Source: Ignavibacteriota bacterium
GTDB lineage: Bacteria; Bacteroidota; Ignavibacteria; UBA10030; UBA6906
Direction: 5' to 3'
Assembly (NCBI GenBank): GCA_003152875.1
Contig: PMBF01000028.1
Location: 1,151-45,026 of the forward strand
DNA length: 43,876 bases
Shown here: positions 1 to 43,876 of the stretch, in pieces
How the letters are laid out: each line of letters begins with the position of its first letter
How positions within the stretch are numbered: position 1 is the stretch's first letter
Made by a program: the position numbers and the translations under genes
Notes under the pieces: generated by a model
Database searches by the model: none
What the model saw: the letters and a program-made list of their open reading frames with translations, nothing else
Told to the model about the DNA's origin: nothing

Positions 1-2
1 TG

Positions 3-209
3 GACGGCCTGGAGGCGACGCGGCGGATCTGCGCCGAGTGGTCGAACGGGAACCGGCCGCGGATCATCGCCATGACGGCCAACGCGACAAAGGGCGACCG
101 CGAGGAGTGCCTGGCGGCCGGCATGGACGGCTACATCAGCAAGCCGGTCCACATCGATGAGCTGAAAGCCGTGCTGGAGCAGTGCGGACCGCAAAAGGCG
201 TGCGCATAG
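3..209 (+). CDS. response-regulator receiver domain, C-terminal fragment (cut by left edge)
   Basis: Sixty-eight residues of an open frame that enters from the left edge and stops at 207-209. The sequence is the second half of a CheY-like receiver domain: DGLEATRRI, then [29 protein letters not shown]. The T/A switch position in MTAN and the conserved lysine-proline of SKPV are both present. The domain ends the protein, with only about 15 residues after SKPV. That pattern is typical of the last domain of a hybrid sensor histidine kinase or of a stand-alone receiver; without the upstream sequence the two cannot be told apart. The phospho-acceptor aspartate lies outside the window. Confidence 0.9.
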
Positions 210-232
210 ACAGGAAAGACCGACAAGCGGAC

Positions 233-871
233 ATGCGTCCGGACGATCAAGCGGGGATGATTCTCGGAATCCTCAGGGAATCATACCCGAATGCGCAGAC
301 AGCCCTGGTGCATGGCAATCCATTCGAACTTCTTGTGTCCACGATCCTGTCGGCGCAATGCACAGACCAGAGAGTCAACGTGGTGACGCAGGAGCTCTTT
401 ACCAGGTACCGGACGCCGGAGGACTTTGCACACATCCCCCGGCGGGTTCTGGAAAGGGAGATCCACTCCACGGGGTTTTTCCGGATGAAGGCAGGAAACA
501 TCATCGGCTGCGCCAGGGCCATCCTGGAGCGCTACAAAGGAGAGGTCCCGGCGAAGATGGCTGAGCTCGTCAGCCTCCCCGGCGTGGGACGAAAAACCGC
601 CAACGTCGTTCTCTCAGAAGCCTTCGGCATCAGCGAGGGAATCGTCGTTGATACCCATGTTCACCGGGTGTCGAAGCGTCTCGGCCTCGCCGGTTCGGAC
701 AGTCCGGTCAGGATCGAGGAGGAGTTGATGGATCGATACCCCAGGCGTGACTGGAGGGAGGTGGGTACGCTGCTGATCCTCCATGGCCGCGCCGTCTGCC
801 GGGCGCGCTCGCCACAGTGTGCATCATGCTCCGTGTCTCACCTCTGCCCCTCCGCCGAACTCTACCTCTAG
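233..871 (+). CDS. nth: endonuclease III (DNA glycosylase/AP lyase)
   Basis: Base-excision repair enzyme that removes oxidised pyrimidines and cuts the abasic site. The helix-hairpin-helix LPGVGRKTANVV carries the catalytic lysine (K121), and VDTHVHRVSKRL carries the catalytic aspartate (D140). The C-terminus has the [4Fe-4S] cluster cysteines C189, C196, C199 and C205 in the family spacing C-x6-C-x2-C-x5-C. The ATG at 233 gives 212 residues, close to the E. coli enzyme (211); a GTG at 182 would overlap the preceding receiver gene, and an ATG at 257 is another option. It follows the receiver-domain gene by 23 bases. A second, more divergent Nth homologue lies at 36604-37350. Confidence 0.95.
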   Translation: MRPDDQAGMILGILRESYPNAQTALVHGNPFELLVSTILSAQCTDQRVNVVTQELFTRYRTPEDFAHIPRRVLEREIHSTGFFRMKAGNIIGCARAILERYKGEVPAKMAELVSLPGVGRKTANVVLSEAFGISEGIVVDTHVHRVSKRLGLAGSDSPVRIEEELMDRYPRRDWREVGTLLILHGRAVCRARSPQCASCSVSHLCPSAELYL

Positions 872-911
872 TTGTGGAGATTCTGAACACTGTCGACAGG
901 TCTTTCTAACT

Positions 912-940
912 CTGCGAAAAGCAAACTCCTGCTTTCGCAG
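912..940. other. inverted repeat / RNA hairpin downstream of nth
   Basis: CTGCGAAAAGCA (912-923) and TGCTTTCGCAG (930-940) pair over 11 bases with one bulged A and a six-base loop. It lies 41 bases after the nth stop and about 140 bases before the hydrogenase operon. There is no T-run after it on either strand, so it is not a textbook intrinsic terminator. It could still end nth transcription or be an operator for the hydrogenase genes. Confidence 0.5.
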
Positions 941-1080
941 GATTGGCAATGCAGGCAAAGCCATTCTCTCAAAATGATTCCGATTCCTCTCTTTCCTCCG
1001 CATCCTGGTGGCATGTCCTGTGCTTGCCGGAAGCATTGCTAGATTTCTCACGCTCCCCCCCGACACACATTGTTGCGCTT

Positions 1081-2211
1081 ATGCTCACGATCGAAATCGA
1101 GGGCCTGCGGCGTCTCCTGGGGATACTTTCATCGCGCGGCTATCTTTTGCTTGGCCCCACAATAAGAGATGGGGCCATTGTCTTTGATGCCATCCGTTCG
1201 GTCGAGGACCTTCCGTCGGGTTGGACGGACCTCCAGGCTCCGGCATCATACAAGCTTCAGAAGCGGGATGACGGCGCCCTTTTCGGATTCGCCATCGGAC
1301 CTGTAACATGGAAGAAATTCCTCTTCCCGCCGCGCGTCAGGCTGCTGGCAGCCCAGCGTGACGGCAAGGGGTTTACCATCGTCGCGGAGCAACATGCAGA
1401 GAACGAGGCCAGGCCCCCGATGGCATTCATCGGGATCAGGTCATGCGAGCTCCGCGCTCTTGGATTGCACGACAGGATATTCATGGACGGCGAGGGAAGT
1501 GACCCGACGTTCAGAGCGCTTCGCGAGAGCACGTTCATCGTGGCGGTGGAATGCCTGCAGCCGGGAGGCACCTGTTTCTGCGCATCGATGGGAACCGGAC
1601 CGGCGGTGGAGGAGGGATTCGATCTGGCGCTCACCGAGATGACCTCCGGCGGAAGTCACACATTCATTGTGCGGGCGGGTAGCGGACGGGGTGAAGAAGT
1701 GTTGAGGGAGTTGGGCGGGAGGGAGACCGCGAATGACGAGGCGGCGCGAAGGGCGACGGCCCTGGAGTGCGCCCGGGAAGATATGGGGCGGACCGTGGCA
1801 GCCGATCGTTCGTGGCTCGCGATGGCATTCGAGCACCCTGAGTGGGATGAAGTGGCGAAACGTTGCCTCGCATGCGCAAATTGCACGATGGTCTGTCCGA
1901 CCTGCTTCTGTTCAACCGTGGAGGACTCCACAGACCTTTCGGGCGAAAAGGCAGAGCGGTGGAGGCGGTGGGATTCCTGCTTCACGGCCGACTTTACCAG
2001 GGTTGCCGGAGGGAACATCCGCCCGACGACGCGGTCAAGATACAGGCAGTGGCTGATGCACAAGTTCTCCTACTGGGTGGATCAATTCGGCGCGGCCGGG
2101 TGCGTTGGCTGCGGGCGCTGCATCACGTGGTGTCCCGCCGGCATAGACATCACCGAGGAGTTGAGCGCGCTGCGCGCCCCTGTGATCCACAGTCCCCGTT
2201 CGGCGTCCTGA
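1081..2211 (+). CDS. [NiFe] hydrogenase group 3b, iron-sulfur (beta) subunit
   Basis: 376-residue 4Fe-4S dicluster protein of the HydB/AsrA family (sulfhydrogenase beta subunit; anaerobic sulfite reductase subunit A). It relays electrons between the diaphorase subunit and the hydrogenase core. Two ferredoxin-type motifs are visible: C262-x2-C265-x2-C268-x3-C272-P, followed by extra cysteines C275 and C277, and C341-x2-C344-x2-C347-x3-C351-P. The ATG at 1081 starts MLTIEIEGL, where the family resemblance begins; the frame stays open upstream to 943, but that stretch is low-complexity and unlike the family. No good ribosome-binding site is visible. First gene of the operon that runs to 5751; the next gene is 151 bases away. 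Confidence 0.88.
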   Translation: MLTIEIEGLRRLLGILSSRGYLLLGPTIRDGAIVFDAIRSVEDLPSGWTDLQAPASYKLQKRDDGALFGFAIGPVTWKKFLFPPRVRLLAAQRDGKGFTIVAEQHAENEARPPMAFIGIRSCELRALGLHDRIFMDGEGSDPTFRALRESTFIVAVECLQPGGTCFCASMGTGPAVEEGFDLALTEMTSGGSHTFIVRAGSGRGEEVLRELGGRETANDEAARRATALECAREDMGRTVAADRSWLAMAFEHPEWDEVAKRCLACANCTMVCPTCFCSTVEDSTDLSGEKAERWRRWDSCFTADFTRVAGGNIRPTTRSRYRQWLMHKFSYWVDQFGAAGCVGCGRCITWCPAGIDITEELSALRAPVIHSPRSAS

Positions 2212-2362
2212 GCGGCAAGCATGCATGTCATGCGCTGCCGCCGCACATCCTGCGGGGAGCTCCTTACGCTCATCGTTAACGGCTTCTGCGGCGCTCTTTG
2301 AGGAGCTTTGTCCCCACCCCGCCGGGGAAGCCTTTTGACCGAGTTCATAGGAGGGTCATGCC

Positions 2363-2842
2363 GTGAAATCCGAAGACCTGGCAGTTGTGCTCCGGCAGCA
2401 TCCTTTTCTGGGGCATCTTTCAGAGAAGCACCTCCACGTGCTCGTGGGCTGCGCCGCAAACGTTCACGTCGGTGAGGGATCCTGTCTGATTCAGGAAGGG
2501 GAAATCGCCAATGCGCTGTATCTCGTCCGGACGGGGCGGATAGCTCTGGAGATGGAGGTCCCACCAAGGGGCTCGCTGCGTATTCAGACCGTAGGACCCG
2601 GCGAACTCCTCGGTTGGTCCTGGATGATTTCGCCGTACCGTTGGCACTTCACCGCGCGGGCGGTGGCGGATGTGCGCGCAATCGCCCTTGACGGCGGGTG
2701 CCTCCGGCAAAAATGCAGCGAAGACCACGATTTCGGATACGAGATTCTCGACCGTCTTACCAGGGTGATGGAGAGCAGGCTTGAGGCGACGAGACTGCAG
2801 CTGCTTGACGTCTACGGAACCGTGGTGGAGGTGCACGGATGA
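2363..2842 (+). CDS. cyclic-nucleotide-binding-domain protein inside the hydrogenase operon
   Basis: 159-residue protein, nearly all of it one cyclic-nucleotide-binding (CRP-like) beta-roll. HPFLGHLSEKHLHVLVGCA opens the domain; LIQEGEIANALYLVRTGRIAL and GPGELLGWSWMISPY are the recognisable core strands. There is no helix-turn-helix after the domain, so it is probably not a DNA-binding regulator. The start is GTG at 2363, chosen for the AGGAGG at 2350-2355 seven bases ahead. Its stop overlaps the start of the next gene by four bases (ATGA), so it is translationally coupled to the diaphorase subunit. From memory, similar small CNB proteins occur in other group 3b hydrogenase operons; their role is not established. 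An allosteric or redox-sensing subunit is an inference. Confidence 0.85.
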   Translation: MKSEDLAVVLRQHPFLGHLSEKHLHVLVGCAANVHVGEGSCLIQEGEIANALYLVRTGRIALEMEVPPRGSLRIQTVGPGELLGWSWMISPYRWHFTARAVADVRAIALDGGCLRQKCSEDHDFGYEILDRLTRVMESRLEATRLQLLDVYGTVVEVHG

Positions 2843-3699
2843 CGCATGAAGCCATGACAGCGCCCGCAGCGGTGCCCGATCCCATGACCGTGCACCCGGT
2901 ATCGATCAGGCGCGTGGTGTGGGAAACCGACGACACCTTTACGCTGTTTCTCGACCTCGACCGCCTTCCCCGCCCGTTCCAGTTCAGGGCGGGACAGTTC
3001 AACATGCTCTACGTCTTTGGTGTGGGCGAGGCGGCGATCTCCATCAGCTCCGACCCCGTGAAGTCCCATACGCTGGCCCACACGATCCACCGGGTGGGGA
3101 CCGTGACCAGTGCTCTGGCGCAGCTGCGCAAGGGGGACATGATCGGAGTCCGAGGGCCGTTTGGGACCTCGTGGCCGATCGAGGAAGGGTCCGGGAAGGA
3201 CGTCTGCATCATCGCAGGCGGGATCGGGCTTGCTCCCCTGCGGCCGGTGATGTACGAGATGCTGCGCCGCAGGCAGGAGTTCGGACGGGTGATTCTTCTC
3301 TACGGAGCGCGCAGTCCGCTGGACCTTCTCTACCGTGTGGAGCTTGAACAGTGGGGAAAGCAGCATCACGTGGAGGTCATTGTCACCGTGGACAGGGGGG
3401 ACTCTTCCTGGAAAGGGCACATCGGCGTCGTGACGGCCCTCTTCTCGTACATCAAGCTGGATGCGCGCGAGACGGCCGCTTTCGTCTGCGGGCCGGAGAT
3501 GATGATGAAGTACACCCTTGACGAATTGGAGCGCCGCGGGCTTCCGGAAAACCAGGTGTTTCTCTCGCTGGAGCGGAACATGAAATGCGCGATAGGAATC
3601 TGCGGGCACTGCCAGTTCGGTCCGGAGTTCATCTGCAAGGACGGGCCGGTGTTCAGGCTGCCTGATGTGCGCCGTCTGCTCGAACGAAAGGAAATGTGA
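2839..3699 (+). CDS. [NiFe] hydrogenase group 3b, FAD/NAD(P)-binding (gamma) subunit
   Basis: 286-residue diaphorase subunit of the HydG/AsrB family. It exchanges electrons between NAD(P)H and the iron-sulfur subunits. The N-terminal half is a ferredoxin-reductase FAD domain ([22 protein letters not shown]); the middle is the nucleotide-binding domain ([20 protein letters not shown], then VILLYGAR). The C-terminus binds a [2Fe-2S] cluster through C250, C255, C258 and C266. The ATG at 2839 overlaps the previous stop; an in-frame ATG at 2854 is the alternative. The next gene starts three bases after its stop. The family resemblance is strong; the NAD versus NADP preference cannot be read from the sequence. 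Confidence 0.9.
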
Positions 3700-3701
3700 T
3701 C

Positions 3702-4478
3702 ATGGCGCTCAAGAAGCCGAAGCTTGCCGTCTTCAAGTTCGCCTCATGCGACGGCTGCCAGCTCTCCCTGCTGGACGCGGAGGAGGATCTCCTGGCTGTC
3801 GCGGGCGCCGTTGAGATCGCATATTTCCCCGAGGCGACCAGAAGGTCCCTCAGGGGGCCGTACGATATCGGACTCGTGGAAGGGAGCATCACAACGCCGC
3901 ACGACGTGGAGCGGATCCGTCACGTCCGGAAGCAATGCCGCGTTCTGATCACGATCGGTGCTTGCGCGACCGCGGGAGGGATCCAGGCGCTGCGCAACTG
4001 GAAAGACGTGAAGGACTATGTCCGGCTGGTCTACGCGTCGGCGGAGGCGATTTCCACCCTGGACCGCTCCATGCCGGTCGGCTCGTACGTGCATGTGGAT
4101 TACGAGCTTCGCGGTTGCCCGATCAACAAGCTGCAGCTCCTGGAAGTTCTCAACGCCTTCCTGAACAGGAGGAAGCCGAACATTCCCGCGCACAGCGTCT
4201 GCATGGAATGCAAGCTTCGCGGAAACGTGTGCGTTATGGTGGCCAGGGACACTCCCTGCCTCGGACCGGTGACGCATGCCGGATGCGGCGCAATCTGTCC
4301 GTCGTACACCCGCGGCTGCTACGGATGCTATGGTCCCATGGAGAACCCTAACACCGCCTCGCTTGCGTCGCACCTGAGCGGGATAGGGGAGAGCGCTGAA
4401 GATATCATGCTGGCCTTCCGCAGCTTCAACGCGTACGCAGAATCCTTCCGAAAAGAGAGCGACGCCCATGAAGAATAG
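3702..4478 (+). CDS. [NiFe] hydrogenase group 3b, small subunit
   Basis: 258-residue electron-transfer subunit that carries the Fe-S clusters next to the NiFe site. The proximal-cluster motif [10 protein letters not shown] (C16, C19) opens the protein, followed by [12 protein letters not shown] and RGCPINK. The C-terminal part holds [11 protein letters not shown] and [17 protein letters not shown], ending in GCYGCYG, which gives enough cysteines for the usual three [4Fe-4S] clusters. There is no twin-arginine signal, so the enzyme is cytoplasmic. I chose ATG at 3702 because GAAAGGA lies about ten bases ahead; a GTG at 3696 would overlap the previous gene. It overlaps the large-subunit gene by 11 bases. 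Confidence 0.93.
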
Positions 4479-5751
4479 GGTCATCAAGGTCGACGAGCTC
4501 GCCCGGGTCGAGGGAGAAGGGGGATTGCAGATCAGGATCCAGGACGGCAAGGTGGCCGACGTGAAGCTGCGGATTCCCGAACCCCCCAGATTCTTCGAAG
4601 CGCTCCTGCGAGGGAGGAATTTTGCGGAAGCACCCGACATCACGGCGCGGATCTGCGGAATCTGTCCGGTGGCCTATCAGATGAGTGCCGTCCACGCCAT
4701 CGAGGATGCGTTCGGCATTACGGTGGATGGCCAGCTCAGGTCGTTGCGGCGGCTGATGTACTGCGGCGAATACATCGAGAGCCACATCCTGCACGCGGCC
4801 ATGCTGCATGCCCCGGATTTCCTGGGGTTTGACGATGCGATTGCCATGGCGCGGGATAAACCCGGTGTGGTCAGGGATGCCCTCTCGATGAAACGCATCG
4901 GCAACGACATTGTCGCCGTGGTGGGGGGCCGCGAGATCCACCCGATCAACGTGAGGGTGGGCGGGTTTTACCGGCTCCCGTCCACGGAAGAGCTCAAGCC
5001 CCTCGTCGGCCGGCTGCGCTGGGGGCTCGATGCCGCCCGCACGCTCGCCCTGGCTGTCGGCGAGTTCGAGTTCCCGGATTTTGAGGCCGAGTACGAGTTC
5101 CTGGCCCTTCACCATCCGGAGGAATACGCGCTCTGCGAAGGAAAGCTCCGGACGTCCTCCGGGCACGAGCTGCCCGCCCGCGAGTACGAATTTCACTTCG
5201 AGGAACGGCATGTGCTGCATTCCCACGCGCTGCACAGCTTTGAGAAGGGGCACGGAGAATATTGCGTGGGGCCGCTGGCGCGGTTCAATCTGAATTTTCC
5301 CTCCCTTCCGAAGCCGGCAAGGGAGCTGGCAGAAGAGCTGAAGCTGATCCCGCCGGTGCGCAACCCCTTCAAGAGCATCCTGGTGCGGCTCGTCGAAACC
5401 GTGTTTGCGTTCGATGAGGCTCTGCGGATCATCGAGCAGTATGAGCCTCCCCCTCGCGCGGCAGTCGAGGTGATCCCCAGACCGGGCATAGGCTTCGCAG
5501 CGACCGAGGCCCCCCGCGGGACTCTGTATCACCGCTACCGCATCAACGACCGGGGATCGATTCTCGACGCCAAGATCGTTCCGCCGACCGCGCAGAATCA
5601 GCCGACCATCGAGCATGATCTCCGGCGATTCGTCGAGGCAAACATCGAGATGCCGCGGGAGGAACTCACCCTGCGATGCGAGCAGGCCATTCGTAACTAC
5701 GACCCCTGCATCTCCTGCGCCACTCATGCGGTGCGGGTGGAATTTGTCTGA
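4468..5751 (+). CDS. [NiFe] hydrogenase group 3b, large (catalytic) subunit
   Basis: 427-residue catalytic subunit that binds the NiFe centre and interconverts H2 with protons and electrons. The L1 motif RICGICP supplies C63 and C66. The L2 motif DPCISCATH supplies C414 and C417 near the C-terminus. H420 is followed by only seven residues (AVRVEFV), the short tail that a HycI-type endopeptidase removes after nickel insertion. Neither that protease nor hypA-F is in the window, so maturation genes must lie elsewhere. It is the last gene of the operon. The neighbours (dicluster ferredoxin and FAD/NAD subunits) make it the cytoplasmic NAD(P)-linked group 3b rather than a membrane-bound uptake enzyme. 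Some relatives also reduce sulfur; that cannot be judged here. Confidence 0.95.
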
Positions 5752-6437
5752 ACTGGGCAGGGCGGGCCGTCTTCCGGAACAGGCCAAGCGCAAACGCAAC
5801 CGGGTACCGCGGGGCAGAGGTCGTACCAGGAAGGCGCTGCCTCCCTCCCGGGGTGGGGGAGGGGCTTGCTTCGCGGCGAAGCCCGCGCATCTCTTCCCTC
5901 ACAGCGGAGTGCCGGTATCTTCTCTCGCATGGCACTTCACGCAATTCTCCTTGCGGTGGCGCCTGTACATCTCACCCCTGGCTTCCGGGTCTCCTCTCGC
6001 AGCGGAATCAGGGTCTCTTCTCCCGCAGCGAAACCCGGACATTCCGACCCCGGCCCTTGAACCACATTCATCCTGTCACCCTCCTCTGAAAGCCTTCTCT
6101 TTGAGATCATGGAATGGCATTCCACCGGACATCAGGGTTGCGCAGACCGCAGAGGTCGTCAATGGGGGGACCGACAGGCAGCTGGAGCATGCGCGATCCG
6201 GTTCCCGGGCGGACAATGACGAGGGGCGGGGCTCCCGGGAGATGTGGGTGACTGCCTGAAAGTGTCCCCATGCATCTCCCTGGTGCATCTCCCCGGGAGG
6301 AGCACACACTGGTTTTTTCCCCTTCGCTTTGCTATCTTGAGGCGATTCACGGCTCCGTTCTTCGGAGCATCGGCGGGATCTTACGCCTTTGCAGATTCCC
6401 TGCTCCAATCTTGCGTTCATCTCGAGGCGGATGCAAC
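5752..6437. other. 686-base GC-rich non-coding stretch with hairpins
   Basis: No convincing gene. Two adjacent GC-rich hairpins follow the hydrogenase operon: CCCTCCC (5843-5849) with GGGAGGG (5857-5863), and GCTTCGC (5868-5874) with GCGAAGC (5876-5882). They may act as a terminator on either strand, though no T-run follows. Downstream is a set of short repeats (separate entry). A 47-codon minus-strand frame at 5899-6042 encodes one CVKCH motif but has no signal peptide, so I do not call it a gene. Confidence 0.5.
5889..6032. repeat. degenerate short repeats, consensus GTCTCTTCTCNCGCAGCGGA
   Basis: Four related copies: 5889-5910 (ATCTCTTCCCTCACAGCGGA), 5917-5934 (a half copy, ATCTTCTCTCGCA), 5986-6008 (GTCTCCTCTCGCAGCGGAAT) and 6010-6032 (GTCTCTTCTCCCGCAGCGAA). 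The last two are spaced about 25 bases apart. Too few and too irregular for a CRISPR array. Confidence 0.5.
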
Positions 6438-6995
6438 ATGACCGAAATGCGCCAGAAGGCAATCGATCTCCTCTTCGAATACACCAGGACAGACGCCCTG
6501 CGCAAACATGCTTTCGCGGTGGAGTCGGCTATGCGGGCGTACGCCATGAAGATGGGAGGAGACGAAGAGGTCTGGGGGGCCATCGGCATACTGCACGACT
6601 TCGACTACGAGCGATTCCCGCAGTTTCCGGACCATCCTGCCAACGGCTCGGAGATCCTGAAGGAGCACGCCTATTCCGAGGGTTTCCGCCGGGCAATTCT
6701 GGGACATGTGCCGGACATGCATGTCCCCAGGGAGACCCCGGAGGCGAAGGTGCTGTTTGCCTGCGATGAACTCTGCGGGTTCATCATGGCGGCGGCGCTG
6801 ATCAGGCCGAACAAGATCGCCGATCTGGGAGCCTCGTCGGTGAAGAAGAAGCTGAAGGACAAGGCGTTCGCCAGGGCGGTCAGCCGCGAGGATATCATGA
6901 AAGGGGCGGAGGATCTGGGTGTTCCGATGGACGATCACATCCAGACGGTCATCGAGGCGATGCGGAGCGTTGCCGGCGAGTTGGGGCTCGCCTGA
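6438..6995 (+). CDS. HD-domain hydrolase-like protein
   Basis: 185-residue protein of the HD/HDIG superfamily (metal-dependent phosphohydrolases). H24 (RKHAFAVESAM) and the H53-D54 pair in GILHDFDYERFPQFPDHP are the metal-binding residues; a later conserved aspartate (CDELCGFI) completes the set. The protein is compact, with no extra sensor or signal domain. The frame is open upstream to 6270, but the ATG at 6438 is where the domain begins and AGGCGGA lies ahead of it. The substrate cannot be predicted; related proteins are annotated only as HD-domain proteins. It stands alone between a non-coding stretch and a convergent gene. Confidence 0.85.
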   Translation: MTEMRQKAIDLLFEYTRTDALRKHAFAVESAMRAYAMKMGGDEEVWGAIGILHDFDYERFPQFPDHPANGSEILKEHAYSEGFRRAILGHVPDMHVPRETPEAKVLFACDELCGFIMAAALIRPNKIADLGASSVKKKLKDKAFARAVSREDIMKGAEDLGVPMDDHIQTVIEAMRSVAGELGLA

Positions 6996-7120
6996 CATCT
7001 CCCCAGATCTGTTGCCCGGGAATCTCCCATTTCTGAAAAGGGGGGGGAGCAGGGGAAATGGATGCATCCCTTAGGCGCTTCCGCCAGGACGGGCGGCCTG
7101 TTTCTGCTGGCGCGGCCCGG

Positions 7121-8026
7121 CTACATGACTTCGAATGAGAAGCCGGCCCCCCACATCGAGCGGCGTTCATTGTAGTACTGGCTGAAGATCTGGAGACCGG
7201 AGACGTAGTTCACGTACAACTTGATGCCGGCGCCGTTCCATTGACCGAACTTGATACCTCCTTCAAGAACATTCGTCCCCCCGTAGGCCGGGATACCAGT
7301 GAGAGTGAGGTTGAAGGCCGCGTACAGCTCATAGGCCTTCCCGAGCAGTCTGTGTTCTCCGCCCGGAGTGTGAATATCGAAGCCATGCAGGGAAGTCAGC
7401 CTCCTGAGGTTCTCAGGACGGACGAGCGTGGCGTAGCTGAATCCGGAGTAGAGGGTCAGCGGCATGCCCCAGACGGGCAGCGTAGCCGCCCCGAGAAGCT
7501 CTCCGAAATCACGCGTGAACGGGAGGGGGAGGCGGTTGTCCTTCCAGACTCCGGAGTAGGTATCGTAGTGGCCGTCGACCAGATGGGCGCTGAGGTGCAT
7601 GAGGCGGAGCCGCACAACATAGGTATGGCTCCCCTCATCGAGGCGGAAGAGCACATGCCCGCCGAAGAAGCCGTCGACCGCATCGACCTGGAGGCGGAGG
7701 CCTTCGGCGCTTGTCGTCAGCGCGTAGGTGAAGAACTCCGCTCCCATCCTGATGCGCGCCCGTCCAGAGTCGTCCAGCGTGTACTGCAGGAAGTCGAGCG
7801 TGCTGCCGATATCGAGCTTGAGGCGCGAACTCCCGATTTCTTTCCTCACCCCGACGCGCGGCTCCTGGGGGTTTGCCGCCAGAGGGGGGAAGAGGGGGCT
7901 CCCGGGGAGGAACTCGAGTGTGCGGGCGGCTGTTGTTTCTAACGGTTGACTCCATCCGACCTGAAGGCAGAAAAGGACGAGACAGACAAACAGCGTCGGG
8001 TGGCGCATCACCTGGGTGACTGTCAT
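7121..8026 (-). CDS. DUF1207-like outer-membrane protein
   Basis: 301 residues with an N-terminal signal peptide (hydrophobic TLFVCLVLFCLQVGWSQ). The mature protein is rich in alternating polar and aromatic strands and ends in FSFEVM, as an outer-membrane beta-barrel would. EFLPGSPLFPPLAANPQEPRVG near residue 40 matches my memory of the DUF1207 opening (LP..PLFPPL.ADPR.P). The start could be ATG 8026 or ATG 8008 (MRHPTLF); the latter gives a more usual signal-peptide length. A good candidate promoter lies at 8062-8090. Function unknown. It is divergent from another envelope protein at 8194. Confidence 0.7.
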   Translation of the reverse strand: MTVTQVMRHPTLFVCLVLFCLQVGWSQPLETTAARTLEFLPGSPLFPPLAANPQEPRVGVRKEIGSSRLKLDIGSTLDFLQYTLDDSGRARIRMGAEFFTYALTTSAEGLRLQVDAVDGFFGGHVLFRLDEGSHTYVVRLRLMHLSAHLVDGHYDTYSGVWKDNRLPLPFTRDFGELLGAATLPVWGMPLTLYSGFSYATLVRPENLRRLTSLHGFDIHTPGGEHRLLGKAYELYAAFNLTLTGIPAYGGTNVLEGGIKFGQWNGAGIKLYVNYVSGLQIFSQYYNERRSMWGAGFSFEVM

Positions 8027-8061
8027 TGAATCGTAGGCAGGTTTGCGAGAACTTCAGCACG

Positions 8062-8090
8062 AATATACCGAAGATGAGCGGGACAAGCAA
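8062..8090 (-). promoter_or_regulatory. candidate sigma-70-type promoter for the DUF1207-like gene
   Basis: On the minus strand, TTGCTT (8085-8090), 17 bases, TATATT (8062-8067). Transcription would start near 8055, about 30 bases before the ATG at 8026. Confidence 0.5.
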
Positions 8091-8193
8091 CGATGCGCCG
8101 GTCCAGGCGGCACTCGCCGTCCGGCTGCGGGCTTCCCCCCGCTCTGAGCGCGGCCATTCTCACATGAACATCTCGAAGCTTCCGGAGGAATGA

Positions 8194-8952
8194 ATGAAAC
8201 GCTGCTCGATCATCGTGGTGCTCACGCTCATCGCCTTCTCCGCCGTCGTGGCACAGGAGGACCAGATCCCACCGCCCCGGCGGGCGCATCCGCAAAAAGT
8301 CGGTGCGCTTGGAGGATTCACGACCGGCTGGCTCTTTCTTGATGCAAAGCCGATCAACAGTTTCCTCACGGGCGGGAAGGCCGGTTCTGTCAGCGAGGGA
8401 GGGGTCTTCCTGATGGGGGGCGCCGGGTCCGCCTACATCATGGTTGTGAGAAACTTCCGGGTCGGGGGTGTTGGAATGAGCGGCTCGGTCTCCAGCTCCG
8501 CGCTCGATCCCGCTACGGGTGTGAGGCGCGACGCACAGCTCAAGGCCGGCTACGGCGCCCTGACGTTCGAATATGTGGTCCCACTCATTGAACGACTCGA
8601 TCTCATCGGCGGACTCGCCCTGGGGACGGGGGGGATCGATATCATCCTGCGGAAGAGTAACGGGACCCAGAGCACGTGGAATGGCGAGCAGGCGTCTCTC
8701 GGCCTTACCGATATCTCCTCAACAGGAAACATCACGCGCACCCTCTCGGGGAAATTCTATGTCTGGATCCCGTCCGTGAACCTGGAGTATGCATTCCTTG
8801 GCTGGCTCGGGATGCGGGCCGGTGTGAGCTATGTCGGCATGTCCGGACCATCATGGAAGGTCGACGACAATTTCGACCTCTTGAATGTCCCCTCGGGGGT
8901 CAACGGGAAAGGGTGGATGATCAACCTGGGGGTTCTCGTCGGGACATTCTGA
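8194..8952 (+). CDS. secreted or outer-membrane protein of unknown function
   Basis: 252 residues with a clear signal peptide (MKRCSIIVVLTLIAFSAVVAQ, probable cleavage after AVVA). The mature part is glycine-rich with many short alternating strands (VGALGGFTTGWLFLDAK, FRVGGVGMSGSVSSSA, WLGMRAGVSYVGMSG) and ends LGVLVGTF, which suggests a small beta-barrel or a surface lipoprotein-like fold without a lipobox. I do not recognise the family. The start is firm: GGAGGA lies six bases ahead of ATG 8194. It is divergent from the DUF1207-like gene and convergent with the acyl-CoA synthetase operon. Confidence 0.75.
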   Translation: MKRCSIIVVLTLIAFSAVVAQEDQIPPPRRAHPQKVGALGGFTTGWLFLDAKPINSFLTGGKAGSVSEGGVFLMGGAGSAYIMVVRNFRVGGVGMSGSVSSSALDPATGVRRDAQLKAGYGALTFEYVVPLIERLDLIGGLALGTGGIDIILRKSNGTQSTWNGEQASLGLTDISSTGNITRTLSGKFYVWIPSVNLEYAFLGWLGMRAGVSYVGMSGPSWKVDDNFDLLNVPSGVNGKGWMINLGVLVGTF

Positions 8953-9095
8953 CTCTGCTGCGGGGTCCCCCCCCCAGGCGATGAGTGCGGATGCAGGGCG
9001 GGCAGGGGGGGACATCTCACCCCAGCCACAGAGAAACCTGGTCCGCTGGCACCGGCATCCCTGCCTCCCGCGGGAGAACGGAACGAGGAACGGTT

Positions 9096-10799
9096 TCAGT
9101 CCCCGGAGTGCTCGCTGAACTGGACCGACTTCCAGGCTCCGAAGAGGTCCCTGCAGAGGTTCCTCTGATACTTGCCCGTCGAGGTGACGGGGATGTCATC
9201 GCCGAACAGTACGACCTTGGGTGATTTGTCGAACGGGAGATGTCTCCTGCAGTGGGCGATCACCTGTTGCGCTCCCATCTCCACGCCGGGTTTCGTCTTC
9301 ACCATTGCGCCCACCTCCTCGCCGTACCAGTCGTTGTCGAACCCTACCGAGATGGCCGCTTCCACGCCGGGCATGTGCATGAGGACTTCGTCAATCTCGA
9401 AGGGCGAGATATTCACGCCTCCCCGGATGATCAGCTCCTTGAGCCTCCCCGTAATGAAGAAGAACTTCCTGCCCTGATCATCGAACCGGAAGAATCCCTC
9501 GTCGCCGCTCCGGAACCATCCATACCTGAATGTTTCGTCGTTGACCTCCGGGTTCTGGAAATAGCGCCTCATGACGTTGTGACCCCGGATCACGATCTCC
9601 CCTTTCTGCCCTTCATCGAGCTCGTTTCCTTCGGCGTCGTGGATCGCCATCTCGTTGATGGGGAGGGGGACGCCGATGGAGGGGAAGCCATGCTTGGAGA
9701 TCCAGCGACGGTGTTCCGCCGGTTCTAGTCCGATCGGGAGGAAGGAGGAATAGCACGTGGTCTCGGAGAGGCCGTACCCGTGCACGATCGGCATCTTGAA
9801 TGTCTGCTCGAACTTCGTGGCGAGTTCGCAGGTGAGGGGACCCGCGCCGCAGATCAGGTGGCGGAAGTTCACGAACTTGTACGCCTCCATGTCGAGCTTG
9901 GCATGGAGAAGGATCTGGAGAATGGTTGGAACCACGCTGGCGATGGCAACCCGTTCCGCGCTCATGCGCTCGAAGAAGCGATCGGGGTGAAAGCGCTGGT
10001 TGAGGACGACGGTGCTTCCCCCGTACAGCGGAGTCATCAGGGTCACCACGATCCCGTTCACATGATGCAGGGGAAGGACGCACATCATCGTCTCGCTGTC
10101 CGACACCTGGTGCCATTCTGCGATCGCCATGGCATCGACAAGGAGGTTGTACTGGTCCAGCACCACTCCCTTGGGGCTTCCGGTCGTGCCGGAGGTGTAC
10201 ACGACGAGCGCTTCATCGTCCAGCGACGGGGGGCGCGGCGCTTTCAGCCTGGCGGGCTGGCGGAGCAGCTCAGCCGCCAGGAATGGGAAGCCGGCCGTGA
10301 CCTTTCCGCCCACCTGAATGATCTGTCGGAGCGAAGGGATCGCCGGGCGCAGTGCCAGGATGCGGTCCATGTAGATATCGCGCACGAGAGCGAGCCGCGC
10401 CCCGGAGTCCCGAAGGACGAAGGTGATCCGCCTGTCGTCCTCCCCGGCGTTGACCGGCACCACGGCCGCGCCGATCATCCACGCAGCGAAGTACTGGACC
10501 ACAACGTCGCTGTGGTTGAACGACATGGTGGCGACGCGGTCGCCCGGCTGAATGCCGGCTGACAGGAGGACCATCGCGGTCCTGCATGCCTCCTCATGGA
10601 ATTCCCGGTAGGTATGTTCCTTCCGCTGGCCTTCGTCGCTGTAGAACACCATGAAAGGCTTGTCTTCGAACCGGTCGGCCTGCCGTGCAAGGAGGTCCGC
10701 GATGCTGGAATAGGGAACCATCGGCTCACCCGGCGGAATCCCCATGACTGTTCTCGAGCTCTCTATCCGCCCGAGGGTTTCGAGAGAAAGATCAGACAT
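9096..10799 (-). CDS. AMP-forming acyl-CoA synthetase / ligase
   Basis: 567-residue member of the ANL superfamily. It activates a carboxylic acid to the acyl-adenylate and then, most likely, to the CoA thioester. The P-loop-like motif YTSGTTGSPKGV, the A5 motif YGLSETT, the A7-A8 stretch RSGDEGFF...ITGRLKELIIRGG and the catalytic lysine in TSTGKYQRN are all present, so it should be active. I start at ATG 10799 (MSDLSLETLG); an upstream ATG at 10832 would add 11 residues without family character. It is the last gene of the tyrosine-degradation operon, 36 bases after a small ORF. The substrate is unknown; an aromatic or fatty acid linked to this pathway is only a guess. Confidence 0.88.
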   Translation of the reverse strand: MSDLSLETLGRIESSRTVMGIPPGEPMVPYSSIADLLARQADRFEDKPFMVFYSDEGQRKEHTYREFHEEACRTAMVLLSAGIQPGDRVATMSFNHSDVVVQYFAAWMIGAAVVPVNAGEDDRRITFVLRDSGARLALVRDIYMDRILALRPAIPSLRQIIQVGGKVTAGFPFLAAELLRQPARLKAPRPPSLDDEALVVYTSGTTGSPKGVVLDQYNLLVDAMAIAEWHQVSDSETMMCVLPLHHVNGIVVTLMTPLYGGSTVVLNQRFHPDRFFERMSAERVAIASVVPTILQILLHAKLDMEAYKFVNFRHLICGAGPLTCELATKFEQTFKMPIVHGYGLSETTCYSSFLPIGLEPAEHRRWISKHGFPSIGVPLPINEMAIHDAEGNELDEGQKGEIVIRGHNVMRRYFQNPEVNDETFRYGWFRSGDEGFFRFDDQGRKFFFITGRLKELIIRGGVNISPFEIDEVLMHMPGVEAAISVGFDNDWYGEEVGAMVKTKPGVEMGAQQVIAHCRRHLPFDKSPKVVLFGDDIPVTSTGKYQRNLCRDLFGAWKSVQFSEHSGD

Positions 10800-10835
10800 C
10801 ACGCAAGGACGTCGATGGTGGTACAAGGGCACTGT

Positions 10836-11087
10836 TCATGGATGGGTGATTGCCAGACGTTCGAGGATGAACCTGTCGGTGGTGCGGGAATAGACCGATC
10901 CGCTCATGCGCCCTATGGGCCGCAGGATGTCGGGGTCGATTGAGAAGTTGTCGAAGAGGGCGTCCGAGACATAGAGATGGGCGGACTTCCCGTAAGACCC
11001 CTTTCGTCCGTGCTCCTCCTCATACGTCCCCCCGGGCAGGCCTGCGTTCGCCTGCTTTGCCGTGAGTCCTTTCGTCAGAGGATACAT
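10836..11087 (-). pseudogene. 83-codon ORF: possible homogentisate dioxygenase / flavin reductase junction
   Basis: The ORF starts at ATG 11087 behind AGAAGGGG. Residues 1-39 (GLTAKQANAG, GTYEEEHGRKG, KSAHLY) resemble, from memory, the N-terminus of one homogentisate 1,2-dioxygenase subfamily (GLTARQAH.G.PEGTYEEEHGR.GFFG..SHLYH). Residues 40-83 (VSDALFDNF, IDPDILRPIGRMSGSVYSRTTDRF) resemble the extreme C-terminus of flavin-reductase-like FMN proteins (DP..L.P.GRLGG..Y.RT.D.F). Neither half has its catalytic domain. The simplest reading is an in-frame deletion, or an assembly collapse, that removed most of both genes and joined the ends near 10970. It sits exactly where hmgA would be expected, after the hydrolase gene. 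A genuine small protein remains possible. Confidence 0.45.
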
Positions 11088-11282
11088 GGTTCCCCTTCTC
11101 CGTCTGATGGTCAGCTTCCGCCTGGTTGCTGTCGTCAACGATCCCCGAAGGGGAACCGACGGTAGTGGCGATCCACACCGGCGTTCGAGATTCGGGACCC
11201 GCCGTTTGTCACCTCCCGCCCGCCTTCACCAACCTCGGCCGGTCTTGCCTGGGGGGTGGGGTCGATTCCAGGACCGTCCGAT

Positions 11283-12275
11283 TCAGGACGTCCGGGGCCT
11301 GATTACCCTGTTCCGCAGGACGCCGATCTTTTCGATCTCCAGCTCCATGACGTCGCCCGGCTGAACCCATCGGTCGAGTTCGCCCCCCGAGCCCACGATA
11401 CCTGAGCCGATGAGCTCGCCGGGGTAGATTGTCCCATCGCGCGACACGAATGCGATCATCTCCTCGAATTTCCAGTGCAGGCAAGAGGAGTTCCCTTCTG
11501 ACCAGGTCTCTCCGTTTACGCGGGCGGTCATCCGGAGGTTGTAGGGGTCGCCGATCTCGTCGGGCGTGACCATGGTGGGGCCGATAGCCGTGCACCAGTC
11601 CTTTCCCTTGGCCGGACCGAGGCGGACGCGCATTTCTTTGCGCTGCATATCGCGAGCGCTGAAGTCGTTCATGACCGTGAACCCGGCGATAAAGCGCCGG
11701 GCATCGGAGGCAGCGATGTTGCGTCCGGCCCGGCCGATCACCGCTGCGAGCTCCAGCTCATAGTCGAACTTCTCCGTGAAAGAGGGCCAGAGGACGTCCT
11801 CCTCAGGCCCGATGATGCTCTGGTGGTTCCCCCTGTCATAGACGGGGATTTCGAACCATTCCTGCGGCATCGGCTCACCGCGTTTTTCGAATCCTTTCCT
11901 GACATGGGCCTCGAATGCATAGAAGTCGCGGAGGGACGCCGGGCGCGGGAGGGGGGCCTTGAGCCTCACGGACTCTGGCGGATACACGAGCGTCTCTTCA
12001 TTCAGTCCGAGGGGTGGGGGACCGGGTCGCATCTGCCGCGAAAGTGTCTCGAGCGTGGCGCGCGCAAAACCCAGGGAGGTCTCTTCACCCTGGAGGAACT
12101 CCAGCATGGTGTCGGGGACAAGGACGTCGGCCAGAGCGTAGGGCCGGGCTTCTCCCTTGGCAGCCAGGTGCCATGCGCACGCGAAGTTCAGGTCGACGAT
12201 CCCACCCTCGACGGCGGCGCCGAGGCGGAGATGCCGTCCCAGGCTGGTCCGGACTTCAAATGTGCAGAGTCGCAT
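11283..12275 (-). CDS. fumarylacetoacetate hydrolase family protein
   Basis: 330 residues of the FAH family, which hydrolyses fumarylacetoacetate to fumarate and acetoacetate, the last step of tyrosine breakdown. The central domain carries the metal-ligand acidic residues (DYELELAAVIG) and the typical AGFTVMNDFSARDMQRKEM, GKDWCTAIGPTMVTPDE and YPGELIGSGIVGSGG motifs. The N-terminal YAFEAHVRKGFEKRG resembles fumarylacetoacetase-like hydrolases found beside hppD. It starts 14 bases after the hppD stop, so they are co-transcribed. Related family members act on other beta-diketones; the neighbourhood favours fumarylacetoacetate. Confidence 0.85.
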   Translation of the reverse strand: MRLCTFEVRTSLGRHLRLGAAVEGGIVDLNFACAWHLAAKGEARPYALADVLVPDTMLEFLQGEETSLGFARATLETLSRQMRPGPPPLGLNEETLVYPPESVRLKAPLPRPASLRDFYAFEAHVRKGFEKRGEPMPQEWFEIPVYDRGNHQSIIGPEEDVLWPSFTEKFDYELELAAVIGRAGRNIAASDARRFIAGFTVMNDFSARDMQRKEMRVRLGPAKGKDWCTAIGPTMVTPDEIGDPYNLRMTARVNGETWSEGNSSCLHWKFEEMIAFVSRDGTIYPGELIGSGIVGSGGELDRWVQPGDVMELEIEKIGVLRNRVIRPRTS

Positions 12276-12289
12276 GCGATATGTGCCTG

Positions 12290-13417
12290 CTACAGGTTGC
12301 CGCGCAGCGCCTGCTCGCGTTCGATGGCCTCGAAGAGCGCCTTGAAATTCCCCCTTCCGAAGCTCCTGCTCCCTTTTCGCTGGATGATTTCGAAGAAGAG
12401 CGTCGGGCGGTCCTCCACGGGCTTCGTGAAGATCTGGAGCATGTACCCCTCATCGTCTCGGTCGACGAGGATGCCGAGGTTTTCAAGCGTTTCCAGGGGT
12501 TCGTCGATGGCGCCGATGCGGCCGGTGAGCTCCCGGTAATAGGCCTGTGGGACGCGAAGGAATTCCACTCCCTGCGCCCGCAGGCGGTGGACCGTCTGGA
12601 CGATGTCGTTGGTTGCGCAGGCGATATGCTGGACTCCCGGACCCCGATAAAACTCAAGATACTCCTCGATCTGGGATTTTTTCCTCCCCTCCGCGGGTTC
12701 ATTGATCGGGAATTTGATCCGTCCGTTGCCGTTGGCCATGACCTTGGACATCAGGGCGCTGTATTCGGTGCTGATGTCGCGGTCGTCGAAATGCTGGAAA
12801 AGGCGGAACCCCATGACTCTTTCATAGAACGTTACCCAGGTGTTCATTTCTCCCCATCCGACGTTGCCCACGATGTGGTCGATGTGAAGCAGGCCAACCG
12901 GCTGGGCCACGCCGTCGGGTGTCGTGGAGGGGACATACCCGGGCATGAAGACGCCGCGATAGTCTTTCCGTTCGACAAAGGTGTGGATGGTCTGACCGTA
13001 GGCGGCGATGGCCGCCCGGCGGAGTTCCCCCTGCTCGTCGCTGAGAACGCTCGGTTCGATGACGCTGCGCCCTCCGCGGCGGGTCGTTTCGGCGAACGCG
13101 GATGCGGCATCGTCGACCCAGAGCGCGATATCGTGGACGCCGTCGCCGTGCATCCTCACATGTTCGGCAATGGGGCTGTCCGGGCCGAGCGCTGCGGTAA
13201 GCACAATGCGGATCTTCCCCTGCTGAAGCACATAGGAAACCCGTTCGCGGCTTCCCGTTTCAGGACCGCTGTATGCTGCCTGGGAGAATCCGAAAGCGGT
13301 TCTGTAATAATGCGCGGACTGTTTCGCGTTGCCAACATAGAACTCGACGTAGTCGGTTCCATTGATCGGGAGGAAATCAACGTCAGTCCTGTCGGAACGT
13401 GCTCTGGTCGCGGGCAT
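12290..13417 (-). CDS. hppD: 4-hydroxyphenylpyruvate dioxygenase
   Basis: 375-residue non-haem iron dioxygenase that converts 4-hydroxyphenylpyruvate to homogentisate. It has two vicinal-oxygen-chelate halves. The iron ligands are H181 (LLHIDHIVGN), H264 (GVQHIACATND) and E343 (PTLFFEIIQRKG). The signature C-terminus GRGNFKALFEAIEREQALRG is intact, so the enzyme looks functional. I chose ATG 13417 (MPATRARS) because GAGGGA lies about seven bases ahead; an upstream ATG at 13435 is less likely. It follows the aminotransferase gene by about 107 bases and is tightly followed by the FAH-family gene. Confidence 0.96.
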   Translation of the reverse strand: MPATRARSDRTDVDFLPINGTDYVEFYVGNAKQSAHYYRTAFGFSQAAYSGPETGSRERVSYVLQQGKIRIVLTAALGPDSPIAEHVRMHGDGVHDIALWVDDAASAFAETTRRGGRSVIEPSVLSDEQGELRRAAIAAYGQTIHTFVERKDYRGVFMPGYVPSTTPDGVAQPVGLLHIDHIVGNVGWGEMNTWVTFYERVMGFRLFQHFDDRDISTEYSALMSKVMANGNGRIKFPINEPAEGRKKSQIEEYLEFYRGPGVQHIACATNDIVQTVHRLRAQGVEFLRVPQAYYRELTGRIGAIDEPLETLENLGILVDRDDEGYMLQIFTKPVEDRPTLFFEIIQRKGSRSFGRGNFKALFEAIEREQALRGNL

Positions 13418-13524
13418 GGATCGATCCCTCATCACTGATTGCGGAAAACGATGAGCCAGAAGGCGGAGAAAGAGCGGATGCGGAACATGGGTATGGGGAT
13501 CTTCTTCGACGGGCCTCTGCAGGG

Positions 13525-14634
13525 CTATGCCAAAGGCCGCGCCTGTATTTCCTTAAGCCGATCGATCAGGATTTCATTTTGCCCGCGGGTACCGATGGTG
13601 ATGCGGACGCAATGAGGCAGCCCAAAGGCCCGCAAGGGCCTGATAATGACGCCTACGCGGAGCAATTGCTCATACAGCCGGTCGACGGCGTTCTCGGATT
13701 CAAGGGGGACGAAGACAAAGTTGGCTTCGGTGGGAATCACTGTGAAACCGATGTTGCGCAGCGCCGGAACAAGGAATTCCTTCCCGGCGTTGTTGATTTC
13801 AAGCGTTTCTCTAAGAAATTCGCCGTCATTCAGGGCCCCGATACCTGCGGCCTGGGCAAGCGTGGACGGTTCAAAGGGAAGCTTCACCTTCAACAGGTTG
13901 CCGATCAGAGCGTCGTGGGCGAACCCGTACCCGATCCGGATTCCCGCCAGGCCGTACGCCTTGGAGAAGGTCCGGAGTGTGATCACGTTGTCGTACCGGT
14001 AGTGCATGGAGTCGGGATACAGGGGGTTGTCCCTGGCGTATTCGAAATATGCTTCGTCAAGGATGATCAACACGTGTGCCGGAACGCGCGTCATGAACGC
14101 ATCGAATTCCGCGGTCGTGAATATCGTCCCGGTCGGATTGTTCGGGTTCGCCAGATAGATGATCTTGGTCCTCGGGGTGATTCGGGCTGCAATCGCCTCG
14201 AGATCGAACCGGAAGTCCCGGAGGGGCACGGTCACCATCGCCACCCCTCTCGATCTGGCCAACACATAGAATCCGACGAACGTTCCGGAGGAAGTGAGGA
14301 CTTCATCATCGTCGCACAGAAAGGCGCGGATGATGTTCGACATGATCCCTTCGGAGCCGCTCCCGCAGATCACATTGGTGATCTTGAGCTGGAATCGCAG
14401 GGCGAGGAGCTCGCGGAGGTCCTGGCCTCCATTGGGATAGAGGTTGAGCTCGCCGATGTGCCGCCGCAGCTCGCGGATGGCGAGCGGGGATGGCCCACGG
14501 GGGTTTTCGTTCGAAGCGAGCTTGATGATTGAGGAGAGCCCGGTTTCCCGCTGCAGTTCCGAGATGGGTTTGCCGGGTTTATACGGTTCGAGCGTTTCTA
14601 TGTAGGGGGGGACGAGCCGCACGGGTCGATGCAC
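13525..14634 (-). CDS. HisC-like class I/II aminotransferase (probably aromatic)
   Basis: 369 residues, a fold-type I PLP aminotransferase of the histidinol-phosphate aminotransferase family. KLASNENPRGPSP, YLANPNNPTGT, ILDEAYFEYA, the PLP lysine in TFSKAYGLAGIRIGY and the final R of CVRITIGTRGQN are all conserved. In HisC proper the substrate is histidinol phosphate, but many HisC homologues also take aromatic amino acids. As the first gene ahead of hppD, transamination of tyrosine to 4-hydroxyphenylpyruvate is the likelier job here; this is inference from context. The start is GTG 14634. No other histidine-biosynthesis gene is present. Confidence 0.88.
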   Translation of the reverse strand: MHRPVRLVPPYIETLEPYKPGKPISELQRETGLSSIIKLASNENPRGPSPLAIRELRRHIGELNLYPNGGQDLRELLALRFQLKITNVICGSGSEGIMSNIIRAFLCDDDEVLTSSGTFVGFYVLARSRGVAMVTVPLRDFRFDLEAIAARITPRTKIIYLANPNNPTGTIFTTAEFDAFMTRVPAHVLIILDEAYFEYARDNPLYPDSMHYRYDNVITLRTFSKAYGLAGIRIGYGFAHDALIGNLLKVKLPFEPSTLAQAAGIGALNDGEFLRETLEINNAGKEFLVPALRNIGFTVIPTEANFVFVPLESENAVDRLYEQLLRVGVIIRPLRAFGLPHCVRITIGTRGQNEILIDRLKEIQARPLA

Positions 14635-14662
14635 TAAGGGAATTTCCGCTCACAATCGATCG

Positions 14663-14691
14663 AAAGTAGGAAACGTGGAGTGGAAAAGCAA
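14663..14691 (-). promoter_or_regulatory. candidate promoter of the tyrosine-degradation operon
   Basis: On the minus strand, TTGCTT (14686-14691), 17 bases, TACTTT (14663-14668). Transcription would start near 14656, about 22 bases ahead of the GTG at 14634. Confidence 0.5.
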
Positions 14692-14696
14692 GGCGG

Positions 14697-14725
14697 TTGA
14701 CATTCGGGGATTCATTGTTTACCGT
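14697..14725 (+). promoter_or_regulatory. weak candidate promoter toward the subtilase gene
   Basis: A perfect -35 box TTGACA (14697-14702), 17 bases, then a poor -10 box TACCGT (14720-14725). It lies back to back with the minus-strand promoter at 14663-14691 and would leave a leader of about 170 bases. Confidence 0.3.
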
Positions 14726-14903
14726 CAACTGGTCTTTTCCCACTGAGAAAGCCCCTTCGCGACAATGATTCCTCTCCGGGACACCATCCGTTCCTCGACA
14801 GTCCCGTACGTGAACTATTCATTCATTGCCGCCTGCGCAGCAGTACTGGCAGTCGATACGGTTCCACTCATATCCTACTGACATCACGCCGGAGGTCGCA
14901 CCA

Positions 14904-17900
14904 TTGAGTTCATCGCTGCACGGCTGCTCTCCTCGAAGTGTATCCGGAAACACAGCACCAATCGTCCGGCGTATTGGGCTTCACGTTCTGGTCCTCCTGT
15001 TCTTCGCGAACCAGGCAGAAGCCGGCCACCTGAAGACGCAGGCGGGTCCACACCCGGATCCCCGGGACAGGGTTGTACCGGGCATTGTCATTATCAAGGT
15101 CCGTGAAGGGCTCCAGAAGGGGACGGGGCTCTCCGCGACCCTGTCGGCCCGCCTGAGCTCCCGCGGAGTCCAGCGGGTGCAGCCCGTCTTTCAGCTTCTT
15201 CCTTCATTGGCCAGGACCGGGGCGGCCCACGATGCCGTGGCGGGACTCTCGCGCATGTTCTATGGATTCATCGCCCCGGATGATGATCCGAGAGCGGCGG
15301 CCGCGCGGATCGGATCTCTGCACTCTGTGGAGTATGCTGAACCGAAATACCTGCAGACTCTCTCCGAAGCCCCGAACGATCCGATGTATGCTCTCAGACA
15401 GTCCGTCTACCTCGCACCCCTTCGCGTCGAAGACGCCTGGGCGATCGTGAAGGTGAACGGAGCCGTGACGATTGCCGACGTGGACGGGGGAACATACTGG
15501 CGGCACCAGGACCTTCTTCCAAACCTCTGGATCAACTCCGCGGAGGATATCAACCATAACGGGAAATTCGATCCGGGTCCGCCCCCGGCGGGCGACGAAG
15601 ACGGCATTGATCAGGACGGCGACGGGTTTATCGACGACGTGATAGGATGGAACTTCGCGACATCGAAAAATGACCCTCAGGGTCTTGTCTCAACGCCGGG
15701 GAGCGCGTCGCACGGCACGGCGACCGCGAGCCACTACGGCGCGGCCACGAACAACGGGATCGGGATGGCCGGGACGTCGTGGAACTGCAAGGTGATGCCG
15801 ATCAACACAGCGTCGGCAACGGTTGACGATGCCATTGAGTTCGGCTACGAGGGCATCATGTTCGCGGCGTCCCACGGGGCGCGGGTCATCAATTGCAGCT
15901 GGGGAAGGGCGGGCACCTTCTCGCAGTTCGAGCAGGACGTCGCAAGCGCCGCAACCCAGTCCGGGGCGCTGATCGTGGCATCGGCAGGCAACGACTTCCA
16001 AAGCAACAATGATGCGTTCCCTACATACCCGGCCAGCTTCAGGCAGGTGCTGACGGTGGGCGCCACCTACGGCCCCGGCGATGTCGTTGCGGATTTTTCC
16101 AATATCGGACTGTCGGTGGAGGTCTATGCTCCGGGCGTGAACATCTGGAGCGCTCTGACCGACGGGACCTATGGCAACGGGGGGAGCGGGACGTCCTATT
16201 CTTCTCCGCTCACGGCGGGACTTGCGGGACTCCTGTTCTCGCAGCATCCCACCTGGACCCCGAGGCAGGTCGCGACCCAGATCCGCGTGACCGCGGACCC
16301 GATCGACGCCCAGAATCCCTCGATCCAAGGCAATGTCGGACATGGCCGGGTGAACTTCTACCGGGCGGTGACCGAGTCGAAACCCGGACTGGAGGTTGAG
16401 TCGACTTCGATTGCCGTATCGACAGGGAAAAGCTATATCGTGACTGGCGATACCGTGCGGATCTCCGTCAGCCTGCGGAACATCCTGTCCCAGGCGGCCA
16501 CCGGCCTGCAGTTCCAGGCTGCCAGCCTGAGCGGATCCCTTCGATTGCTCTCCGGGCCTGTGTCTGTCGGCACTCTGGCTCCCGGAGCTGCGGTGGATCT
16601 TCCCCCGCTCGTGTTTGTCGCGGACACCGTGACGCGGTCGCGCGTTGTGCCGATCTCGCTCCGATGGACGTACGGCGCGTCGGAACAGGACGCTTACCCG
16701 CTCTCGGCAAAGGTCTTCGATGCACCGCCGCTCTGGGTATTGCAGGATACGCCGTCAAACCAGAACCTCTTCAGCGTGAAAGCTGTCAACAGGCTCGTGA
16801 TATGGGCGGCGGGAGGGGACGGTTCCGAGACGGCGCCTTCGGTGGTGCGCACGACGAGCGGAGGAAAACTCTGGAAGGATGTCACAGGCAATCTTGCTGG
16901 AGAGGATCTCTACTGCATCTCGGCGGTGGATTCTTTGCATGCCTGGGTGGGGACCGGAAAAGGGCACATCTACGCTACGGCCGACGGTGGAACCACGTGG
17001 AACCTCCAGTCCTATCCCGGGACACAGTCACCCTTCATCAACGGAGTCTGGTTCTTCAATCTGAACGACGGCGTGGCGCTCGGCGATCCCGTCAGAGGAG
17101 GCACCAATACCTTCATCATTCTCAAGACGGCCAACGGGGGGCAGACCTGGGCCCACGTCGCCCACGAGCCTGTCGGCGGCTCGGGAGAGGTGAGCTGGAA
17201 CAACTCCTGGTGGTGGATCGACCCGCAGCACGGGTGGTTCGGCTCCAATCAGAACAAGGTGTGGCGGTCCGTTGATGGGGGTGCCTCATGGTTGAATGCG
17301 CCGACCGGAGGGGACAACAGCGTCGGGGTTTCCTTCGGCGACGCTCTGCATGGGGTTGCGGTGCACGATGTCGGCGTTGCCTCTTACACCACGGATGGCG
17401 GGGTGACGTGGAACGCTGCTCCGCATCCCTCATCGACCCTGAATGCGGTGGCGTTTGTCCCGGGCTCGCTGGTCGCCTGGGTCATCGACGCGGTGGGGCC
17501 GTTCCGGACGACAGACGGGGGCGTTACATGGAAAGATGAGACGACGTTCCCCTTCGACGGTTCCCTGCTCCATCTCTCGGCGGCAGACTCGGGGGCAAGC
17601 TGGCTCACAACGTCGTTCGGGCAGGCACTCGTGCACCATGCCGGTCCCGACACGGGGGTTTCAATTGAACCCGCGCCCGTCCCGTTGACGTTCGCCCTCT
17701 ATCAGAATTACCCCAACCCGTTCAATCCGAAAACGCAGATCACGTTCAACCTGCCGGCCGTGGAGACAGCCCGTTTGGCGGTCTACGATATCCTCGGCCG
17801 TGAAGTGGCTGTTCTCTTCGATCAGGCAATGGGTGCCGGGCCGCATTCCGTGGTTTTCGACGGCTCCCAGATCGCCTCCGGGATCTACTTCTATCGCCTG

Positions 17901-17948
17901 CAGGCCGGGGGGAGGAACGCGGTGGGGAAGATGGCATTGGTCCGATGA
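14904..17948 (+). CDS. secreted S8 subtilisin-like protease with T9SS sorting domain
   Basis: About 1014 residues. An N-terminal signal region (RRIGLHVLVLLFFANQAEA) is followed by a propeptide-like segment (VPGIVIIKVREGL). The subtilase domain has catalytic D192 (TIADVDGG), H270 (SHGTATASHYG) and S431 (GTSYSSPLTAGL). The middle region is a beta-sandwich, then Ycf48/BNR-like repeats (TSGGKLW, ATADGGTTW, KTANGGQTW, RSVDGGASW, YTTDGGVTW, RTTDGGVTW). The C-terminus is the type A sorting domain of type IX secretion (YQNYPNPFNP, GREVAVLFDQ, SGIYFYRLQAG). I place the start at TTG 14904 because GGAGGT lies seven bases ahead; the frame is open back to 14826 without a ribosome-binding site. It should be exported to the cell surface. 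The substrate is unknown. Confidence 0.92.
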   Translation: MSSSLHGCSPRSVSGNTAPIVRRIGLHVLVLLFFANQAEAGHLKTQAGPHPDPRDRVVPGIVIIKVREGLQKGTGLSATLSARLSSRGVQRVQPVFQLLPSLARTGAAHDAVAGLSRMFYGFIAPDDDPRAAAARIGSLHSVEYAEPKYLQTLSEAPNDPMYALRQSVYLAPLRVEDAWAIVKVNGAVTIADVDGGTYWRHQDLLPNLWINSAEDINHNGKFDPGPPPAGDEDGIDQDGDGFIDDVIGWNFATSKNDPQGLVSTPGSASHGTATASHYGAATNNGIGMAGTSWNCKVMPINTASATVDDAIEFGYEGIMFAASHGARVINCSWGRAGTFSQFEQDVASAATQSGALIVASAGNDFQSNNDAFPTYPASFRQVLTVGATYGPGDVVADFSNIGLSVEVYAPGVNIWSALTDGTYGNGGSGTSYSSPLTAGLAGLLFSQHPTWTPRQVATQIRVTADPIDAQNPSIQGNVGHGRVNFYRAVTESKPGLEVESTSIAVSTGKSYIVTGDTVRISVSLRNILSQAATGLQFQAASLSGSLRLLSGPVSVGTLAPGAAVDLPPLVFVADTVTRSRVVPISLRWTYGASEQDAYPLSAKVFDAPPLWVLQDTPSNQNLFSVKAVNRLVIWAAGGDGSETAPSVVRTTSGGKLWKDVTGNLAGEDLYCISAVDSLHAWVGTGKGHIYATADGGTTWNLQSYPGTQSPFINGVWFFNLNDGVALGDPVRGGTNTFIILKTANGGQTWAHVAHEPVGGSGEVSWNNSWWWIDPQHGWFGSNQNKVWRSVDGGASWLNAPTGGDNSVGVSFGDALHGVAVHDVGVASYTTDGGVTWNAAPHPSSTLNAVAFVPGSLVAWVIDAVGPFRTTDGGVTWKDETTFPFDGSLLHLSAADSGASWLTTSFGQALVHHAGPDTGVSIEPAPVPLTFALYQNYPNPFNPKTQITFNLPAVETARLAVYDILGREVAVLFDQAMGAGPHSVVFDGSQIASGIYFYRLQAGGRNAVGKMALVR

Positions 17949-18024
17949 CTCCCGTCCGACACGAGAGCAGGTAGGTTTTTGAGCGTTTTCTTTGTACCAT
18001 GGAGGAAAGGCCCGCGATCCTTCC

Positions 18025-18711
18025 ATGAAAAGACTCCTTCCCCTCCTTGTCAGCGGCATCTGCGCGGTTTCCATCTCTCTTGCCCAATTTGAAGGAATTG
18101 TGGAAACCAGAAACCTCACCACCGACGAGGCAGGCAAGCCGCAGCAGTTCAAGATCACGATGTGGATCAAGTCGGACCGCGTCAGGGTCCAGTCGACCGC
18201 ATTCGGCAGTTCTCCTGCTTCCACCATGATCTACCGGAGCGACCGGAAGGTCACCTGGATGCTGAACGAGGACGAGCGGACATACTTCGAGATCCTGCAG
18301 AAGACCCAACCGTCTCCCGAACGTCCGTACTCCGGGGAGGAGCTGCACCCTACGATCAGCCGAACCGGGAAGACCAGGAAGGTCCTGGGATACCCCTGCG
18401 AGCAAGTCCTGGTGAAGCGGGAGAATGAGGAGACCGTGATCTGGGGTACAAAATCCTTGGCCTCGCTTTCCGTGACCATCCGCAGGGTGCTGGGCGAGCC
18501 GGAAACCGGAGCTCCCGGGGGGTGGCAGGAACAGCTGGATGCCCTGGGCCTCTATGCACTTTCGGCATCGACGCGCATCGAAGGGGCGCTGGTGGAGCAA
18601 CAGGAAACGACGAAGATTGAAAAGCGCGAAGTCGCTTCCGGGTTGTTTGAGCTTCCCGCCGGATACCGGAAGCAGGATATCGGCGAGATGAGCGGAGAGA
18701 TCGGCAAGTAG
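18025..18711 (+). CDS. DUF4412-like secreted protein
   Basis: 228 residues with a signal peptide (MKRLLPLLVSGICAVSISLAQ). The mature part reads like a DUF4412/LolA-type lipid-carrier-like fold: FEGIVETRNL, FKITMWIKSDRVRVQS, STMIYRSDRKVTWMLNEDERTYFEI, then GKTRKVLGYPCEQVLVKRE. This pattern (measure a salt or film, then report an extracted status) is my recollection of the DUF4412 family, whose function is not known. The ATG at 18025 is preferred over a TTG at 17992 because it places the signal peptide at the N-terminus; GGAGG at 18000-18004 is somewhat far for it. It is convergent with tRNA-Leu. Confidence 0.75.
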   Translation: MKRLLPLLVSGICAVSISLAQFEGIVETRNLTTDEAGKPQQFKITMWIKSDRVRVQSTAFGSSPASTMIYRSDRKVTWMLNEDERTYFEILQKTQPSPERPYSGEELHPTISRTGKTRKVLGYPCEQVLVKRENEETVIWGTKSLASLSVTIRRVLGEPETGAPGGWQEQLDALGLYALSASTRIEGALVEQQETTKIEKREVASGLFELPAGYRKQDIGEMSGEIGK

Positions 18712-18749
18712 GGGAAGGCGCTTCTTTCACAAACCTCACCTTCCGCGGG

Positions 18750-18834
18750 TACCAAAGGAGGGACTCGAACCCTCACGTCCTCAACGGACACTGGATTTTG
18801 AGTCCAGCGCGTCTACCAATTCCGCCACTTTGGC
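18750..18834 (-). tRNA. tRNA-Leu (anticodon CAA)
   Basis: 85 bases on the minus strand. Acceptor arm GCCAAAG pairs with CTTTGGU, with discriminator A; the anticodon stem CTGGA/TCCAG encloses loop CTCAAAA with anticodon CAA at 18798-18800; the T arm is GAGGGTTCGAGTCCCTC. The long variable arm (TGTCCGTTGAGGACG) is that of a class II tRNA. CCA is not encoded. Confidence 0.96.
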
Positions 18835-18848
18835 GAGAAGCAACTATT

Positions 18849-18877
18849 AAGATACGTACGCCCTCAGGGAATGTCAA
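18849..18877 (-). promoter_or_regulatory. strong candidate promoter of tRNA-Leu
   Basis: On the minus strand, TTGACA (18872-18877), 17 bases, TATCTT (18849-18854). Transcription would start near 18842, eight bases ahead of the tRNA. The -35 box overlaps the start codon of the divergent gene at 18871. Confidence 0.65.
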
Positions 18878-21800
18878 GACCGCAGACCCGTGGGGAACCG
18901 CGTAGCCGCTTCAGACTCGTCGCCCGTTTCGCATTCCTCCTGACGGTTGCACTGTGTCCTCGCAACGCAGCAGCGCAGTCCGTTCCGCCGTCGCTCCCGG
19001 CCGGAGCGGCCGTGCTCCACCCGGCAGCTACATCCCCCGATTCGATCTATGTCCTTCCCCACATGTTTGTTGCCGCGGGGACCGACACGCTGGTCCTCGA
19101 TTCCACCGTCGTGCTCAAGCGGGAAACCGACTACCTGCTGTTTGAACGGCATGGCAGTGTGCGCTTTCTCCCTCCGTTCTGGCAGAAGAGCGCCGGCATG
19201 CGGGTGCCCGCCGTCAGCATCCGCTTCAGATACTTTCCCTTTACGCTGCGCGATGTCTATGCGCGAAGGGAGATCGTGGTCGTTCGCGATTCCACCGATA
19301 CCCTTCGCGTCGCCCGGCCCGTTTCGTCGTTCAGTCTCGACGACATCTTCGGCGGGAATCTTCAGAAGAGCGGCAGTCTCTTCCGCGGGTTCACGGTGGG
19401 CACCAACCGCGATCTCTCGCTCAGCTCCGGACTCAGGCTGCAGCTCGCCGGGCATATCACGCAGGACATAGAGATCGCGGCGGCCCTCACCGACGAAAAC
19501 ACGCCGATCCAGCCCGAGGGAACAACGCAGACCCTCCAGGAATTCGACAAGGTCTACGTTGAGATCAAGGGGCGCGACCTGGCCGCGACGCTCGGCGATT
19601 TCGATGTCAACATCGGCGGGACGGAATTCGCCCAGCTCAGCCGCAAGCTCCAGGGGGCCAAGGGGAGCGCCGACTACCGCTTCGGATTCTCCGACGGGTC
19701 GGTCCTGGCTGCCGGCGCAATCACGAGAGGGAAGTTCAACACGGTGCAGTTCAACGGCATCGAGGGGGTACAGGGGCCGTACCTGCTCACCGGCCGCAAC
19801 GGCGAGCGGGCAATCATTGTCGTCGCCGGAACCGAGCGCGTGTATGTGGATGGCGAACAGATGGTGCGCGGCGAAACCAACGACTACATCATCGACTACT
19901 CGATCGGCGAGGTGACCTTCACCACGCGCCGCCTCATCACCGCCGCCTCGCGCATCACCATCGACTTCGAGTATTCGGACCGCCAGTTCTCCCGATCCCT
20001 TCTCGCCGCCCAGACGAAGTCGACGTTTTTCTCAGACCGCGCGAGGCTCACCTTTACTTTTCTGCGGGAGGCAGACGACCCCAATGCCCCGATCGACCTT
20101 GATCTCACGGACAGCGTCAGGCAGGCGATCGCCGCTGCGGGGTCGGACAGAAACAAGGCCGTGGTCAACGGCGTGACGCGCGTGGATTCCAACGGCTCGT
20201 ATGTTCGGGTCGACTCAGTGCTGGCCGGCGGGTCGCCGGTCACCTTCTACCGCTATGCGCCGGGAGACCCCGCCGCCAAGTACAACATCTTCTTTTCCCA
20301 GGTCGGGGCCGGAAAGGGAGATTACGCGCGGCGTCAGGTGGGGGTGTTCGACTACCGGGGCCCGGGCGGGGGCGACTACGTTTCTCTCCGCTATCTTCCT
20401 CTCCCGCAGTCGCAGCAGATGGTCGATGTGGTGCTGGACGGCGAGCCCGTCAGGGAGTTGAAGCTCTCGGGGGAATTTGCGGGGACTCTCCTGAATCCGA
20501 ACCGCCTCTCGCTGCAAAACGTCAGCGAGAACGGCCACGGCATCCATCTGGCCGGGGAATGGAAGCCCGCGGCCCTGCGGCTCGGATCCCTCAATCTTGG
20601 CAGGCTCGACCTTGCCCTGCAAGAGCGCTACACCGGGAGCACGTTCTCGCCGCTCGACCGGACCCAGGAAATCGAATTCGGCCGGAAATGGGGGCTGGAC
20701 TCGCTCACGCAGTCGAGCGAGGAAATTCAGGAGGCGACTCTGAAGTATTCCCCCGACTCCGCGGTCACGATCGGAGGCGGATACGGAAAAAACGTGCGGG
20801 GGAGCGGCTTCCGGTCGGTCCGCAACGACGGGGCTCTCACGGTTCGGGAGGCAGGGCTCCCTTCGGTCGACTACACATTGGAAAGCATCCGCTCGCGGGA
20901 CGATCAGACCGGGGTCTACAGCTCCTGGCTGCGCGACCGCGGCATGGCAACGCAGACCTTCGGCATTTTCTCTCCCCGTGTCTCCTACGAGGGGGAGCGC
21001 CGGACGTTCCGGAGCGCCGCAGCGGACGTTCTGGCGGGATCTTTCGCCTTCGACTCGTTTGGAGGGGGAGTCCTGGTCAAAGGGCCCGGTCCCTTCTCGG
21101 CGTCGGCGGACATCGGCTGGCGGTCGGACGACCTTGCTTCGGGCGGAAGCCTCGAGCGTGAATCCCGGTCTTTCACGCAGTCATACACAGCCCGCCTGAG
21201 CGACTGGCACACGCTGAGCAGCCAGATGGATGTGACGCTCCGGAACAGGACGTTCACCCCCGTCTTTCAGGCTCTGGGGAACCTCAATGTCCGGAGCGTG
21301 CTGGTCAGGAACCAGACCCGGTACTCCCCGTTCAATCGCGGAGTGGAAACGGACCTGGTCTATGAGGTCTCCACCGAGCGGACCTCGCGCCTCCAGCGCG
21401 TGTTCACCAGGGTGACGATCGGAAGCGGCAACTACAAGTATCTGGGAGATCTGAACCACAACGGACTGGCCGACGAAAGCGAGTTCGCGCCCGCGCGGTT
21501 TGACGGAGATTACGTGGTGGTGACTGTCCCCTCGGACGACCTGGTGCCCGTGATCGACCTGCGCACAGGGTGGCGCGTGAGATTGACACCCGCCAGATTC
21601 ATCCAGGCCGACGGCACGGCCTCTTCGATCCTCTCGGCGCTCTCGAGCGAGACCTATTTCCGGGTCGAGGAAAAGAGCACGGAGCGCAATCTGGCTCAGA
21701 TCTACCTGCTCCACCTGAGCCGGTTCCTGCAGGACTCCACGACGATCAACGGGACCCGGCTCTTCACCCAGGACCTCTTCGTGCTGGACGGAAACCCTCT

Positions 21801-22395
21801 GTTCTCGGCCCGTTTCCGGTTCAGCGACCGGCGCGGTCTGAACAACTACAGCGGAGGACTTGAAAGATCCTACAGCCGGGAGCGCTCCGTTCGCCTGCGA
21901 CTTCAGCTCATCCCCGAGCTTTCGCAACAACTTGATTATGTCAACCGGACGGATAAGCTGATTTCGGCCGAACAGTCGAGCCAGGCGAGAAGCATCGAAG
22001 GGAACGACCTCACGCTCGACTTCGCCTATCGTCCAGAGCAGGATCTGGAGGTCGGCTTGAAGATTGAGACCGCGCGGTCGACGGACGTCCTGCCGGCGAT
22101 TCCGGTCCGTGCGGACCTGAATACGGAGACCATGCGCGGTGTCTATGCCTTCCGCGGCGCGGGGCAGCTGAGGGCGCAGATGGGAAGGGAGGAGATGCAG
22201 CTTTCATACACACCGGATGTCTTCCCCTACGAGCTCACCGGCGGGAGGGTGGCCGGGATCACGTGGGTCTGGAACCTCGCGTTTGACTATCGCGTAAATC
22301 AGTTTCTCCAGGCGACGGTGAACTACGACGGCCGGTCGGAGGGGGGATCTCCCCCGATCCATACGGCAAGAGCCGAAGTCCGGGCGTTCTTCTGA
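18871..22395 (+). CDS. large outer-membrane/cell-surface protein (1174 residues)
   Basis: A signal peptide (RFAFLLTVALCPRNAAAQ) opens the protein. Residues of about 150-370 hold a conserved-looking block: SGSLFRGFTVGTNRDLSLSSG, QDIEIAAALTDENTPIQPEGT, FDKVYVEIKG, TLGDFDVNIGGTEFAQLSRKLQGAKG, then VDGEQMVRGETNDYIIDYSIGEVTFT. From memory this block recurs in large envelope proteins of the Ignavibacteria/Chlorobi side and recalls part of SprA. The last 700 residues are alternating strands ending in TARAEVRAFF, with the terminal phenylalanine usual for an outer-membrane barrel. There is no T9SS sorting domain and no lipobox. The ATG at 18871 has no good ribosome-binding site and is shared with the tRNA promoter; no better start is visible. 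Function unknown. Confidence 0.8.
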   Translation: MSRPQTRGEPRSRFRLVARFAFLLTVALCPRNAAAQSVPPSLPAGAAVLHPAATSPDSIYVLPHMFVAAGTDTLVLDSTVVLKRETDYLLFERHGSVRFLPPFWQKSAGMRVPAVSIRFRYFPFTLRDVYARREIVVVRDSTDTLRVARPVSSFSLDDIFGGNLQKSGSLFRGFTVGTNRDLSLSSGLRLQLAGHITQDIEIAAALTDENTPIQPEGTTQTLQEFDKVYVEIKGRDLAATLGDFDVNIGGTEFAQLSRKLQGAKGSADYRFGFSDGSVLAAGAITRGKFNTVQFNGIEGVQGPYLLTGRNGERAIIVVAGTERVYVDGEQMVRGETNDYIIDYSIGEVTFTTRRLITAASRITIDFEYSDRQFSRSLLAAQTKSTFFSDRARLTFTFLREADDPNAPIDLDLTDSVRQAIAAAGSDRNKAVVNGVTRVDSNGSYVRVDSVLAGGSPVTFYRYAPGDPAAKYNIFFSQVGAGKGDYARRQVGVFDYRGPGGGDYVSLRYLPLPQSQQMVDVVLDGEPVRELKLSGEFAGTLLNPNRLSLQNVSENGHGIHLAGEWKPAALRLGSLNLGRLDLALQERYTGSTFSPLDRTQEIEFGRKWGLDSLTQSSEEIQEATLKYSPDSAVTIGGGYGKNVRGSGFRSVRNDGALTVREAGLPSVDYTLESIRSRDDQTGVYSSWLRDRGMATQTFGIFSPRVSYEGERRTFRSAAADVLAGSFAFDSFGGGVLVKGPGPFSASADIGWRSDDLASGGSLERESRSFTQSYTARLSDWHTLSSQMDVTLRNRTFTPVFQALGNLNVRSVLVRNQTRYSPFNRGVETDLVYEVSTERTSRLQRVFTRVTIGSGNYKYLGDLNHNGLADESEFAPARFDGDYVVVTVPSDDLVPVIDLRTGWRVRLTPARFIQADGTASSILSALSSETYFRVEEKSTERNLAQIYLLHLSRFLQDSTTINGTRLFTQDLFVLDGNPLFSARFRFSDRRGLNNYSGGLERSYSRERSVRLRLQLIPELSQQLDYVNRTDKLISAEQSSQARSIEGNDLTLDFAYRPEQDLEVGLKIETARSTDVLPAIPVRADLNTETMRGVYAFRGAGQLRAQMGREEMQLSYTPDVFPYELTGGRVAGITWVWNLAFDYRVNQFLQATVNYDGRSEGGSPPIHTARAEVRAFF

Positions 22396-22866
22396 TCCGC
22401 GGGCACTGCCATGCTCCTGCCAGCCCGGGACCTCCCGCGCGTACTTCTCCCCTTCGACCTCACTTGAACGCATCGAGTGGCAGCCCAGGCTGACGCGAAA
22501 GCCGCCGTTTCGAAATCCGTTGATGCGGAAGGCGCCAGAACAGGCTCCGATGACCGATGTGCTCTATTGTGCGGAATCCCGGAAACTTTTTTTTTGTGGT
22601 GCGTGCAATCGAACTTCTGTTCCCTGAGTCGCTGACGGGTAAAGCCGGGTGGAGGTTGGCGCTGTCTCCCTCAAGTGATGATTGAAGAGGTCGACACTGA
22701 GAGAGCGGAGCCCCGGCGGATGATCCGCTTCGTCTTGCGTTTCATTTTTCCGTTCTGTATACTTCCCGGGCTTGCTCTTGGGTCACGAGCCTGCGCGCCA
22801 GCCGCACCTGCACTTTGGCACCGACTCCCGTCCGGGACAGTCGCTCCACCTCTCTGGACCAATCCC
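22396..22866. other. 471-base intergenic stretch
   Basis: Between the large envelope protein and the alkyltransferase. It holds a run of nine T at 22587-22595 without a clear hairpin ahead of it, and the alkyltransferase promoter (separate entry). The open frame beginning at 22675 is the upstream extension of the alkyltransferase and lies mostly ahead of the promoter, so it is not translated in my reading. Confidence 0.5.
22735..22763 (+). promoter_or_regulatory. strong candidate promoter of the alkyltransferase gene
   Basis: TTGCGT (22735-22740), 17 bases, TATACT (22758-22763). Transcription would start near 22770, about 97 bases ahead of ATG 22867; this rules out the longer open frame from 22675 as the translated start. 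Confidence 0.6.
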
Positions 22867-23370
22867 ATGGTTTTTTGTACTTCATTCGAATCGAAGATAG
22901 GTCTCATTTACATTGCCTCGACCGACCTGGGCGTTTGCAAGGTTGCATTGCCGCGGCAGAGCAAGCGCGAATTCCTGAGGTGGCTCCGTGAGAATTTCAA
23001 AGACAATGAGGTGGTGGACAACAACTCGAAGAACCGTGAAGTGATCGATCAGCTTTCACGGTACTTCAACGGCCGCCTCGCGAAGTTCTCGCTGCCTGTC
23101 GACCTCCGGGGCACCCCGTTCCAGCTCCGCGTCTGGAAAGAACTGACAAAGATCTCGTACGGGACAACGATAAGCTACAAGCAGCTTGCGAAACGGTTGG
23201 GCACCAGCAGAGGCTTCCAGGCCATGGGCCGCGCAAATGCGGCCAATCCGGTTCCCATCATCGTGCCGTGCCATCGTGTCATGGGCGCGAACGGTTCGCT
23301 TGTCGGCTATGCAAGCGGCGTCAAGACGAAGGAGTTCCTCCTGCGGCTGGAAGGTGCTCTGATGTTGTGA
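22867..23370 (+). CDS. ogt: methylated-DNA-[protein]-cysteine S-methyltransferase
   Basis: 167-residue suicide DNA-repair protein that takes the alkyl group from O6-alkylguanine onto its own cysteine. The active-site motif is IIVPCHRVMG with C135. The DNA-binding helices are GTPFQLRVWKELTKISYG and ISYKQLAKRLGTSRGFQAMGRANAANP; GSLVGYASGVKTKEFLLRLEG ends the domain. The N-terminal half (MVFCTSFESKIGLIYIAS) is the usual RNase-H-like domain. The length is that of Ogt/MGMT without an AdaA regulator domain. The start is ATG 22867, supported by the upstream promoter. It is monocistronic as far as can be seen. Confidence 0.93.
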   Translation: MVFCTSFESKIGLIYIASTDLGVCKVALPRQSKREFLRWLRENFKDNEVVDNNSKNREVIDQLSRYFNGRLAKFSLPVDLRGTPFQLRVWKELTKISYGTTISYKQLAKRLGTSRGFQAMGRANAANPVPIIVPCHRVMGANGSLVGYASGVKTKEFLLRLEGALML

Positions 23371-23681
23371 TACCGCCGTGGGCCGGCTCCCAGGTTCCGT
23401 CCCGCCCCGGGCGGAGCAATTCTTGAAGCAGTAGGACGTGCCCCCTTCTTCTTCATTTTCTTGTCTCGCCTTGCGTGGCAGTACAAGCCCATCACACGCT
23501 GATTTCCAGCCCCTCCTTCCGAAAACTGCTCCGGATCCATAGTCCGCTGGACTGACTCAAGTGTCCAGCGCATGCGAACAGACGCCTTCTCTCCCTCCTC
23601 CTCCGGTTGTTTTAGGCACTCCGTTTTTGTATTATGCCCTGCACTTCTTCCCCATCCACGGTCGATTGAACTGTCTCTCGA
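23371..23681. other. 311-base intergenic stretch
   Basis: No gene seen. It holds the candidate helicase promoter near its right end and nothing else that I can support. Confidence 0.4.
23607..23635 (+). promoter_or_regulatory. candidate promoter of the helicase gene
   Basis: TTGTTT (23607-23612), 17 bases, TATTAT (23630-23635). Transcription would start near 23642, about 40 bases ahead of ATG 23682. Confidence 0.5.
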
Positions 23682-25916
23682 ATGTCATTTCTTGATGAAT
23701 TGAATCCCGTCCAGCGCGAGGCCGTCCTGGCGAAGGACGGCCCGGTCATGATTGTTGCCGGCGCCGGCAGCGGGAAAACGAGGGTCCTCACCTACCGTGT
23801 GGCTCACCTGATCGATTCGGGTGTGCGCCCCGAGTCGATCCTGGCCCTGACGTTCACCAACAAGGCCGCCAATGAGATGAAGTCCCGCATCGTCTCCCTG
23901 GTGGGTGACCAGAGCCGGGGAGTTTGGATGGGGACCTTCCATTCGATCCTCGCGCGTATTTTGCGCTTCGAAGCGGAACGGATCGGGTACGGGCGCAACT
24001 TCACGATCTACGACTCCGACGATTCTCTCTCCCGGATCAAGGGGGTGATGAACCAGCTGACAATCTCACAGCAGCAGTTCCCCCCGCAGGGCATCCGGGC
24101 CCGGATCAGCATGGCGAAGAACCAGCTGATCGATGCGGCACGGCTCAGGCAGCTCGGCAGCGATCCCGCGACCAGCGCGGCGGCGAAGGTCTTCGAGGAG
24201 TACGAAGCAAGCCTCCGCAGGGCCAACGCTTTGGACTTCGACGACCTTCTGGTGAAGCCGCTCGATCTGTTCACGCATCACCGGGACGTCCTCCAGCGCT
24301 ACCAGCGGCGGTTCGCCTACATTCTGGTCGACGAGTACCAGGACACGAACCGTGTGCAGTACAGGCTTCTTCAGGAGCTGGCGCGGGCACACCGCAACAT
24401 CTGCGTGGTGGGGGACGATGCGCAGAGCATCTACGCGTTCCGGGGAGCGGATATCAGGAACATCCTCGATTTCGAGAAGGACTATCCTGCATGCAAGGTC
24501 TTCCGCCTCGAGCAGAACTACCGCTCGACAAAGACCATCCTTGCCGTGGCAGACTCCCTCATCAAACAGAACAAGGATCAGATCCGGAAAACCCTGTGGA
24601 CGGGCAACATCCAGGGAGATCAGGTGTCGGTTGAAGTGTCGGAGGACGACCGGGAGGAGGGGCGGCGCGTGGTGGCGAGGATCGGGGAAGAGATCACCCG
24701 CCGGAAGCTCTCTCTGAAGGATGTGGCGATCCTCTACCGCACGAACGCCCAATCGCGCTCGATCGAAGACGCCCTGCGAAGGGCGGGCATCCCCTACACA
24801 ATCATCGGCGGGGTGGCGTTCTACAGGAGGAAGGAAATCAAGGACATCCTCGCTTACCTGAAGCTTGTCGCAAACCCGATGGATGCTGAGAGCGCCCTGC
24901 GCATCATCAATGTCCCCCCAAGGGGCATCGGAGAGACGACCATCGCCAAGCTTGCCGCGTTTGCGCGCGAGCGGAAGCTCTCTCTTCTCCGGGCCATCGC
25001 CGAACCCGGGCTCGCGGACATCCTGGGCGACCGTGCGCTTACAGCGGTGAGGAGCTTCGGCGAGATGGCCGGAAAATACATCGGCCTGAAGGACAAGATG
25101 TCGGCGAGCGAGCTTGCCCGCGCCCTGGTGGACGAGACCGGGATCCTGAACGAGTTGAAGGAAGAGGGGACGCCCGAGGCCAAGTCGAGATCCGAGAACA
25201 TTAGAGAGCTCGTCTCCGCCCTTTCGGAATTCTCCGACCTGCATCCCGATGCCACGCTGGACCAATTCCTCGAGGAGGTATCGCTGGTGTCCGATGTGGA
25301 CATGGCGGACATGACGCGCAACGCCGTGACGCTGATGACACTCCACGCCGCAAAAGGCCTGGAGTTCCCGGTGGTGTTCATCACCGGTCTCGAGGAAGGG
25401 CTCTTTCCTCTCGGATCCGCGGCCGAAGACGTGCGGGCGCTTGAAGAGGAGCGCCGGCTCATGTATGTGGGCATCACCCGGGCCAGGCAGAAGCTCTACC
25501 TCACGCATGCGCTCATGCGTTACCGCTACGGGGAGAGCACGCATTCCATCCGGTCGCGGTTTCTTGATGAGATCGACGGAACCCTTCTGACGCAGAACGC
25601 TCCCTCGGCGCACGGAATCCTGATGCAACGGCGCGCGCCGGCGCTGCCGTCTGCGGATGTCCGGTTTTCACCGGCACCCGCCCGCCAGCCCAGGGAACAC
25701 CGGGAAAGTCCCTCCGACCCGATGCCCGACTACGAGAACGAGTCACAGGAATTCCAGCTCCCGCGGGTCGGCGCCCGCGTCACCCACGAGGCATTCGGCA
25801 GGGGCAAGATTGTGGCGCTGGAGGGGAGAGGGGAGGGTGCGCGGGCGATAGTGGACTTTGATACCGTTGGCCGCAAGCAGCTCATGCTGAAATTCGCTCA
25901 CCTCCGGCTCCAGTGA
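23682..25916 (+). CDS. pcrA: superfamily 1 DNA helicase, PcrA/UvrD family
   Basis: 744-residue 3'-5' helicase for nucleotide-excision and replication-linked repair. All the SF1A motifs are there: Q motif LNPVQREAVLAKDG, Walker A AGAGSGKTR, motif Ia ALTFTNKAANEM, Walker B ILVDEYQDTNRVQ, motif III VGDDAQSIYAFRGA, motif IV LEQNYRST, motif V LMTLHAAKGLEFPVVF and motif VI LMYVGITRARQKLY. The C-terminus ends in the small domain ARVTHEAFGRGKIVALEG, as in PcrA and UvrD. The length is right for a single-chain PcrA. It is followed after nine bases by the YihY-family gene, so the two are probably co-transcribed. Confidence 0.96.
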   Translation: MSFLDELNPVQREAVLAKDGPVMIVAGAGSGKTRVLTYRVAHLIDSGVRPESILALTFTNKAANEMKSRIVSLVGDQSRGVWMGTFHSILARILRFEAERIGYGRNFTIYDSDDSLSRIKGVMNQLTISQQQFPPQGIRARISMAKNQLIDAARLRQLGSDPATSAAAKVFEEYEASLRRANALDFDDLLVKPLDLFTHHRDVLQRYQRRFAYILVDEYQDTNRVQYRLLQELARAHRNICVVGDDAQSIYAFRGADIRNILDFEKDYPACKVFRLEQNYRSTKTILAVADSLIKQNKDQIRKTLWTGNIQGDQVSVEVSEDDREEGRRVVARIGEEITRRKLSLKDVAILYRTNAQSRSIEDALRRAGIPYTIIGGVAFYRRKEIKDILAYLKLVANPMDAESALRIINVPPRGIGETTIAKLAAFARERKLSLLRAIAEPGLADILGDRALTAVRSFGEMAGKYIGLKDKMSASELARALVDETGILNELKEEGTPEAKSRSENIRELVSALSEFSDLHPDATLDQFLEEVSLVSDVDMADMTRNAVTLMTLHAAKGLEFPVVFITGLEEGLFPLGSAAEDVRALEEERRLMYVGITRARQKLYLTHALMRYRYGESTHSIRSRFLDEIDGTLLTQNAPSAHGILMQRRAPALPSADVRFSPAPARQPREHRESPSDPMPDYENESQEFQLPRVGARVTHEAFGRGKIVALEGRGEGARAIVDFDTVGRKQLMLKFAHLRLQ

Positions 25917-25925
25917 CCGGCACGC

Positions 25926-26840
25926 ATGATCCAGGAACGCCACCTTCATATCCTGCGCAGCGCGCTGCGCGTTGCCGAAGCCGTCTGGTTCTATGCACGG
26001 ACAATCGCGCGGCGGGTCATCGAGCATGACGTGCTGTTCCTCGCGTCGGGACTGGCCTTCAACGGAGTCCTGACCATCATTCCCCTGATGCTGCTTCTGG
26101 CCTCCGCGCTCGGCATCTTTCTCAATTCCTCGGCGCTCGGCGTCCAGCAGCTCCACGACATCCTGAACACGATCTTCCCGCCCCAGCCGTTCGCGCAGCA
26201 GATCCGGACCTCCATCCTGGGAGTCGTCTCCGGCATTGTGACCTACCGGACGTCCCTTGGTTTGTTCGGGTTCACCGTGCTCATCTGGACGGCCACGTCG
26301 CTCTTTGATGCGATCAGGAGCGTTCTCCACAGGGTCTACTTCCTTAAACGGACGAAGGGTCTCCTCATCAGCCTCCTGCACGACATCGGGTTCATCCTGC
26401 TTTCGTTCGTCCTCTTCATCTCCGCGAATTTTGCAATCTGGGTCTCGACGCTGATTGAGCGGCTGGTCGCGGAGATTCCGGTGCTGAGGCCTTTCCACCT
26501 GATCGCGGCCAACAACTTCATCCCCACCACGGTGGTCGTCCTGATGACTGCCGTGATGTTCTACATTCTCTACCGGTACATGACCGACCAGAAGCCTCCG
26601 AACACGGCTGCGATTGTCTCCACCGTGACCTCGACGCTTCTCTGGATCATCTCTGCGCGGTTGTTCGCGGTCTATCTTGCCGATGTGTCGGCGATCTCGA
26701 CGATCTACGGCCCGTATGCGTTTCTCCTGGTGCTGCTGTTCTGGATCTACTATTCCAGTCTGATCTTCGTCTTCGGGGCGATCGTGGGGCAGGTGCACTG
26801 GGAGCGATTGCGCCGGCTCCGGGAGGAGGCGGCGGTCTGA
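25926..26840 (+). CDS. YihY/BrkB-family inner-membrane protein
   Basis: 304 residues with about six hydrophobic segments. The family opening is visible (ARRVIEHDVLFLASGLAFNGVLTIIPLMLLL), as are the interior LGLFGFTVLIWTATSLFDAIRSVLHRVYF and the C-terminal IYGPYAFLLVLLFWIYYSSLIFVFGAIVGQVHW. The Pfam family is Virul_fac_BrkB. Despite old names (ribonuclease BN, serum resistance) the function is not settled; transport or envelope roles are proposed. It starts nine bases after the helicase and is followed by the carboxylase gene after 51 bases. Confidence 0.92.
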   Translation: MIQERHLHILRSALRVAEAVWFYARTIARRVIEHDVLFLASGLAFNGVLTIIPLMLLLASALGIFLNSSALGVQQLHDILNTIFPPQPFAQQIRTSILGVVSGIVTYRTSLGLFGFTVLIWTATSLFDAIRSVLHRVYFLKRTKGLLISLLHDIGFILLSFVLFISANFAIWVSTLIERLVAEIPVLRPFHLIAANNFIPTTVVVLMTAVMFYILYRYMTDQKPPNTAAIVSTVTSTLLWIISARLFAVYLADVSAISTIYGPYAFLLVLLFWIYYSSLIFVFGAIVGQVHWERLRRLREEAAV

Positions 26841-26891
26841 TGCACCGTGAACCCTTCAGTCATTCTCACAGTCATAAGCCGAAGGCATGTC

Positions 26892-28439
26892 ATGGCCGAC
26901 GATCCTCTTGACCGGCTGCATGCGCTGCGAGAGCAGGCACAGCTCGGAGGCGGACAACACCGCATCGACGATCAGCACAGGAAAGGGAAGCTGACGGCCC
27001 GGGAGCGGTTAGACATCCTCCTGGATTCCGGGTCGTTCCAGGAAACGGACATGTTCGCGCAGCACCGGTCCTCGGATTTCGGGCTGGAAAAGCAGCGGGT
27101 CCTGGGAGACGGCGTCGTGACGGGCACCGGCCGCATCAACGGCCGGATTGTGTGCGTGTTCAGCCAGGACTTCACAGTGTTTGGCGGATCGCTCTCGGAG
27201 GTCCACGCGGAGAAGATCGGCAAGGTCATGGACCTGGCAATGAAGATCGGCTGCCCCGTGATTGGTTTGAACGATTCCGGCGGGGCCAGGATCCAGGAGG
27301 GGGTCGTCAGCCTCGGCGGCTACGCTGATATCTTCCTCCGGAACACGCTTGCCTCAGGCGTCATCCCGCAAATCTCCGCAGTCCTTGGTCCCTGTGCCGG
27401 CGGAGCGGTCTACTCGCCGGCGATCACCGATTTCATATTCATGGTGAAGCGCACCAGCTACATGTTCGTGACGGGGCCGGGCGTGGTGGAGGCGGTGACG
27501 CATGAGAAGGTGACCGCGGAAGATCTGGGCGGCGCATCGTCGCATGGTTCGAGGAGCGGGGTGGCGCATTTTGCGGAGGATGACGAAGTCTCGTGTCTTG
27601 AGAATATCCGGACGTTGATGGGCTATCTCCCTGCGAACAACATGGAGGAACCACCATCGGCCGCGCCGCAGGACCCCCCCGCCGGGTCGGATGATTCCCT
27701 GTCGGGAGTTGTGCCGGGCAACCCGAACAAGCCGTACGACATGAAGGAGGTGATCGGACGTGTCGTTGATGCCGGGGTCCTCTTCGAAGTGCACCGCGAT
27801 TTCGCGGCGAATATCATCTGCGGGTTTGCGCGGGTGGGCGGAAGGTCCGTGGGAATTGTGGCAAACCAGCCCGCCGTGCTGGCTGGTGTGCTGGACATCG
27901 ACTCTTCCCGCAAAGCCGCGAGGTTTGTCAGATTCTGCGATGCGTTCAATGTCCCCCTGGTGACCTTTGTCGACGTTCCGGGATTCCTGCCCGGCACGGA
28001 CCAGGAATGGCGGGGAATCATCGTGAACGGGGCGAAGCTCCTCTATGCATTTTGCGAGGCGACAGTCCCCCGGGTGACGGTGATAATTCGAAAGGCGTAC
28101 GGGGGAGCGTACGACGTCATGAACTCCAAGCACATCAGGGGGGATTTCAATTTTGCCTGGCCTGCATCGGAGATCGCGGTGATGGGGCCGAAAGGGGCGG
28201 CGGAGATCATCTTCAAGAAGGAGATCGAGGGGGCGCCAAACCGCGAGGCGGCCCTGAGAGATAAGGAGAAGGAATACAGGGAGAAATTTGCCAACCCCTA
28301 CCTGGCCGCGGCCAGGGGTTATATCGATGAGGTCATCGAACCTCAGGAGACGAGGAAGAGAATCGTCCATGCCCTCGACATCCTGGATTCAAAAGTCGAC
28401 TCAAATCCCAAGAAGAAACACGGGAACATCCCCCTCTGA
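26892..28439 (+). CDS. pccB: acyl-CoA carboxylase, carboxyltransferase (beta) subunit
   Basis: 515 residues, close to PccB/MmdA length. It moves the carboxyl group from biotin to an acyl-CoA, most likely propionyl-CoA. Signature stretches are [39 protein letters not shown], the oxyanion-hole [30 protein letters not shown] and, in the second half, the carboxyltransferase core [15 protein letters not shown] and [22 protein letters not shown] 26892 (MADDPLDRL) is preferred because GAAGG lies ahead; the frame opens at 26847. The biotin carboxylase and carrier subunits are not in the window. The propionyl versus methylmalonyl or other substrate is not certain. Confidence 0.9.
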
Positions 28440-28927
28440 CGATCAACTGCACCTCAGGAAGAAGCGGCGGAATCGATCCCGGTCTACGCCCTCGGCCCGC
28501 GACTGGCCGAATGTGTTCAACGGTCGCTGGAATCCGTGCCTCTGGCCCCACGCGAATCTCTCGAATTGCGCCGAATTGGGCAAATGTCAACCGGACGCTT
28601 ATGCATGGGGGAATTGATTCCGGTTTTTTTTCCCTGTATATTCTTGACGGCTCTTTGAGGTTTCTTTATCTGACCTGCGGTCAATCCCCGGTCTCTCACC
28701 GGAAGAGCGCTGACGCGACCTCTCCGCCCGGGTCTTTGCCTTGGTTTCACGCAGGACCTGTGGCTAACGCGCAGGGCGCACGCCTCCTGGCGCGTCCGCC
28801 TTCGACACCGTGACGTTCCTTGGCTGGTCACAAGTTCTTTGCTTGCGAGGAGCTCGTTCGTCGTTCAATGCATTGGCGCGATGGATGGGCTCTCCTGCTA
28901 ACATCCCGATGAACGAAGGAGAACACA
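28440..28927. other. 488-base intergenic stretch with a long leader
   Basis: It contains a strong candidate promoter near 28614 and then about 280 bases before the radical SAM gene. The leader is GC-rich and could fold (for example GGCGCACGCC near 28768), but I recognise no known riboswitch class and no gene in it. Confidence 0.4.
28614..28642 (+). promoter_or_regulatory. candidate promoter upstream of the radical SAM / cbb3 genes
   Basis: TTGATT (28614-28619), 17 bases, TATATT (28637-28642). It would give a transcript with a leader of about 280 bases before ATG 28928. Confidence 0.5.
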
Positions 28928-30160
28928 ATGGCTGCACCAGTGCGGCACACCGATCTCTACCGTCTACCCTGGACCCTCCCCGATAACGCCATCAGCTGGC
29001 TCGAACCGACCAGCATGTGCAACCTGTACTGCGACGGGTGCTACCGGAAGAACGAATCGAACGCCCATAAACCGCTCGACGTCGTGCGCCAAGAGCTGGA
29101 TACGTTCAACCGGCTGCGGAAGACGGACGGCGTTTCGATTGCAGGAGGCGATCCCCTGGTCCATCCTGAGATCGAGAAGATCGTGGAAATGGTGGCGTCG
29201 GACGGCCAGAAACCGATCATCAACACCAACGGTCTTGCCCTGACGAAAGAGAAGCTGCTCGCTCTCAAGAAAGCGGGTGTCGCCGGATTCACCTTCCATA
29301 TCGATTCCGGACAAAACCGTCCGCACATGAAGGGGAAGACGGAGCTCGAATTGAACGATCTCCGGCTTCACTACGCACGGATGCTCGCCGATGTGGGAGG
29401 GATCTCCTGTGCGTTCAACGCGACGGTCTATGGCCACACGCTCAAGCTGGTTCCGGAGATCGTGGCCTGGGGACAGGAGCACATCGACATCGTCAATATC
29501 ATGGTCTTCATCGCCTACAGGGCGGCGCCTGTCCACAAAGGCTACGAATACTTCGTGGGCGGCAAGAAGATCGACATGAGCCCGATCACCTACGCAATCC
29601 AGAAGGACCGGGAAATCACGATCATGTCCACCGACATTGTCGATGAAATCCGGACGAAGTACCCGGATTTCATGCCTTCTGCCTATCTCAACAGCACCGA
29701 ACGGCCCGACCATTTCAAGTGGCTGCTCACGATGAGGATCGGCACCAAAGACAGGATCTACGGCTATGTTGGTCCCAAGTTCATGGAGCTCGGACAGACC
29801 CTCCATCATCTCGTTAAAGGCCGCTACCTTGCCTACACGAAACCCAAGACTCTGAAGAAGGGGAAGAGCATGCTCCTGTTCTCCCCGCTGGACAAGGGAC
29901 TTGCACGGACAGCAAGCGCGTACCTCCATCAGGCCATGCTCACTCCCCGGGTACTCTTTCAGCGGCTCCACTTGCAATCGGTCATGATCATCCAGCCTTC
30001 CGACTTCATGAAGAACGGGGCCCTCGGGATGTGCGACGGCTGTCCGGACATCACGGTCTACGACAACAAGCTGGTCTGGTCGTGCCGGATGGACGAGCTG
30101 ATCAACTTCGGCGACTGGGTCCGAGCCGTTCCTGAAGCGGATGGGGCCGGGAAGTCCTGA
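28928..30160 (+). CDS. radical SAM protein of unknown substrate
   Basis: 410 residues. C31-x3-C35-x2-C38 (SMCNLYCDGCYRKN) binds the radical [4Fe-4S] cluster, and VSIAGGDPLVHPEIEKIV is the SAM-binding GGE-like motif with D in the acid position. Middle: INTNGLALTKEKL and FTFHIDSGQNRPHMKG. A C-terminal cysteine set, C369-x2-C372-x13-C386 (GMCDGCPDITVYDNKLVWSCRMDE), may bind a second cluster as in SPASM/twitch proteins. The start is firm (GAAGGAG ahead of ATG 28928). The ccoS gene begins 12 bases after its stop, so it belongs to the cbb3 oxidase transcript. A role in oxidase maturation or in another modification is possible, but nothing in the sequence decides it. Confidence 0.85.
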   Translation: MAAPVRHTDLYRLPWTLPDNAISWLEPTSMCNLYCDGCYRKNESNAHKPLDVVRQELDTFNRLRKTDGVSIAGGDPLVHPEIEKIVEMVASDGQKPIINTNGLALTKEKLLALKKAGVAGFTFHIDSGQNRPHMKGKTELELNDLRLHYARMLADVGGISCAFNATVYGHTLKLVPEIVAWGQEHIDIVNIMVFIAYRAAPVHKGYEYFVGGKKIDMSPITYAIQKDREITIMSTDIVDEIRTKYPDFMPSAYLNSTERPDHFKWLLTMRIGTKDRIYGYVGPKFMELGQTLHHLVKGRYLAYTKPKTLKKGKSMLLFSPLDKGLARTASAYLHQAMLTPRVLFQRLHLQSVMIIQPSDFMKNGALGMCDGCPDITVYDNKLVWSCRMDELINFGDWVRAVPEADGAGKS

Positions 30161-30172
30161 GGTGGAGAATCG

Positions 30173-30382
30173 ATGTCTCTGACCGCTGCAGGTCTCGCCA
30201 TAGCTGCCGTGGCGGTTCTTGGGGCTGCACTCTCGCTCGGCGCTTTCCTCTGGGCTGTCCGGACCGGCCAGTTCACCCCGAAGCAGATGGATGAAGGGGC
30301 AACAGCGATCTTTGACGGGTCCGGGGAACAGGCGGAAGAAGAAGGGGTGACAGGGTCGTCCGGGGAGCGGGGACGGCCATGA
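30173..30382 (+). CDS. ccoS: cbb3-type oxidase assembly protein CcoS-like
   Basis: 69-residue single-span membrane protein. LAIAAVAVLGAALSLGAFLWAVRTGQF is the typical CcoS segment (one helix ending FxWAVRxGQF). CcoS is needed to put haem and copper into subunit I of cbb3 oxidase. The tail lacks the common WRILFDDE acidic motif and instead is a charged, glycine-rich extension, so the match rests mainly on the helix and on the neighbours. It is 12 bases behind the radical SAM gene, and its last four bases overlap the start of ccoN. Confidence 0.78.
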   Translation: MSLTAAGLAIAAVAVLGAALSLGAFLWAVRTGQFTPKQMDEGATAIFDGSGEQAEEEGVTGSSGERGRP

Positions 30383-31914
30383 CCTTCGGGGAGGATTCCC
30401 GCGATCCAGGCGGCCTGCGGCTGAATCCGGCAGAACTCGTTCCCGGGCTCGATACGGGACCCGGCGGCCCGGCCGGCCGCCCTTCGGCTCCTGATAACCG
30501 GTCCGTCCCGTCCCACGAGATGGACATCAGAATCCCGGCCGACGTGTCGGCGGCACTGCCCTCTGCCGCCTATTTCACCGGTGCCGTGTTCTGGCTGGTC
30601 ATCGGTTCGCTTCTCGGTTTCCTCTCCTCGTTGAAATTCAACTCTCCGGATCTCCTCTCCGCAACTCCCATGTTGACGTTCGGCCGGGTCCGTCCCGCGC
30701 ACCTCAATGCCGTGGTGTATGGATGGGTGTCGCTGGCAGGCGCGGGGATGACGGTATGGATGGTCGGAAGGCTGTGCCGGACGCCCGTTCGCTGGACCGC
30801 ACTCCTCTTTCTTTCGGCTCTCTTATGGAACGCCGGCCTCGCTGCCGGGACATGGTGGCTTATTGACGGGCAAAGCCGGGGGCTGGAGTGGCTTGAATAC
30901 CCCCGTCCAGCCGCGGTTCTCATTGCAGCCGCCTATGTGCTCTTTGCCCTCTCCATGTTCCGAACTTTTTCAGCGCGCGCGGTGAAGCATATCTACGTGA
31001 GCCTCTGGTACATACTCGCCTCGCTGACCTGGTTCCCCGTTCTCTACCTGGTCGCAAACACCTTCTCCTATTCGGGGGTGGCCCAGGCTGCGATGAACTG
31101 GTGGTACGCGCACAACCTTCTGACCGTCTGGGTTTCACCTCTCGGACTCGCGGGGGCATATTACTTCATTCCGAAGATCATTGGCAGGCCGGTCTACAGT
31201 TATTCGCTCGGGGTGCTCGGGTTCTGGACCTTTGCGCTTTTCTACAACTGGAACGGTCTCCACCACCTGGTTGGAGGACCGCTCCCGACCTGGGCCGTCT
31301 CCCTCTCCATTGCGGCCAGCCTGCTGATGTTCATCCCGGTCATTGCCGTGGCCGTGAACCACCACATGACGGCATTCCGGCACCTCGGGATGGTGAAACG
31401 GAGTCCAGTCCTCAGGTTTGTTGTCTTCGGAGCCGTGAGCTATACGCTGGTAAGTGTGCAGGGATCTCTCGAAGCCACCCGAGCGGTCCAGGAGATCGTG
31501 CATTTCACCCACTACACAGTCGGCCATGCTCATCTTGGCGTCTATGCCTTCGCCTCGATGGTCCTCTTCGGTGCCATGTACTACATTGTTCCAAGGCTCC
31601 TGATGCGCGAGTGGCCCTCTCCGTGGCTCATCGAGTTCCACTTCTGGACCGCCGCCGTCGGGGTGATGCTCTTCGTCGTCAGCCTGACTTTCGGAGGCTG
31701 GCTTCAGGGGATGGCAATGGCCGAGGAGGGGGTTCCCTTCCTGGACTCGGTCGCGGTCACCGTTCCCTACCTCTGGGTTCGGAGTGGAGGGGGAGCGCTC
31801 ATGACGCTTGGTAACCTTGTCTTCGCGCTCCATTTCACGTGGATCCTGATCACATCGGCGAGGGAAGGGATCCGGCCCGTCCCGGAAATACACGCGGCAG
31901 CGGGGGGCAGATGA
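30379..31914 (+). CDS. ccoN: cbb3-type cytochrome c oxidase subunit I
   Basis: 511-residue membrane catalytic subunit that reduces O2 at a high-spin haem-copper site. Metal ligands are visible: H108 (RPAHLNAVVYGW) and H385 (VGHAHLG) for the low-spin haem, H245 (WWYAHNLLTVW) and H295/H296 (NGLHHLVGG) for CuB, and H383 for the high-spin haem. About a dozen hydrophobic segments are present. There is a 47-residue Gly/Pro-rich N-terminal extension before MDIRIPADV; a start at 30520 would remove it, but the ATGA overlap with ccoS at 30379-30382 favours the longer form. It overlaps ccoO by four bases. Confidence 0.95.
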   Translation: MTFGEDSRDPGGLRLNPAELVPGLDTGPGGPAGRPSAPDNRSVPSHEMDIRIPADVSAALPSAAYFTGAVFWLVIGSLLGFLSSLKFNSPDLLSATPMLTFGRVRPAHLNAVVYGWVSLAGAGMTVWMVGRLCRTPVRWTALLFLSALLWNAGLAAGTWWLIDGQSRGLEWLEYPRPAAVLIAAAYVLFALSMFRTFSARAVKHIYVSLWYILASLTWFPVLYLVANTFSYSGVAQAAMNWWYAHNLLTVWVSPLGLAGAYYFIPKIIGRPVYSYSLGVLGFWTFALFYNWNGLHHLVGGPLPTWAVSLSIAASLLMFIPVIAVAVNHHMTAFRHLGMVKRSPVLRFVVFGAVSYTLVSVQGSLEATRAVQEIVHFTHYTVGHAHLGVYAFASMVLFGAMYYIVPRLLMREWPSPWLIEFHFWTAAVGVMLFVVSLTFGGWLQGMAMAEEGVPFLDSVAVTVPYLWVRSGGGALMTLGNLVFALHFTWILITSAREGIRPVPEIHAAAGGR

Positions 31915-32453
31915 GCTTCGTCCGTCTCGTTCTTTTCTTCCTCGGAGTGCTGGCTGCCCTTCTTCTCGGATGGTGGGCAATTGTCGGCCTTCCCGAATCC
32001 ATGCTGGCGAAAGTGGCTGCGCCATCGGGGCTGAAGCCGTACACGCAGGAGCAGGCGGCCGGGAGGGAAACCTACATCAGGGAGGGTTGCGTGTATTGCC
32101 ACTCGCAGCAGCCACGGCCGGAAGGATTCGGGGCTGACCAGTCGAGATTCTGGGGCCGGCCTTCGATCGCCGCGGACTACGTCTACGACACTCCTCACCT
32201 TCTGGGGACGATGCGCTCGGGGCCCGACCTTTTCAATGTGAGTGTCCGACGGCCTGACTCCGTGTGGCACTACGAGCACCTCCATGACCCCCGCCACCTG
32301 GTTCCAGGCTCAATCATGCCTCGCTTTCCCTGGTTGTTTGATGAGGGCACTTCCGCCCCCGCTCCGGAGGGGAGAGTCCTTGTCGCGTATCTCCTCTCGC
32401 TGGATCACACGTATCCCATCACACCTCATGATACGGTCGAGAGTTCGCCATAG
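31911..32453 (+). CDS. ccoO: cbb3-type oxidase monohaem cytochrome c subunit
   Basis: 180-residue membrane-anchored cytochrome c. An N-terminal helix (LVLFFLGVLAALLLGWWAIVG) anchors it; GRETYIREGCVYCHSQQPRP carries the haem-binding CVYCH, and GSIMPRFPWLF supplies the axial methionine. FGADQSRFWGRPSIAADYVYDTPHLLGTMRSGPDL is the CcoO signature. It is slightly shorter than classical CcoO (about 200 residues). The start ATG 31911 overlaps the ccoN stop; a 24-residue-longer upstream frame lies inside ccoN and is rejected. Confidence 0.94.
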   Translation: MSFVRLVLFFLGVLAALLLGWWAIVGLPESMLAKVAAPSGLKPYTQEQAAGRETYIREGCVYCHSQQPRPEGFGADQSRFWGRPSIAADYVYDTPHLLGTMRSGPDLFNVSVRRPDSVWHYEHLHDPRHLVPGSIMPRFPWLFDEGTSAPAPEGRVLVAYLLSLDHTYPITPHDTVESSP

Positions 32454-33105
32454 CCCTGGCAGAACGCCCCGGAAGGAATGGGGAGGCGGGCGGTGCAAAG
32501 ATGCTGCCCATCCCCACATCGGGTTCACCGGGCAAGGCGAGCCGGAGGAGGGGAACACTCCGACGCCGGGCTGGCTCTGGGCGTTCTCAGCAATCCTGGT
32601 TGTCGCGATGGTGTATTACCTGGTGAGGTTCGGCGGGAGCTTTTCCGTTGCTGCCCACGAAGTGGAACAGCCCGGACTCGCAGCCGCCCAGAGAAGCACG
32701 GTGCCGGTGAAAGGAGACGAGGTATTCTCCGCCGTTTGCGGGGCGTGTCACCAGAGACACGGGCGCGGGATACCGGGGACATACCCGCCGCTTGTCGCCT
32801 CACCCTGGCTTTTGCGGGATACGTACTCGCCCATCCGTATTGTCCTGGCTGGCCTCTACGGCCGGATCGAGGTCAATGGCGCCATGTTCAACAACCGTAT
32901 GCCGCCTCTGGGGGATAAGCTCTCGGACGAGGAGATCGCCGCAGCGTTGAGCCATGCAAGGTCGTCGTGGGGAAACAGGGCGCTGCGCATCACCCGGTCT
33001 GATGTGAAAAGTGTAAGAGAAAGCTCTCCTCTCCGCGGCCCCTGGACTCCCCCCGAGCTTGAAATGGCTCCCCCTCCATCGATGAGACCGGGAAACGTAC
33101 CCTGA
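32428..33105 (+). CDS. ccoP: CcoP-like monohaem cytochrome c
   Basis: 225 residues. The conserved part begins at FTGQGEPEEGNTPTPGWLW, followed by one transmembrane helix (WAFSAILVVAMVYYLVRF) and one cytochrome c domain: VCGACHQRHGRGIPGTYPPL (haem) and NNRMPPLGDKLSDEEIAAAL (axial Met). Classical CcoP has two haem c domains; this has one. The start is unclear: the only in-frame ATG near the front is 32428, overlapping ccoO by 26 bases and without a ribosome-binding site; the region from about 32480 onward looks like the true beginning of the protein. A sequencing error near 32480 or a non-standard start is possible. No ccoQ, ccoG, ccoH or ccoI follows. Confidence 0.85.
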   Translation: MIRSRVRHSPGRTPRKEWGGGRCKDAAHPHIGFTGQGEPEEGNTPTPGWLWAFSAILVVAMVYYLVRFGGSFSVAAHEVEQPGLAAAQRSTVPVKGDEVFSAVCGACHQRHGRGIPGTYPPLVASPWLLRDTYSPIRIVLAGLYGRIEVNGAMFNNRMPPLGDKLSDEEIAAALSHARSSWGNRALRITRSDVKSVRESSPLRGPWTPPELEMAPPPSMRPGNVP

Positions 33106-33462
33106 ATCGGGTTGACAATCGTGCCTGCCTCAGCGATATTGATCAACCGGCCTCCGGGCCGTTCCATCAGGCAGGACATGGTGACGCCGGATTCGCACCT
33201 TCGGGCGAGCGCCGTGGATGGCATCTGATCGCGGTTCGGCTTCATGAAGTATGGTGGACTCCCGGATCGCAATGAGCAGGTCCTGCGGAATCGCCCCTCC
33301 GGTGCTCCGGCACGCCCCCGGCTGTCTTCCGGCCGGGGCGCCAGGCTTCATGTGATCCGGGTGCTATGTGCGAGATGCAAGGAAGAAGGCGGGGACAGGA
33401 ACCGCGTCCCTGTGTGGAAATATGAGATGGGCTTCACGGACCACGAGCTGAAGGGAAACCTC
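33106..33462. other. 357-base leader/intergenic stretch with a GC-rich hairpin
   Basis: After the cbb3 genes. CCCCGGC (33316-33322) pairs with GCCGGGG (33332-33338) around a nine-base loop. TTGATCAA (33139-33146), a palindrome, lies just after the candidate promoter. No gene is supported. Confidence 0.4.
33112..33140 (+). promoter_or_regulatory. candidate promoter for the YpdA-like gene
   Basis: A perfect -35 box TTGACA (33112-33117), 17 bases, GATATT (33135-33140). It would leave a leader of about 315 bases before ATG 33463. Confidence 0.45.
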
Positions 33463-34455
33463 ATGTACGATCTTCTTGTCATCGGAGCCGGACCGGCGGG
33501 CATCAGCATGGCGGTTGAGGCTCGCCATGCGGGTGTGAAGTCTGAAAAGATCCTGCTCATCGAAAAGACATCGGAGCACTCCTTCTCGCTCAAGAAATAC
33601 TACCCCGACTCCAAGCTGGTCACAGCCAACTATAAGGGATTCGAAGCGGTCTGCACGGGGGTGATGTGCATTCCCGATCTTACAAAGCATGAGACCATTA
33701 CGTATCTGGACGTGGCCATCAAGGAGAACGGCATCGCTGCGCACTACAGTGAAACGGTGCACAGGATCGACAAACACGGGCACGAGCAGCGCTTCACGGT
33801 CTACACCGATCGAGGTGTCTATGAGACCCGAGTCATCGCCATCTCCATAGGGATCCTCGGCAAGCCCAACAAACCGGAGTACAGGATTCCGCCATTATTG
33901 AAGGAGAGGATCCTCTTCGATCTGACGACGAAGGAGATCGGCGGCTCGAAGGTGCTGGTGGTGGGGGGCGGGGATTCAGCTTCGGAATACTGCCAGTACC
34001 TGATCCAGCGGGGCAACCTGGTGACCCTAAGCTACCGGAAGCGGGAGTTCGCCCGGATGAACGACATCAACAGGCAGAGCCTTCTTGCGCTGGCTGAGCG
34101 TTCCCAGGCTGTCATATACTACGGCTCCAACATCACGCGGCTCGTGGATGCCCACGGGAAGCCGGAAGTGCATTTTGCCGAGCCCGGGTTTCCTCCCGAG
34201 ATCTTTGACTACATCGTTTACGCGCTGGGTGGAACGACACCGCACAATTTTCTCAAGATGATCGGTATCGAATTCAACGGCGATGAGCCGGCGCTGAAAG
34301 AGGGCCATGAGACCAATGTCGCCGGGATGTTCCTCATAGGCGATCTCAGCGCCGGACCAAAAGGAGGCTCGATCATCTGGGCTTTCAATTCGGCCAATAC
34401 GGCCATCCGGAAGATCTGCCAGGATTATCTCGTCGACAAGAGAGCCCTGCCCTGA
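33463..34455 (+). CDS. YpdA-like FAD/NAD(P)-dependent oxidoreductase
   Basis: 330 residues with two Rossmann motifs, LLVIGAGPAGISMAVEA (FAD) and VLVVGGGDSASEYCQYLIQRG (NADPH), and the closing FAD motif NVAGMFLIGDLSAGPKGGSIIWAFNSA. The layout is that of thioredoxin reductase, but there is no redox-active CxxC; that and the ending resemble YpdA/Bdr, the putative bacillithiol-disulfide reductase, and related ferredoxin-type reductases. The start is ATG 33463 because AAGGGA lies ahead; the frame is open to 33244. It follows the cbb3 genes on the same strand and is convergent with the DUF1801 gene. The partner thiol or protein is unknown. Confidence 0.85.
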   Translation: MYDLLVIGAGPAGISMAVEARHAGVKSEKILLIEKTSEHSFSLKKYYPDSKLVTANYKGFEAVCTGVMCIPDLTKHETITYLDVAIKENGIAAHYSETVHRIDKHGHEQRFTVYTDRGVYETRVIAISIGILGKPNKPEYRIPPLLKERILFDLTTKEIGGSKVLVVGGGDSASEYCQYLIQRGNLVTLSYRKREFARMNDINRQSLLALAERSQAVIYYGSNITRLVDAHGKPEVHFAEPGFPPEIFDYIVYALGGTTPHNFLKMIGIEFNGDEPALKEGHETNVAGMFLIGDLSAGPKGGSIIWAFNSANTAIRKICQDYLVDKRALP

Positions 34456-34540
34456 GCGCGGGTTGTGTGGAGGACGCTGGAAGAGATCACGGGACAGTGC
34501 CGGCTCTCTTCTCCCGCCTGAAATATTCCCCACGCGCGTC

Positions 34541-34948
34541 TCAGGGTTTTGCTGACTTGAAGGCCTTGCTCAGGATCCTCTTCAGGACGGAAGTTTCGAT
34601 GTCCTTCAGCGACCTGATGTAGAGACACCCTTTTCCTTCCTTGTGCCTTCCCAGCATCACCAGGTCATCCCTGAGCCGGTCGAGTCCGCCTGCAAGATAC
34701 ATCGCTATATTCTGTTTCCTGGGAGAAAAACCGATCACGGGCGTGTCCCCTTCGCGTCCGCTCTCATAGACGTAATGGCGCGTTCCGAAACCGACGATTG
34801 AGCTTCCCCACATGACCGGAGGCGTACCCGCGACAGCCTGCATCATCCGGAGGAGAGTGAGACAGTCCTCCCTGACGGTGGGATCGCCGATCTTCTTCAG
34901 GAAGGCGATTGCGCTGGTCTCTGTCGGTTTCGTCTTGTTCTCTGCCAT
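34541..34948 (-). CDS. DUF1801-family protein
   Basis: 135 residues of the DUF1801 (YdhG-like) family. Typical motifs are FLKKIGDPTVREDCLTLLRMM near the start, PPVMWGSSIVGFGTRHYVYESGREGDTPVIGFSPRKQNIAMYLA in the middle, and HKEGKGCLYIRSLKDIETSVLKRIL at the end. The family has an iron-chaperone-like (Fra) fold but its function is not known. The start is well fixed by GAAGGAGG ahead of ATG 34948; the longer reading to 35443 crosses the aspartate kinase gene and is rejected. It lies convergent with the oxidoreductase gene and divergent from aspartate kinase. Confidence 0.85.
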   Translation of the reverse strand: MAENKTKPTETSAIAFLKKIGDPTVREDCLTLLRMMQAVAGTPPVMWGSSIVGFGTRHYVYESGREGDTPVIGFSPRKQNIAMYLAGGLDRLRDDLVMLGRHKEGKGCLYIRSLKDIETSVLKRILSKAFKSAKP

Positions 34949-35097
34949 GAAGCCTCCTTCGTGTTGTGGAGTCCCGGAGGGAGGCGGAGCGGTCGATTCC
35001 GGGACCGGAATTGGAGAATTGGTGGAGAATATCCCTGCATTCCGAGTCAATGTCAAGACAGGGTGAACCGTCGTGTCCCGGGTTCCGCCTGCCTTTT

Positions 35098-35126
35098 TTG
35101 CTTCTTCCAGAGGGATGTGATATATT
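35098..35126 (+). promoter_or_regulatory. candidate promoter of aspartate kinase
   Basis: TTGCTT (35098-35103), 17 bases, TATATT (35121-35126). Transcription would start near 35133, about 20 bases ahead of ATG 35153. Confidence 0.55.
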
Positions 35127-35152
35127 TCTCCTTCAAACCAGTTCACCCTCTG

Positions 35153-36517
35153 ATGATCGTCATGAAATTCGGCGGCACCTCGAACCAGGATGCCGCTGCC
35201 ATGAGGAATGTCCTCCGAATCGTCCGCGCCCACGTGCAGCATCGCCCCGTGGTGGTGATCTCGGCGATTGCGAAGGCGACGAACGAGCTGGAGCGGAGCG
35301 CCAGGACGGCCCAGCAGGGTGATGAAGCCGGGGCCCTGAAGATCCTCGAGGCTCTCTTCTCCCGCCATGCGGCCATTCGCGCGGATCTCATTCAGGATCC
35401 CGGCCGTGCCGCCGGCCTGGAGGCGAGATTCAGCAGGTGGCACGAAGAGCTCAACCGCCTGGCTCGCGGGATTGCGATCCTGGGGGAGCTCACTCCTCGG
35501 TCCATGGACGCCGTCTGTTCGTACGGCGAAAGGCTGTCGTCTTCGCTCGTTGCCGCGGGACTCCAGGAGCAGGGGACGAATGCCGTCTGGGTGGATGTGA
35601 AGGAGTTCATGGTGACCGACGATAATTTCGGTCAGGCACGGCCGCTCATGGATCCCGTCGCCGAAGGTCTCAGGCGTACGGTGCTCCCGCTGCTCGATGA
35701 CGGGAAAGTGCCGGTGACGCAGGGCTTCATCGGTGTGACGCGCGGTGGGCTGCCGACGACCATGGGAAGGGAGAGCTCCGACTATTCGGCATCGATTATC
35801 GGGGCCGCGATGGGTGCGGAGAATGTGCAGATATGGACAGACGTGGATGGTATCCTCAGCTCCGATCCTACCGTCGTCAGCGCAACGCAGCTCGTCGAGC
35901 GGATGTCGTTTCAGGAGGCATTTGAGCTTTCATATTTCGGCGCGAAGGTGCTCCATCCCGGTACCATGCTCCCGATGTTCGAGCGGCGCATCCCCGTGCG
36001 GATCCTCAATTCGAGGAACCCGGAGAGTCCCGGCACGCTGGTCGACGCCGACGGGGGGGGCGATGCGCCGGGTGTCGTGAAATCCATCGCGTTCAGAAGA
36101 GGGGTGTCGATCATTACGGTCACGCCCGAAAGACGCCTCGGACAGTTCCTCTTCTGGGAAGGAGTGTACAGCGTTCTCAACCGGCTTGGTGTGGGCACCG
36201 GGACCACGGTGACCTCGGAGTACAATCTGGCCATCACGGTTGACAACAAGAGCGACGTTGGGAAGCTTGCGCTTGACCTCCGGGACGTTGGCGAAGTGTC
36301 CGTTGCGGAGGGTCTTGCCGCGATCTGCCTGGTGGGCCATGGGATTGGAAAGAGCGCCGACATATTCCCCCGTTTGTTCGCGTCTCTGGGCAAAGTCCAG
36401 GTTCCGCTTGTTTCCGCAGGCGCCTCGCAGACAAGCATCACGCTGGGGATCAGAGAGGCCGACCTGGATGAGGCCGTGAGGCGTTTGCACAGGGAGTTTT
36501 TCGAGCGGTCTTCGTGA
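35153..36517 (+). CDS. lysC: aspartate kinase
   Basis: 454-residue enzyme that phosphorylates aspartate at the start of the lysine, threonine and methionine pathway. The kinase motifs are VMKFGGTSNQDAAAM, SYGERLSSSLVAA, VTQGFIGVTRGGLPTTMGRESSDYSA and IWTDVDGILSSDPTVV, and FELSYFGAKVLHPGTM. The C-terminal part has two ACT-like domains (VSIITVTPERRLGQFLFWEGVY and VAEGLAAICLVGHGIG), so feedback inhibition is likely. It is monofunctional; no homoserine dehydrogenase domain is fused. The start is ATG 35153 (MIVMKFGG); an in-frame ATG at 35162 is close by. The frame opens further upstream, but the promoter at 35098 excludes that. Confidence 0.95.
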   Translation: MIVMKFGGTSNQDAAAMRNVLRIVRAHVQHRPVVVISAIAKATNELERSARTAQQGDEAGALKILEALFSRHAAIRADLIQDPGRAAGLEARFSRWHEELNRLARGIAILGELTPRSMDAVCSYGERLSSSLVAAGLQEQGTNAVWVDVKEFMVTDDNFGQARPLMDPVAEGLRRTVLPLLDDGKVPVTQGFIGVTRGGLPTTMGRESSDYSASIIGAAMGAENVQIWTDVDGILSSDPTVVSATQLVERMSFQEAFELSYFGAKVLHPGTMLPMFERRIPVRILNSRNPESPGTLVDADGGGDAPGVVKSIAFRRGVSIITVTPERRLGQFLFWEGVYSVLNRLGVGTGTTVTSEYNLAITVDNKSDVGKLALDLRDVGEVSVAEGLAAICLVGHGIGKSADIFPRLFASLGKVQVPLVSAGASQTSITLGIREADLDEAVRRLHREFFERSS

Positions 36518-36603
36518 ACATGCCCAGGGCTGAACACGCGGCGGGTCAGCGGTCGCTGCATGCCTCCGATTCAAGGCAGATCCGGATGGGTGGGAGGAGA
36601 AAA

Positions 36604-37350
36604 ATGACCGCGGGAGGGCGGAGCGCTCTCGGGTCCAGGACCAGGCGGGCAGCGGAAATTCTGGAAGGATATCTCGGGAGCCCGAGTCAGTCGAAGAATC
36701 TCCCTCCGCCTCTCGATATGCTGATTGCCACCATTCTTTCCCAGAATACCAACGACAAGAACAGCCATCGGGCCTATTCGCTTCTTCGCGCCAGGTACCC
36801 GTTGTGGGAAGATGTTGCAGAAGCCCCGATGCGAGGGGTGGTTGCCGCAATCCGTTCGGGGGGGATGGCCGCTCAGAAGGCCGCCCGCATCAAGGAGATA
36901 CTCAGGAATGTCAGAGAGGGGTTCGGCGGATATACGCTCGATAGCATCAGGCACTGGCATTCCGACGCCGTACTGAAACATCTGACAGCCCTCAAGGGGG
37001 TGGGCCCGAAAACTGCGGCATGCGTTCTCCTGTTCTCGCTCGGGCGGGATCTCTTCCCGGTGGACACTCACGTCCACAGGATCTGCGGCAGGCTGGCGCT
37101 CGCGCCGGGTGCGAGAACTCCGGAGGAGACCTTCAACATCATGCGGGACATCGTTCCGGCCGGGCACGGCTATTCGTTCCATACTAACCTGATCAGGTTC
37201 GGGCGAAAAGTATGCCGGTCCGCCCGTCCGGCGTGCGGAGAGTGCCCCCTGCAGGAACTCTGCGTGTACGAAGGGAAAGACACACGCCGCCGCTTCGTGC
37301 AATCCGGGGCGGACCACGACTTCATGCTGCTTGACAACGTCCGGCAATGA
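36604..37350 (+). CDS. endonuclease III homologue (HhH-GPD), second copy
   Basis: 248 residues. LKGVGPKTAACVLLFSLG carries the helix-hairpin-helix with K136; VDTHVHRICGRLAL carries D154, so both catalytic residues of an AP lyase/glycosylase are present. The [4Fe-4S] cysteines CRSARPACGECPLQELC keep the Nth spacing C-x6-C-x2-C-x5-C. The substrate-pocket region LIATILSQNTNDKNSHRAY differs from the nth at 233-871, so the two are paralogues of different subfamilies. ATG 36604 is preferred for the GGAGGAGA seven bases ahead; a GTG at 36514 also lies in frame. Its last four bases overlap the next gene, a glycosyltransferase, so the two are translationally coupled. Confidence 0.88.
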   Translation: MTAGGRSALGSRTRRAAEILEGYLGSPSQSKNLPPPLDMLIATILSQNTNDKNSHRAYSLLRARYPLWEDVAEAPMRGVVAAIRSGGMAAQKAARIKEILRNVREGFGGYTLDSIRHWHSDAVLKHLTALKGVGPKTAACVLLFSLGRDLFPVDTHVHRICGRLALAPGARTPEETFNIMRDIVPAGHGYSFHTNLIRFGRKVCRSARPACGECPLQELCVYEGKDTRRRFVQSGADHDFMLLDNVRQ

Positions 37351-38369
37351 TCGATGAACTGACCGACGCCAGGAGTATCCTCCTGATTAAGCTGCGCGCA
37401 GTCGGCGATGTGGTCCTTTCTACTGTGGTGTTGAAGAATCTCAGGGAGGCTCTGCCGCAGGCGGAAATCGACTTCCTCACCGAGCCTGCCGGTGCCGGAG
37501 TCCTGGAAGGAAACCCCCTTCTCGCTCGGACGGTGGTGTATGACCGCCGGAGTATGTCCGGTCCCGGATTGATCAGGCTCATCCGGAGCAGGCGTTACGA
37601 CGCGGTGATAGATCTGTTTTGCAACCCGAGAACGGCCCTGGTGACCCGCCTGAGCGGCGCGCGTGTGAGGGTCGGCTACCGGTTTCGGGGGCGCACGTAC
37701 GCCTACAACACCGTCGTCGAGCCCCGCGGCGGCGAAGTGCATAACACGCAGTTCAACCTGGACGCCCTGGTGCGGATCGGCGTTCCGATCGTCGACCGCT
37801 CGCTGCACATTGTTCCCGGTGAGCCTGACGAAGAGAAGGCCGGAAGGATCCTCTCGGAGCGCCGGGGCCGGCGGATCGTGGCCATAAACCCGGGCGGGGG
37901 ATGGACCGTGAAACGGTGGCCCCTCGATCGCTTCGCGCGGCTTGCCGATATGCTCATCGACGAACTTGGGGTCGACATCCTCCTTCTCTGGGGGCCAGGG
38001 GAAGGTGAGGAGATTGAATGGCTCCGGCGCGGGATGAAGCACAGGCCTCTGATACCCCCGGCGACGAAGCTGCTGGAGCTTGCCGCAATCCTGAAGCGCT
38101 GCTGGTTCATGGTGAGCAACGACTCAGGACCGATGCACATCGGGGCCGCGATGGGGATTCCGGTGGTGGGAATATTCGGGCCCACGAACCCCCATCTGCA
38201 GGGCCCTTTCGGGGACCAGCATCAGACGGTCCGGAATGAGGAACTCCCATGTCTGGGCTGCAACCTGACTGAATGCCCCATCGGAAACCCCTGCATGCTG
38301 GAACTCAGCGTGGAAAGAGTGATGGAAGCGGCGCGAGCGATGCTGCACAGGAACGCCATGGCGAGGTGA
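37347..38369 (+). CDS. family 9 glycosyltransferase (heptosyltransferase type)
   Basis: 340 residues of GT9, the ADP-heptose:lipopolysaccharide heptosyltransferase family. ILLIKLRAVGDVVLSTVVLKNLREALP is the family opening; AINPGGGWTVKRWP and VSNDSGPMHIGAAMGIPVVGIFGPTNP are the sugar-nucleotide site. The C-terminal cysteine motif CLGCNLTECPIGNPCM is common in the family. It overlaps the previous gene by four bases (ATGA). It probably extends the core of lipopolysaccharide or another surface glycan; the true donor is unknown. Confidence 0.92.
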   Translation: MIDELTDARSILLIKLRAVGDVVLSTVVLKNLREALPQAEIDFLTEPAGAGVLEGNPLLARTVVYDRRSMSGPGLIRLIRSRRYDAVIDLFCNPRTALVTRLSGARVRVGYRFRGRTYAYNTVVEPRGGEVHNTQFNLDALVRIGVPIVDRSLHIVPGEPDEEKAGRILSERRGRRIVAINPGGGWTVKRWPLDRFARLADMLIDELGVDILLLWGPGEGEEIEWLRRGMKHRPLIPPATKLLELAAILKRCWFMVSNDSGPMHIGAAMGIPVVGIFGPTNPHLQGPFGDQHQTVRNEELPCLGCNLTECPIGNPCMLELSVERVMEAARAMLHRNAMAR

Positions 38370-38501
38370 CTGGAGATGACACTCATCGACAGTCAACGGC
38401 GAAGCTCCCTCCGGAGGGCATTCCATTCAGATTCAAGCCATGTGACCCGGCCCTGGCGTTATGACCGGCGGAACCGTGGATCATGAAACGGGTCTCAGCC
38501 T

Positions 38502-39656
38502 ATGAGCATGCACATACCCTCCTGCAAGCATTTTACCGGCTACAAGCCCTGCTATCCCGGAACACAGTGTCTCGGGGAGTGCGTGAGTTATGATCCCATC
38601 GGGACCAGGATTCTGCTCATCAATCTCGACGCCATGGGCAACGTCCTCGCGACGACCAGCATTCTCCCGGCCATCAAGCGGAAATACCCCGAGAGCCGCA
38701 TCACCTGGATCACTCTCAAGAATGCTGCGCCATTGCTTGTCAACAATCCCCTGATCGACCGCGTGATTCTCTGGGAGCCCGAGGCCTGGCTCGTCCTGGA
38801 GACACAGGCGTTTGATATCGTGATGAATGTCGACAAGTCCCCTCGCTCGGGCGCTCTTGCCATGCGGATGAATGCGGCCGAGCGTCTCGGGTTCGGGCTC
38901 AATGACGACGGCGTCATTGTTCCGCTGAACACTGAGGCGGAAGAAAACTATCGGCTCGGACTGGACGACAACCTGAAGTTCCGGATCAACCGGAAGAGCG
39001 TGCCGCAGCTCCAGTGTGAAGAGTTCCGTCTGAAGTATGCCCGCGATGAATATATCCTGAACCTCACGGATGAGGAAGAGTCGTTCTGCCGCGAGTACCG
39101 GGAGGAGGCGGGAATCGGCCCGGACAGCCTTGTGGTCGGTTTCAACACGGGATGCTCTGAGCTCTACCCAAACAAGAAGCTCACCGTCGAGCAGCACGTT
39201 GTTCTGATCGAGAGACTGAACGAGGAGGCAGGGCTGAGCCTGCTTCTCCTGGGGGGCCCGGAAGACACCGTGCGAAACGCGGAGATCATGCGCCGGGTGG
39301 GACAGGGCGTTGTCAACACTCCTACGAACGAGGGCGTGAGACGCGGCGTGTGTTACGAGAATGTCTGCGACGCGGTAGTCACCGGAGACTCCTTCGGAAT
39401 GCACCTGGCAGTGGGACTGAAGAAACATGTCATCGCATGGTTCGGTCTGAGCTGCTGGAACGAGATCGACCTTTTCGACCGCGGCGTCAAACTGTATCAC
39501 GAGGAGCTGGTGTGTTCGCCCTGCTGGAAACACGAATGTCCCTACAACCTTGAGTGCCTTCAGCTCGTTGACCTGGACCGGATCGCCGGGGAGGTCCTCG
39601 AGTACCGTGATCGGCGAGCCGCCTCGTCATACGCCCCAGGGGCCGCCGGCCGATGA
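38502..39656 (+). CDS. GT9-like glycosyltransferase with N-terminal cysteine cluster
   Basis: 384 residues. After a short front part, TRILLINLDAMGNVLATTSILPAIKRKYP and, near the end, VVTGDSFGMHLAVGLKKHVIAWFGLSCWNE give the GT9 fold; the C-terminal CSPCWKHECPYNLECL is the usual family cysteine motif. The unusual part is the N-terminus: IPSCKHFTGYKPCYPGTQC followed by LGEC places C8, C17, C23 and C27 ahead of the fold, as if to bind a metal or an Fe-S cluster. The glycine-rich DP.GPMHIG site of standard heptosyltransferases is replaced by GDSFGMHLAVG, so catalysis may differ. The start is ATG 38502 (or the third codon, 38508) with only a weak ribosome-binding site. Confidence 0.85.
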   Translation: MSMHIPSCKHFTGYKPCYPGTQCLGECVSYDPIGTRILLINLDAMGNVLATTSILPAIKRKYPESRITWITLKNAAPLLVNNPLIDRVILWEPEAWLVLETQAFDIVMNVDKSPRSGALAMRMNAAERLGFGLNDDGVIVPLNTEAEENYRLGLDDNLKFRINRKSVPQLQCEEFRLKYARDEYILNLTDEEESFCREYREEAGIGPDSLVVGFNTGCSELYPNKKLTVEQHVVLIERLNEEAGLSLLLLGGPEDTVRNAEIMRRVGQGVVNTPTNEGVRRGVCYENVCDAVVTGDSFGMHLAVGLKKHVIAWFGLSCWNEIDLFDRGVKLYHEELVCSPCWKHECPYNLECLQLVDLDRIAGEVLEYRDRRAASSYAPGAAGR

Positions 39657-39810
39657 GCAGCATGGCGGCAGGATGTGGGCCTGATTCGCCCGGTGAATGG
39701 GGGTACGTATCTCGCACCCTCCGGGAAGTCCAAAATGGCGGCCAGCCGGGGTCCTGAAGGGCACTCCGCTGTTCTGGAGAACGGAGATGAGAGATGATTC
39801 CAGAGGAACA

Positions 39811-40491
39811 ATGAGTATCCGCGCCATACTTTTCGGAGCCACAGGCATGGTTGGGGAGGGGGTTCTGCACGAGGCGCTCAACCATCCCGCAGTGGAGGCC
39901 GTCCTGGTCATTGGCAGGAAGCCGTGCCAAGTGACTCATCCGAAGCTGAAGGAGCTCGTTCACGCCGATTTCCTTGATTACACCGCAATTGAAGCACACC
40001 TCGCCGGGTACACCGGGTGCTTCTTCTGCCTGGGCGTATCATCCATAGGAATGAGCGAAAAGGACTACATCCGGGTGACCTACGATCTGACCATGCAGGC
40101 TGCCCGGACTCTCTCAAGGCTGAATCCCTCGATGACGTTCTGCTATGTCTCGGGCGCTGGGACCGACAGCAGTGAGCGGGGCCGCATCATGTGGGCAAGG
40201 GTCAAGGGGAAGACGGAAAATGACCTGATGAAGCTTCCGTTCAAGGCTGTGTACCTGTTCCGGCCTGGGTTCATCAAGCCCACGAAAGGTCTGAAGAACG
40301 CATTTGCGGCTGCACGAATTGTGGGATTAGCCTATCCGGTCCTGAGGTTGCTCATCCCCAAGTTCGTTTCGACCCTCAGGGATCTGGGCCTGGCGATGAT
40401 CGAGGCGGTCAGGAGCGGCTATTCCCGCCCGATCCTTGAATGCCGGGATATCGTCCGGCTCGCCCGGGCCGGCCGCGAGGGGATCGCCTGA
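39811..40491 (+). CDS. NAD(P)-binding Rossmann-fold protein (NmrA/SDR-atypical type)
   Basis: 226 residues. ILFGATGMVGEGVLHEALNHP is the GxxGxxG nucleotide-binding turn of the atypical short-chain dehydrogenase or NAD(P)H-binding (NmrA-like) family. GCFFCLGVSSIGMSEKDYIRVTYDLT and FCYVSGAGTDSSERGRIMWARVKGKTENDLM (YVSG with a following K) are typical of NAD-dependent epimerase/dehydratase-like proteins, such as those related to oxidoreductase HTATIP2. The start is ATG 39811 because AGAGGA lies six bases ahead; the frame opens earlier at 39697. The substrate is unknown. Confidence 0.83.
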   Translation: MSIRAILFGATGMVGEGVLHEALNHPAVEAVLVIGRKPCQVTHPKLKELVHADFLDYTAIEAHLAGYTGCFFCLGVSSIGMSEKDYIRVTYDLTMQAARTLSRLNPSMTFCYVSGAGTDSSERGRIMWARVKGKTENDLMKLPFKAVYLFRPGFIKPTKGLKNAFAAARIVGLAYPVLRLLIPKFVSTLRDLGLAMIEAVRSGYSRPILECRDIVRLARAGREGIA

Positions 40492-40708
40492 GGGAGAATG
40501 AATCCTTCTGAAACGAGGGGCCTGCCGGTTCGGGCGCAAAGCGGCAGTGTGCCATGCGCCGCGATTGAGCATCATTCCTCTGCTTCGTCTCCACCCGGGT
40601 ACTCCGGCGTTTGACTGACGGTTCCGGGCAAACGGGAGACATAGGCAGGGGCACCACCTAACTCGTCTTACTGGATTGATGAGGCGCCGACTTCGGCGAG
40701 GGAGTATT

Positions 40709-41101
40709 ATGCATTCCAGAATACGGCTCCAAGCAATTCCGGAGATGTTTGCGATCTGCAAGCTCCCCCCGAAAGCCAGGATTCCCACCTGGGCGGTGTC
40801 CGGGAAATTCTGGTCGGTGACGCGGACGTCTACCGAGCTCTCTGTGGTCTGCGAGCAGAGCCGGGTGCCGTCACGGGCTGCCGCCGAGCGCAACTGGCGG
40901 ATACTTCAGGTCGTCGGCCCCCTGCCGTTCGAAATGGTCGGTGTCCTCTCTTCCCTGACTTCCCCGCTGGCCAAGGGAGGTCTGAGTATCTTTGCCATTT
41001 CGACCTTCGAAACGGACCTCCTTCTGGTTCGTGAGGAGTCACTGGAGAAAGCCTGCCGGATCCTGGAAAAGGCCGGCCACATGGTGTTTGGATGTCAATA
41101 G
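40709..41101 (+). CDS. ACT-domain protein
   Basis: 130 residues. RNWRILQVVGPLPFEMVGVLSSLTSPLAKGGLSIFAISTFETDLLLVREESLEKACRILEKAGH, given here by its ends, is an ACT-type regulatory fold (residues 60-125) like the small CASTOR-like ACT proteins. There is no catalytic domain, so it is probably an amino-acid sensor or a partner of another enzyme. ATG 40709 is fixed by GAGGGAG ahead of it; the frame opens at 40676. Function unknown. Confidence 0.8.
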   Translation: MHSRIRLQAIPEMFAICKLPPKARIPTWAVSGKFWSVTRTSTELSVVCEQSRVPSRAAAERNWRILQVVGPLPFEMVGVLSSLTSPLAKGGLSIFAISTFETDLLLVREESLEKACRILEKAGHMVFGCQ

Positions 41102-41403
41102 GTTGAGAAGCACAAACGCGGACACCAAAAGCAAGAAGGGGGGGATTCTCTTCAGACCAACAGCCGCTGGTATTCAGGCTCAGGCACTGCGGGCCGCTCG
41201 CAATTTCTTCGCTTCGCGGGCGCGGGTCCTGGAAGAATCCAGCCGATGCACTTTCGGAGTCGAACGAGGGACTGATGTGTAGTTCCGGGAAACAAGGAGC
41301 CATAAGGTTACGGTCAGCAATCGACTCAGAGAGGCGATCGACGCGTCGAGGTTGCGGGTTCTGAGAAGAGTGCGTGGCGTTGTGATTAACGGGGAGGGCC
41401 TCC
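41102..41403. other. 302-base intergenic stretch
   Basis: No gene, repeat or clear promoter was seen between the ACT-domain gene and the DinB-family gene. Confidence 0.4.
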
Positions 41404-41892
41404 ATGAATACCGTCAGCAAGCAACTCCGGGAAACGATCGATGCGGCGCATCCGCGTCTTACCTCCATTACGGAAGCCCGTGCCTCCGAGAGACCGTATG
41501 CCGACAAATGGTCCATCAAGGAAACTCTCGGACATATGATCGATTCCGCCTCCAATAACCATCAACGGATTGTGCGGATGCAGGAGACCGGCAACATCGG
41601 GACATTTACCTATTCCCAGCAACATTGGGTGACCTCGCAGCACTACCAGGAGGAGCCATGGCGCGACATGGTGGAGTGCTGGTACCGGCTCAATGCGCAT
41701 CTCGCACACATCATCGCGCATGTCGACCCCGGCTCACTGGAGCATGTGTGCGACACGGGGTACGCGAAGCCTGCGAGTCTGAAATTCGTGATCGAGGACT
41801 ACCTGAGGCACCTGGAACACCATCTGGGCCAGATCCTTGGCGATGAGGACCCCAGGCAGAGAGCGAAATGGGTGAGGAGGGTGCCTGGATAG
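41404..41892 (+). CDS. DinB-family protein
   Basis: 162 residues with the four-helix DinB/YfiT fold. The metal-site histidines appear as GHMIDSASNNHQRI and HLEHHLGQIL, with a further H in AHIIAHV. Members of the family act as metal-dependent thiol or mycothiol/bacillithiol transferases, but most are uncharacterised; the name DinB does not imply DNA damage here. The start is firm: GGGGAGGG lies eight bases ahead of ATG 41404. The next gene begins after 64 bases. Confidence 0.9.
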   Translation: MNTVSKQLRETIDAAHPRLTSITEARASERPYADKWSIKETLGHMIDSASNNHQRIVRMQETGNIGTFTYSQQHWVTSQHYQEEPWRDMVECWYRLNAHLAHIIAHVDPGSLEHVCDTGYAKPASLKFVIEDYLRHLEHHLGQILGDEDPRQRAKWVRRVPG

Positions 41893-41956
41893 TGCCCTCA
41901 GGCGCGAAGCCGGGCGGCCTCCCAAATTCCACCCGGATGTTGCGAAAGGCAGGAAT

Positions 41957-42700
41957 GTGAACAGAGTCGCCGTCATATCGGACATTCACGGGAACATCCT
42001 TGCTCTCGAACAGGTCGCAGCCGACATCAAGAGGAGGGGTGTCGACGCGGTTTTCAACCTTGGCGATCACGTTTCCGGGCCCCTCTGGCCGCGGGAAACG
42101 ATCGAGTACCTGATAGGCCAGGATTGGATTCACATTGCGGGGAACCATGACCGGCAAATCGTTGAAACAAATCCCCAAGGCCATGGTCTTTCGGACCGGT
42201 ACGCGTTCCAGAGGCTTGATGAGGCCCAGCGGCAATGGCTCATGGCGTTGCCCGGGACAATCGCCATCGAGGAGGGCTTGCTTCTCTTCCACGGATCGCC
42301 ATCGAGTGACACGACCTATCTGCTGGAAACAATCGAACATGGGAGAGGGAGGCTGGCGTCGCGTGCGGAAATAACCCGGCGGCTTGGCGGGGCTCACTCG
42401 CCGGTCATGCTCTGCGGCCATACACATATCCCGCGGGCCGTCGCATTGCCCGGCACTATCCTTATTGTCAACCCGGGGAGTGTCGGCCTCCCCGCCTACA
42501 GTGACGAGGTCCCTCACCCGCACGTCATGGAAACCGGATCACCTCATGCCCGGTACGCGATTCTGGAACGACGGGCCGGTCAATGGAACGTGGAGCTGAT
42601 CATGGTCTCTTATGACCACGAGCGTGCGGCCGGGCAGGCCCGCAGGAACGATCGACCGGACTGGTCTGCCGGCCTTCAGACGGGGTTCGCGACCGTTTGA
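41957..42700 (+). CDS. metallophosphoesterase
   Basis: 247 residues of the calcineurin-like phosphoesterase superfamily (YfcE/MJ0936 type). The dimetal motifs are VAVISDIHGNILAL, VFNLGDHVSG, IHIAGNHD, LFHGSP, and MLCGHTHIPRA, with VNPGSVGLP at the end, all in the family order. The start is GTG 41957, as the only good in-frame start with AGGAA-type sequence ahead. The likely substrate is a nucleotide or a phosphodiester; not decidable from the sequence. It is followed after 37 bases by the methyltransferase gene. Confidence 0.92.
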   Translation: MNRVAVISDIHGNILALEQVAADIKRRGVDAVFNLGDHVSGPLWPRETIEYLIGQDWIHIAGNHDRQIVETNPQGHGLSDRYAFQRLDEAQRQWLMALPGTIAIEEGLLLFHGSPSSDTTYLLETIEHGRGRLASRAEITRRLGGAHSPVMLCGHTHIPRAVALPGTILIVNPGSVGLPAYSDEVPHPHVMETGSPHARYAILERRAGQWNVELIMVSYDHERAAGQARRNDRPDWSAGLQTGFATV

Positions 42701-42737
42701 TGCCGGAGATCCCTCTCAAACTCAAAGCCGTCGACAC

Positions 42738-43547
42738 ATGAACGATGCGGGAAAGGTATACAAACGCTTTGGGCCCGCCGCGATCTTGGGATCGATGGAG
42801 GCGCTCGGCCAGATGGGCGGGGGCGAGGTCACCGAGGAATACGTCGGACTATGTGCATTCCAGACGATCGAGTCCCAGTTCAGGAAGTACCTCCCGCGCG
42901 ATGGGAACATCCTTGAGGCAGGAGCGGGCAGGGGACGGTGGGTAATCTACCTGCGCCGCCAGGGGTATGACGTCACCGGGATCGAAATCGCACGGGCCGA
43001 GATTGCGGCTGCAAAAGCCTTCGACCCTTCAGTCTCCATTGAGTATCGGGATGTTCTCAAGACGGGTTTTTCCGGACAGTCGTTCGATGCTGTGATCTCG
43101 CTCGGTGTCCTGGAACATTTTGAGGATGGACCGGAACCGGCCCTTGCCGAAGTCCGCCGGATTCTGAAGCCGGGAGGCCTGTTCCTTGTTACCGTGCCGA
43201 CCCAGAATCTCGTCCGCATTGCGCTCTTCAACCCGATGAAGAACATACAGAACCTCCTCCGGAGGATCCGGGGTGTGCAGCTGGGTTTTGAAGAATACCG
43301 CTACTCGCGCCGGCAATTTGAAGCGCTTCTCCGGGGAGCGGGGTTTTCGATTGTTGAACGAGCCCCGGATGACTTCCGGCCGCCTCTGAACATGGGGCTC
43401 TATACCGATTCCCGTTTCCTCCACCTTCCTGGACACCAGTGGCGCCTCAACGGCCTTGGCAATGTCCTGAATGCCGCCCTCAGCTCATTTTCTCCCTGGC
43501 TTCATTGCTCGGGAACACTGTGGATCTGCCGGTCTCGGGAACCCTGA
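42738..43547 (+). CDS. class I SAM-dependent methyltransferase
   Basis: 269 residues. Motif I is ILEAGAGRGRWVIYLRRQGYDVTGIEIA, motif II/III the stretch VISLGVLEHFEDGPEPALAEVRRILKPGGLFLVTVP; these fit a Methyltransf_11/UbiE-like small-molecule methyltransferase. The C-terminal third (FEEYRYSRRQFEALLRGAGFSIVERAPDDF) caps the site. ATG 42738 (MNDAGKVYKRFG) is preferred because the frame opened at 42612 lies inside the metallophosphoesterase gene. The substrate is unknown. Confidence 0.88.
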   Translation: MNDAGKVYKRFGPAAILGSMEALGQMGGGEVTEEYVGLCAFQTIESQFRKYLPRDGNILEAGAGRGRWVIYLRRQGYDVTGIEIARAEIAAAKAFDPSVSIEYRDVLKTGFSGQSFDAVISLGVLEHFEDGPEPALAEVRRILKPGGLFLVTVPTQNLVRIALFNPMKNIQNLLRRIRGVQLGFEEYRYSRRQFEALLRGAGFSIVERAPDDFRPPLNMGLYTDSRFLHLPGHQWRLNGLGNVLNAALSSFSPWLHCSGTLWICRSREP

Positions 43548-43549
43548 CG

Positions 43550-43876
43550 CTATTCCGACACCCCAAGGATGAGGCGCACGTGATGAGTGGCGCCATCATC
43601 GGCGAGTGTTATACGCACGGACGTTCCCGTCGGGGGTGCCGGTTGTGTCGCGCCATCAAGGGTCCAGCTGGTGACTCCGCGACTGACTTCCCTCGGGTTC
43701 TCGACCTCGATCTTGTAGCGCGCCGACCTGTAACGATATGCGATTTCAAATCCCGGCCACGCTTTCGGAATGCATGGGTCGAGGAGAAGGACCGCTCCTC
43801 GCACACGAAATCCGAGTATCCACTCGAGACCGGCTCGGTACATCCATCCGGCGGAACCCGTGTACCACGTCCATCC
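43550..43876 (-). CDS. GH94-type glycoside phosphorylase/cyclic glucan synthase, C-terminal fragment (cut by right edge)
   Basis: The minus-strand frame enters from the right edge and ends at 43550 after 108 residues. TWYTGSAGWMYRAGLEWILGFRVRG and LLLDPCIPKAWPGFEIAYRYRSARYKI match the C-terminus of the GH94 phosphorylase family, including NdvB-type cyclic beta-1,2-glucan synthases (TW.TGSAGWMYR). I recognise the ending, so the assignment to the family is good; whether the whole protein is a phosphorylase or the huge NdvB synthase cannot be seen here. It is convergent with the methyltransferase gene, two bases apart. Confidence 0.85.
   Translation of the reverse strand, partial: GWTWYTGSAGWMYRAGLEWILGFRVRGAVLLLDPCIPKAWPGFEIAYRYRSARYKIEVENPREVSRGVTSWTLDGATQPAPPTGTSVRITLADDGATHHVRLILGVSE

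Follow-up and report, generated by a model that had tools for sequence, protein, structure and literature searches.

The window, a stretch of 43,876 nucleotides from the genome of an uncultured member of the Ignavibacteria that is known here from its sequence, carries an 83-codon open reading frame (ORF) in which the front of a homogentisate 1,2-dioxygenase gene (hmgA) is joined in frame to the tail of a flavin reductase-like (FR) gene. We consider it very probable that a real deletion, in frame, left this ORF as its scar, and the pathway of tyrosine breakdown then probably stops at homogentisate. We observed the fusion, its two parent genes, their syntenic position in relatives, and the lack of any other HmgA or FR domain in the assembly. 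The event is of a kind known from other bacteria and has an ordinary mechanism, and it is described here in a new lineage. As a well-resolved example, it shows a pathway after the loss of one middle enzyme, with the neighboring genes still conserved.

The features of the locus, all on the minus strand, are as follows.

11087-10836, minus: fusion ORF of 83 codons (hmgA front plus FR tail, in frame), ATG start, TGA stop, 252 bases
10971..11087, minus: hmgA remnant, fusion codons 1 to 39, with H14N, V15A, and F31S relative to residues invariant in relatives
10970..10971, minus: probable site of the join left by the deletion, where fusion codon 39 meets codon 40, placed by codon-level comparison with relatives
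10836..10970, minus: FR remnant, last 44 codons and stop
9096..10832, minus: AMP-binding acyl-CoA synthetase, with which the cluster ends; start codon either GTG at 10832 or ATG at 10799
11283..12275, minus: FAH-family hydrolase, 330 amino acids, intact
12290..13435, minus: 4-hydroxyphenylpyruvate dioxygenase (HPPD), intact (TIGR01263, 451 bits; cut-off, 277)
13525..14634, minus: HisC-like aminotransferase, 369 amino acids, first gene of the cluster

An ORF composed of two gene ends

The original prediction, made from the sequence of the window, had described the ORF as the ends of two genes joined, preceded by a good ribosome-binding site. The latter was confirmed as AGAAGGGG, located 4 nt 5' of the ATG. 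A mechanically called TTG start at 11138 would extend the ORF to 100 amino acids; the ATG is preferred, since the hmgA genes of relatives begin at this position. The sequence of the fusion protein is MYPLTKGLTAKQANAGLPGGTYEEEHGRKGSYGKSAHLY / VSDALFDNFSIDPDILRPIGRMSGSVYSRTTDRFILERLAITHP. Scans of its 83 amino acids against Pfam and NCBIfam gave zero matches, and with Pfam nothing was retrieved even at an E value of 10 or when each half was submitted alone. This is because both catalytic domains are gone, as had been anticipated: the fusion lacks HgmA_N, HgmA_C, and the metal-binding residues of a functional HmgA, as well as the Flavin_Reduct split barrel of a functional flavin reductase. The identity of the ORF was resolved only by comparison with related genomes.

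When each half was searched separately in 60 related genomes, each found the family predicted for it. (i) Residues 1 to 39/41, previously read as the front of a homogentisate dioxygenase, match, in 17 genomes of this set, sequences that begin long open frames, with E values down to 5e-16; these are the N termini of HmgA family proteins, and residues 1 to 39 are approximately 68 to 82% identical to the 17 relatives at the syntenic position. (ii) Residues ~30 to 77, within what had been called a flavin-reductase-like tail of 44 residues, match the ends of open frames of ~200 to 250 amino acids, with E values down to 1e-13. Codons 40 to 77 align with the C terminus of the relatives' Flavin_Reduct proteins from approximately FR codon 163; they are 39 to 71% identical and collinear, and the FR genes lie downstream of hmgA. 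(iii) In relatives possessing both genes, the two matches adjoin on one strand, which bears out the reading of the ORF as two joined ends.

The parent proteins were measured from their own starts. Where no contig end cuts them, the HmgA family proteins of the relatives contain 366 to 369 amino acids, and the FR proteins contain ~200 to 212 in most relatives. The former match PF20510 (HgmA_N, 50.8 bits) and PF04209 (HgmA_C, 26.5 bits) above the cut-off, and their best solved structures are homogentisate 1,2-dioxygenases; their score of 79.9 bits against the NCBIfam hmgA equivalog TIGR01015 is below its cut-off of 510.75. By family assignment they are distant members of the HmgA family with a predicted activity, and a function as homogentisate dioxygenase is supported by the fact that the gene adjoins an equivalog-level HPPD. 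The FR protein carries Flavin_Reduct and is closest to nitrilotriacetate monooxygenase component B.

In the relatives within the Ignavibacteria, the cluster runs aminotransferase, HPPD, FAH, hmgA, FR, and acyl-CoA synthetase. Order and orientation are unchanged in the window, where the 252-base ORF stands in place of hmgA and FR. Synteny therefore agrees with the earlier statement that the ORF, between FAH and the synthetase, occupies the expected place of hmgA, and comparison of the locus showed that hmgA and FR adjoin at that position in the relatives. The first five genes are likewise ordered in Acidobacteriota and in one Zixibacteriota metagenome-assembled genome (MAG). The Ignavibacteria and Acidobacteriota clusters resemble the window in order, orientation, and intact HPPD, FAH, and aminotransferase genes, whereas hmgA and FR are whole there and reduced to 39 and 44 codons, respectively, in the window. 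As a separate observation, the cluster lacks FR more than once within the family: in five loci of genera g10, g5, and g11 (L040, L042, L045, L046, and L091), the synthetase follows hmgA within ~100 bp and there is no FR. In genera g10 and g5, the interval between HPPD and hmgA yielded no FAH either.

Extent of the loss and condition of the remnants

The DNA at the junction is hmgA-like through TAT (Tyr39), after which the relatives have CAY, and FR-like from GTC onward. Measured from hmgA codon 39, the corresponding FR codon (~163) lies at a distance of 1,463 to 1,532 bp in compact relatives and 1,917 to 2,050 bp in relatives with a longer hmgA-FR spacer, so the lost segment probably measured ~1.5 kb by this comparison. 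An in-frame deletion of about 2 kb had been proposed; the in-frame deletion is supported, but the size is revised to ~1.5 kb, and 1.9 to 2.05 kb is reached only with the longer-spacer relatives. Even the closest relatives share only ~78% identity in HPPD, a distance at which synonymous sites would be almost saturated. A single event would have removed the part of hmgA that follows codon 39, the spacer, and approximately the first 162 codons of FR, and the ends would have been joined by a presumably illegitimate (nonhomologous) recombination with at most a few shared bases. The 83-amino-acid product, if made, would be devoid of either catalytic domain.

Several lines of evidence bear on whether this deletion is real. 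(i) Direct repeats long enough for collapse or homologous recombination were searched for and not found. In 10 intact relatives, there was no common string of more than 10 bp within 100 bp on either side of the breakpoints, and the junction register leaves only a few matching bases between the breakpoint regions. Within the window, no repeat of at least 12 bp overlaps the 80 bases that surround the junction. (ii) The window contains no N. (iii) In domain searches of the genome, HgmA_N had no match elsewhere and Flavin_Reduct (PF01613) had none; a full hmgA query found only the 40-residue scar. The assembly is a draft of 120 contigs with 97% completeness, and the missing part might hold a second hmgA. 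(iv) The hmgA remnant has drifted. Residues H14, V15, and F31, which are changed in it, are invariant in 17/17 relatives of the order and in 40/40 further loci; these loci were found by patterns that cover parts of the N terminus and leave positions 14, 15, and 31 outside, and a few of them are genomes already in the first set (e.g., L052 is G003). The remnant has 3 of 24 invariant positions broken, compared with at most 1 of 22 in the 17 relatives, and its mean identity (0.762) is the lowest of the set. In the same genome, the numbers of changed invariants are ordinary for HPPD (3/184), FAH (3/119), and the aminotransferase (1/161) and slightly raised for the synthetase (8/192, third of 14). 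Fisher tests on the three residues in 39 gave P values of 0.02 against the genome's own HPPD and 0.01 against HPPD, FAH, and aminotransferase combined. The hmgA remnant shows signs of relaxed constraint at these three residues in 39. The FR remnant has 0 of 7 invariants broken; the FR family is less conserved, and this comparison hence has little power. The fusion ORF is still free of internal stops. Taken together, the lack of a repeat, of an N, and of any other HmgA or FR domain and the drift of the hmgA remnant favor a real deletion.

Alternative explanations

The in-frame join may keep the synthetase translated. An extension of the deletion hypothesis, rather than a different origin, is that the scar has been kept in frame because its translation feeds the downstream synthetase, either by coupling or by averting polarity, whereas the protein product would be junk. 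In the synthetase frame, the GTG begins 3 nt and the ATG 36 nt after the fusion stop, and the ATG is not preceded by a clear Shine-Dalgarno sequence. Since one join in three would be in frame by chance anyway, and the synthetase shows the slightly raised change noted above, we offer this only as a tentative suggestion, with the odds against it.

Somewhat less probable, and in our view unlikely, is a strain mixture in which the deletion is real but confined to some of the cells, whose version the assembler followed. The draft appears to come from an environmental sample, and loss of hmgA segregates among colonies of laboratory variants of Pseudomonas aeruginosa (PMC6467409). Against this, the changed invariant residues suggest that time has elapsed since the loss, and no other contig carries the segment in intact form.

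The assembly itself could be at fault, in that the organism would have intact hmgA and FR genes and the assembler would have skipped ~1.5 kb through a collapse or chimera. The 120 contigs of the draft, the NN joins near the locus in relatives G017, G005, G013, and G020, and the synthetase of G017, which is partly missing beside an NN, are compatible with such an error. The window has no such join, however, the repeats near the breakpoints in relatives (at most 10 bp) are too short to mislead a k-mer assembler, no separate contig carries the missing genes, and an intact gene collapsed by the assembler would still show the three otherwise invariant residues that are lost here. We therefore judge an assembly error very improbable.

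It is highly improbable that the fusion represents a small protein with a new function, kept by selection: the frame is open with a good ribosome-binding site and the FR half keeps its invariants, but conserved residues are being lost from the hmgA half, both halves are mere pieces of larger domains, and no full-length homologue was found in the 60 related genomes, the family, or 41 loci from GTDB species genomes. The same held for the 98 genomes of the order. Full-length homologues, or halves matching neither family, had been named as the findings that would contradict the two-gene reading; the former were not found, and both halves do match their families through relatives.

Predicted metabolic outcome and other apparent losses at the locus

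The very probable deletion leaves a pyomelanin-type genotype, namely, an intact HPPD (451 bits against TIGR01263; 3/184 invariants changed) and no other HmgA in the 97% complete assembly. Since HPPD is conserved and HmgA is gone, homogentisate is likely a dead end, judging from knowledge of the pathway. HPPD looks functional, and tyrosine breakdown should consequently reach homogentisate and then stop. Homogentisate would leak out and probably be oxidized to pyomelanin, although a silent operon or a substitute enzyme would prevent this; by analogy with known mutants, the accumulated homogentisate may give rise to this pigment. Release of homogentisate or pyomelanin is a testable trait predicted for this uncultured group. 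The case also carries a warning, as annotation from HPPD and FAH alone would wrongly call tyrosine degradation complete here. Phenylalanine hydroxylase and maiA, which encodes a TIGR01262-type maleylacetoacetate isomerase, are absent from the genome. The maiA gene is absent from 21/21 genomes of the family, including those with an intact hmgA, and its absence therefore says nothing on the loss of hmgA; the later steps of the pathway, isomerization included, are thus only partly explained even in relatives with an intact hmgA.

Loss of hmgA in Vibrio cholerae, P. aeruginosa, and Bacillus anthracis leads to pyomelanin or a homogentisate-derived pigment (PMC3114702, PMC6467409, PMC4457819). The window resembles the mutants of V. 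cholerae and P. aeruginosa in the loss of homogentisate 1,2-dioxygenase by deletion (PMC3114702, PMC6467409) and B. anthracis in the loss of hmgA (PMC4457819). The V. cholerae deletions comprise 10 to 15 bp, and in its operon the HPPD-side gene VC1344 is the most conserved and hmgA (VC1345) the most variable (PMC3114702). In P. aeruginosa, the deletions span 56 to 536 kb; some have no flanking repeats, and one ends inside hmgA (PMC6467409). In contrast to these three bacteria, in which the pigment has been seen, the window has also lost the FR gene and retains an in-frame fusion ORF.

HPPD is present in 18 of the 98 genomes of the order, and among these only the window genome and G013 lack hmgA; approximately half of the genomes of the family are without any HPPD. 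In G013, a genome of the same family, locus L090 (G013:C45, positions 1282-1292) contains the HPPD tail and an intact FAH, followed directly by synthetase codon ~520. Missing are hmgA, FR, and most of the synthetase, ~3.37 kb in comparison with its congeners G005 and G020, and HPPD is cut by the contig end. As in the window, hmgA and FR are lost, and what is kept includes FAH and, at a minimum, the end of HPPD; unlike in the window, the endpoints lie just after the FAH stop and at approximately synthetase codon 520, and there is no hmgA/FR fusion. This apparently is an independent loss of hmgA at the same locus, although it may have an assembly cause. In the simplest view, a dispensable pathway has decayed repeatedly, and the window represents one stage of that decay. 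A different proposal, that in this family of the Ignavibacteria loss of hmgA with retention of HPPD is recurrent and selected because homogentisate or pyomelanin is the useful product, e.g., as an electron shuttle or protective pigment, appears to us quite doubtful.

Irregularities of other kinds were noted in the same cluster elsewhere. Locus L065 (JACPNO010000035.1, 5001-5893), from a groundwater Solibacter MAG, has no N and encodes an HmgA without residues ~150 to 215, owing to a frameshifting deletion of ~205 bp. In L037 (G017:C112, 7150-7310), an internal deletion of ~0.5 kb in FR has imperfect short homology at its ends, with hmgA intact; an NN at 7308-7309 stands in place of part of the synthetase start, and there are assembly problems nearby. 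In L039 (G005:C34, 1444-1449), HPPD is split into two frames exactly at an NN and the split is therefore probably an assembly join, not a mutation.
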